Shown piece after piece: positions 1 through 37,545 of a DNA stretch of 37,545 nt; position 1 is the first letter of the stretch; the number at the start of each line of letters is the position of its first letter. The translations under genes and the position numbers were made by a program. Origin of the DNA: a virus; the IMG/VR virus record IMGVR_UViG_3300044720_000013, positions 1-37,545 of that record. One strand, 5' to 3'. Under the pieces are notes generated by a model. That model searched no databases and had not been told where the DNA came from. It saw nothing but the letters and a program-made list of their open reading frames with translations.

Positions 1-127
1 TTGCCGGCACTGTCACCTCGGGCCCGGTGAACCTACCAAGCCAGACAGCCACCCTCGCCCTCACAGCCGCCCCAGGCTCTCTGCTGGCAGGCGGGGCGAC
101 GGTCGCGGGACAGGTCGCCACTCTGGC
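1..127. repeat. Left copy of 127-bp terminal direct repeat (contig closure overlap)
   Basis: Bases 1-127 are identical to 37419-37545. The repeat lies inside a coding gene and joining the two ends keeps the reading frame open. A length of exactly 127 matches a k-mer size used by de Bruijn graph assemblers, so this is most simply the overlap left when a circular molecule is written as a linear contig, not a physical phage terminus. The unique genome is then 37,418 bases. Confidence 0.95.
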
Positions 128-707
128 GCTGACGGCCGTCCCGGGCTCTGTGTCGGCCTCGAGGAGCATCACTGCCCAAGTTGCCATACTGGCTCTCACA
201 GCGGTACCTGGCAGCGTCAGCACGGGCGGCGTCGCCATCCCGGCGCAGGTCGCCACGCTCGCACTCACCGCAGTCGCCGGGACGATAACGACAGGGCCGA
301 CCAGCATCGCGGCACAGGTCGCCACTCTGGCACTGACGGCCGTCCCCGGCAATCTCTCGGCGGCCGGCGGCACGCAAACCATCACTGCTCAAGTGGCCTC
401 GTTGGCGCTGACCGCGGCGCCTGGCTCGATCACCGCCTCGCGGAGCATCGCAGCAACCCCGGCGACGCTCACGTTGCAGGCCGTGCCTGGCGCCCTGGTG
501 CCCGACACGAGCACGATCGTCGCGGCCACCGCAACACTGCAACTGACAGCGGTACCGGGCACGCTGATCGCACTCGGCGACCCGCCTGTCATCACCGGCC
601 GCCTGACGATGGCCAGAGCTGATCAGGACCGCACGATGTCACGGCCCGATCAGGACCGTCGGATGACGTCCGCGACCGTCGAGCGCACACTGGAGGCAGT
701 CACGTGA
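1..707 (+). CDS. Tandem-repeat fibre-like structural protein, 3' part
   Basis: This is the 3' portion of the gene that begins at 37208; the reading frame (positions 3, 6, 9 and so on) is open from base 1. Across the join the protein is 305 residues. It contains about ten tandem units of 22-25 residues with the core pattern (Q/T)-x-A-T-L-x-L-T-A-x-P-G followed by a Ser/Thr/Gly/Ala-rich linker. The rhythm of a short hydrophobic strand, a PG turn and a polar linker suggests a beta-structured fibre shaft or stacked beta repeats. After the repeats the C terminus changes to a charged segment with two RxDQDRxM copies. It follows two structural genes at the end of the tail/lysis region, so a fibre or surface appendage is the likely role (inference). 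The stop overlaps the next GTG start (GTGA at 704). Confidence 0.75.
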   Translation, partial: AGTVTSGPVNLPSQTATLALTAAPGSLLAGGATVAGQVATLALTAVPGSVSASRSITAQVAILALTAVPGSVSTGGVAIPAQVATLALTAVAGTITTGPTSIAAQVATLALTAVPGNLSAAGGTQTITAQVASLALTAAPGSITASRSIAATPATLTLQAVPGALVPDTSTIVAATATLQLTAVPGTLIALGDPPVITGRLTMARADQDRTMSRPDQDRRMTSATVERTLEAVT

Positions 708-1030
708 CGTCGGCAGCTTGGCGCAAGGTGCAAGGTGATGTGAACGACACGATCACCGCCGTGTTGAACGGCGTCGAGGACCTTGTCCCGGCGACTGCTG
801 TCGAGGCCCACGTGTGGCGTCACGACGTCGCCCCGGAAACCCTCGCGGCCGCCATCACGGACCCGGTCACCCGCACCGTCATCGTTCAGCTCGGCGGCGC
901 GACGGGCTGGCTGTTCGACGCAGCCGAGACCGTCTGGTATCTCGACGTGCAAGTCACATTCGCCGACGGCACGATCCTCACATGGCCCGCCGGCGTCCCC
1001 GCCACCATCGCCGTACGCGCCGACGCTTAG
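704..1030 (+). CDS. Small tail-associated protein, unknown function
   Basis: The protein has 108 residues and a GTG start inside the GTGA overlap with the fibre-like gene, so it is probably translationally coupled to it. It looks largely beta-rich: alternating hydrophobic strands (around residues 45-75) and a C-terminal segment with a TFADGTILTWPAG-like hairpin, reminiscent of small beta-sandwich domains in phage baseplate or fibre accessory proteins. I do not recognise a named family. It is the last gene of the rightward transcription unit and is followed by a strong hairpin. A structural accessory of the fibre is the best guess, from position and fold impression only. Confidence 0.7.
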   Translation: MTSAAWRKVQGDVNDTITAVLNGVEDLVPATAVEAHVWRHDVAPETLAAAITDPVTRTVIVQLGGATGWLFDAAETVWYLDVQVTFADGTILTWPAGVPATIAVRADA

Positions 1031-1074
1031 CCCTGGCGGCGAGATCCTGCAGCCACTGGCTCGCCGCTAGCGAA

Positions 1075-1120
1075 GCCCCCTCCCACGACCGGTGCCCCCA
1101 CCGAAACGTGCGGAGGGGGC
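1075..1120. terminator. Two-way transcription terminator between convergent genes
   Basis: A perfect 9-bp inverted repeat (GCCCCCTCC at 1075-1083, GGAGGGGGC at 1112-1120) encloses a second hairpin (CGGTG-CCCC-CACCG, 1090-1103). It lies in the 102-bp gap between the end of the rightward genes (1030) and the end of the leftward genes (1133). There is no T-run. The position between convergent units makes a bidirectional terminator likely. Confidence 0.6.
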
Positions 1121-1132
1121 ATTCGGCGCGTC

Positions 1133-1402
1133 TCAGGGCGGAGGAGTGAGCGAGTCCACGAGCTGTTTGCAGATGGCAGCGGCGCATAGACCGACGGTCA
1201 GAGCGACCCCTGCGGCTCCGGCCCATATCCCGAAGGCAGTCCAATCGAAATCGACACTCGCTGATCGGGCGTGGCCGATGTTCGAGGCGAGTGCTCCAGC
1301 GATGAGCAGGACCACGGCAACGAACACCGCGCACGCCGTGCACGTGCTGGCATGCTCATACGGATTGGTCTGGACTTCATCCATTGGCGGGATGTTACTC
1401 AC
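1133..1402 (-). CDS. Small two-helix membrane protein downstream of integrase
   Basis: The product has 89 residues with two predicted membrane helices, about residues 22-42 and 56-80, joined by a short polar linker (ARSASVDFD region). The N terminus is polar and the C terminus carries a short Pro-rich tail. The GTG start overlaps the integrase stop by four bases (GTGA), so it should be co-translated with the integrase and expressed in the lysogen. The family is unknown. A prophage-expressed membrane protein suggests superinfection exclusion or lysogenic conversion, but this is inference. A holin role is less likely because it is distant from the lysin and on the opposite strand. Confidence 0.75.
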   Translation of the reverse strand: MSNIPPMDEVQTNPYEHASTCTACAVFVAVVLLIAGALASNIGHARSASVDFDWTAFGIWAGAAGVALTVGLCAAAICKQLVDSLTPPP

Positions 1403-2229
1403 GTGAACAGTTCGGCGACGACGGCCGCCGCACGGTGCTGCGCCCAGGCCACGTAAGCAGCGGTGGTGCCGGGCGACGCATGACCGAGCAACTCCTGCGT
1501 CATCCGCAGATCATTCCCCGACCGGTTGTAGACCTCGGTGCCATAGCCGTGCCTGAGCTGGTGCCCGGAGGCGATCACCCCACAGTTGTGCATGTGGCTG
1601 CGCAGCAGGTGCGAGACCTTGCCGGCGGACAGCTGCTCGCCGTCATCGTCACGGAACACGGCGCCGTGAGCGGGCATCCCGTGAGCGCGCAACGCGTCGA
1701 TGATCGCAGCCGGCATCGGCTGCACCCTTGGCTTATCACCCTTGCCGTGGGTCACGACGAGGACCGGGGGATCGAGGTGCTCCATGATGTCGCTGACGTC
1801 GAGCGTGGCGATCTCGATACAGCGAAGCCCGGCGTACCCGGCGAGCGCGACCATAGCGCGCAGCTGCTTGGTCGGCGCCTGATCAAGGACGTACAGGAAA
1901 TCCTCGCGTGACACCGGCCGGGGGAGCGAGCGGCGCATCTTCGGCCGCGTCAGCCGCAGCGTCGGGTTGCGTGTCGCCCGTTCCTCGATCAGCGCCCACC
2001 GCCAGAACGAGGCGAGGTGGGAGATGTACGAGTACCTCGAGCGGGCAACGAGTCGGTGTGCGTCGAGCCAGTCGCGCAGCTCGTCGGTCGTGGCGTCGAT
2101 CAGCGGATGGTCGAGCGCGGTTTCACAGCGCAGCAGGATGCTGATCCGCTTGTTGATCGAGGTCGGCATCAGCGACCTTCGACCCATCTCGGCGCGGAAC
2201 TCCCGCAGCTCCATCGACTCGGTCCCCAT
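1399..2229 (-). CDS. int: Tyrosine-family site-specific integrase
   Basis: The 276-residue protein performs phage integration and excision by strand exchange through a covalent phosphotyrosine. Residues about 10-95 form the SAM-like core-binding domain and about 105-270 the catalytic domain. The active-site set is visible: R136 (GLRCIEIATL), a beta-hairpin Lys at K163 or K165 (GKGDKPR), H223 and R226 (HQLRHGYG), H250 (LLGHAS) and nucleophile Y259 (TTAAYV). The ATG at 2229 is chosen because a GGAGGG Shine-Dalgarno lies just upstream and the conserved fold begins there; upstream in-frame sequence is not protein-like. It is short for a phage integrase and lacks an obvious N-terminal arm-binding domain, giving a Xer-like two-domain architecture. 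It sits downstream of the repressor on the same strand and overlaps the next gene by GTGA. Confidence 0.95.
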   Translation of the reverse strand: MGTESMELREFRAEMGRRSLMPTSINKRISILLRCETALDHPLIDATTDELRDWLDAHRLVARSRYSYISHLASFWRWALIEERATRNPTLRLTRPKMRRSLPRPVSREDFLYVLDQAPTKQLRAMVALAGYAGLRCIEIATLDVSDIMEHLDPPVLVVTHGKGDKPRVQPMPAAIIDALRAHGMPAHGAVFRDDDGEQLSAGKVSHLLRSHMHNCGVIASGHQLRHGYGTEVYNRSGNDLRMTQELLGHASPGTTAAYVAWAQHRAAAVVAELFT

Positions 2230-2318
2230 GGCCACCCTCCATGTTCCGTCCCCCGTTTCGCTCTGATTATCGCCTCGACCTCCTCGGTGGTTAAGTCTGG
2301 TTTCTGTAAGGATTTGAC
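2230..2318 (-). other. 89-bp gap between repressor and integrase; candidate attP neighbourhood
   Basis: This non-coding stretch separates the repressor stop from the integrase start. It contains the integrase Shine-Dalgarno (GGAGGG on the minus strand, next to 2230-2240) and a locally more AT-rich segment around 2290-2318. attP is often beside int, but no tRNA-like 3' end or clear core repeat could be confirmed here, so this marks a place to look and is not a site call. Confidence 0.25.
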
Positions 2319-2600
2319 TCATGCTGCGACAAGGACCTGGTCTGTAAACAGGTAATTCTCCGTACCGCCCCCACTCTCTGCGATGAAGAACTCGATCGGG
2401 TAGCCCGTCAGTTCTGAAATCCGGTCGAGTTCGAGCGCGGACGGTCGATGATTGTTGTTCTCCCAACCCGCTACCGCCGCTCTGCTCTTCTTGACGCCGT
2501 CAGCAAGGTCGGATTGTTTCCAACCCATGTCCTCGCGTGCCTTACGTATCCGCTCACCGAGGCTGTAGACCGCGGTCCTTTGTTCGCTCATGTTCGACAT
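2319..2600 (-). CDS. XRE-family (Cro/CI-type) helix-turn-helix repressor
   Basis: This 93-residue DNA-binding protein has an HTH_3-type domain at about residues 13-70 (LGERIRKAREDMGWKQSDLADGV, then SRAAVAGWENNNHRPS, the recognition helix and following turn, then LELDRISELTG). It has almost no C-terminal dimerisation domain, unlike lambda CI, and there is no sign of a self-cleaving peptidase, so induction would not follow the LexA/CI cleavage route. The start at 2600 or the internal ATG at 2591 removes poorly protein-like upstream sequence. Neither has a good Shine-Dalgarno, so near-leaderless translation is possible. It faces away from the excisionase-like gene across an 85-bp control region, the usual place for the immunity repressor. 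Confidence 0.85.
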   Translation of the reverse strand: MSNMSEQRTAVYSLGERIRKAREDMGWKQSDLADGVKKSRAAVAGWENNNHRPSALELDRISELTGYPIEFFIAESGGGTENYLFTDQVLVAA

Positions 2601-2617
2601 GATGCAGGGTCTGACGG

Positions 2618-2626
2618 AATATAGCA
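2618..2626 (-). promoter_or_regulatory. Extended -10 promoter element for repressor/integrase operon
   Basis: On the minus strand the sequence reads TGC-TATATT, an extended -10 (TGnTATATT), about 18 bases upstream of the repressor ATG at 2600. A second similar element, TGC-TATTGT (2631-2639), lies 13 bases further upstream, making a TTGCTAT direct repeat. No good -35 is visible, as expected for an extended -10 promoter. Confidence 0.5.
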
Positions 2627-2648
2627 AGAAACAATAGCAAACTTCTGC

Positions 2649-2678
2649 TTGACTTCGGAAGCCGACATATGTCAATGT
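2649..2678 (+). promoter_or_regulatory. Candidate rightward early promoter
   Basis: TTGACT (2649-2654) is a good -35 match. A weak -10 (CAATGT, 2673-2678) lies 18 bases downstream. The first rightward gene starts at 2686 with no Shine-Dalgarno, so a leaderless transcript beginning at or near the ATG is plausible. The palindrome at 2664-2673 sits in the spacer, where a bound repressor would block polymerase. Confidence 0.35.
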
Positions 2679-2685
2679 TCGACCC

Positions 2686-2913
2686 ATGCCGAAGTCCAAC
2701 CCGCACCTGTTGTCGCCCGGAGACGTCGCACTGATCCTCCGCAAGAGCACCGCCACCATCAATCGATGGGGCGAGATGGGCCTACTCGGCGAGGTGACCA
2801 TGACCGCAGGTGGCCAGCGTCGATACGGGCGAGAAGCCGTCGAGGCACTCCTGCGCAGCCAGGCCGCTGAGCTGCAGGCCGAAGTCCAGCGCCTCGAAGC
2901 CGCCGCGTCGTGA
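2686..2913 (+). CDS. MerR/BldC-like winged-helix protein, probable excisionase or Cro-like switch protein
   Basis: The 75-residue protein has a MerR-like winged helix-turn-helix: LSPGDVALILRKSTATINRWGEMG (residues 9-32) is the helix-turn-helix and GGQRRYGREAVEALL (about 43-57) the wing and closing helix. A short Ala/Glu-rich helix follows. This fold is shared by AlpA/Xis-type excisionases and small MerR-like regulators. As first gene of the rightward operon, divergent from the repressor, it could act as excisionase for the tyrosine integrase, as the anti-repressor side of the switch, or both. No Shine-Dalgarno precedes the ATG, so a leaderless start is suspected. Its end overlaps the next GTG start by four bases. 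Confidence 0.85.
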   Translation: MPKSNPHLLSPGDVALILRKSTATINRWGEMGLLGEVTMTAGGQRRYGREAVEALLRSQAAELQAEVQRLEAAAS

Positions 2914-3464
2914 ACGCCCGGTCACCAGGTGCCGTCGTTTGCGACCTCATGAACTCGTCGACTCTGCCACTCGCTGCGCCTGCAAGCCGCACCGACGGGT
3001 ACTCGGCGACTAGCGACCGGGAGCGGGCATCCCGCCTCCGCTCCGCCCCGGTCGCGATCTCTCACGGCCCCGACCTCGGGCGCCGCTACTTCGACGGCGG
3101 GTGCCCCATGCCCGCGACATCCGCCGTCGAACCACGAGATGTGCCGGTGGGGCAGGGCGTACCGCTACTCGGTCCGCCTGTGCCGTACTTTGCGCGCTCC
3201 ACCGGCGCAACCGGACTCGCTGCCATCACGGACGACGCGGAGGCAGCGACAGCGGGGGAGGGAAAAGGCTCGGCATGCGCGAAGCCAGGACAGCCGCCCT
3301 CTCCCGCGAACCTCTCGATGGCCGACGCCGTCGCAGCGATCGCACTGGAAGTGCCGGACTTCCACACGCCAGACCATGACCGGTTGCCGAAGTGGGATCC
3401 CGAGCGTGCGGCGTGCGCTACGTGCATGAGCGATGAGCAGATCGCGGTCGAGGTGGCGTCGTGA
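2910..3464 (+). CDS. Hypothetical early protein
   Basis: The 184-residue frame starts at a GTG in a GTGA overlap and ends overlapping the next start, which supports it as part of the operon. Residues 1-130 are Ala/Pro/Gly-rich and look poorly ordered. The C-terminal third is more protein-like: a short helix (MADAVAAIALEVPDF), then DHDRLPKWDPERAACATCMSDEQIAVEV with a CATC pair. A shorter gene starting at the internal ATG near 3318 is possible. I do not recognise a family. Confidence 0.55.
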   Translation: MNARSPGAVVCDLMNSSTLPLAAPASRTDGYSATSDRERASRLRSAPVAISHGPDLGRRYFDGGCPMPATSAVEPRDVPVGQGVPLLGPPVPYFARSTGATGLAAITDDAEAATAGEGKGSACAKPGQPPSPANLSMADAVAAIALEVPDFHTPDHDRLPKWDPERAACATCMSDEQIAVEVAS

Positions 3465-3727
3465 TGGCCGACGACCGCGACGACGCGCCAGTGCACGGCA
3501 TCCCGCGTCCACCTGCGGGCGAGCTCGTGCTCCGACGTCGCCTCCGCATCCTGCGCGAGATCCTCGAAGACCCTGACTCGCCGTTCCGGGCGCGCCTGAT
3601 CGATCTGACCGACATGGTCGAAGACACCGACGCCGGGATCCCGATGCCACGCACGACGTCGACGACCGGGCGCCGGATCGACCTGCTCGGTTCGCCCCCA
3701 CCACGACCACGCAAGGAGCGATCATGA
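3461..3727 (+). CDS. Hypothetical early protein
   Basis: The 88-residue frame starts at GTG 3461 or ATG 3464, both overlapping the previous stop. The middle is a charged amphipathic helix (LVLRRRLRILREILEDPDSPFRARLIDLTDMVED) and the C terminus is Pro/Arg-rich. There are no cysteines, membrane segments or motifs that I recognise. It overlaps the next ATG by four bases (ATGA), so it is likely co-translated. Confidence 0.6.
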   Translation: MMADDRDDAPVHGIPRPPAGELVLRRRLRILREILEDPDSPFRARLIDLTDMVEDTDAGIPMPRTTSTTGRRIDLLGSPPPRPRKERS

Positions 3728-4104
3728 CCATTCTCGAACGATCGTCAGACGGCGTCGTCCCCGCTGCCGGGACCGACGTTCACGTATACGAAGTCGAACC
3801 CGACAGCGCCGCAATGGCACAAGTACAGCGGCTCATCAGCCAGCTCGACGATCGCCGCCTCCTCGAGGGGATCGACGACCGACGTTTCGCCGTCGAAGCG
3901 ATCGCTCTCGCCGTCGAGGCCTTCGGTCGCTTCGACCCGAAGTTGCACCGGGTCAGCCATGAGGGCGCCGACGGACGCCAGCCGGCGGAGATTTCTTACC
4001 CGGCGTTCTTCCGTCTCGTTGCGTTCGACACGTTCCGGGTGACGCGCAACATCGGTCTCGCCAGCCGGATCCTCGACAAGCTCATCGCCGAACAGGCGAC
4101 GTGA
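3724..4104 (+). CDS. Hypothetical early protein
   Basis: The 126-residue product is mostly helical by eye, with a long amphipathic stretch at about 33-70 (VQRLISQLDDRRLLEGIDDRRFAVEAIALAVEAFGRFDP) and a second helical block near the C terminus (YPAFFRLVAFDTFRVTRNIGLASRILDKLIAEQ). It follows a Shine-Dalgarno (AAGGAG) about six bases before the ATG. It is soluble with no recognised domain. Start and stop overlap both neighbours. Confidence 0.7.
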   Translation: MTILERSSDGVVPAAGTDVHVYEVEPDSAAMAQVQRLISQLDDRRLLEGIDDRRFAVEAIALAVEAFGRFDPKLHRVSHEGADGRQPAEISYPAFFRLVAFDTFRVTRNIGLASRILDKLIAEQAT

Positions 4105-4232
4105 TGTGGCAGCTGTTCCTCCGCTACGGGTGGCGCGCCTGGCTGATTGCTGACGGGTTGCTGCTCGCCGCGATCGTTGTCGGTGTCGTGCGGTCGTGGC
4201 GCGACGAACGACGGCACGGGGCGCGACTGTGA
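4104..4232 (+). CDS. Tiny single-pass membrane protein
   Basis: This 42-residue gene begins at an ATG sharing one base with the previous stop (TGATG) and ends in a GTGA overlap with the next gene. The sequence has an aromatic N terminus (MWQLFLRYGWRAW), one membrane helix at about residues 13-29 (LIADGLLLAAIVVGVV) and a basic C-terminal tail (RSWRDERRHGAR), predicting a cytoplasmic C terminus. Coding status rests on the unbroken start-stop overlaps and the neat hydrophobic helix. Confidence 0.65.
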   Translation: MWQLFLRYGWRAWLIADGLLLAAIVVGVVRSWRDERRHGARL

Positions 4233-4411
4233 CCGCCGCCGCCCTAACACAGATCGGTGCCTTCTGGTGCTTGCTCGTGGCGGCCTATTGGATCTCGGTC
4301 TTCCCGCACGACGACGACGGCATCGACCCGCCGCTGCGTCGCCTGGCCGAAAGGTCGCGGTGGATGGCCGTCGGGCCCGGCCGCGACCCGCTGCTGGCGG
4401 TGACGTCATGA
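4229..4411 (+). CDS. Small single-pass membrane protein
   Basis: The 60-residue product starts at GTG 4229 in the GTGA overlap. One membrane helix at about residues 8-25 (IGAFWCLLVAAYWISVF) is followed by an acidic loop (PHDDDG) and a basic amphipathic tail. With the preceding 42-residue membrane protein it makes a coupled pair. The function is unknown; host membrane takeover or modification of superinfection is possible but unsupported. Confidence 0.65.
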   Translation: MTAAALTQIGAFWCLLVAAYWISVFPHDDDGIDPPLRRLAERSRWMAVGPGRDPLLAVTS

Positions 4412-4689
4412 GTGGCCTGTTCGTTACACGCGCCAAGTTCGCTTGCCGAGAGATCGTCCCGTCCGTAGAGGGCGTCACAATCCTGCTCGAGGCGGTGACT
4501 AGCGGCAGCCCCGAGAACCGCGAGTTCTTCAAGTACACCCCATCAGGACAGATCCGAATGGGCGTCATCGGCAACGAAGTCGCCCGCCAGTTCGAGGTCG
4601 GGCGCGAGTACTACGTCGACTTCACGCCCGCGCCAGAGATGGAGTTCGATCGACGCGCTCTGTCGCCTGACCCAAGGCCGAGGTTCTGA
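4408..4689 (+). CDS. Hypothetical early protein, beta-rich
   Basis: This 93-residue protein starts at an ATG in an ATGA overlap. It looks like a compact beta domain: KFACREIVPSVEGVTILLEAV, then FFKYTPSGQIRMGVIG, then FEVGREYYVDFTPAP. The last two segments resemble small actinophage proteins of unknown function encoded in early operons. There are no catalytic motifs. A nucleic-acid-binding OB-like role is conceivable but unproven. Confidence 0.7.
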   Translation: MSGLFVTRAKFACREIVPSVEGVTILLEAVTSGSPENREFFKYTPSGQIRMGVIGNEVARQFEVGREYYVDFTPAPEMEFDRRALSPDPRPRF

Positions 4690-4694
4690 TCCCC

Positions 4695-5033
4695 ATGACC
4701 TACACCCCGCCGCCCGCCGGTCTGTCGCGCTGCCCGCACTGCGGCCTGGCGACGTTCAGCCCTGCCGTGCTGTCGCAGCACATCGTGGCCGACCTGCGCG
4801 CTGTGGGTTTGGGCGATAACGGTCGACACCACGTCACGCGACTCACGATCGAGGCCGCTGAGCGTCTGGCCGAACTCGACCGGAAGGTCGAATACTGGCA
4901 AGGCGTAGCGCAAGAAGCGATCGAAGGCAGCAGGGAATCACCATCCCACGGGCTTCGCCGTCTCGCAGAAGCTATGGCTTCTGGTGGGTTCAGTGAGATT
5001 GACCGACGCCGTCACCTGCGGGGCATCCGGTGA
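4695..5033 (+). CDS. Small zinc-finger protein
   Basis: The 112-residue protein carries an N-terminal finger CPHCGLATFSPAVLSQH (Cys13, Cys16, and a His near 29) resembling a C2H2/C2HC finger, followed by mixed helices with a long amphipathic segment (LTIEAAERLAELDRKVEYWQGVAQEAIEG). Its probable role is nucleic-acid or protein binding. It is preceded by a five-base gap and overlaps the next gene start by four bases. Confidence 0.7.
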   Translation: MTYTPPPAGLSRCPHCGLATFSPAVLSQHIVADLRAVGLGDNGRHHVTRLTIEAAERLAELDRKVEYWQGVAQEAIEGSRESPSHGLRRLAEAMASGGFSEIDRRRHLRGIR

Positions 5034-5665
5034 CCCGCCGTCTCGCCGCGGCGCTCGCGGTCGTCTTCCTCCTCGCAGCCCCGACGTCGGCCGGCGCCAC
5101 ACAAGATCTGCACGGGGGTGGGGGCGGACGGGCTCCCCTCCTCGTGCCGAACACGAAGCAGGTCAGCAACACCCTGCGCGCCCTCGACCGGCTGCACCGG
5201 ATGGGATACCGCTGGACCTCGGCCGTCGGAGCCGACAAAGCGATCCGCTCATGGCAGGCCGCTAACCGTCTCACCGTCGACGGCCAGGTCGGCCCCGCCA
5301 CCCTCGCCTCGCTCGGCCTCCCCGCGACCGCGTCGGTGCCTGCCGTTCGTGTCGACCCACCGGTGACGGCTCCCGCTCCGCCGGTGGGCGACGTCGAGGC
5401 GGTTATTCGCTCGGTGTGGCCCGACGAGCTCGAGGACCGGGCCCTGGCGATCGCCACCCGCGAGTCACGGCTGCAGCCCGGCGTCATCAACCGCAACGGC
5501 AGCGCCACGGGCCTGTTTCAGATCATGTGGACGGTGCACCGCGGGTGGCTGTGCCCGCAGCTGGGTGTGTGCGCTCAGAGCGACCTACAAGACGCCCGCA
5601 CCAACGCTGAGGCTGCCTACGCGCTGTACCTGCGCGACGGCGGCTGGGGACCGTGGAAACTGTGA
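5030..5665 (+). CDS. Secreted peptidoglycan-binding lytic transglycosylase/lysozyme-like enzyme
   Basis: The 211-residue protein has a classic Sec signal peptide (basic n-region, hydrophobic residues 5-17, cleavage near SAGA at 20-23). Residues about 42-97 form a PG_binding_1-type repeat (KQVSNTLRALDRLHRMGY, then AIRSWQAANRLTVDGQVGPATLASLG). After a Pro-rich linker, residues 122-211 resemble a lysozyme/SLT fold with putative catalytic E145 in IATRESRLQP and the GSATGLFQIM motif. Cys175 and Cys181 may form a disulfide. It should act on cell-wall glycan outside the membrane. It lies in the early operon more than 28 kb from the lysis cassette, with coupled overlaps on both sides, so it is probably not the main endolysin. 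Confidence 0.85.
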   Translation: MTRRLAAALAVVFLLAAPTSAGATQDLHGGGGGRAPLLVPNTKQVSNTLRALDRLHRMGYRWTSAVGADKAIRSWQAANRLTVDGQVGPATLASLGLPATASVPAVRVDPPVTAPAPPVGDVEAVIRSVWPDELEDRALAIATRESRLQPGVINRNGSATGLFQIMWTVHRGWLCPQLGVCAQSDLQDARTNAEAAYALYLRDGGWGPWKL

Positions 5666-5862
5666 TGGCCGTCCGGACGACCGCCCGCCAGTACGCCCGA
5701 TACCTCGTGCGCGTCCGTGACCTGATCCGCAAGGCCGACGCCGAGCACGGTCACGGTCATGGCGTCTGCCGGGTGTGTGGCTGCACGGAGCATGCCGCGT
5801 GTCGCGGCGGCTGCGGATGGATAGAAATCGACCTCTGTAGTCGATGCGTCGGGGTGGCCTGA
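5665..5862 (+). CDS. Small Cys-rich zinc-ribbon protein
   Basis: The 65-residue product starts at the ATG sharing a base with the previous stop. A basic helical N terminus (residues 1-25) precedes GHGHGVCRVCGCTEHAACRGGCGWIEIDLCSRC, a cluster of seven cysteines and several histidines that likely binds one or two zinc ions. Small phage proteins with CxxCG-CTE and GGCxW patterns are common, but their function is not known to me. DNA or RNA binding is the simplest guess. Confidence 0.7.
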   Translation: MAVRTTARQYARYLVRVRDLIRKADAEHGHGHGVCRVCGCTEHAACRGGCGWIEIDLCSRCVGVA

Positions 5863-5863
5863 C

Positions 5864-6220
5864 ATGTTCGAGTATCGGGCTACTGCGATCAATGTCGTCG
5901 ACGGCGACACGTTGGACGTCATCATCGATCTCGGGCTCACCATCACGATCAAACAGCGTGTCCGCCTGTACGGGATCGACACTCCCGAACGGGGGCACCC
6001 CGGAGCTGACGCAGCGTCGGTGGCTCTGCGCGAATACGTGCTGCCGGTCGACCCGAACGTGATGACACGTCTCCCGTTGCCTCTGATCATCCGCACCGTC
6101 AAGCCGCACGATAAGTACGGCCGCTGGCTCGCCTCGATCGAGACACCGACGGTGCCCGACGTCGCCGCGCGCATGATCGAACTCGGACTCGGCATCGAGT
6201 ACTACGGCGGTGCGCGATGA
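5864..6220 (+). CDS. Staphylococcal-nuclease-like (SNase) endonuclease
   Basis: The 118-residue protein matches a minimal thermonuclease/SNase OB fold: VVDGDTLDVIIDLG (D13, D15), QRVRLYGIDTPERG and KYGRWLASIE. Residues corresponding to the SNase catalytic set are present: R34, E42 and R87, with acidic metal ligands early in the domain. No signal peptide is visible, so it should act in the cytoplasm. Family members cleave DNA or RNA in a Ca2+-dependent way. It may help degrade host DNA or process phage intermediates. It begins two bases after the zinc-ribbon gene. Confidence 0.85.
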   Translation: MFEYRATAINVVDGDTLDVIIDLGLTITIKQRVRLYGIDTPERGHPGADAASVALREYVLPVDPNVMTRLPLPLIIRTVKPHDKYGRWLASIETPTVPDVAARMIELGLGIEYYGGAR

Positions 6221-6468
6221 GCGGCGATGGGCGCTCCGCTCGGTTCACGTCTGGGCGGCAACGCACGATCGTGTTGACGTTCGCTACACCCGCCGCGGCC
6301 GACGCATGGGACCACCTCGACGACGCCCAGGCGCTCGCCGCCGTCAATGAACGCACTGCTGCCATCTCCCGCCTTGGCCGTGGTGACAGCGCAGGGGGAG
6401 GCCTGTCTAGCCGAAGAGGTCAACCCGGCCGTGAAGGCCGAACCCTCCACCCTGCGCGACCTCTCTAA
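6217..6468 (+). CDS. Hypothetical early protein
   Basis: The 83-residue frame starts in an ATGA overlap with the SNase gene. Residues 10-50 (RQRTIVLTFATPAAADAWDHLDDAQALAAV) look like a real alpha/beta segment. From about residue 50 the sequence becomes Arg/Gly-rich and third-position GC falls, while the +1 frame (6347-6505) keeps strong codon bias. Either the C terminus overlaps another gene or an indel has shifted the frame. Confidence 0.5.
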   Translation: MSGDGRSARFTSGRQRTIVLTFATPAAADAWDHLDDAQALAAVNERTAAISRLGRGDSAGGGLSSRRGQPGREGRTLHPARPL

Positions 6469-6505
6469 CAACCAAACCCTGAACCCCGGAAGAAGAACAC
6501 CTTGA
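6347..6505 (+). CDS. Small overlapping protein upstream of RecB-like nuclease
   Basis: This 52-residue reading frame begins at ATG 6347 inside the preceding gene and ends with TGA at 6503-6505, overlapping the TTG start of the nuclease by four bases (TTGA). Nearly every codon ends in G or C, unlike the competing frame. The product is acidic and largely helical (PALAVVTAQGEACLAEEVNPAVKAE). Coding support is codon bias and the coupling overlap; the function is unknown. Confidence 0.45.
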   Translation: MNALLPSPALAVVTAQGEACLAEEVNPAVKAEPSTLRDLSNNQTLNPGRRTP

Positions 6506-7410
6506 CCATCAACACAGCCCCAGACCTCGTCGCCGACGCTGTCATCACCGTCCCCGCACCCGACGACCTCGACGAACGCCTCTGGTCCGTCACCACCATC
6601 TTGAAGGCCTTCGGAGACAGCGAGGGGCTCATCTACTGGTCCGTGAACGAGACCGCGAAGGCAGCCGTGAAGGGCATCAAGACGCTCACGACCTTGATCG
6701 CCGAGGATGAAGCCGACGCCCTCGAATGGCTATCGGGTGCCCGCTTCCGTGGCGGCAAAGGGGAACGCTCCGCGACGAAGCTCGGTGAGGACGTCCACGC
6801 CGCATGCGAACAGTACGTCGTCACCGGGAAGAGACCGGCCGCCGGTGATCCCTTGCCGAACGGTGCGATGGACGACGAGGTCGCCCCCTACATCGACAGC
6901 TTCGAGCTGTGGCTCGACCGGTTCCAACCCGAATACACCGCCGCCGAGATGACCGTCTACAACCCCGAATACGGGTACGCGGGGACGCTCGACGGACACG
7001 TAGTCGTGGACGGCACACCGGTGATCTTGGACTACAAGACCAGCAAGCAGTCGTTCGATGGCCGCGGCAAACGGAAGCGGCCGTGGGTTGATGTCGCCCT
7101 GCAGATGGCGGCCTACCGGTTTGCTCCGATGACGGCGGTGTGGCGGGCGCGCAGGTTCGAGCAGTACTCGAGGCGCTACTACCTCCTATCCCCGGACGAA
7201 CGCGAGCTCGCCATCCCCACCCCGGCCACCGAGGGCGGACTCGTCATCCAACTCACCCCGCAACACTGCGACGTCTACCCGGTCGACTGCGGCCCCGACG
7301 TCTTCGAAGCATTCCTCTACGCCATCGAGGCAGCCCGCTGGTCGATGTTCACCAGCAAGAAGGTGCTCGGCGAACCGCTCGCACTCCTCGACAACAAGAG
7401 GGGGCAGTGA
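6502..7410 (+). CDS. RecB/Cas4-like PD-(D/E)XK exonuclease
   Basis: The 302-residue protein uses a TTG start preceded by GGAAGAAG. It carries the PDDEXK_1 (RecB nuclease) motifs in order: a conserved His in GEDVHAACEQYV (H99), Asp in GTLDGHV (D164), ILDYKTSK with D177 and K179, and QMAAY (Q201-Y205). A cysteine cluster for the Cas4 iron-sulfur centre is not seen. It probably resects double-stranded ends for phage recombination or degrades host DNA. The stop shares a base with the endonuclease VII start, so nuclease and resolvase are coupled. Confidence 0.9.
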   Translation: MTINTAPDLVADAVITVPAPDDLDERLWSVTTILKAFGDSEGLIYWSVNETAKAAVKGIKTLTTLIAEDEADALEWLSGARFRGGKGERSATKLGEDVHAACEQYVVTGKRPAAGDPLPNGAMDDEVAPYIDSFELWLDRFQPEYTAAEMTVYNPEYGYAGTLDGHVVVDGTPVILDYKTSKQSFDGRGKRKRPWVDVALQMAAYRFAPMTAVWRARRFEQYSRRYYLLSPDERELAIPTPATEGGLVIQLTPQHCDVYPVDCGPDVFEAFLYAIEAARWSMFTSKKVLGEPLALLDNKRGQ

Positions 7411-8024
7411 TGAAGACCTGCACCAAGTGCGGAGAGACGAAGCCCGAAGAGCACTTCTCTCGGTTCTGCCACGCGGCCGACGGGCGGTCGCCCCACTGCA
7501 AGTCCTGCCGGAGCGCCGACCACAAGGCTAGGTACGCCAGCAAACACGATGAGATTCGGGCGCAGCAGTCTGAGTACAACGCCAGCAACCGCAAGCGCAT
7601 CCGCTCGCAACAAGCTGAGTACAGAGAACGGAACAGCGAAGCTCTAATCGTCAAGCGCCGGGAGGAGTACCAACGGAACCGCGATCGTTACCGGGCCACA
7701 AACGAGGAGTGGAAGGCACGCAACCCAGAACGCCATCGGTTCCTGATCCGCCGATCGCACCTCAAAATCACCTACAGCATGACGCCCGACCAGTACGACG
7801 CACTGCTACTGGCACAGGATGGCCGCTGCGCAATCTGTAGCCGTGAGACCGGCGAGCGCCTCCTGCACGTCGACCACGATCATGTCTGCTGCCCTGGACA
7901 GCGCAGTTGCGGAGCATGCGTGCGCGGGCTGCTCTGCGGAGGATGCAATCGACTCCTGGGCTGGTTCGAGAAGAAGCGCGACGCCATCGAGTCGTATGTC
8001 TCAACGTACGAGGTCTCCCGATGA
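7410..8024 (+). CDS. Recombination endonuclease VII family (Holliday junction resolvase-like)
   Basis: The 204-residue protein has an N-terminal zinc motif (CTKCGETKPEEHF then CKSC, Cys4/7/30/33), a long highly charged helical linker (about 45-110) and a C-terminal Endonuclease_7 His-Me domain: YDALLLAQDGRCAIC (C140, C143), HVDHDH (153-158) and CVRGLLCGGCNRLLG (C176, C179, N180). Family members cleave four-way junctions and branched DNA before packaging. The linker could form an extended helix dimer as in T4 gp49. It overlaps the next gene by ATGA. Confidence 0.9.
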   Translation: MKTCTKCGETKPEEHFSRFCHAADGRSPHCKSCRSADHKARYASKHDEIRAQQSEYNASNRKRIRSQQAEYRERNSEALIVKRREEYQRNRDRYRATNEEWKARNPERHRFLIRRSHLKITYSMTPDQYDALLLAQDGRCAICSRETGERLLHVDHDHVCCPGQRSCGACVRGLLCGGCNRLLGWFEKKRDAIESYVSTYEVSR

Positions 8025-9220
8025 TCTTGACCCTGCAACGCAGGCTGAGGGAGGCCGGACGCATCCGCATCGGCGCCCAGGTCCCAGCCGCCAAAGGAAA
8101 GACCAGGCCCACCAAACTCGAAGCCTTCCGACTCACCTCAGCGGACCAGGCAGCGATCCAAGCTGCAGCAAAGTTGTACGGCGGCGAACCTCACATCTGG
8201 GTTGGCGCACCGGTCGACGGCGAGGTCTGGGAAGTGTTCACCCAAGCATCGGTGATCCCCGTTGTCGTGCCACCGGCGGCCGCTGCTATGAGCCAGTTCT
8301 TTGAGACGTGGTCCGGTGGCGGATGCACCCGCCGATGCGACGGCCAACGCGAACTGATCAGCGAATCACCGTGCATCTGCGCCACAGAGAACGAGACAAC
8401 GTGCAAGCCGACGACACGGCTGAACGTCATCCTCCAAGAACTGCCCGGGCTCGGCGTGTGGCGGCTCGAATCACATGGCTGGTATGCGGCCACCGAACTC
8501 GCCGGCACCGTCGAGGTTTGCATGGCCGCTGCGACCCGAGGTCAGCTGCTCCCCGCCGTGCTGCGCCTCGAGCAACGACAGATCAAGCGAGTCGGTGAGA
8601 CAGTCAAGAAGTTCGCTGTCCCGGTGCTCGACATCCAGTTGACGCCGTCCGCCTTGGGTCTGGTCGTCGGCCAAGCCGCTATCGGCCCCGCAAACCAACA
8701 GCCGCCGGTTGAGGCGGCCGGTGAGTCTTGGCACCCGATCGCCGCCCCGCCTGTCGCCGAGCTTGAGGCCGGGGAGACGTCGGCGGCGATCAAGGACGCG
8801 GGCACTGACGGTCCGAAGAAGCGGAAGAATTCGCCACCGGAGCTGCCCCCGACGGGGATCAAGCCGAGGGGCAGGAAGGCCGCCGAGCCTGAGCCCCCTC
8901 CCCCCGAACCGCCACCGGCCGGTCCGTCTGACGCCCAGATCCGCAAGATGATGGCGACGTTCAACGAGCTCGACATCAAGTCTCGCGATGACCGGCTCGC
9001 GTTCATCGCCGCCGCCGCCCGACCGGTTGCGTCGTCCAAGGACCTGACCGTCGAGGAGGCCGGCCGCGTTCTCGACGCCCTCGACCAAGTGGTCGCCGGC
9101 ACCCTCGACATGGTCTACGCCAAGGAGGGCTTGCAGCTGTTCGCGAAGGGCTCCATCCAGCCGTTGGTCCCCGTCGGCGCCGGCGCTCCCATCTACCCCG
9201 ACGACGAGGAGTCGTTCTGA
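8021..9220 (+). CDS. Gp3-like recombination directionality factor family protein
   Basis: The 399-residue protein matches the phiC31 gp3-like family: N-terminal TLQRRLREAGRIRIG, FRLTS, AAKLYGGEP, a zinc-type SGGGCTRRCDG...CIC...C cluster (about 94-125), LPGLGVWRLESHGWYAATEL and a predicted beta-rich core to about residue 215. A Pro-rich linker (about 235-315) leads to a C-terminal helical domain (QIRKMMATFNELDIKSRDDRLAFIAAAA...SSKDLTVEEAGRVLDAL) seen at the ends of some actinophage recombination proteins. In phiC31 the protein directs a serine integrase; here the integrase is a tyrosine recombinase, so a replication or recombination role is more likely. It sits among nuclease genes with tight overlaps. 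Confidence 0.8.
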   Translation: MILTLQRRLREAGRIRIGAQVPAAKGKTRPTKLEAFRLTSADQAAIQAAAKLYGGEPHIWVGAPVDGEVWEVFTQASVIPVVVPPAAAAMSQFFETWSGGGCTRRCDGQRELISESPCICATENETTCKPTTRLNVILQELPGLGVWRLESHGWYAATELAGTVEVCMAAATRGQLLPAVLRLEQRQIKRVGETVKKFAVPVLDIQLTPSALGLVVGQAAIGPANQQPPVEAAGESWHPIAAPPVAELEAGETSAAIKDAGTDGPKKRKNSPPELPPTGIKPRGRKAAEPEPPPPEPPPAGPSDAQIRKMMATFNELDIKSRDDRLAFIAAAARPVASSKDLTVEEAGRVLDALDQVVAGTLDMVYAKEGLQLFAKGSIQPLVPVGAGAPIYPDDEESF

Positions 9221-9528
9221 TGATGTGGGGAGTGGTCGAGATCATGGGTCATCGCACCCGCGCCGGGATGCTGTCGGACGCCACGATCGGTGGAGCGACC
9301 ATGCTGCGCATCGAGCACCCGTCACTCGCTGATGCGACTGGTGCTGAGCCGCTGACCGAGTACTACAGCCCGTCGGCGATCTTCTGCATCCGACCCTGCT
9401 CGAAGGAGGAGGCCGAGGTGGCGGCGCGGTGGTGGGTACGCACTGACTCGTCAGCACCTTTGCAGTTGAGCCCGGCGCTCGACGATTTGGTCGACGATGA
9501 CGTGCTCGATTCGGAGTACCGCCGATGA
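9220..9528 (+). CDS. Conserved-looking hypothetical phage protein
   Basis: The 102-residue product starts at an ATG sharing a base with the previous stop. It begins MMWGVVEIMGHRTRAGMLSD, followed by GGATMLRIEHP and LTEYYSPSAIFCIRPCSKEEAEVAARWW, a pattern I associate with small actinophage proteins of unknown function encoded beside recombination genes. It looks like a compact alpha/beta domain. No active site was recognised. Confidence 0.75.
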   Translation: MMWGVVEIMGHRTRAGMLSDATIGGATMLRIEHPSLADATGAEPLTEYYSPSAIFCIRPCSKEEAEVAARWWVRTDSSAPLQLSPALDDLVDDDVLDSEYRR

Positions 9529-9866
9529 CGACGCTCCGCCCCTCCGAACTTCAATGTCAGCGAACAATCGTGGAAGCCGCGAAGTTGGCGGGCTGGAGAG
9601 TGCACGCTGAGCGTGCAGCGATGCGGCAGTCGGGGCGGTGGTCGACACCGATCCAGGGTGACAAGGGATTCGTCGATCTCATCCTCGTGCGTGACGGCGA
9701 GTTGCTGGCCGTCGAGTTGAAACGCAAACCGAACCGGATCGAAGCCGGCCAGCAGGCATGGCTCGATGCCCTCGACGCCGTGCCCGGCGTGACCGCACTC
9801 GTTGTCTGGGTCCCCGAGCAACAGGACGCGTTCATCGCCAGCCTCTTCAAGCAGGTAAGCGCGTGA
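9525..9866 (+). CDS. VRR-NUC-type PD-(D/E)XK nuclease
   Basis: The 113-residue protein is a single small nuclease domain. GDKGFVDLILV supplies the metal-binding Asp (D51), LLAVELKRKP the E64-x-K66 pair, and a downstream Gln/Trp helix (EAGQQAWLDAL) completes the VRR-NUC pattern. Related stand-alone phage VRR-NUC proteins act as structure-specific endonucleases or junction resolvases. It overlaps the methyltransferase start by GTGA, so the two are co-translated. Confidence 0.85.
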   Translation: MTTLRPSELQCQRTIVEAAKLAGWRVHAERAAMRQSGRWSTPIQGDKGFVDLILVRDGELLAVELKRKPNRIEAGQQAWLDALDAVPGVTALVVWVPEQQDAFIASLFKQVSA

Positions 9867-11143
9867 CGGTCGACTATCGCGTCGGCGACACGCGAGAGGT
9901 GGTCGCCACCATCCCCGACGGCAGCGTGGATCTGGTCGCCTCATCGCCGCCGTTCCTCGCGTTGCGCTCCTACCTTCCGGCAGGCCATGTCAGCAAGGGT
10001 GACGAGATCGGCAGCGAGGCTAACCCCGCAGCCTTTATCGACATGCTGCTCGGGTTGACCGCAGAGTGGGGGCGGGTGCTGGCAGCACATGGCAGCATCG
10101 CCATCGAGCTCGGCGACACGTACAGCGGGAGCGGTGGCGCAGGCGGCGACTATGGCCCTAGTGGGCTGCGTGACGGTCAAACCCCGTTCGATGGCTCAGC
10201 TAACCGATCTCCGCCGTCCGGCGCAGTGGGGGACCGATACGCCTGGCCTCGCGCCAAGTCGCTCGCCCTGATCCCACAACTGTATGCCGTCGCGGTCGCC
10301 TACGGTCTGAACCCGCTCACCGGGCAACCGTCACCCGCCGGACGGTGGCTGGTCCGCAACGTCATCGTCTGGCACCGCCCAAACCCGGCAGTCGGCGCGT
10401 TGGGTGACAAGGTGCGCCCATCCACGTCGTACATCGTCATCGCTACCCGCTCGCCGAAAAGGTGGTTCGACCTGACAGCAGTACGCGGCGCTCATAAGCC
10501 GAACGGCGGAGACACCCGCGGCGGCATCAGCGCAGTCGACGGTGGCACGCGGATGGGTCAAAGGTTCGAGCACCGAACTGAAGATCCTGCGGGCGCCCCG
10601 CCGCTCGACTGTTGGCTCGACGAATACGACGGCAACCACGACACCTGGACCCTCACCACCCAACCCTCAAAGCTCGCCCACTACGCGATGTGGCCCGCGA
10701 AGCTAGCGGAGAGGTTGATCCTCTCCATGTGCCCCCGCGAGGTGTGTCGGGTGTGCGGCGTGGCCCGGTCTCGTATTGAACGCACCACGAACGGTGTCGG
10801 CCAAGCCTTCCGCTCCCGTGCCAACGAGACATGGGGTCGCACTGATTGCGTGTCCTCAACCCACGTGCCCGACTTCGCGGAGCGCGAGCAGTTGGGCTGG
10901 ACCGACTGCAACGGGAAACACGCTCCGTCGCCGCCGCCGTACTACCGCCCAGGCCTCGTCCTAGACCCGTTCGCCGGTAGCGGAACGACCCTCGCCGTCG
11001 CCGACCTCCACGGCCGAGACGCAATCGGTGCCGACTTCGACCAACGCAACCACGACATCTACCCCGCCCGCCACGACGAGGTCAAGAAAGCCCTGTTCGG
11101 CACCTTGCCGGAGATGGTCGGACAACTGGGGCTGGCGCTATGA
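9863..11143 (+). CDS. DNA methyltransferase, N4-cytosine/N6-adenine type
   Basis: The 426-residue enzyme has the beta-type order: catalytic motif IV near the N terminus (SSPPF, residues 27-31) and the AdoMet-binding motif I near the C terminus (DPFAGSGTT, about 368-376), followed by DAIGADFDQ. SPPF favours N4-cytosine methylation, though N6-adenine enzymes can share it. A cysteine-rich insertion (CPREVCRVCG, about 290-300) suggests a structural zinc site. The target recognition region is probably the long segment between the two motifs. Likely roles are protection of phage DNA from host restriction or regulation. It is flanked by two nuclease genes and overlaps both by four bases. Confidence 0.92.
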   Translation: MTVDYRVGDTREVVATIPDGSVDLVASSPPFLALRSYLPAGHVSKGDEIGSEANPAAFIDMLLGLTAEWGRVLAAHGSIAIELGDTYSGSGGAGGDYGPSGLRDGQTPFDGSANRSPPSGAVGDRYAWPRAKSLALIPQLYAVAVAYGLNPLTGQPSPAGRWLVRNVIVWHRPNPAVGALGDKVRPSTSYIVIATRSPKRWFDLTAVRGAHKPNGGDTRGGISAVDGGTRMGQRFEHRTEDPAGAPPLDCWLDEYDGNHDTWTLTTQPSKLAHYAMWPAKLAERLILSMCPREVCRVCGVARSRIERTTNGVGQAFRSRANETWGRTDCVSSTHVPDFAEREQLGWTDCNGKHAPSPPPYYRPGLVLDPFAGSGTTLAVADLHGRDAIGADFDQRNHDIYPARHDEVKKALFGTLPEMVGQLGLAL

Positions 11144-11568
11144 CCTATCTCGCTCCCGGTCGGCGGACCTCCTATGCGGGCATCTTGATGCGGTCGCGCC
11201 TGGAGGCCAGCTTCGCCGCCCACTTGGACGAATTGGGATTCGAGTGGCGCTATGAACCCCGCTGCTATGCATCTATCGACGGCCAATACCTCCCCGATTT
11301 CCTCGTAAAGCGCGACGGGCTTCTGCTCTTTTATGAGTTAAAGCCGCCCACTGCGGACACGAGGAAGGCGATGGAGAGGATGCACGTGATCCGGGCTTCC
11401 GAGGAGTCCGCGTCCCTGTTCGTGGTCGTCCCGCGTGGCACCTACCCGTACTCGCGGTGGCAGACAGTCGGTGCCTGCCTGCCCGGTCGCCCGTGTGCGC
11501 CTTGCCGCGGGGAAGCCTTCACCGACCTGCGCTGCGTCGCCGGGGCTAACCGGACAGTGGGCTTCTGA
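11140..11568 (+). CDS. PD-(D/E)XK endonuclease-like protein with C-terminal cysteine motif
   Basis: The 142-residue protein reads RSRLEASFAAHLDELGFEWRYEP, then YLPDF (D53) and FYELKPP (E66, K68), a standard PD-(D/E)XK active site preceded by the helix that usually carries the first acidic residue (E22). A C-terminal CLPGRPCAPC cluster plus a later Cys may bind zinc. It might be a junction-cleaving or restriction-like nuclease; the neighbouring methyltransferase makes a modification-linked nuclease worth considering. It starts in an ATGA overlap with that gene. Confidence 0.8.
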   Translation: MTYLAPGRRTSYAGILMRSRLEASFAAHLDELGFEWRYEPRCYASIDGQYLPDFLVKRDGLLLFYELKPPTADTRKAMERMHVIRASEESASLFVVVPRGTYPYSRWQTVGACLPGRPCAPCRGEAFTDLRCVAGANRTVGF

Positions 11569-12011
11569 TGTGGCCGTGTGACGAATGCGCCCGCCAAGGC
11601 CGCTCCACTGCCGGTGTTCGCAACCTCGGGTCCGAAGGCTTCTGCGCCGCCCATCTCGTCGCCCTCTACGCCACGTTCGGGCCCGAGGCGTGGGTCGACG
11701 GCGGTGTCGGCTTGCAGTCGGGCCCGGCCCGCCCCGAGTACGGGCCGCTCGAGTACGACCTCACCTGCTGCTGCTGCGGTGCCGGCTGGACCGGCATCCC
11801 GGGTGACCCATGCGGGTGGTGCCGGCGGGCGCGCGAGATCCAGCACGACCACCAGATCGACCTCCTCCTGGAGCGACCCGACGTTGACCAGGACGACAGC
11901 CGCTACGAGGCGCGCATGGCGGCGTGGGCCGAGCGGCTCGCCGTCGGCGTCGACGCCGGACTGATCACCCTCCTCCAGGCCGAGCACGCCACCAAGGCAG
12001 TCGCGGCATGA
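11568..12011 (+). CDS. Cys-rich zinc-binding protein next to RepA-like ATPase
   Basis: The 147-residue product has an N-terminal CDECARQG...GFCAAH cluster (about 4-29) and a second CCCCGAGWTGIPGDPCGWC cluster (about 67-85), so it likely binds two zinc ions. The C-terminal half is helical and acidic. Proteins of this appearance sit just upstream of RepA-like helicase genes in other actinophages, from general familiarity. A primosomal accessory or loader is a guess. It overlaps the ATPase start by ATGA. Confidence 0.75.
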   Translation: MWPCDECARQGRSTAGVRNLGSEGFCAAHLVALYATFGPEAWVDGGVGLQSGPARPEYGPLEYDLTCCCCGAGWTGIPGDPCGWCRRAREIQHDHQIDLLLERPDVDQDDSRYEARMAAWAERLAVGVDAGLITLLQAEHATKAVAA

Positions 12012-13126
12012 CCACGGTCCAGGACCTCCTCCACGCCAAACTCCTCGAGCGCGGACTCATGCCCGAGGACCCGGCGCACAGAACGAACGGCCTCTCGGAC
12101 CCGTACGCCGACATACCGCACCCGGCCGAGACGGAGAGCGGTGAGGGTGACCGCTCCCGGCTGCTGTCGCGTCTCCTCAGCGTCGCCGATCTGGCCAACA
12201 TGCCAACCCCGCAACCGATCGTCCATCACCTCCTCGACTTCGACAGCGTCGCTCTCGCCTACGGGCGGCGCGGGTGTGGCAAGAGCTTCGTGGCCGTCGA
12301 CCTCACCGCAGCTGTCGCCAGCGGCACACGATGGCACGGCCGCCGCACGACACAGACCGCTGGCCTCTACGTCGTTGCCGAAGGCGCGGCCGGGCTCGGT
12401 CAACGCTACGACGCATGGCAAGACCGCAACTTGGGGACCGCGGTCCTCGGTGACCTGATGATTCTGCCCGAACCCGTCAACCTGCTCAGCCCGTCGACGG
12501 TTGGTGAGTTCGCCGACATGGCCGCCGAGCTCGGAGCGCGCCTGATCGTCCTCGACACCCTGGCGCGTTGCATGGTCGGCGGCGACGAGAACAGCGCGAA
12601 GGACGCCGGCATCGCCGTGGAGCAGCTCGACGTCATCAGGCGCCGCACCGGGGCGTGCGTCATCGCCGTCCACCACGCCGGCAAGAACATCGACAACGGC
12701 GCACGCGGGTCGTCGGCGTTCGAGGCAGCCGCCGACACAGTCCTCGAAATCGGCATGACCGACGACATCGTGACGGTCGTCTGCACGAAGCAAAAGAACC
12801 ACGTCGCCCCGAACCCGATCCGGCTCCGACTGAGGCCCACGGCACGCTCCGCGGTGCTCGAGGAGTACCGCGTCGAGGGGTCGGAGATGCCTGAATCGGT
12901 CGTCGAAACGCTGCGCGCCCTGCGTGATATCGAGACTCCGGACGGTGTCGCAACGTCGAAATGGGCGATGTCAGTAACTACGAATCCGAGGACGTTCTAT
13001 CGGCACGTAAAACGACTCCTCGATGACAGTCTGATTGTCAACGCCGGGACCAAGAAGATTCCGAAGTACCTGCTCACGGACGTAGGGCGGGAAGTTGCTG
13101 ACACCACTGACATGGAGGTGACATGA
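12008..13126 (+). CDS. RepA-like RecA-fold ATPase/helicase (AAA_25 type)
   Basis: The 372-residue protein carries a Walker A GRRGCGKS (about 86-93) and a Walker B LIVLDTLA (D183), with a sensor-like IAVHHAGKN and a SSAFEAAAD segment typical of AAA_25/RepA-type hexameric ATPases. The N-terminal about 75 residues are a charged leader. The C terminus has a winged-helix-like stretch (TSKWAMSVTTNPRTFYRHVKRLLDDSLIVN). This is the only replication motor visible in the genome and may unwind or load at the phage origin while host polymerase copies DNA. Start and stop overlap both neighbours. Confidence 0.88.
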   Translation: MTTVQDLLHAKLLERGLMPEDPAHRTNGLSDPYADIPHPAETESGEGDRSRLLSRLLSVADLANMPTPQPIVHHLLDFDSVALAYGRRGCGKSFVAVDLTAAVASGTRWHGRRTTQTAGLYVVAEGAAGLGQRYDAWQDRNLGTAVLGDLMILPEPVNLLSPSTVGEFADMAAELGARLIVLDTLARCMVGGDENSAKDAGIAVEQLDVIRRRTGACVIAVHHAGKNIDNGARGSSAFEAAADTVLEIGMTDDIVTVVCTKQKNHVAPNPIRLRLRPTARSAVLEEYRVEGSEMPESVVETLRALRDIETPDGVATSKWAMSVTTNPRTFYRHVKRLLDDSLIVNAGTKKIPKYLLTDVGREVADTTDMEVT

Positions 13127-13173
13127 ACCCCAGATGTCATGACACGACACACCCCCCCCTAAAGGGGGGTGTC
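13119..13173 (+). promoter_or_regulatory. Start-codon hairpin and GC-rich stem-loop
   Basis: TGACAT (13119-13124), which contains the end of the ribosome site and the AUG, pairs with ATGTCA (13134-13139). A palindrome TGTCATGACA overlaps the right arm (13135-13144). A second stem, ACACCCCCC (13149-13157) with GGGGGGTGT (13164-13172), follows. There is no T-run, so attenuation of translation fits better than termination (inference). Confidence 0.4.
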
Positions 13174-13374
13174 ACTGTCACCAACCCGGCAACGGACCGC
13201 CTGGCCGCGGCGGTGCGCGGCGTCCAGGCGATGTCTCGCGACGAGTTCTATGCCCGGTGCGAGGCCATCGGACTGAGGATCGTCGAGGACCACAACTCGC
13301 CAACCCCACGCCACCCAATCGCTCTGCGGCAACGAAACGCCGAGTGGGTGCGTTCCCGCCAGGACCGGTTATGA
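13123..13374 (+). CDS. Hypothetical small protein with structured translation start
   Basis: The 83-residue frame starts at an ATG directly after GGAGGTGAC. The first 20 codons run through two strong hairpins, giving an unusual HPPLKGGV leader. The protein-like part begins at TDRLAAAVRGVQAMSRDEFYARCEAIGLRIVEDH, a helical segment. No family was recognised. It overlaps the stop of the ATPase and the next ATG (ATGA). Confidence 0.6.
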   Translation: MNPRCHDTTHPPLKGGVTVTNPATDRLAAAVRGVQAMSRDEFYARCEAIGLRIVEDHNSPTPRHPIALRQRNAEWVRSRQDRL

Positions 13375-13706
13375 ACCGCGTCGACGAGATCTTGTCGATC
13401 ATCGACACCGGCCTGCAGACCGCCGGCGACACCGCCTACGGCAACGACGGCGAGGGGTTGTGCTGGCGGTGCGGTGACCCGTCGCCTGACCTGTGTGAGT
13501 CGTGCCGTGACGAGCTCGTCGCTGAGACAGTCGTCGTTGACAAGGTGCCCGCGACCAAGGACGGCTACATCACGTTTCTGTTGTCGCTCCCCATCGGCCC
13601 GTTCGTGACTGCCCTCGAGGGGCTCATCGTCGCGTTCGATCACCTGAGTCATGATCTGCGCCGCCGGATCGTCGAGATCGTCAACGAGGAAGGACCACTG
13701 TCGTGA
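13371..13706 (+). CDS. Small zinc-ribbon protein
   Basis: The 111-residue product has a CWRCG...CESC zinc ribbon (about residues 31-45) between a short N-terminal helix and a C-terminal helical region (ITFLLSLPIGPFVTALEGLIVAFDHLSHDLRRRIVEIV) that is amphipathic and may mediate oligomerisation. No known family. It starts in an ATGA overlap and ends overlapping the next GTG. Confidence 0.7.
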   Translation: MNRVDEILSIIDTGLQTAGDTAYGNDGEGLCWRCGDPSPDLCESCRDELVAETVVVDKVPATKDGYITFLLSLPIGPFVTALEGLIVAFDHLSHDLRRRIVEIVNEEGPLS

Positions 13707-13921
13707 AGTCCGAGATGGTCGCCTGCGACAACACGATCTGCGCATCGAAGGCGACGGTGCCGCACGCCAAAGTCCACCCCGACGGATGGTGGTACGTCGC
13801 AGGACCACACCCGCACGGGCGTCTCGACTTCTGCTCGCTCGGCTGCATGTTGATCTGGGGTCAGCACGGCTCAACCGAACCCATTCCAGTCCCCTCACTC
13901 ACAAGGAGCATCACGCAATGA
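13703..13921 (+). CDS. Small Cys/His protein
   Basis: This 72-residue protein starts at a GTG within GTGA. It has two cysteine pairs (CDNTIC near the N terminus and CSLGC around residue 45) and several His between them (HAKVHPDGWWYVAGPHPHG), consistent with one zinc site. No catalytic motif was recognised. An AAGGAG ribosome site for the next gene lies near its end. Confidence 0.65.
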   Translation: MKSEMVACDNTICASKATVPHAKVHPDGWWYVAGPHPHGRLDFCSLGCMLIWGQHGSTEPIPVPSLTRSITQ

Positions 13922-14268
13922 CAGACACCAAACTCGGGACCTTCGACGGCCGCGACGTCATCACCACATCCGTCGCTGTCGTCAACGGCGACGGGCTCTC
14001 GCAAGCGCTCGGCATCGACCCACAGGTGATGCACATCGGCGACACCGGCGTGATCGTGCTGGAGTTCGTCGTCTCCAAGATCGGTTTCATCGAGGTCAAA
14101 GACACCGACGTCCTCAACCGTGTCCACACGCTCAAGGCCGGTACGGCGACGATCATCGACCGCGGGGTTGTCGCCGACGCCCTCGACGCCCAGGCGCTCA
14201 AGATCGAACGAGCTCGAGGCGTCGAACGCCTCCCGCTAGACGGCGAAGGCGGTGGTGATGAAGAGTGA
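13918..14268 (+). CDS. Conserved-looking phage protein, beta-rich
   Basis: The 116-residue product reads KLGTFDGRDVITTSVAVVNG, then VMHIGDTGVIVLEFVVSKIGFIEVKD and LNRVHTLKAGTATIID, followed by a helical tail ending in a very acidic GGGDEE. The first 80 residues look like a beta barrel. Similar proteins occur in many actinophage early regions, from general familiarity, with no known role. It might bind single-stranded DNA, but nothing in the sequence proves it. Confidence 0.75.
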   Translation: MTDTKLGTFDGRDVITTSVAVVNGDGLSQALGIDPQVMHIGDTGVIVLEFVVSKIGFIEVKDTDVLNRVHTLKAGTATIIDRGVVADALDAQALKIERARGVERLPLDGEGGGDEE

Positions 14269-14575
14269 CGTGCTCGTGCTCGCAGCCGACGACCTCCGAA
14301 TCGACTACCACCGATCTGTGCAAGCTCCGGATGGAACGCTGGCGGTCGAGCTCGAGGCCGCAGCCGAGATGACCCGCTACCACTGCCTGATGGTGCGACG
14401 CACAGATGGTCAGTGGTTCGTGATGTGCGAAAACCTCGAGCTGGCCCTACCGCTGCTGCCGACTCTTGGCGGCTGGCACTGGTCGTACATCCAAGGCAAG
14501 TTGCGCGACAACGGCCGCACATCGATGGCGATGACGCTGCTGATGCAGCACGTCCACGACACGGTGAAGCCATGA
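14258..14575 (+). CDS. Hypothetical early protein
   Basis: The product has 105 residues from ATG 14258; two in-frame GTG codons at 14252 and 14255 are alternative starts. GAAGG about ten bases upstream supports 14258. It contains TRYHCLMVRRTDGQWFVMCENLELALPLLP and WHWSYIQGKLRDNGR, an alpha/beta arrangement without a known motif. It overlaps the previous gene by 11 bases and the protease start by four. Confidence 0.65.
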   Translation: MKSDVLVLAADDLRIDYHRSVQAPDGTLAVELEAAAEMTRYHCLMVRRTDGQWFVMCENLELALPLLPTLGGWHWSYIQGKLRDNGRTSMAMTLLMQHVHDTVKP

Positions 14576-15279
14576 CCATCATCGCCTCGATCGTCATCCC
14601 AGAGGAAGACAACCTGCCACACCCGCTCGGCCTCGCCGGCTTCGGTCACGACCCGCGCAACTTCGACTTCCGCGCCCTCGTCCGCCCGGGCCCTCGCACA
14701 ACGCTCCCGAACCATCCGTGGTACACGTCCCTCGTCCTCGACCAAGGCTCCGAGCCGCGCTGCACCACCGAAGCCGCCGTCGGCCTCCTCGAGACGAACC
14801 CGAACAGGCTGCAGTACACACCCGACCGCTTCCGCTTCGACGAACCCGCCGAACGGCAGGCCGCCTACCTCGCATGGCAACGCTTCGACCCGTGGGCGAC
14901 CGTCCAGCACGACGGCTCCACTATCGACGCACCGTTCCGTGGCCTGCGCGAGCTCGGTGTGATCTCGGGTTGGCGGTTCCTGTTCGGAGAGGCCGAGGTC
15001 CGCGAGTACGTCACCTGGTACGGGCCCGTCGCGGTCGGCACCGTGTGGCGCTACGACATGTTCTACCCCCACCCGGACGGCTCGTTGCCGGTGACCGGAC
15101 CCGTGGCGGGCGGGCACGCCTACCGGCTGGTGCAGTACTCGAAAGCGCGTCACGCGTACCGGGTCGTGAACTCCTGGGGGAAGGGTTGGGGGCAGAACGG
15201 GCGGGCATGGATCCGCGACGTCGACCTGGCGGCGCTGCTCTCTGCTGATGGTGAGGCCGTCACCGTGGCGGTCGCATGA
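14572..15279 (+). CDS. Papain-like (C1-type) cysteine peptidase
   Basis: The 235-residue protein keeps the complete papain set: oxyanion Q58 and nucleophile C64 in LDQGSEPRCTTEAAV, catalytic His H182 in GGHAYRLVQY, and N200 in VVNSWGKGWGQNGRAWI. The spacing matches a small C1 domain, and there is no long inhibitory propeptide or signal peptide, so it should work in the cytoplasm without secretion. The C terminus extends into a hydrophobic beta strand. It sits at the end of the early operon, far from the head genes, so capsid maturation is not the obvious role. Cleavage of a host regulator, restriction component or phage protein is plausible. Confidence 0.9.
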   Translation: MTIIASIVIPEEDNLPHPLGLAGFGHDPRNFDFRALVRPGPRTTLPNHPWYTSLVLDQGSEPRCTTEAAVGLLETNPNRLQYTPDRFRFDEPAERQAAYLAWQRFDPWATVQHDGSTIDAPFRGLRELGVISGWRFLFGEAEVREYVTWYGPVAVGTVWRYDMFYPHPDGSLPVTGPVAGGHAYRLVQYSKARHAYRVVNSWGKGWGQNGRAWIRDVDLAALLSADGEAVTVAVA

Positions 15280-15827
15280 ATCGTTGCGAGGCCGACCTAG
15301 AGCGCCGCAAGCGCGCGCTGAACGACTGCGCACTCGTGCAACGTGCCGGCAACCTCGAACGTCGGATCGAGTTCGAGGTCGGCTACGACCACAGCGCATT
15401 CAAGGACGACTGTGGCGGTGGAGGTCACGGCAAGCACGGCATGACCATGCGGTTCGTCCTGATCGGTCCCCATGGTGCGGTGCAATGGGTTGCCTGCATG
15501 ATCAACTGGTATCCGGGAAACATTCGCAACGGTGACGTGGGCAGCGCTGAACCTGTTTCGCTCGTGCCGGCGATGCAGCACCGGCACATCGATGACGGTA
15601 TGGCGTGGGATCTCGGCTACCACTCACCGATCCCGCAATACGAGGACCAAACGCCCACGCGCGGCAGCTGTGAATACCTTCCCGGTCAGCAGTGCTACTA
15701 CGACGGCTCGAGCCTCAACGCTCAGCCGCTTCTTGAAGCCTTCCTCGAACACGGCCCGATGGCCGTGTGGGCCGCTCTTGCGCGCTACTACACCGAGGCC
15801 CTGGCCATCACGGAGTCCGCCGGCTGA
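15276..15827 (+). CDS. Conserved-looking hypothetical phage protein
   Basis: The 183-residue product includes DCGGGGHGKHGMTMRFVLIGP, WYPGN, WDLGYHSPIPQYEDQ, CEYLPGQQCYYDGSSL and a helical C terminus (LLEAFLEHGPMAVWAALARYYTEAL). Proteins with this YHSP...CxYxxxxxCYYDGSSL signature are recurrent in phages, from general familiarity, but have no assigned function. The Cys pair and several His could bind metal. It overlaps the peptidase stop (ATGA) and shares a base with the next start. Confidence 0.75.
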   Translation: MNRCEADLERRKRALNDCALVQRAGNLERRIEFEVGYDHSAFKDDCGGGGHGKHGMTMRFVLIGPHGAVQWVACMINWYPGNIRNGDVGSAEPVSLVPAMQHRHIDDGMAWDLGYHSPIPQYEDQTPTRGSCEYLPGQQCYYDGSSLNAQPLLEAFLEHGPMAVWAALARYYTEALAITESAG

Positions 15828-16312
15828 TGGGTCGTGCGGCGGACTATCGCACCGAGCAGGTCGGCTGGCATCTCGCCAACAAGATCGCCTTCCTCGTCGC
15901 CGAAGCCCTCGTACACCTGTCCCGCGAGCGGCGGATCCTCGACGGGTTCGCCGCACGAGGAGACTCCGCCGGACGCGGCACCGGTGACACCTCCACCACC
16001 GAGGCAGCAGCCACCGCATCACTTGAATTCGGCCGCGACGCCGAAGACATCAAAGACGCCATCGACGGAGTAGAGATCGCTGTCAAACACCTCGGCAAGC
16101 TCTCAGCTGACGCTCTCGGCAAGATCGCACCACTCGACACGCCCCGTTGCAAGGAAGGGCAGCGTGGACGTGACGCCATCAAGTGGAGCGACGACGAGCA
16201 GTGCACCGAGCTGCCCGTCAAGATGGACATGTGCAACAAGCACTACATGGCCTACTACCGATTCAGGGTCGCTAACCATCTCCCGGTCACTCAGTACTTC
16301 GAGGACGCATGA
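15827..16312 (+). CDS. Hypothetical early protein
   Basis: The 161-residue product has an N-terminal helix (TEQVGWHLANKIAFLVAEALVHLSRERRIL), a low-complexity Gly/Thr middle, a second helical block (DIKDAIDGVEIAVKHLGKLSADALGKI) and a C-terminal segment with Cys residues (PRCKEGQRG, EQCTELPVKMDMCNKHY) that may bind zinc. It is the last gene of the early operon before a 112-bp gap. Confidence 0.65.
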   Translation: MGRAADYRTEQVGWHLANKIAFLVAEALVHLSRERRILDGFAARGDSAGRGTGDTSTTEAAATASLEFGRDAEDIKDAIDGVEIAVKHLGKLSADALGKIAPLDTPRCKEGQRGRDAIKWSDDEQCTELPVKMDMCNKHYMAYYRFRVANHLPVTQYFEDA

Positions 16313-16313
16313 C

Positions 16314-16384
16314 TTGTAACCGGAGCATCCCCGCAGGTCGACCGCGATGGATGCCACACGTTGTAACCGACAAGCTGGTACAGT
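16314..16384 (+). promoter_or_regulatory. Intergenic region with candidate promoter and repeated element
   Basis: The gap 16313-16424 is the first real break in the plus-strand operon. TTGTAACCG occurs twice (16314-16322 and 16361-16369), 47 bases apart. An extended -10 (TGG-TACAGT, TG at 16376-16377, hexamer 16379-16384) lies 10 bases after the second copy, without a matching -35. A middle or late promoter with activator sites at the repeats is possible. Confidence 0.4.
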
Positions 16385-16424
16385 CCTCCACCGTCAGTAG
16401 TGCGCCTCCCGTCAGGTCGAGGCA

Positions 16425-16928
16425 ATGACGGGCCGCTTCTCCGAAACCTTCAAGCAGGCGCTGTCGAGCTACATCACGTACCTGCAACTCGTTCTCGAGC
16501 TACAGGACTGGCGCATCACACTCCGAGGCGAATACCCCGACGGCGGCGACGCGGCCGCCTCAATGAAATGCGTCTACGGCCAACGCATCGGCGAGCTCTC
16601 ACTCGCCCGAGAGTTCTTCACCTTCGAACCAGACCGGCAACGCCACTACATCGTCCACGAACTCGCCCACATCCTCACCGACGGATGCGACAACGTCATC
16701 GAAAACGGGATCGACGAGATCCTCGGCAAACCCGCATGGGTCGTCCTCCGAGAAGCATGGCGAGTCCAAGTCGAGTACCTCACCGACCAGGTCACCTACA
16801 TCGTCGTCGACCTCGTCACCGGCATCGGCCGCCACGACCGGCTGTGGGAGGACGTCCTGCGAGCCGAACGCGACGAGCTGCCCCTACCGGATCCCGAGAC
16901 CATCGTCGTCGAACTGTCGGCGCCATGA
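16425..16928 (+). CDS. HExxH zinc metallopeptidase-like protein
   Basis: The 167-residue protein has HYIVHELAHILTDG with H78-E79-x-x-H82, the zinc-binding gluzincin-type helix, and a downstream acidic helix (EAWRVQVEYLTDQV) that could provide the third ligand. The fold resembles small phage metallopeptidase-like proteins related to the SprT or ImmA/IrrE style, though I cannot assign the family. No signal peptide is present. A GAGG ribosome site precedes the ATG. It begins a new transcription block and overlaps the HNH gene (ATGA). Confidence 0.8.
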   Translation: MTGRFSETFKQALSSYITYLQLVLELQDWRITLRGEYPDGGDAAASMKCVYGQRIGELSLAREFFTFEPDRQRHYIVHELAHILTDGCDNVIENGIDEILGKPAWVVLREAWRVQVEYLTDQVTYIVVDLVTGIGRHDRLWEDVLRAERDELPLPDPETIVVELSAP

Positions 16929-17197
16929 GGATGCCACCACGCTCGACCACACAGCGCGACAAGGACCGAGCCACGATCAGACGCGGCAAACCCGCATGCG
17001 CACTCTGCGGCCAACCAATCGACTACACGCTGCCCCACCTCGACCCGTACGAGTACGTGGTCGACCACATCATCCCCCTCCACAGAGGCGGACCCGACCG
17101 GCTCCACAACAAACAAGCAGCACACCGGAAGTGCAACGCAGCCAAAGCCGGCCGCCTCGTCGCCCCCATCGTCCGACGATCCGGCACCCTGGCATGA
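16925..17197 (+). CDS. HNH endonuclease (small, packaging-associated type)
   Basis: The 90-residue protein has CALC (C25, C28), YVVDHIIPLHRGGPD (D47, H48), N62 and HRKCNAAK (H67, C70, N71), the HNH beta-beta-alpha-metal core. In many HK97-like phages a small HNH protein lies next to the terminase and assists cohesive-end cleavage. Here it lies one gene before the probable small terminase. The start is the ATG in the ATGA overlap. Confidence 0.9.
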   Translation: MRMPPRSTTQRDKDRATIRRGKPACALCGQPIDYTLPHLDPYEYVVDHIIPLHRGGPDRLHNKQAAHRKCNAAKAGRLVAPIVRRSGTLA

Positions 17198-17302
17198 ACA
17201 CGGTGGGGGAGTGACCCCTCGTCCGCGCTGTCTCCGCCGCTTCCGTTCAGGCGATTTACCCCCCCGCTAGACCCCCTCCCCCCTTCGAAGGAGGTAGCCG
17301 AG
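17198..17302. other. 105-bp C-rich intergenic region upstream of second HNH gene; candidate cos neighbourhood
   Basis: The + strand carries three C-runs (17259-17265, 17272-17276, 17278-17283), giving a possible G-quadruplex on the minus strand. Next to them CCTTCGAAGG (17282-17291) is a perfect palindrome overlapping the AAGGAGG ribosome site. A short GGGG-AGTGA-CCCC hairpin lies at the start. Non-coding DNA between HNH and terminase genes is a common site for cos, but no overhang can be read from one contig. Confidence 0.35.
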
Positions 17303-17995
17303 GTGAAGATTGCCTGCTCGTGCGGAGAGTGTGAGCGGTGCCGATATGAGACGGCCCCCCGCGTTCGGTGCTCTGTCTGCGGCGAGCCGACTGGTTACCT
17401 CGTCGGTCTTGTAGATCAGGCGACGCACCCGAAGTGCAAGCACGGAATGCAGGCCGCCTATGCCAGCGGTTGTCGCTGTGACGAATGCGTCCAGGGACGA
17501 TCGGAACGGAACGCCAAGGAGTATCAACGTAAGCCCAGGGTTCCCTGTGCGAAGTGTGGCGGTCCGACCGGTTACCGGCTCGGGAAGATCTCGTCAGCGT
17601 TCCATCGTGAGTGTCGGCCAATTCCAGACCACGGAACGCGAGGCCGATACAGGGACCACGCATGTCGGTGTCAGGTGTGCCGCGATTGGCGCGCAGACGA
17701 CATGAGGCGGTTTGCTGAGCGGCGTGGCCGGTTCAGCATCTCAAGGGCCGATCGAAGAGCGTTGTACGAACGCGACGGCTGGACGTGTCAACTCTGCTTT
17801 GAGCTGGTCGACAGATTCGCGCATCACCTCGACCCATGGGCGCCGACTCTTGACCACATCATTCCCCGGTCCGTGGCAGTCGACGATTCTGCGTCGAATC
17901 TTCGGACGGCTCACCGTTGGTGCAACATGATTCTCAACGACGGACGGAAGTACGACGTCTCGTTCTTTGCCCCGCCCGAGAGACTGATCGCATGA
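17303..17995 (+). CDS. HNH endonuclease with duplicated zinc-ribbon N terminus
   Basis: The 230-residue protein starts at GTG 17303 behind AAGGAGG. The C-terminal HNH domain has CQLC (C162, C165), LDHIIPRS (D184, H185), N199 and HRWCN (H204, C207, N208). The N-terminal half holds two copies of a Cys/His module: CSVCGEPTGY...HPKC...HG...CRCDEC (about 23-62) and CAKCGGPTGY...HREC...HGTRGRY...CRCQVC (about 82-126). These probably bind zinc and DNA, making this a modular, possibly homing-type, nuclease. It precedes the small terminase with an ATGA overlap. Confidence 0.88.
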   Translation: MKIACSCGECERCRYETAPRVRCSVCGEPTGYLVGLVDQATHPKCKHGMQAAYASGCRCDECVQGRSERNAKEYQRKPRVPCAKCGGPTGYRLGKISSAFHRECRPIPDHGTRGRYRDHACRCQVCRDWRADDMRRFAERRGRFSISRADRRALYERDGWTCQLCFELVDRFAHHLDPWAPTLDHIIPRSVAVDDSASNLRTAHRWCNMILNDGRKYDVSFFAPPERLIA

Positions 17996-18231
17996 GTCGC
18001 CTGACCGAATTAGCGGCGATACGAGACGGATTGCGGAGCCGCATGTCCGCATGCACGTCGGATCAGAACTACGCCGTCATGTGTCGTCTCCTGGTCGACG
18101 TGCTCAGGCAGATCGACGAAATGGCCCCGGCTAAGACCAAGACGAAAGCGACGGGTCTGAGTGAATTCGAGAAGCGTCTCCGCGACCGTCAGCAGGGAAC
18201 CAAGACTCCGCGTCGCACCAAGAGCGGCTGA
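17992..18231 (+). CDS. terS: Probable small terminase subunit
   Basis: The 79-residue helical protein contains LTELAAIRDGLRSRMSACTSDQNYAVMCRLLVDVLRQIDEM and a basic tail (LSEFEKRLRDRQQGTKTPRRTKSG). Short actinophage small terminases have this helix-then-basic-tail appearance and lie directly before terL. It would recognise packaging sites and recruit the large subunit. The large terminase starts within its last 71 bases. The assignment rests mainly on position. Confidence 0.6.
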   Translation: MSRLTELAAIRDGLRSRMSACTSDQNYAVMCRLLVDVLRQIDEMAPAKTKTKATGLSEFEKRLRDRQQGTKTPRRTKSG

Positions 18232-19633
18232 AACCTACGGCGATCTCGCCGGCCAGTTCGCCGCAGACTATGGGTTGCTGCCGGACGACTGGCAGCAACT
18301 CATTCTTGATGATTGGCTGGGCGAAACGAACGGCCGATGGGTATCGCTCACTTGCGGTCTGTCCGTCCCTCGCCAGAACGGCAAGAACGGCGCTCTTGAG
18401 GTGCGAGAGCTGTTCGGCATGGTCGGTCGCGGTGAGAAGATTCTGCATACCGCCCACCAGGTGAAGACGGCGCAGAAGCACTTCCGTCGGCTCAAGCATT
18501 TCTTCGGCAAGCAGGTCAACGATCCTGACGCCTGGTTTCCTGAGCTGAACGCGTTGGTAGGTGAACTGCGCAACGTGAACGGGCAGGAGGCGATCTACCT
18601 GACCAACGGTGGGTCGGTCGAAATTGTGGCCCGGTCACAGGGATCTGGCCGCGGATTTACAGTGGATGTGATCGTCTGCGACGAAGCACAAGACATGAGC
18701 GACGACGACCTCGAAGCATTGCTGTCGACGTCGTCTGCGGCGCCTGGCGGAAACCCCCAGTGGTTCTTCACCGGCACGCCGCCCGGCCCGAAGGTCAACG
18801 GCGAAGTGTTCGGTCGTGTTCGCGATGAGGCACTGGAGGGCAAGTCGAAGCGGTTGTCGTGGCTTGAGTGGTCATGTCCGCCTGACGTGGATCTCGATTC
18901 ACACGAGGCGTGGCATGAGGCCAACCCGGCTCTCGGCACCAGGTTGCAGTTTGACGTGGTCGAGGGAGAGCGGGCCCGGTTCTCCGATGAAGGTTTCGCC
19001 CGGGAACGTCTGGGCATGTGGACCGTTTCCAGCTTGGCTCGTGTCATCGATGCAGATTCGTGGGCGGTCGTGGCGGATCCGGCTTCGATGGCGATCGATC
19101 AGCTCGCTCTCGGAATTTCTGTGGCACCGGATCGTTCGGTGTCGTCGGTCGGCCTTGGCGGGTTGCGTGCTGACGGTCTCGGTCATGTGGAGTTGGATGA
19201 GCATCGAGCAGGCACGGGATGGGTGGTGCCGTGGGTGAAGGGCCGCCTTGAGCGCAACGCGATCCGAGCGGTGGTGATGGATGCGTTGTCGCCGGCGACG
19301 TCGTTGCTCGAGGAGTTCGCCAAGGAGAAGATCCGGGTGACGGTCACGACGGGCGTTCAGTACGCGAACGCTTGCGGCAACTTCTATGACGGTGTGATGG
19401 ATGCCACGTTCAGGCACACCGATCAGCCGCAGGTGAACGTGGCGCTGTCGGTCGTCGGCAAACGTCCGATGGGGACGTCGGGTGCTTGGGTGTGGAACAA
19501 GAAGACGACGGATGCTGACATCACGCCTGTCGATGCGGAGACGTTGGCGTTGTGGGGCTCGACGGCGAAGAGCGTGAAACGTCCCGGCGGCAAGGGCCGA
19601 ACCGGTTCGGGTCGGCGGGCGACCGTTCTGTAG
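18161..19633 (+). CDS. terL: Terminase large subunit (packaging ATPase and nuclease)
   Basis: The 490-residue protein has the large-terminase Walker A LSVPRQNGKNGALE (about 68-80, PRQNGKN variant), Walker B VDVIVCDEAQD with the catalytic Glu, and a coupling segment (FFTGTPPGPK). The C-terminal RNase H-like nuclease is indicated by LALGISVAPDRSVSSVGLGG (metal Asp), AVVMDALSPATSL and FYDGVMDATFRH. It packages DNA into the prohead. The GTG at 18161 is the only upstream start that retains the conserved N-terminal region, giving a 71-bp overlap with the small-terminase-like gene. An internal later start is not attractive. Confidence 0.95.
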   Translation: MNSRSVSATVSREPRLRVAPRAAETYGDLAGQFAADYGLLPDDWQQLILDDWLGETNGRWVSLTCGLSVPRQNGKNGALEVRELFGMVGRGEKILHTAHQVKTAQKHFRRLKHFFGKQVNDPDAWFPELNALVGELRNVNGQEAIYLTNGGSVEIVARSQGSGRGFTVDVIVCDEAQDMSDDDLEALLSTSSAAPGGNPQWFFTGTPPGPKVNGEVFGRVRDEALEGKSKRLSWLEWSCPPDVDLDSHEAWHEANPALGTRLQFDVVEGERARFSDEGFARERLGMWTVSSLARVIDADSWAVVADPASMAIDQLALGISVAPDRSVSSVGLGGLRADGLGHVELDEHRAGTGWVVPWVKGRLERNAIRAVVMDALSPATSLLEEFAKEKIRVTVTTGVQYANACGNFYDGVMDATFRHTDQPQVNVALSVVGKRPMGTSGAWVWNKKTTDADITPVDAETLALWGSTAKSVKRPGGKGRTGSGRRATVL

Positions 19634-19645
19634 ATCAGGAAGGCG

Positions 19646-21061
19646 GTGGCGTTTGTGGCAGTGATCGAGCGCAGCATCGCCGTCGAGGGCCTCGACGAAG
19701 AGGAGAACGACACAGCCAATGTGCTGCTCGAATTGTTGCGCGCCAAGCAGCGCCGCAATCTGCTGCGAGCTAGCTACTACGACGGGAAGCGGGCGATCCG
19801 ACAGATCGGCACGGTCATCCCTCCGCATTACTACCGGCTCGGGATCGTGCTCGGCTGGTCGGCGAAGGCGGTCGACATCCTGGCACGACGCTGCAACCTC
19901 AACGGCTTCGTGTGGCCTGACGGCGACCTGAACTCGGTCGGGTTTCGCGACGTGTGGGATGCCAACAACTTCTCCGCCGAGGCATCATCGGCGCTCGTGT
20001 CGTCACTGATCCACGGCGTCTCGTTCCTGGTGAACACCACGGGCGACGAGGCGGCCGGCGAGGTCGGGTCGTTGATCCACGTCAAGGACGCAATGAACGC
20101 AACCGGGGAGTGGAACCCGCGCCGCCGGCGCCTCGACAACCTGTTGTCGATCATCCGCCGCGACGACAAAGGCCGCCCGATCGAGTTCGTCCTCTACCTG
20201 GACGGCGAAACGGTGTCGGTGATCAAAGACGGCAAGTGGCAGGTCACCGACCGTTCAACGCACCCGTGGGGCGTGCCGGTCGAGGCGCTGGTCTACAAAC
20301 CGCGTGCCGGCCGCGCGCTCGGATCGTCGCGGATCTCCCGGGCAGTCATGTCGCTGCACGACCAGGCGCTGCGGACGGTGATCCGCATGGAGGGACATGC
20401 AGACGTGTTCTCGTTCCCGGAGATGTGGCTGCTCGGCGCCGACGAGTCGATCTTCAAGAACATCGACGGCACCACCAAGGCGTCGTGGCAGATCATGCTC
20501 GGCCGCATCAAAGCCATCCCCGACGACGAAGAGGCCGCCGAGCCACGCGCCGACGTCAAGCAGTTCCGGGCTTCGTCGCCCGAGCCGCACATCGCCCAAC
20601 TCAAGCAGCAGGCGCAGCTGTTCTCCGGGGAGACATCGATTCCGTTGACATCTCTCGGTGTGTCGGACATGTCGAACCCGACGTCGGCCGATTCCTACAT
20701 CGCGTCGCGTGAGGATCTGATCGCCGAGGCCGAAGGGGCGACCGACGACTGGTCGCCGGCGATTCGACGCTGCATGGCGAGGGCGTTGGCGATCGCCAAC
20801 AGCGACACAGCGGTACCCGACGCGTTCCAATCGATCGAGGCGAAGTGGCGGTCCCCCGTGTACCTATCGAGGGCTGCGCAAGCCGATGCCGGCGCCAAGC
20901 AGCTCGCCGCCGTGCCGTGGCTCCGCGAGACCGAGGTCGGGTTGGAGCTGCTCGGGTTGGATGAGCAGCAGATCCGCCGTGCGTTGGCCGATCGTCGCCG
21001 GGCCGCCGGACGGGCCGTACTCGCCACCTTGAATCCGAACCCCAATGCCAACACCGGATGA
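19646..21061 (+). CDS. Portal protein (SPP1 Gp6-like)
   Basis: The 471-residue protein fits Phage_prot_Gp6/SPP1-type portals: helical N terminus, YYRLGIVLGWSAKAVDILARRCNLNGF, the central alpha/beta core (SIIRRDDKGRPIEFVLYLDGETVSVI), GSSRISRAVMSLHDQALRTVIRMEGHADVFSFPEMWLLG, and the clip/stem region ending in NPTSADSYIASREDLI. It forms the dodecameric ring for DNA entry and tail attachment. AGGAAGG (19637-19643) lies close to GTG 19646; the in-frame GTG at 19655 is an alternative with longer spacing. It overlaps the MuF-like gene by 17 bases. Confidence 0.92.
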   Translation: MAFVAVIERSIAVEGLDEEENDTANVLLELLRAKQRRNLLRASYYDGKRAIRQIGTVIPPHYYRLGIVLGWSAKAVDILARRCNLNGFVWPDGDLNSVGFRDVWDANNFSAEASSALVSSLIHGVSFLVNTTGDEAAGEVGSLIHVKDAMNATGEWNPRRRRLDNLLSIIRRDDKGRPIEFVLYLDGETVSVIKDGKWQVTDRSTHPWGVPVEALVYKPRAGRALGSSRISRAVMSLHDQALRTVIRMEGHADVFSFPEMWLLGADESIFKNIDGTTKASWQIMLGRIKAIPDDEEAAEPRADVKQFRASSPEPHIAQLKQQAQLFSGETSIPLTSLGVSDMSNPTSADSYIASREDLIAEAEGATDDWSPAIRRCMARALAIANSDTAVPDAFQSIEAKWRSPVYLSRAAQADAGAKQLAAVPWLRETEVGLELLGLDEQQIRRALADRRRAAGRAVLATLNPNPNANTG

Positions 21062-21701
21062 GGCCCGCCGGACGCTGGCACTGGTATCCAACACCGCCGT
21101 CGCTCAAGCAGTCAACCTGTTCCACGCCACCCGCAACGTCGACGAACTCCTCGTCGACATCCCCGACGTGATCGCCTACTACTCCGACGGCACCGCCGCA
21201 CTCGCAGCCGACCACTACGACGACCTGCGCGACGCAGCAGACGCCCCCGGCAGATTCACCGCAGAACCGATCGTCAACCTGCGCGAAGAGAAGATCCGGC
21301 GCGGCGTGCTGTGGGCCGTGGGACCTCTCGCTCTCGACGAACCCGACCCGGTGCTGGCCGAGGAGCGGTTGGCGCAGATCGTGCAGCTCGAGTCAGCCCG
21401 CCCGTTTCGCGACACCATCCTCGGCAACCAGCAGCGTGACCCGGCCGCCGTCGGATGGCAGCGACAAACAAGCGGGAAAGGCTGCAAGTTCTGCACCATG
21501 TTGGCCGGGCGCGGCGCCGTGTACCGCGAAGCAACCGCACGGTTCGCAAGCCACCCCCACTGCTCATGCTCAGCATCACCGGTCTTCGACGGCACCGCCG
21601 GCCCGGAAGCGACCGTGCTGCAGTACGTGGCGTCACAGCGGCGGCGCACACCATCTCAACGTCAGGCCCTGAACGACTACCTCGCCAGACTGCCCGACTG
21701 A
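21045..21701 (+). CDS. MuF-like minor head protein
   Basis: The 218-residue protein is helical in its N-terminal half and contains a Cys/His cluster, GCKFCTMLAGRGAVY...FASHPHCSCSASPVF (about 147-180), typical of MuF-like capsid minor proteins in actinophages. These associate with the portal and may be ejected. The start ATG lies inside the portal gene. A 54-bp gap with two CCCGACATGGG copies (21711-21721, 21730-21740) separates it from the scaffold gene. Confidence 0.85.
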   Translation: MPTPDEARRTLALVSNTAVAQAVNLFHATRNVDELLVDIPDVIAYYSDGTAALAADHYDDLRDAADAPGRFTAEPIVNLREEKIRRGVLWAVGPLALDEPDPVLAEERLAQIVQLESARPFRDTILGNQQRDPAAVGWQRQTSGKGCKFCTMLAGRGAVYREATARFASHPHCSCSASPVFDGTAGPEATVLQYVASQRRRTPSQRQALNDYLARLPD

Positions 21702-21755
21702 TTTCCCGCCCCGACATGGGGCAACAACCACCCGACATGGGAGGGGATTACCAGC

Positions 21756-22262
21756 ATGACAACCACCGACACGTCCACGACCGGAAAGACCGACACAACG
21801 ACAAAACCGGACAGCGGAGGCACCGATACCGGAGCCACCGACCTGACCGCTGAGGTCGAGAAGTGGAAGTCGCTCGCGCGGAAGCACGAGCAAGCCTCGA
21901 AGACGAACGAGACAGCGGCCGCTGAACTCCAGCGGCTCAAGGATTCGCAGAAATCGGAAGCCGACAGGGCAGCCGAACGAGCGGCGCAGGCGGAAACCCG
22001 GCTCGCCGAACTCGAATCCCGTGTGCTCCGACGCGACATCGCGCTTGAGCACAAGCTGTCGAGCGAAGACGCAGCCATGTTGGACGCGATGACTGACGAG
22101 ACCGCGATGCGAAACCTCGCCAAACGTCTCGCTGGCGCAGCCGAAGGCGAGCACAAGAAGAAGTCCAACGTCGTGCCCAGAGAGGGAACGACGAGCTCGA
22201 AAGCAGCCGACGATCCGGTTCGCGCGTTCACGCGTGACCTGTTCGGCCGCAGCGACGAGTAA
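21756..22262 (+). CDS. Scaffolding protein
   Basis: The 168-residue protein has a Thr/Asp-rich disordered N terminus, a long coiled coil (about 30-95, EVEKWKSLARKHEQASKTNETAAAELQRLKDSQ), a short middle domain (LEHKLSSEDAAMLDAMTDETAMRNLAKRLAG) and a basic C-terminal region, the standard layout of phage scaffolds. Together with its place just before the major capsid gene it directs prohead assembly and is removed later. GGGAGGGG precedes the ATG. Confidence 0.88.
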   Translation: MTTTDTSTTGKTDTTTKPDSGGTDTGATDLTAEVEKWKSLARKHEQASKTNETAAAELQRLKDSQKSEADRAAERAAQAETRLAELESRVLRRDIALEHKLSSEDAAMLDAMTDETAMRNLAKRLAGAAEGEHKKKSNVVPREGTTSSKAADDPVRAFTRDLFGRSDE

Positions 22263-22288
22263 CCCCAACTCAAGAAAGAGAGCCAATC

Positions 22289-23185
22289 ATGGCCACCCTG
22301 GCTACCTCCAGCCTTACCATCCCCACCCAACTACTCGATCCCTGGCTCGGCCAGATCGTCAATGGATCGGCTGTTGCCACCCTGTCGGATTCGCTCCCGA
22401 TGAAGTTCGGGTCCGGTTCGACGATGACGTTCAGCATCGGTGAAGCCGAGTACGTCGGTGAAGGCGCCGCCAAGGGCGCATCCACCGTGACACCGACGAC
22501 GAAGACCGTCACCCCGAAGAAGTTCCACAAGACCCTCCGGTTCAACGAGGAAGTGTTGTGGGCCGACGAGGATCATCAGATGGGTGTCGTGCAAGACATC
22601 CTCGATCAGATCGCTCCGTCGCTCGCACGTGCGCTCGACTACGGCGTGTTCCACGAGATCAACCCGACTGGTGGCGCAGTCGTCGCCGCGATGAACGGCG
22701 GCCTCACGGACACCACGAACCTCGTCGAGTACGTCGCAGCCGACAAGCCCTACGTCAGCCTCGACGCCGCAGATGCGCTGATCCTCGCCGACGGGTACGT
22801 TCCCCGCGACATCGCACTCGCCCCGACCTACGCCGGAAAGTTCACGGCGCTGCGCGGGACGTCAACGGAGGCAAGGCTGTACCCGAACCTCGCGCTATCC
22901 ACAGCCGTGTCCGAACTCGACGGCCACCGCGCGTCGGTGTCCAACACGGTCAGCGGCGCCGGCGTCATCGCCGTCGACACCAAGGTGCTCGCCTTCGTCG
23001 GCGACTTCAGCGCGATCCGTTGGGGCGTCCAGCGTCAGATCAACCTCGAAGTCATCAAGTACGGCGATCCCGACGGCGGCGGCGACCTCAAGCGCCAGAA
23101 CCAAATCGCCATTCGCTCGGAGATCGTCTACGGGTGGGGCATAGCACAGCTAGACGCCTTCGCAAAGGTCCATGACCTCGTCTAG
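22289..23185 (+). CDS. Major capsid protein, HK97 fold
   Basis: The 298-residue protein has the expected length and a probable E-loop and P-domain helix: GSGSTMTFSIGEAEYVGEGAAKGASTV, then KTLRFNEEVLWADEDHQMGVVQDILDQIAPSLARALDYGVFHEINP, and an A-domain with WGVQRQINLEVIKYGDPDGGGDLKRQNQIAIRSEIVYGW. The N terminus is short, so no long delta domain is fused; a separate scaffold is encoded upstream. AAGAAAGAGAG precedes the ATG. It self-assembles into the icosahedral shell. Confidence 0.92.
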   Translation: MATLATSSLTIPTQLLDPWLGQIVNGSAVATLSDSLPMKFGSGSTMTFSIGEAEYVGEGAAKGASTVTPTTKTVTPKKFHKTLRFNEEVLWADEDHQMGVVQDILDQIAPSLARALDYGVFHEINPTGGAVVAAMNGGLTDTTNLVEYVAADKPYVSLDAADALILADGYVPRDIALAPTYAGKFTALRGTSTEARLYPNLALSTAVSELDGHRASVSNTVSGAGVIAVDTKVLAFVGDFSAIRWGVQRQINLEVIKYGDPDGGGDLKRQNQIAIRSEIVYGWGIAQLDAFAKVHDLV

Positions 23186-23224
23186 TCCAACTCGTCAACA
23201 ACCAGCAAGCGAAGGAGGCCAGCG

Positions 23225-23449
23225 ATGGCAAAGAAAGTTGAGATGGTCAATCTGCGGAACGTCAACTCCGGTGCACTCGTGTCGGTCATCGCCGACAAGG
23301 TGGCTCGGCTCGGCAGCGAGTGGGAACTTGCAGACGGGGCTCCCACCCGTGCGCCGGCAAAGGCTGCCGCACCGCGCAAGCGGGCTGCCAAGAAGGCGGC
23401 TGCGAAGAAGACAGCAGCGGTAGTCGCCGCTGCGACCACCGGCAACTGA
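23225..23449 (+). CDS. Small head-region protein with Lys/Ala-rich tail
   Basis: The 74-residue protein begins with a conserved-looking domain (KKVEMVNLRNVNSGALVSVIADKVARLGSEWEL), then shifts at about residue 42 to a histone-H1-like tail (APAKAAAPRKRAAKKAAAKKTAAVV). A GAAGGAGG ribosome site precedes it. N-terminal domains of this kind occur in phage genes between capsid and connectors, from general familiarity. The basic tail might bind packaged DNA or other head proteins. Confidence 0.75.
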   Translation: MAKKVEMVNLRNVNSGALVSVIADKVARLGSEWELADGAPTRAPAKAAAPRKRAAKKAAAKKTAAVVAAATTGN

Positions 23450-23477
23450 CCGGCACGGCAACGGAAGGGAGGTCGGT

Positions 23478-23975
23478 GTGGCTGTCACCACGGAAATGAT
23501 CGCGGTAGCGCTCGGTCGCACCGACCCCACCGCCAACGAGATGCTGCAGTGGGAGATGTGGATCGGCGACGCACTGATGCTCATCGACGCCCGGGTGGAC
23601 GCCCTGGGGATCACCACCGAGCTCGACGAGGCACGACTCGACTACGTCGTCAGGGAGGCGGTCGTCGCGCACGTCCGCCGCCCCGACGACGCAACCCAGG
23701 TCACCATCTCCGTCGAGGACGCCTCTACGTCGAAGACGTACCGCAGCAGCCGAGGACGGATCGAGATCCTCGACGCATGGTGGGCGCTGCTCGGCCTCAC
23801 CGCGCCGACTGGCGGGGCTTTCAGCGTTGACGTGTTCAACCTGACCGCCAATCACGCCGAGATCTGCGCCTTGGCGTTCGGTGCGCTGTACTGCTCCTGC
23901 GGCGCGGACCTCACCAACTACGAATACCCGCTGTACGAAACCGGCGGCGACCCGGTCTGGGATGGCGTTCTGTGA
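23478..23975 (+). CDS. Head-tail connector protein
   Basis: The 165-residue product begins at GTG 23478 behind GGGAGG. It starts with a helical block (ALGRTDPTANEMLQWEMWIGDALMLIDARVDALG...DYVVREAVVAHVRRPDD) and RSSRGRIEILDAWWALLG, the pattern of gp6/gp15-type head-completion adaptors, with a C-terminal extension containing CSCGADLTNYEYPLYE (possible zinc pair). It lies between capsid and tail genes and overlaps the next start by GTGA. Confidence 0.78.
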   Translation: MAVTTEMIAVALGRTDPTANEMLQWEMWIGDALMLIDARVDALGITTELDEARLDYVVREAVVAHVRRPDDATQVTISVEDASTSKTYRSSRGRIEILDAWWALLGLTAPTGGAFSVDVFNLTANHAEICALAFGALYCSCGADLTNYEYPLYETGGDPVWDGVL

Positions 23976-24382
23976 CGCTCGGCGACGACGTCATGAGCGT
24001 CGTGCCCGACTTTCGTCTCGCCGCGCAGTCGATGATGATCGACGAGGGCACGATCAAACGCCCCGGGGCTGGCACGGGGACGCTCGACCCTGTCACCGGT
24101 GATTGGACGCCAGCGGCCGGCACGACCATCTACACCGGGCGATGCCGGGTGCGTCGACCGGACGCCATGCAGCAACAGGTGGTGTTCGGTGACATCAGCA
24201 CCACCGTCTCTCGATACGTAGTCAACCTGCCATCCGACTCGCCGTTAATGGCCGTGGGTGACGTGTTCACACTGACTGACAGCGACGATCCCGAGATCCT
24301 CGATGTCCCGATGCGCGTCGTTTCCGTTCTCGGCAAGTCGGTGCTGATGTACCGGCAACTCGGATTGGAGGCCATCGAATGA
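23972..24382 (+). CDS. Head closure/connector protein (DUF6093-like)
   Basis: The 136-residue protein is mostly beta: MSVVPDFRLAAQSMMIDEGTIKRPGAGTGTLDPVTGDW, then TTIYTGRCRVRRPD and a repeated strand pattern (SRYVVNLPSDSPLMAVGDVFTLTDSDD...PMRVVSVLGKSVLMYRQLG). Actinophage head-closure proteins (DUF6093 family) have this look. It starts in the GTGA overlap with the connector and ends in an ATGA overlap with the next. Confidence 0.75.
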   Translation: MTLGDDVMSVVPDFRLAAQSMMIDEGTIKRPGAGTGTLDPVTGDWTPAAGTTIYTGRCRVRRPDAMQQQVVFGDISTTVSRYVVNLPSDSPLMAVGDVFTLTDSDDPEILDVPMRVVSVLGKSVLMYRQLGLEAIE

Positions 24383-24744
24383 CTATCGATCGCATCTCCT
24401 TTGACACCAGCGAACTCGACGGGTTGAACGAGATGCTGTCGGCCGCCGCCGGCAGGGTTGCCAAGGAACGCGCTGTCGCTCTGGAGCGCACCGCCACGGC
24501 CATCCGAACAGAAGCCGTGCAAACAGCCCGCGGCTACCCGCATGCCACCGGAGCACTCGCAGAGTCGATCGATGTCACTGGTACTCCGCTGACCAAGATC
24601 GTCGGTTCGCCGTTGCGCGAGGCGTTCTTCCTCGAATACGGATCGCCCAATACAGGTGGCCCCCGGCCGTGGCTGACCGGCCCTGCTCGTGTCGGGATGA
24701 CCAAGCTGCTCGTCGAACTCGGGCACGTAGCCGAACCATGGTGA
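24379..24744 (+). CDS. HK97 gp10-like head-tail joining protein
   Basis: The 121-residue protein fits the gp10-like/minor tail completion family: a long helix at the N terminus (GLNEMLSAAAGRVAKERAVALERTATAIRTEAVQTARGYPHATGALAESI), a beta section (GSPLREAFFLEYGSPNTGGPRPWLTG) and a final helix. The GSPNTGGPRPWL motif is typical. It bridges connector and tail terminator; neighbouring genes overlap by 4-7 bases. Confidence 0.8.
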   Translation: MTIDRISFDTSELDGLNEMLSAAAGRVAKERAVALERTATAIRTEAVQTARGYPHATGALAESIDVTGTPLTKIVGSPLREAFFLEYGSPNTGGPRPWLTGPARVGMTKLLVELGHVAEPW

Positions 24745-25178
24745 CCAGCTACCGCGGTCGATCAGTCACCGAAGCAATCATCGCCGTCCTTTCGGCGCCC
24801 TACGCTGGGCTGACTGTCGGCGACGGCGAGAAGCCGGCCGCTGGTGGGTGGGCTGGAGCCGCCGGTGAATCGAGCTTCCGCGGTTACGTCGTTGTCCACC
24901 CGATCGGTGTCTACGAAATCGGTGGCACACTCGCTGACCCGTCGGCCGACGTGTGGCCCCTGCACCAGATCACCGCCTACGGGGCCAAACGGGCGCAGTG
25001 CGAAGAGATCGCCGACGACGCCCGCGAAGTGATGCTCAACGCTGCACTGATCGTCGCCGGTCGTCGCGTCAGTCTCGTCCAGCCGGATGGGATCGGTCTC
25101 GTCACTCGCCTCGACGAGGTGCAGCCGCCGATCTTCATGGCACCCGACCGCTACATGGTTTGTACCACCCCCACCTGA
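24738..25178 (+). CDS. Tail terminator protein
   Basis: The 146-residue protein starts at ATG 24738 (GTG 24741 also possible). It has helix SVTEAIIAVLSAPYAGL, a beta hairpin (FRGYVVVHPIGVYEIGGTLADPSADVWPLHQITAYG), helix RAQCEEIADDAREVML and a final strand (VSLVQPDGIGLV), like DUF3168-type tail terminators. It caps the tail tube. Its position just before tail tube genes supports the call. Confidence 0.75.
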   Translation: MVTSYRGRSVTEAIIAVLSAPYAGLTVGDGEKPAAGGWAGAAGESSFRGYVVVHPIGVYEIGGTLADPSADVWPLHQITAYGAKRAQCEEIADDAREVMLNAALIVAGRRVSLVQPDGIGLVTRLDEVQPPIFMAPDRYMVCTTPT

Positions 25179-25242
25179 AGCGGCTTCGTCGCAGCCGACC
25201 GGCATGGCGTCGAGCACAACAACCATCCAAGGAGAAAACCTC

Positions 25243-25572
25243 ATGGCCCTACTCGCAGTTCAGAACGCCAGCATTGCTGGCACCCTCATCACCTACGCCG
25301 CGGCCGCCGGTGGCGGCGACACGTTCGCTGTCAACGATCACGCCGTCCTGATCGTCAAGAACGGTGGCGGTTCACCGATCACCGTCACGGTGGCCGTGCC
25401 CGGCAACACCAAGTACGGCCAGGCCGCCCCCGACGTTGCCGTCACCGTCGCGAACGCCACCGACAAGGTCATCGGCCCGTTCCCGGCCGACCTTGCCGAT
25501 CCGGCCGACTTCGTGGTCCACGTCACCTACAGCGCCGTCACTTCGGTGACCGTCGCGGTCATCGGCCACTAA
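25243..25572 (+). CDS. Small beta-rich structural protein
   Basis: The 109-residue product follows a strong AAGGAGAAAA ribosome site. The sequence is a series of beta strands (FAVNDHAVLIVKNGG, PITVTVAVPGN, VAVTVANATDKVIGPF, FVVHVTYSAVTSVTVAVIG) with no helices or cysteines, like an Ig-like or jelly-roll capsid/tail decoration domain. It lies between tail terminator and tail tube genes, with intergenic gaps on both sides suggesting high expression. Confidence 0.7.
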   Translation: MALLAVQNASIAGTLITYAAAAGGGDTFAVNDHAVLIVKNGGGSPITVTVAVPGNTKYGQAAPDVAVTVANATDKVIGPFPADLADPADFVVHVTYSAVTSVTVAVIGH

Positions 25573-25619
25573 CCATTTCTCCCCGCTCCAAGGGGTGAAT
25601 CAACAACAGGAGGTCCGTC

Positions 25620-25853
25620 ATGGACAAAGTGCTCATTTACCATCGCGGCCTGGATCGAACGGTTGCCGTTCCTGCCGCTGTTGCGCCGGCTTGGTGCGCC
25701 GATGGCTGGCAACTCGCCCCGGAGACCGGTCCGAAGACTGAGGTCATCGCCAACGCCCACGTCTCGGCAGAGGAAGAGCTCGCTGCCGCCAACGCCGCCC
25801 AAGCGGAAGCCGTCGACACGGCCAAGAAGACCATCAAGGAGAAGAAATCATGA
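25620..25853 (+). CDS. Small structural-region protein
   Basis: The 77-residue protein has a short beta start (KVLIYHRGLDRTVAVPAAVAPAW) and a helical, charged C terminus (SAEEELAAANAAQAEAVDTAKKTIKEKK). AGGAGG precedes the ATG, and its stop overlaps the tail tube start by ATGA. No family was recognised; it is probably a small head or tail accessory. Confidence 0.65.
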   Translation: MDKVLIYHRGLDRTVAVPAAVAPAWCADGWQLAPETGPKTEVIANAHVSAEEELAAANAAQAEAVDTAKKTIKEKKS

Positions 25854-26323
25854 GCCGTCTCGTTTACGAGGGCAACACCAAGATCAGGCTGCTGGTCACC
25901 ATCGCCAGCGGCACGCTGAACCCGACCGCCGCCGAATGCGCCGCCGGCAAGGACCTCTCTCCGTTCGTCACCAAGGACGGGATCGCGGTTCCCAACTCAC
26001 AGAACATGGTCGACTCGGCGACCATCAACGACGTGTACGACGCCCAGCGCGTCGGCTCGTGGGGCGGTGGCCCGCTCGTGCTGACGATGTACCGCGACGA
26101 CACGTTGGAGACCAACGGCTGGGACGCGATCACGTACAGCCTCGACGGGTTCCTCGTCATCTCCCGTCGAACCGGCCTGTTCACCGCGTCCTCGAAGGTC
26201 GAGGTGTGGCCAGTCGAGGCGCACCAGCCGGTGATGGGCAACACGGCAGCGAACGAGATGCAGAAGTTCACGGCGGCGTTCGCTGTCACGGCGCCGCCGA
26301 ACCTGAACGCAGTCGTCTCGTAA
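25850..26323 (+). CDS. Major tail tube protein
   Basis: The 157-residue protein is rich in beta strands (TKIRLLVTIASGTLNPTAAEC, SATINDVYDAQRVGSWGGGPLVLTMYRDD, WDAITYSLDGFLVISRRTG, KVEVWPVEAHQPVMGNTAANEMQKFTAAFAVT). Its length and position immediately before the frameshifted tail chaperones and tape measure gene are those of siphovirus tail tube proteins. It stacks as hexameric rings along the tape measure. Confidence 0.85.
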   Translation: MSRLVYEGNTKIRLLVTIASGTLNPTAAECAAGKDLSPFVTKDGIAVPNSQNMVDSATINDVYDAQRVGSWGGGPLVLTMYRDDTLETNGWDAITYSLDGFLVISRRTGLFTASSKVEVWPVEAHQPVMGNTAANEMQKFTAAFAVTAPPNLNAVVS

Positions 26324-26325
26324 CC

Positions 26326-26913
26326 ATGGCGGACCTCACTGTTGACGATCTTCTGGCGGAGATCGCACCCCGTGAAACTGTCGCGCGGGTGCTTCTCCGT
26401 CAGGAGCTCGTTGCTCAACACGCCGAGCTGGAAAAGGCGATGCAGGAAGCGTTGCAGGAGGACGCCCGCGAGAATCGGGATCCCGTCGGCCCGGTGATCG
26501 CCGCGAAAGTCATGGCGCTCGAGTCGGAGATGGACGCCCTCCGGCGGCCGTTCACGTTCAGGGCGGTCGGACAGCGCAAGTGGGCCGACCTACTGGCTCA
26601 GCATCCGCCAACTAAAGAGCAACGCAAGATCGACATCCGCCTCGACAACAACCCGGACACCTTCCCGGTCTGTGCGATCGCAGCGTCGTGCATCGACCCG
26701 GTGCTCACCGAGGATCAGGTCAGACAGTTCGAGGAGCGCCTCGACCTGTCGCAGTGGTCGCTGCTGTGGACCGCTTGTTTGGAAGCGAACATGGGGACCG
26801 TCAGTTCCCCAAAATCAGTAGTGGCTGGAGCGATAGCCCGAGCGAACGCCGAATTAGAAAAGCTGCCGAAAGGCTCGGTGTCCCTCGCAGCGTCTTCCTT
26901 GGCAGAGTCGTAG
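26326..26913 (+). CDS. Tail assembly chaperone, zero-frame product (gpG-like)
   Basis: The 195-residue protein is mainly helical (VDDLLAEIAPRETVARVLLRQELVAQHAELEKAMQEALQED) with a middle segment FTFRAVGQRKWADLLAQHPP and a C-terminal helix. It lies between tail tube and tape measure, where the gpG-type chaperone is always found. A C-CCA-AAA slippery heptamer at 26808-26814 lets some ribosomes shift to the -1 frame and make the longer form. The zero-frame stop is TAG at 26911-26913. Confidence 0.88.
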   Translation: MADLTVDDLLAEIAPRETVARVLLRQELVAQHAELEKAMQEALQEDARENRDPVGPVIAAKVMALESEMDALRRPFTFRAVGQRKWADLLAQHPPTKEQRKIDIRLDNNPDTFPVCAIAASCIDPVLTEDQVRQFEERLDLSQWSLLWTACLEANMGTVSSPKSVVAGAIARANAELEKLPKGSVSLAASSLAES

Positions 26914-27161
26914 AACCCGGCCAGCCACTGTGGCTCGAGGAGGACACCGACGCCGCCCTTGAATGGATCGACTACGAGGCGTCGCTGTGTGTCGGTTGCA
27001 GCAACCAGCGAAGCGAATCATTCGACCGGTCCAACGAAGGCAAGTACGACGTGGAACGACTCGTATGCCACGCCTGCGCCGCCCGCGACCGGCGGGCTAG
27101 CGCGCTCGAGGAGACGGAGCGGTTCGGTTCGTTCCTGATCATCAAACGCGACGACGAATAG
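26326..27161 (+). CDS. Tail assembly chaperone, -1 frameshift product (gpGT-like)
   Basis: The shared N-terminal 163 residues end at Lys (AAA, 26812-26814). After the -1 shift reading resumes at 26814 with I-S-S-G-W and continues to 27161, adding 115 residues for about 278 in total. The -1 frame part has a helical block (ERRIRKAAERLGVPRSVFLGR), PLWLEEDTDAALEWIDYEA, a CVGC...CHAC zinc pair and a final strand (FGSFLIIKRDD). gpGT-type proteins load the tape measure. No independent start with a ribosome site precedes the -1 frame, so frameshifting is the only good expression route. Confidence 0.85.
26808..26814 (+). promoter_or_regulatory. -1 programmed ribosomal frameshift slippery site
   Basis: CCCAAAA in the zero frame reads C-CCA-AAA and fits X-XXY-YYZ; after slipping both tRNAs can re-pair on CCC and AAA. 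It lies 99 bases before the zero-frame stop. A weak hairpin (GGCT 26823-26826 with AGCC 26835-26838) lies 8 bases downstream. Confidence 0.85.
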
Positions 27162-27176
27162 CCACTTTCCGAGGGG

Positions 27177-30100
27177 GTGAAAGCCATCAGCGAAAAAGGC
27201 TTCTCCGTCCGGTTGACCGCCAACGTGGACTCGTATGTCGCGGCGATGGCCAAGGCCCGCGGCGCGACCGAAACCATGTCGTCTGCGTCTGCTGCGAACA
27301 TGGTCAAGGTCGGCGGGCAGATGCAGAAGCTCGGCGGGCAAATGTCGCGCTACGTCACCCTCCCCGTCGTCGGTGCCGGTGTCGCGGCGATCAAGATGTC
27401 GTCAGATTTCGAGTCGGCGTTCGCTCGCATGCAAGGCCTTGCCGGTGTCACCGCCGACGAGGTCGACGGGCTCAAGGCGTCCGTGCTCGACCTGGCCGGT
27501 CGCACCGCGCAAGCACCGCAAGCTCTGGCCGACGCCCTGTATCAGGCGTCGTCGTCCGGTCTCAACACCGCTGACGCGATGGCTGCCGTCGAGGTCGCCG
27601 CGAAGGGCGCCGCTGCCGGGATGGGTTCCGCCGCAGACATCGTCGGCCTCGTTGCCTCAGCGGTGGCTTCGTATGGCAAGGCGAACATCACCGCAGCGCG
27701 GGCCACCGACATTCTCACCTCCGCGATCCGCGAGGGCCGTGCCGATCCGGCAGAGCTCGCCGGGACCCTCGGCCGGGTGTTGCCGATCGCCAACGCGGTC
27801 GGGATCTGCTTCGAGGAAGTCGGCGGTGCGACCGCCTACCTGTCGAACATCATGGGTGACACCAACCGGTCCGTGACGAGCCTGCAGGGCCTCCTCGTCA
27901 AGCTCGCCTCCCCAACGGCACAGGGGCGTCAGGCGCTTGCCGACATGGGAACCTCGGTCACCGAGTTGAAGGCGGCGATCGATCAGGACGGTCTCCTCGG
28001 CGCTTTGGATCTGCTCAAGACCCACGGCTTCGAGGGCAACTCGCAAGCGATGACCCAACTGTTCGACGACATCGAAGGCCGCCAAGGTGCGCTTGCTCTG
28101 ATGGCCGACGAATCGGGAACCCTGGCGGCGACGATGGACAAGGTCGCCAACTCGGCCGGATCACTCGATCAGGCGTTCACGGTCGCCGCCGACACCAGCG
28201 GCTTCAAGATGAAGCAGGCCTGGACCGATATCCAGGTGGCGTTGATCAAGGCCGGCGATGTGATCATGCCGATCGTCTCCAACGTTGCTGGGGCGATCGC
28301 CGGGCTTGCCGAGACGTTCTCCAGCATGCCTGCACCGGTGCAGGCGATCGTCATCGCCTTCCTCGGTCTGGTCGCTGCTGCGGGTCCGTTGCTGGTCGTC
28401 GGCGGTTCGTTGATCAAGAACTTCAACCTGATGAAGACCACGTTTACCGGGACTGGTGCAAAGATCTCGGCCGGGTTCGGGCTGATGGCTGTCGCTGGCA
28501 CCGCTGCGCTCTATCTGCTGAACAGCCACCTCGAAGAGGTCGCCCGCACCAAGGCGTTCGACAAGGCCCGGATCGACCTGTTCATCCAAGGTCTCAAAGA
28601 TGGCGCCAGCGCCGCCGACACGTTGAACAATGCGCTGTCGTCGACCGACGAGTTGACGTTCATCGATCCCTCGTCGGGCAACGTTGCCTCGTTCGCTGAC
28701 GAGCTCAGCCGGGCCGGGATCACATTCGACGACTTCCAGAAGCATCTCCACGGGACCAAGGAAGAGTTCCAGGCGTGGGTGTCCACGGCGGGTGTGTTCG
28801 GCAAGGACGCCGGGGTCGAAGGCTCCAGGCTCAAGCTCGACGACATCAACCACCTCTACAACGCCGGCATCCAGATCATCGACCAGTACAGCGCCGCCGT
28901 ACAGCAGAACACGGACGAGACCTTCGCTCATGGCAAAACGCTCGACGGTGAGCGCCACGGGCTCGATTCCGTCAAGACCGCGACCGAGGATTTGACGAAG
29001 GCCAAAGGTGAACTTGCTGATGTGCCGCCGCCGACCGCTGACGAGGTAGCGGCGATCCAGGCCGTCACCGACGCCGTCAATCGGCAGGCGAAAGCCTTCC
29101 AGGACGATCTCGATGCGCAGATGGCGCTCATCGATTTCGCGAGGCGTGCCGCCGACGCCCAGTACGCGCTCGCCGCCTCGACGGATGACTACAACCGGTT
29201 CCTTGAGGAGCTGCCCGACAAGTTGAAGGAGATCAACAAGTCGAAGGACTCCGAAGCCGAGAAACTCCGCCAGGTCAACGCCTTGTACCGCGACGGTTCG
29301 GGACTCGCCGCGAAGCTCGCCGATGACGTTGTCACCGCCTACGACGACGCCGCCAACGGTGCGATGACCGCCAAGGACAAGGGTGACCTGTGGCGCAACT
29401 CGATGCTCACCTCCGCCGCCGCGGCGGCCGGTCCTGTTCGTCAGTCGATCCTCGACTACGTCCTAGCGGTCAACAAGGTGCCCGAGGAGAAGAAGACGGC
29501 GATCATCGCCGCCGTCGAAGCCGGCGACCTGGCCACCGCTGTCGCCCTGCTGGATGGTGCGTCTATGACCCGCACGGCCGAGATCCACGCCGACGCCGAT
29601 CAGAAGTCCGTCGACAAGGCGCAGGGGAAGTTGGACGGTCTCCAGGACCCGCTCCACGCCAAGCTGATCGTCACCGCCGACACCTCAGGAGCGAACGCCC
29701 AGATCCGGTTGATGCTCGCCCGCGTCGGCGTTCTGAACTACAGCGCATCGGGTCGCTTCGTCGACCACCCGATGATCTCCATGCTCGGAGAGGGCGGGCG
29801 ACCAGAGGTCGTGCTGCCGTTGTCGAACGCTGCTCGGATGAGTGCACTGTTGTCCGACTCGCGGGTGTCGGGCCCGATTCTGTCGGCGCTCGGCGGGGTC
29901 GGCTCTGCTGAGGGTCGTACCGTGAACCTGACGCACATGTCGATCCCGTCGACATCGGCCGGGCCCACAGCGTCGGTCATCGAGGCGGTCACCTCTGCGA
30001 TTGTTCTATCGGGGAACATTGCCGAGGACGCGCAACGCGAAGCCGAGGCTGCAACAGCGGCGCAGGACAAGTTGATGCAGCGAATGTTTCAACGTGACGC

Positions 30101-31043
30101 TCTCTCCTACGCGCAGTATCACGACTATCTGGCGAAGCGCAAAGAGGGGATGGTGCAGTACTCCGACGACGAGCAGGCGTTGTTCGACCAGATCCAACAA
30201 CTCGACCAGAACGAAGCCCGCGCTCGCGAACGTGACGCCCAGATCCAGACGGACATGGCCGACCGGATCCAGAAGTATCTCGCAGACACCAACCAGATCT
30301 CACTCGCCGACTACCAGGCCTACCTGTCCGGGCGCCGCGATTCGTACCAGGTTTACACCGACCAGTGGTTCGCTCTCACGAATCAGATCGCCGAAGCGCA
30401 GCGGCAGATAGATCAAGCCGCGGCAACGGCGACGCAGGCCGTCTTCAAGCAGGCCGACGCTGTCAAGACGCTGGCCGATGCGACGCAGGCCAACCAGGAA
30501 GCTGCTGCCGCGTTCAATGAGGCCGGCGTGAAGGTGATGACCACCGCGGCGGACCGCAACGCGACCCAGCAGGATCGCGACACTGCCGCCGCAGACTACG
30601 AACGCTCGGCGGTCAACCTGGCCGCCACCGCGTACAACATCGCCGATGCCATCGCCAACGACCGCGGGTTGCTGGACGGGTCCGTCGAGTGGGCGCGGTT
30701 CATGCGCGAGCGGCTCACGGCTGACAGCGTCTGGAATCACGCCAACGGTCGAGACAACGTCGCCAACGCCGTCGACCGGCTCCTCCTCGGCATCCCAGCG
30801 TTCGCCGCCGGCGGCTATGTGCCGGCAACACCGGGGGGTCGCATCATCCGCGTCGCCGAGGGCGGTCAGGGCGAGTACATGACGCCGGCGAACAGGATGC
30901 ACGCCATGTCCGGCGGCGGCCAAGGCTCGGTCTACGCCCCGACGTACAACATCTCCATCGGTGGGGCGATCGACCGGCCCGGGGTCGCCCGCGAGATCCG
31001 TGAAATCCTGGATGAGGACAACCGCCGCAACGGACGCGTCTGA
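27177..31043 (+). CDS. Tail tape measure protein
   Basis: The 1288-residue protein is the longest product and sets tail length. Residues about 60-350 match the TP901-type tape measure core (MSSDFESAFARMQGLAGVTADEVDGLKASVLDLAGRTAQAPQALADALYQASSSG...AKGAAAGMGSAADIVGLVASAVASYG). Hydrophobic helices follow at about 380-425. Two C-terminal GG...P...GEGGxxE motifs (about 858-880 and 1212-1240) flank a coiled-coil region that carries two related helical units. GTG 27177 has its Shine-Dalgarno (GAGGGG) immediately adjacent, an unusually short spacing. The stop shares a base with the next ATG. Using about 0.15 nm per residue, a tail near 190 nm is expected. Confidence 0.92.
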   Translation: MKAISEKGFSVRLTANVDSYVAAMAKARGATETMSSASAANMVKVGGQMQKLGGQMSRYVTLPVVGAGVAAIKMSSDFESAFARMQGLAGVTADEVDGLKASVLDLAGRTAQAPQALADALYQASSSGLNTADAMAAVEVAAKGAAAGMGSAADIVGLVASAVASYGKANITAARATDILTSAIREGRADPAELAGTLGRVLPIANAVGICFEEVGGATAYLSNIMGDTNRSVTSLQGLLVKLASPTAQGRQALADMGTSVTELKAAIDQDGLLGALDLLKTHGFEGNSQAMTQLFDDIEGRQGALALMADESGTLAATMDKVANSAGSLDQAFTVAADTSGFKMKQAWTDIQVALIKAGDVIMPIVSNVAGAIAGLAETFSSMPAPVQAIVIAFLGLVAAAGPLLVVGGSLIKNFNLMKTTFTGTGAKISAGFGLMAVAGTAALYLLNSHLEEVARTKAFDKARIDLFIQGLKDGASAADTLNNALSSTDELTFIDPSSGNVASFADELSRAGITFDDFQKHLHGTKEEFQAWVSTAGVFGKDAGVEGSRLKLDDINHLYNAGIQIIDQYSAAVQQNTDETFAHGKTLDGERHGLDSVKTATEDLTKAKGELADVPPPTADEVAAIQAVTDAVNRQAKAFQDDLDAQMALIDFARRAADAQYALAASTDDYNRFLEELPDKLKEINKSKDSEAEKLRQVNALYRDGSGLAAKLADDVVTAYDDAANGAMTAKDKGDLWRNSMLTSAAAAAGPVRQSILDYVLAVNKVPEEKKTAIIAAVEAGDLATAVALLDGASMTRTAEIHADADQKSVDKAQGKLDGLQDPLHAKLIVTADTSGANAQIRLMLARVGVLNYSASGRFVDHPMISMLGEGGRPEVVLPLSNAARMSALLSDSRVSGPILSALGGVGSAEGRTVNLTHMSIPSTSAGPTASVIEAVTSAIVLSGNIAEDAQREAEAATAAQDKLMQRMFQRDALSYAQYHDYLAKRKEGMVQYSDDEQALFDQIQQLDQNEARARERDAQIQTDMADRIQKYLADTNQISLADYQAYLSGRRDSYQVYTDQWFALTNQIAEAQRQIDQAAATATQAVFKQADAVKTLADATQANQEAAAAFNEAGVKVMTTAADRNATQQDRDTAAADYERSAVNLAATAYNIADAIANDRGLLDGSVEWARFMRERLTADSVWNHANGRDNVANAVDRLLLGIPAFAAGGYVPATPGGRIIRVAEGGQGEYMTPANRMHAMSGGGQGSVYAPTYNISIGGAIDRPGVAREIREILDEDNRRNGRV

Positions 31044-32272
31044 TGGCCCGCCCGACTTACAACGTCAACGCATACTTCGATCTCCCATCGACCGGCGGGC
31101 TCAACATCTTCACCCTTGATCACCCGGTCAAAGGCATCCTCGATTCCGCCTATGTGCTTGCCGGCGACATCGCTACAGACATCAGCATCTATGTCAGATC
31201 GATCTCCATCAACCGTGGACGATCGCGCCAGTTCGACGAGATCGCGACGGGCACATGCGTGATCGAGCTCGGCAACCGGGTCCGAACGTTCGACCCGTTC
31301 AACGCTTCAGGACCGTTTTACGGCAACATCAAAACCGGAAAACGATTCACGGTCCTCACATCGGGGTTCGCAATCTTCGACGGATTCGTCGAGTCATACC
31401 GCTACAAGTACGGACGCAACAGTGAACCGGTTGCTGTCGTCACCCTTGTCGACGCCCTCGCAGTGCTCGCACAGAAAGAGTTCGACGTATGGACCGCCAC
31501 CGCTGGTCAAACAGTTGGGCAGCGGCTCACGACGATGCTCAACCGCAACGAGGTGGTCTTCCCATCGATGCGGGCGTTCGATGCGGGCGTGTCGACCCTT
31601 CAGGCCGATGTGGTCGCCGCCGGGACCAACGTGCTCGCGTACGCGCAGCTGCTGGCGAAATCGGATCTCGGCCGGTTCTTCGCAGCACGTGACGGTGTCC
31701 TGACATTCGTCGATCGACGTCGCAACCTGAACGCCGGGCCTGCGGTCACGTTCATCAACGACGGCTCCGGGATCGTGTTCGCCGATCTCGAACGGTCAAC
31801 CGGCGACGAGCTGCTCTACAACCGGGTTTCCGCAGGGCGCCGCGGTGGGACGACCGAAGTGTTCGAGGACACGGCATCGATCGACGAGTACGGAATTCAC
31901 AACTACACCGTCGACGATCTGCTCCTCGAAACCGACGCTCAGGCCTACGACTATGGGCTGTTCATCGCATCCAACTACTCCCAGCCAGAGGAGCGATTCT
32001 CCTCGTTCACGATCGCCATGGATGCCCTCAACCCATCCATGCAGGGCCTGTTCGCATCGCTCGACATCGGCTCGCTGGTCCGTGGCGTGTATGACCCGGG
32101 TGTCGGCACACCGCTGGATCGTTACTGCATCGTCGAAGGCTTCAAGCACGACCTGCAACGAAACAAGCACCTCGTCACCGTGTTCGTCGGCGACGCCATC
32201 AACCGATCGGCATTCATCCTCGACGACCCGGTGTTCGGCGTCCTCGACGGACCGGGAATCCTCGTGTTCTGA
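31043..32272 (+). CDS. Minor tail/baseplate hub-type protein
   Basis: The 409-residue protein has two domains: an N-terminal beta region (residues about 40-140, ISIYVRSISINRGRSRQFDEIATGTCVIELGNRVRTFDP...FAIFDGFVESYRYKYG) resembling the hub/late-control D type fold, and a larger C-terminal part (LTFVDRRRNLNAGPAVTFINDGSGIVFADLERSTGDELLYNRVS). These features and its place right after the tape measure suggest the tail-tip hub. It starts in TGATG and ends before a short gap. Confidence 0.78.
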   Translation: MARPTYNVNAYFDLPSTGGLNIFTLDHPVKGILDSAYVLAGDIATDISIYVRSISINRGRSRQFDEIATGTCVIELGNRVRTFDPFNASGPFYGNIKTGKRFTVLTSGFAIFDGFVESYRYKYGRNSEPVAVVTLVDALAVLAQKEFDVWTATAGQTVGQRLTTMLNRNEVVFPSMRAFDAGVSTLQADVVAAGTNVLAYAQLLAKSDLGRFFAARDGVLTFVDRRRNLNAGPAVTFINDGSGIVFADLERSTGDELLYNRVSAGRRGGTTEVFEDTASIDEYGIHNYTVDDLLLETDAQAYDYGLFIASNYSQPEERFSSFTIAMDALNPSMQGLFASLDIGSLVRGVYDPGVGTPLDRYCIVEGFKHDLQRNKHLVTVFVGDAINRSAFILDDPVFGVLDGPGILVF

Positions 32273-32291
32273 CCCCCATCAAGGGAGCGCC

Positions 32292-32606
32292 ATGTCTGAT
32301 CTGTCGGCCGAAGCGGAAGCCGTTGTTGCCGCAGCCGAGTCCCTCCTTCAAGCAGCGACACCTCGGGCCAGGACTGCGCTCGAGAACGCCGTCAAAGCGT
32401 TGCGTGATTCCCAGGTGCAACCCTTCCCGGATCCGCCGACGGACCAAGTAGTCATCCAGCGAGTCGACCCGACGACGGGCGAATCCACCGTGACAACCCC
32501 CGGCGACATCAGCTGGGTACGCGCCCAGCTCGCCAGAACACCGCCCGATCGGCCCCGGCGAATCCTCACCGTGACGTACACCCCGCTCGTCGAAACCGGA
32601 CCATGA
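32292..32606 (+). CDS. Hypothetical tail-region protein
   Basis: The 104-residue protein has an N-terminal helix (SAEAEAVVAAAESLLQAATPRARTALENAVKALRDS), a Pro-rich linker and a C-terminal beta segment (IQRVDPTTGESTVTTPGDISWVRAQL...RRILTVTYTPLVE). AAGGGAG precedes the ATG. It lies between hub and receptor-binding genes, so it is probably a tail accessory; no family was recognised. Confidence 0.65.
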   Translation: MSDLSAEAEAVVAAAESLLQAATPRARTALENAVKALRDSQVQPFPDPPTDQVVIQRVDPTTGESTVTTPGDISWVRAQLARTPPDRPRRILTVTYTPLVETGP

Positions 32607-32648
32607 CCCGCCGAGCAGCTTGCTCGCCAACTCAAGGAGTGAACCACT

Positions 32649-33173
32649 ATGGCTGAGGGCTACTTCGACTTCGTAGCCGGCGTTGGTCTCTCGGCAGCCA
32701 ACCTCGAGGACTACTGCGAACGACAGTCTGCGATGCGTTTCGCGTCGGCGGCGGCCCGCGACGCCGCTCTGGCGACGATCAAGACAGAGGGCATGCTCGC
32801 CTATCTCAAAGACGTCCATTCCCTGACGCAGTACAACTCCACCGGCACCTGGGATGTCGTGTGGGTATCGACGGCATGGATCGCCCCGACGCTGATCAAC
32901 TCGTGGACCAACACCGGCTCAGGTTTGACGACCGCCGGATACCGCAAAGTCGGCGACGCCGTGTTCATCAAGGGCTCAGTCGGTGGGGGAGCGAACGGCA
33001 ACTCTGCGTTCCTGCTGCCGGTCGGGTTCCGTCCGGTAGAGCAGTGGGAGTTCGCCAACTCGATCAACATCGCCGCCGCCGGCGTGTTCCACGTCAAGAT
33101 CGACGGCAACGTTGTCCCCAGTGCAGGCGGCACCGCCCGCGTCGCTCTCAACTGCTGCTTCTCACTCGTGTGA
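32649..33173 (+). CDS. Tail tip/receptor-binding protein
   Basis: The 174-residue protein begins with FDFVAGVGLSAANLEDYCERQSAMRFASAAARDAALATIKTEGMLAYLKDVHSLTQYNSTGTWDVVW, a module common in phage fibre N termini that attaches to the tail. The C-terminal half is a beta domain (LINSWTNTGSGLTTAGYRKVGDAVFIKGSVGGGANGNSAFLLPVGFRPVEQW) like fibre-tip domains. AAGGAGTGA precedes the ATG. It may bind host surface glycan. Confidence 0.78.
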   Translation: MAEGYFDFVAGVGLSAANLEDYCERQSAMRFASAAARDAALATIKTEGMLAYLKDVHSLTQYNSTGTWDVVWVSTAWIAPTLINSWTNTGSGLTTAGYRKVGDAVFIKGSVGGGANGNSAFLLPVGFRPVEQWEFANSINIAAAGVFHVKIDGNVVPSAGGTARVALNCCFSLV

Positions 33174-33206
33174 GACAGGCCCAGTCACGAAATCGAGGTG
33201 ATCTGA

Positions 33207-34397
33207 TTGGCTGTCCAGCGCGCACCATGGCTCGAGCCACATGATCGCTTCGAGGGCGTCGGCGCGCACGAATTGAATCCCAGGTATTCCCACGTCGACG
33301 GCGGCGGATTCGACGAGCAGCTGACGGTCAGCCGGCGCACGCTCCCGGCGCTCGTCAAGGCCCAGCGACGGCTGACGCTCACCCGTCCACTCGTCAGGCT
33401 GCTCGGCCTGGTCCCGCAGCTCGACGGGATGGACGGGGCGCATTACCAGTTCGATCACGGCAAACCGGACCTGCGGGTGATGCGCGATGCCGGGCTGTGG
33501 TGGATCGGTTGGAAGGTGTCGCAGTCGACCGGGTATGTCGACCCGACGTTCGCTCAGATCCGCGAGGAATGGCTCGACTTCGAATGCCGGTTCCCGTACC
33601 ACTGGCTGTCGTCGACCACCGACCCGATCGCCCAGGCCGACTGGTATCTCAAGCAACTCAACGAGCTCCGCCCGGGCGAGGCCGTCATGCTGGATATCGA
33701 GGAGGCCGGGGACACCGTCGACAAAGCGTTGGCATTCTTCGAACGCACCGAGGAGTACACCCACCGCCCCGGCGTCGGCTACTCCGGGATCTATGTCGCC
33801 GGCGGCACGATTTGGAAGTCGCCCGAGCTGCGCATGTCGAGGTACGGCCGGCGGCCATTCACCGTCGCCGCCTATGTGACCGAGGCGAACCTGCGGGCCC
33901 GGCTCGCCGCGACCCACTCGCCGGATCCGGACGCGTGGCAGTACTCGAGCAACGGCCCGGTGCCCGGCATCGTCGGCCGCTGCGACATGGACATGGTCTT
34001 CGACAAGCCCGCATTCCAACTGGCATGCGGCTCGATCGCAACCCCAACCCCTCACCCGCTACCGGAGGACGACATGATCGAACTGCGATCCAACAAGGAA
34101 GACCGCGTCAACCAGTACGGCGGCGTCGAGAAGGCCGGCGAGATGATCTTCGCCATCGGCGACTTCAAGCGCAACATCAGCGCCAAGGAACGCGACGAGC
34201 GGTTCCCCAACGTCCCGCTCAGTTCGCCGTTGTCGAATGCTGTGCTCGACACCATCCCCGACGCCTCATCCGGCGGCACCGTCGACGCAACAGCGCGGGC
34301 CGCCGTCGCCCAGCTGAACGACGCCGTCGGTCGCACCGGTCAGGTCATCGGCGACATGCAGAAAGGTCTCGGCGCGGCCGCCGAAGCCAGAGCCTGA
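33207..34397 (+). CDS. GH25 lysozyme (muramidase), endolysin or tail lysin
   Basis: The 396-residue enzyme starts at TTG 33207 behind GAGGTGA. Residues about 70-270 form a GH25 domain: QLDGMDGAHYQFDHGKPD (nucleophile-side Asp), VSQSTGYVDPTFAQI, LDIEEAGD (D163, E165), GYSGIYVAGG and WQYSSNGPVPGIVGRCDMDMV. It cleaves the MurNAc-GlcNAc bond of peptidoglycan. An N-terminal 70-residue extension and a C-terminal 110-residue extension (IELRSNKEDRVNQYGG...) carry no recognised wall-binding repeat. Followed by four membrane proteins it is the likely endolysin, though its place after tail fibres leaves a tail-lysin role open. The stop shares a base with the next ATG. Confidence 0.88.
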   Translation: MAVQRAPWLEPHDRFEGVGAHELNPRYSHVDGGGFDEQLTVSRRTLPALVKAQRRLTLTRPLVRLLGLVPQLDGMDGAHYQFDHGKPDLRVMRDAGLWWIGWKVSQSTGYVDPTFAQIREEWLDFECRFPYHWLSSTTDPIAQADWYLKQLNELRPGEAVMLDIEEAGDTVDKALAFFERTEEYTHRPGVGYSGIYVAGGTIWKSPELRMSRYGRRPFTVAAYVTEANLRARLAATHSPDPDAWQYSSNGPVPGIVGRCDMDMVFDKPAFQLACGSIATPTPHPLPEDDMIELRSNKEDRVNQYGGVEKAGEMIFAIGDFKRNISAKERDERFPNVPLSSPLSNAVLDTIPDASSGGTVDATARAAVAQLNDAVGRTGQVIGDMQKGLGAAAEARA

Positions 34398-34942
34398 TGA
34401 CAGCGTCGCAGTTCCCGCCCGGGCCCGGTGTCGATGCCCAAGGACGTCCCGTGATCGATCCGACAGCGAACGTCATCGCCATCCTCGACGCGGCCGTCAA
34501 GCGCCAGGACGATTTGCGCGCATCGCACAGTCGGCACCAGGACGACATCTTCAAGCTGCAGCGGTTCTACGACGACAAGCTGCGCAAGGCCGAAGCCAAA
34601 CGCATCGACGCAATCCGCGCCGTCGACGTCGCCGCGGTGCAGCGTGCCGCCGAAGTGTCGGCCGCACAGGCACAGACGTTGGCGACGCAGGTCGCTGTCT
34701 CGGCCGAGGCGTTGCGCGGCCAGGTCGCCGCCGCAGCGGCAGCACAGAGCGCGGCGTTGGCGGCGGCTCTCGATCCGATCCAGAAAGACATCGCCGAGCT
34801 GCGCAAGGCACAGTATGAAGCCCAGGGGCAGAAGCAGCAGGTCGTCGAGGGCCGCGACTCCGGCCGCTACATGGCCACGCTCGTCGGCGCAGTGCTGGCC
34901 TCGATCGGCATCGTCAGCTTCTTGCTGAGTCTCAAACCGTGA
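34397..34942 (+). CDS. C-terminally anchored coiled-coil membrane protein (lysis region)
   Basis: The 181-residue protein has a long Ala/Gln-rich helical region (about 30-150: KRQDDLRASHSRHQDDIFKLQRFYDDKLRKAEAKRIDAIR...) and one membrane helix near the C terminus (about 158-178, YMATLVGAVLASIGIVSFLLSL). The topology is tail-anchored. It follows the lysin by a single shared base and overlaps the next gene by GTGA. It might act as holin, antiholin or part of a spanin-like bridge; the family is unknown. Confidence 0.75.
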   Translation: MTASQFPPGPGVDAQGRPVIDPTANVIAILDAAVKRQDDLRASHSRHQDDIFKLQRFYDDKLRKAEAKRIDAIRAVDVAAVQRAAEVSAAQAQTLATQVAVSAEALRGQVAAAAAAQSAALAAALDPIQKDIAELRKAQYEAQGQKQQVVEGRDSGRYMATLVGAVLASIGIVSFLLSLKP

Positions 34943-35253
34943 CGGTCATCGCTGCTGCCCGCGACTGGTTGGGCGCGGGAACCGTCACCGCCGCGCTGAT
35001 GACCGCCATCGTCGGCTTCCTGATGTATCTGGAGAAGCGATCCAACGACGGCACGACAGCGAAGGTCGGGATGATCGCCGCTAGCCAGGCGTCGATGATG
35101 GCCGCCCTCCAAGAATCCGACGCCGACAAGGCAGAGCTGCGCGTCACCGTCAAAGAGCAGGCTGACCGGATCAGACAGCAGGACATCGAGATCGCCGGGC
35201 TCCGCCACGAGGTCGACGATCTGCGCAGAGAGGTCCGAGGGCTACATGGCTGA
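34939..35253 (+). CDS. N-terminally anchored coiled-coil membrane protein (lysis region)
   Basis: The 104-residue protein starts at GTG 34939 in a GTGA overlap. An N-terminal membrane helix (about 13-31, TVTAALMTAIVGFLMYL) precedes a charged coiled coil (about 55-100, SDADKAELRVTVKEQADRIRQQDIEIAGLRHEVDDLRREV). The anchor is at the opposite end from the preceding protein, suggesting pairing. The function is inferred from its lysis-cassette position. Confidence 0.75.
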   Translation: MTVIAAARDWLGAGTVTAALMTAIVGFLMYLEKRSNDGTTAKVGMIAASQASMMAALQESDADKAELRVTVKEQADRIRQQDIEIAGLRHEVDDLRREVRGLHG

Positions 35254-35680
35254 GACGAACAACACGCACACGACCATCGAGGTCAAAGAGGAAACCGGCC
35301 GCCAACGCATCCTCAAGCTCGTCACCCAGCTGTGGGCGACCACCGCCGTCATCCTCGCGCTTGCCACCGCCCTCGTGTTCTACGCCGACCGCAACGACCT
35401 CCAACGCCAGCTCGCTGGCAACGACGCGTCGAACGCGGCGATCCTCAACTGTGGCCGCCAACTACAGGACCTCGTCGACGGCCCGACGACCGACATCACC
35501 ATCGGGCTCGTCGACCTGCTCGTGCTGTTCATCAACGTCCCACCGGGTGAGCAGACCAGGCTCGACCAGATCAACGCGAAGGTCGCCGAGCTCGAAGCGC
35601 TCAGCGGTCGGGCACGCAACGCCGTCGCCATGAAGCGGGATTGGAACGCCGCCGGGTCCCCACTTCCCTGCCCGATCTGA
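35246..35680 (+). CDS. Membrane protein with N-terminal helix (lysis region)
   Basis: The 144-residue product overlaps the previous gene by 8 bases. A charged N terminus is followed by a membrane helix at about 28-47 (TQLWATTAVILALATALVFY) and a mostly helical soluble part (DRNDLQRQLAGNDASNAAILNCGRQLQDLVDG...LDQINAKVAELEALSGRARNAVAM) with a single Cys near residue 70 and another near the C terminus. It might be a spanin-like or phage membrane accessory protein. No family was recognised. Confidence 0.72.
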   Translation: MAETNNTHTTIEVKEETGRQRILKLVTQLWATTAVILALATALVFYADRNDLQRQLAGNDASNAAILNCGRQLQDLVDGPTTDITIGLVDLLVLFINVPPGEQTRLDQINAKVAELEALSGRARNAVAMKRDWNAAGSPLPCPI

Positions 35681-35705
35681 AACGACCATCCAAAGGAGAA
35701 ACCCC

Positions 35706-36185
35706 ATGACCCTCATCCAGCACTTCCGTCACCATCGCCGGCGGATACTCGCCTGGCTCGTCATCGCCCTCACCGGGATGATCCTGTGCGCGCCGATGAC
35801 GGTGCTCGCTGCACCACCCGGCCCGATCGCCCCCGTCACGGTCGTTGGTGACCATCACGTCATCACGTTGACACCGATGGCGTGGACGATCATCACCGGT
35901 CTGATCATGCCGTTCGTCATCGCCGTCATCATGAAGGCGTCGGCGAGCTCGACGTTCAAAGGTGTGATGGCGCTCGTCCTCGCCGCTGTCGCCGCGATCG
36001 TCGAACGCGCCACCCTGTCCGACGGTTCCGGGCTGATCGAAACCGGGATGCTCGTCGATGTGCTGATGGTCTACGCACCGCAGGTCCTCACCTATCTCGG
36101 CTTGTGGCGGCACGTCAACATCAACGCCAAGATCGCACCGAAGCTCGGCCTCGGCCCGGCCGGGCCCGACGTCGTCGGAGGCTGA
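35706..36185 (+). CDS. Multi-pass membrane protein, probable holin
   Basis: The 159-residue product has a basic start, a first hydrophobic helix (about 14-35, possibly a signal-anchor), then helices at about 58-76 (MAWTIITGLIMPFVIAVIM), 86-100 and 117-133, for three or four passes. The size and hydrophobic pattern fit a phage holin that triggers lysis. AAAGGAG precedes the ATG. It follows three single-pass membrane proteins, completing the lysis cassette. Confidence 0.75.
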   Translation: MTLIQHFRHHRRRILAWLVIALTGMILCAPMTVLAAPPGPIAPVTVVGDHHVITLTPMAWTIITGLIMPFVIAVIMKASASSTFKGVMALVLAAVAAIVERATLSDGSGLIETGMLVDVLMVYAPQVLTYLGLWRHVNINAKIAPKLGLGPAGPDVVGG

Positions 36186-36188
36186 GCT

Positions 36189-36653
36189 GTGGCGACCGGT
36201 CATTGGTTCACGAACAGGGGCAAGCAGCTCCTCCTGCAGGGGGCGTGGGATGACAACGCCGCGACGCTCATACGCGTCGGCCTGCTCGTCGGCACCCAGC
36301 CCGCCGCCGCCGACACTGCCGTCGAGGTCGCCGACCTGAACACGGTCAACGACCTCCTCGTCACCGCCGGAGCGACGGAATGCACCGTGGGCGGCTACGC
36401 CCGCCAGAACCTGTCGCGCACGAACGCGGCCGAGGATGACGCCAATGACCGCGTCAATATTGACGCTTCCGACGTCAGCTTTGGTGCGCTCGCAACGGGG
36501 CAGACGATCATCGGCGCGTTCGTCTATGACGCATCGACGGACACGAACGACACGACCCGCCTGTTGATCTCGGTCGATTGGTTCACGGCGGGTGTGCCGA
36601 CCAACGGTGGCACGATCAACTACGGCATCGCCGACCTGTACAGGGCTGCCTGA
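36189..36653 (+). CDS. Phage structural protein (tail or capsid appendage)
   Basis: The 154-residue protein starts at GTG 36189 four bases after the holin stop. It begins ATGHWFTNRGKQLLLQGAWDD and continues with a beta-sandwich-like pattern (TLIRVGLLVGTQ...LSRTNAAEDDANDRVNIDASDVSFGALATGQTIIGAFVYDASTD...RLLISVDWFTAG), a style common in phage structural appendage proteins. It shares a base with the next ATG, so the two are co-expressed. Confidence 0.72.
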   Translation: MATGHWFTNRGKQLLLQGAWDDNAATLIRVGLLVGTQPAAADTAVEVADLNTVNDLLVTAGATECTVGGYARQNLSRTNAAEDDANDRVNIDASDVSFGALATGQTIIGAFVYDASTDTNDTTRLLISVDWFTAGVPTNGGTINYGIADLYRAA

Positions 36654-37204
36654 TGCCATACCCGCGCACACCACTGCTGCCGATGGGCACCGCCGACGGC
36701 CCCGCAGTCACCACTCCCGCATCGCTCACCGACGCCACCCCGCTGCCGGCCAACGAGATCCCCGCCCACTTGCTACAGATCGGCGGCAAGCTCTACACGA
36801 CAGCGGTCGGCAGGTTCACATCGACCGCCACGCCCGGCACCCTGACCATCGGGCTGTACCTGGCCAAACCCGCAGTCGCCATCGGTTCGGCCGTGCTCCT
36901 CGTCGCCTCCGCCGCGCTCGTCCCGCTGGCATCACAGACGAACAAGACCTTCAAGGTGGAGTTCGAGGTAGAGGTGATATCGGTCGGCGCTGGTGGCGCT
37001 GGTGTTGGCCAAGTTCGTGCAATCGGTATCGCCTTCGGCGTTGTTGCAGCCGGATCAGTTGATCTGATCCCGGCGACAGCGCCGATGGCCGCAGTGTCGA
37101 TCGACACGACGTCGTCGCAGCGGGTGCTGATCGGCCTCACCCCGTCGGTGACGACCGGGAGCGTGACCATCCACACGATGGACACCGAATACTCAGGCAA
37201 CTGA
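36653..37204 (+). CDS. Phage structural protein with beta-rich fold
   Basis: The 183-residue protein has a Pro-rich start (PYPRTPLLPMGTADGPAVTTPASLTDATPLPANEIP) and a C-terminal beta domain (LTIGLYLAKPAVAIGSAVLLVASAALVPLASQTNKTFKVEFEVEVISVG...VSIDTTSSQRVLIGLTPSVTTGSVTIHTMDTEYSG). No family was recognised. It precedes the repeat-rich fibre-like gene by three bases, so a fibre or appendage complex is plausible. Confidence 0.7.
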   Translation: MPYPRTPLLPMGTADGPAVTTPASLTDATPLPANEIPAHLLQIGGKLYTTAVGRFTSTATPGTLTIGLYLAKPAVAIGSAVLLVASAALVPLASQTNKTFKVEFEVEVISVGAGGAGVGQVRAIGIAFGVVAAGSVDLIPATAPMAAVSIDTTSSQRVLIGLTPSVTTGSVTIHTMDTEYSGN

Positions 37205-37207
37205 CCG

Positions 37208-37545
37208 ATGGCCGGCTTCCCGGCGGCGCCGCCACGCAACTCCAGCCCCCGCGACCGCAGGGCCGAAGCGCCGATCAGCCGTCTGGTCGGCGCCAGCCCA
37301 CCGGCGCAAGATCTCGGCAGCCAGACAGCGACCCTGACGCTCACGGCTGTACCGGGCACGCTCACCGCCGGCAGCGTCAACCTGCCATCTCAGGTGGCCA
37401 CGCTGACATTGACTGCTGTTGCCGGCACTGTCACCTCGGGCCCGGTGAACCTACCAAGCCAGACAGCCACCCTCGCCCTCACAGCCGCCCCAGGCTCTCT
37501 GCTGGCAGGCGGGGCGACGGTCGCGGGACAGGTCGCCACTCTGGC
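37208..37545 (+). CDS. Tandem-repeat fibre-like structural protein, 5' part
   Basis: The gene starts at ATG 37208 with a charged, Pro/Arg-rich N terminus (APPRNSSPRDRRAEAPISRLVGASPP) and then enters the first repeats (SQTATLTLTAVPG, SQVATLTLTAVAG, SQTATLALTAAPG). The reading frame continues from 37545 into base 128, ending at 707, for 305 residues in all. The N-terminal 30 residues probably attach it to the virion and the repeat array makes a shaft. Function is inferred from sequence pattern and neighbours. Confidence 0.78.
   Translation, partial: MAGFPAAPPRNSSPRDRRAEAPISRLVGASPPAQDLGSQTATLTLTAVPGTLTAGSVNLPSQVATLTLTAVAGTVTSGPVNLPSQTATLALTAAPGSLLAGGATVAGQVATL
37419..37545. repeat. Right copy of 127-bp terminal direct repeat
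   Basis: Identical to bases 1-127. It lies in the 5' half of the repeat-rich fibre-like gene that starts at 37208. Removing one copy restores a single uninterrupted reading frame, which supports circular closure. Confidence 0.95.

Follow-up and report, generated by a model that had tools for sequence, protein, structure and literature searches.

A 127-base end repeat, almost certainly left by assembly, in a complete temperate phage genome with predicted cohesive ends

The window analyzed here is the complete IMG/VR virus record IMGVR_UViG_3300044720_000013, a DNA stretch of 37,545 bases that begins and ends with the same 127 bases. This repeat is almost certainly a leftover of the assembly software, produced by closing one complete temperate phage genome of 37,418 bases. 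We hold with high confidence the joint reading of the data, in which a k-mer overlap (k = 127) flanks a complete temperate actinophage-like genome with a cos site near 17247 and 3'-cohesive ends. The ends of the virion DNA are probably located about 17 kb inward, at the predicted positions 17247-17249, rather than at position 1. The window represents an ordinary new temperate actinophage-like tailed phage of a familiar type.

The end overlap and the gene split by it

Bases 1-127 and 37419-37545 are identical, as the first-pass annotation had reported, and no other overlap length fits among those from 10 to 4,999 bases tested. The chance of such an identity is about 1e-71 given the composition of the window. 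The repeat was found solely at the two ends of the record. The longest exact word common to the overlap and the remaining genome has 18 bases, and out of register nothing resembles the overlap by more than 64%; thus, the match of the ends is not a product of the visible repeats found in this region, which a large k keeps apart. After closure the right copy is superfluous, and removal of one copy gives a genome of 37,418 bases. Searches of IMG/VR for a contig spanning the exact join, or for one containing a 33-base piece of the overlap, found none.

The join lies inside a gene encoded on the plus strand. The 5' part of this gene (37208..37545) begins with an ATG located 3 bases past the stop of the gene at 36650-37204 and is open to the contig end. 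The 3' part (1..707) is open from the contig start, is read in frame from base 3, and has its stop at 707, overlapping the start of the next gene (704-1030) by 4 bases. Joined, positions 37208-37418 and 1-707 form 918 bases encoding 305 amino acids without an internal stop. Both ends of the gene that had been described as missing are therefore present and flush with the neighboring genes, and the gene and its operon are intact over the join. The continuity of the reading frame had been derived previously from a distance of 237 bases; this arithmetic is not reproducible as worded, but the continuity itself was confirmed by direct translation. Taken alone, it is weak evidence, because identical 127-base ends necessarily keep the frame. 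The tight fit on both sides, together with the gene order conserved across the join (see below), is stronger evidence.

The split gene contains about ten imperfect repeats of approximately 69 bases, with visible units approximately 64-75% identical. The encoded repeats, also about ten, have 22-25 residues each (xVATLxLTAVPGxL...; units like QVATLALTAVPGSVSTGG). The 234-residue portion located within the window was modelled from its single sequence as all-beta (mean pLDDT 77), and a structure search with this portion gave no fold match at E <= 0.001. No relatives of the repeat protein were found in PHROGs, Pfam, phage records, IMG/VR, or the 41 related records. The repeats and the location among the late genes suggest a fibre or other structural role.

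The length of the overlap

Assembler overlaps were evaluated using contigs of a different phage group. No end overlaps were found in 28 larger related contigs or in the whole-contig relatives, so these were unusable as a control for k-mers and microviruses were taken instead. Microviruses have circular genomes that lack terminal repeats, and thus any overlap at the ends of their contigs is technical. In total, 79 microvirus contigs from the same collection were analyzed, with overlaps counted if exact and at least 20 bases long. Such overlaps were found in 28 contigs, with lengths including 55, 99, 121, 123, and 127 bases, as well as others. The value 127 is a usual top k in SPAdes-type assemblers.

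The suggestion of the first-pass annotation that the overlap is an assembler k-mer is supported by the microvirus contigs and by published end repeats of k length. Peaks of overlap length at 55, 77, and 99 bases were attributed to k-mers that remain after an assembler breaks a circular template at a random position (CheckV paper; PMC8116208), and in a gut-phage study k-length repeats originating from sequenced concatemers were classified as a technical artefact (PMC8008677). Like these closed metagenomic contigs, the window was opened at an arbitrary point and carries an exact repeat at its ends, the length of which is odd and k-like. The published repeats have 55, 77, and 99 bases, whereas that of the window has 127; no other difference was found (PMC8116208; PMC8008677). 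For this assembly, k = 127 is an inferred value. A de Bruijn assembler would have cut a closed cycle of its graph somewhere arbitrary, in this case within the repeat-bearing late gene, and the k-mer overlap would have remained at both ends.

Gene content, gene order, and the predicted cos site

Genes for an integrase, a repressor, and an excisionase were found alongside head and tail genes, as is characteristic of temperate tailed phages. The tyrosine integrase is encoded on the minus strand at 1399..2466 (PHROG integrase, 3.8e-29; Pfam Phage_integrase, 7e-19). The repressor is on the same strand at 2319..2801 (PHROG transcriptional repressor, 2e-12); its listed open reading frame overlaps the integrase gene, and the true start is probably further in. 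The excisionase-like gene (2686..2913; PHROG excisionase, 6.6e-6) is on the plus strand, as are the HNH, terminase-region, portal, major head, tape measure, and endolysin genes given below. An HNH nuclease gene at 16895..17197 (start approximate; Pfam HNH, 8e-10) marks the predicted right virion end, and its product has 37.5% identity to that of the last gene of Rhodococcus phage Sleepyhead (MK967380). A small gene at 17992..18231 occupies the position of a terminase small subunit and may have this role; no Pfam match was found for its product, and tblastn matches (40-58% identity) are located directly upstream of terL in the relatives. Genes for the terminase large subunit (18161..19633, start approximate; PHROG, 4.8e-70), portal protein (19646..21061; PHROG, 3.3e-125), major head protein (22289..23185; PHROG, 5.5e-27), tape measure protein (27177..31043; PHROG, 7e-52), and an endolysin of glycosyl hydrolase family 25 (33207..34397; PHROG, 8.6e-14; Pfam, 5e-12) follow. 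Additionally, a peptidase-like gene (14413-15279; PHROG 16701, 8e-27) is located among the early genes and has a relative in the matching neighborhood of one related contig (G002). No tRNA or Rfam family was found in the window.

For mapping of the virion ends, 45 related IMG/VR contigs ending no more than 1,500 bases upstream of terL were collected. Ends of 25 of these 45 contigs lie within 16 bases of an A/T-C5-7-G motif, against 0.05 expected from the background density; in many, the end is exactly 12 bases ahead of the C-run. Some of the contigs belong to phages closely related to one another and are only partly independent. Starts of contigs L011, L014, L016, L017, L020, L025, L028, L030-L034, L036, L037, L070, L080, L081, and others are piled up at this motif. 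To judge from these sequences, this pile-up upstream of terL is a natural map of the left cos end in the relatives. In the window, the only copy of the motif with a long C-run (TTTACCCCCCCG) is found at 17255-17266, in the gap between the end of the HNH gene (17197) and the start of the next gene (17303). When aligned by the C-run, the sequences put the predicted left virion end at 17247-17249, with the start AGGCGAAATACCCCCCCG of L014 opposite AGGCGATTTACCCCCCCG of the window; the predicted cos region covers 17247..17266. The right end could not be mapped in the same way, because contigs stopping near the HNH gene were too scarce. A second HNH endonuclease gene (17303..17995; PHROG HNH endonuclease, 4e-17) separates the cos-like site from the terminase genes and looks like an insertion; in most relatives, the distance from that site to terL is no more than a few hundred bases.

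The terminase is from a family that has cos members, an HNH gene adjoins the terminase region, and the cos-like motif is present at the expected place, as for phages with 3'-cos ends. The packaging genes, this motif, and the pile-up of the ends of relatives point to virion DNA that is linear and cohesive-ended; the position of cleavage and the overhang are predictions. Fixed 3'-cohesive ends of HK97 type, supported by PhageTerm, are described for two Pahexavirus phages of Cutibacterium (PMC12945031). In the window, the terminase and the HNH nuclease would cut concatemers at cos near 17247, generating linear DNA whose 3'-cohesive ends would anneal upon infection, and the integrase would then permit lysogeny. 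The contig passes unbroken through the site at 17.25 kb, so cos ends were joined in part of the sequenced DNA. Such joined ends, in replicating circles, concatemers, the excised form, or annealed ends, would lead to closure of the contig, which is not expected for an integrated prophage alone. The description of the genome as closed and circular thus applies to the assembly, which reflects joined copies in the sequenced DNA, but not to the virion.

The relatives of TerL in cultured phages are mostly those of actinophages. TerL of Sleepyhead is 53% identical to that of the window, and the two genomes share a circular order of terminase, head, tail, lysis, integrase (minus strand), repressor, excisionase, and HNH at the right end. 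Unlike the window, Sleepyhead has 43.9 kb, few of its further genes match by sequence, and no relative of the repeat gene was found there. Among the papers searched, none dealt with its genome ends. In the Cutibacterium phages (Pahexavirus), TerL is approximately 41% identical and terL is likewise near the left end of the record; these genomes have 29 kb, and the two phages of PMC12945031 have no lysogeny genes, in contrast to the window with its integrase, repressor, and excisionase.

Read from the predicted cos site, the order in the window is second HNH, the small gene at the terminase position, terL, portal, head, tape measure, tail, and endolysin, followed by the repeat gene with the join, integrase (minus strand), repressor, excisionase, early genes, and HNH. 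In the linear deposit of Sleepyhead, terL is found at 0.5 kb, the integrase (minus strand) at 28-29 kb, and the HNH gene at 43.5 kb. In the related contig G016, which has 41.6 kb, terL is likewise at 0.5 kb, an integrase (minus strand) occupies 28.5-29.0 kb, and direct reading of the translation shows an HNH-like stretch near 40.6 kb. The region corresponding to the join is continuous DNA in both, and the join is therefore supported independently of the overlap; with few genes in common, and these distant, this comparison supports the order and is not an alignment across the join. The exact overlap, the restored gene, its tight fit to the neighbors, and the conserved order together uphold the earlier statement that the genome is complete at 37,418 bases.

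Alternative explanations and consequences

An exact repeat at both contig ends would also be produced by a physical direct terminal repeat, as in T7-like short ends, with virion DNA starting at base 1. Such a terminus would split one gene that has its start at one end and its stop at the other, both flush with the neighbors; the ends of relatives are located upstream of terL, 17 kb away, and none of the 28 larger related contigs has an end repeat, making this reading extremely improbable. Headful (pac) packaging of circularly permuted DNA without fixed ends, for which the overlap would still be a k-mer artefact, is unlikely. Permuted genomes easily yield closed contigs, and the window is closed while no related contig is, but the terminase family includes cos members, and the ends of relatives pile up at a motif that the window has in the expected gap. 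That the repeat represents attL and attR of an integrated prophage excised at its ends is hardly credible: the integrase gene is near the beginning of the window, as in prophages, but an att repeat is expected beside the integrase, whereas the observed one sits within a late gene and stops precisely where the contig does, and no host-like flank was found in the window.

The location of the break deserves separate consideration. If the break were random, its position inside the 918-base repeat gene would be a coincidence of approximately 2.5%, which counts against the k-mer explanation. Opening of the contig within a gene that carries some ten repeats of approximately 69 bases could mean that identical repeat copies were collapsed at a graph branch, with a true genome slightly longer than 37,418 bases. 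This is very unlikely, as it requires an exact duplication of more than 127 bases, improbable among units this diverged (approximately 64-75% identical), and the overlap shares no exact word longer than 18 bases. It is equally improbable that the opening reflects a graph branch caused by a repeat number that varies in the population, as in an expanding and contracting fibre-like gene. The preferred reading thus remains that of a k-mer overlap on a complete cos-type genome.

With 37,418 bases regarded as the full genome and the split gene as unbroken, the absence of a gene carries meaning. Among the relatives, G016 (L179-L181; 41,646 bases) starts at the cos-like site, has the HNH-like gene near its far end, and has no end repeat. 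By its sequence, G016 may be a linear cos genome present in full, of a kind that end-repeat tests would miss. Related contigs that start at the cos-like site and seem linear may likewise be complete genomes.
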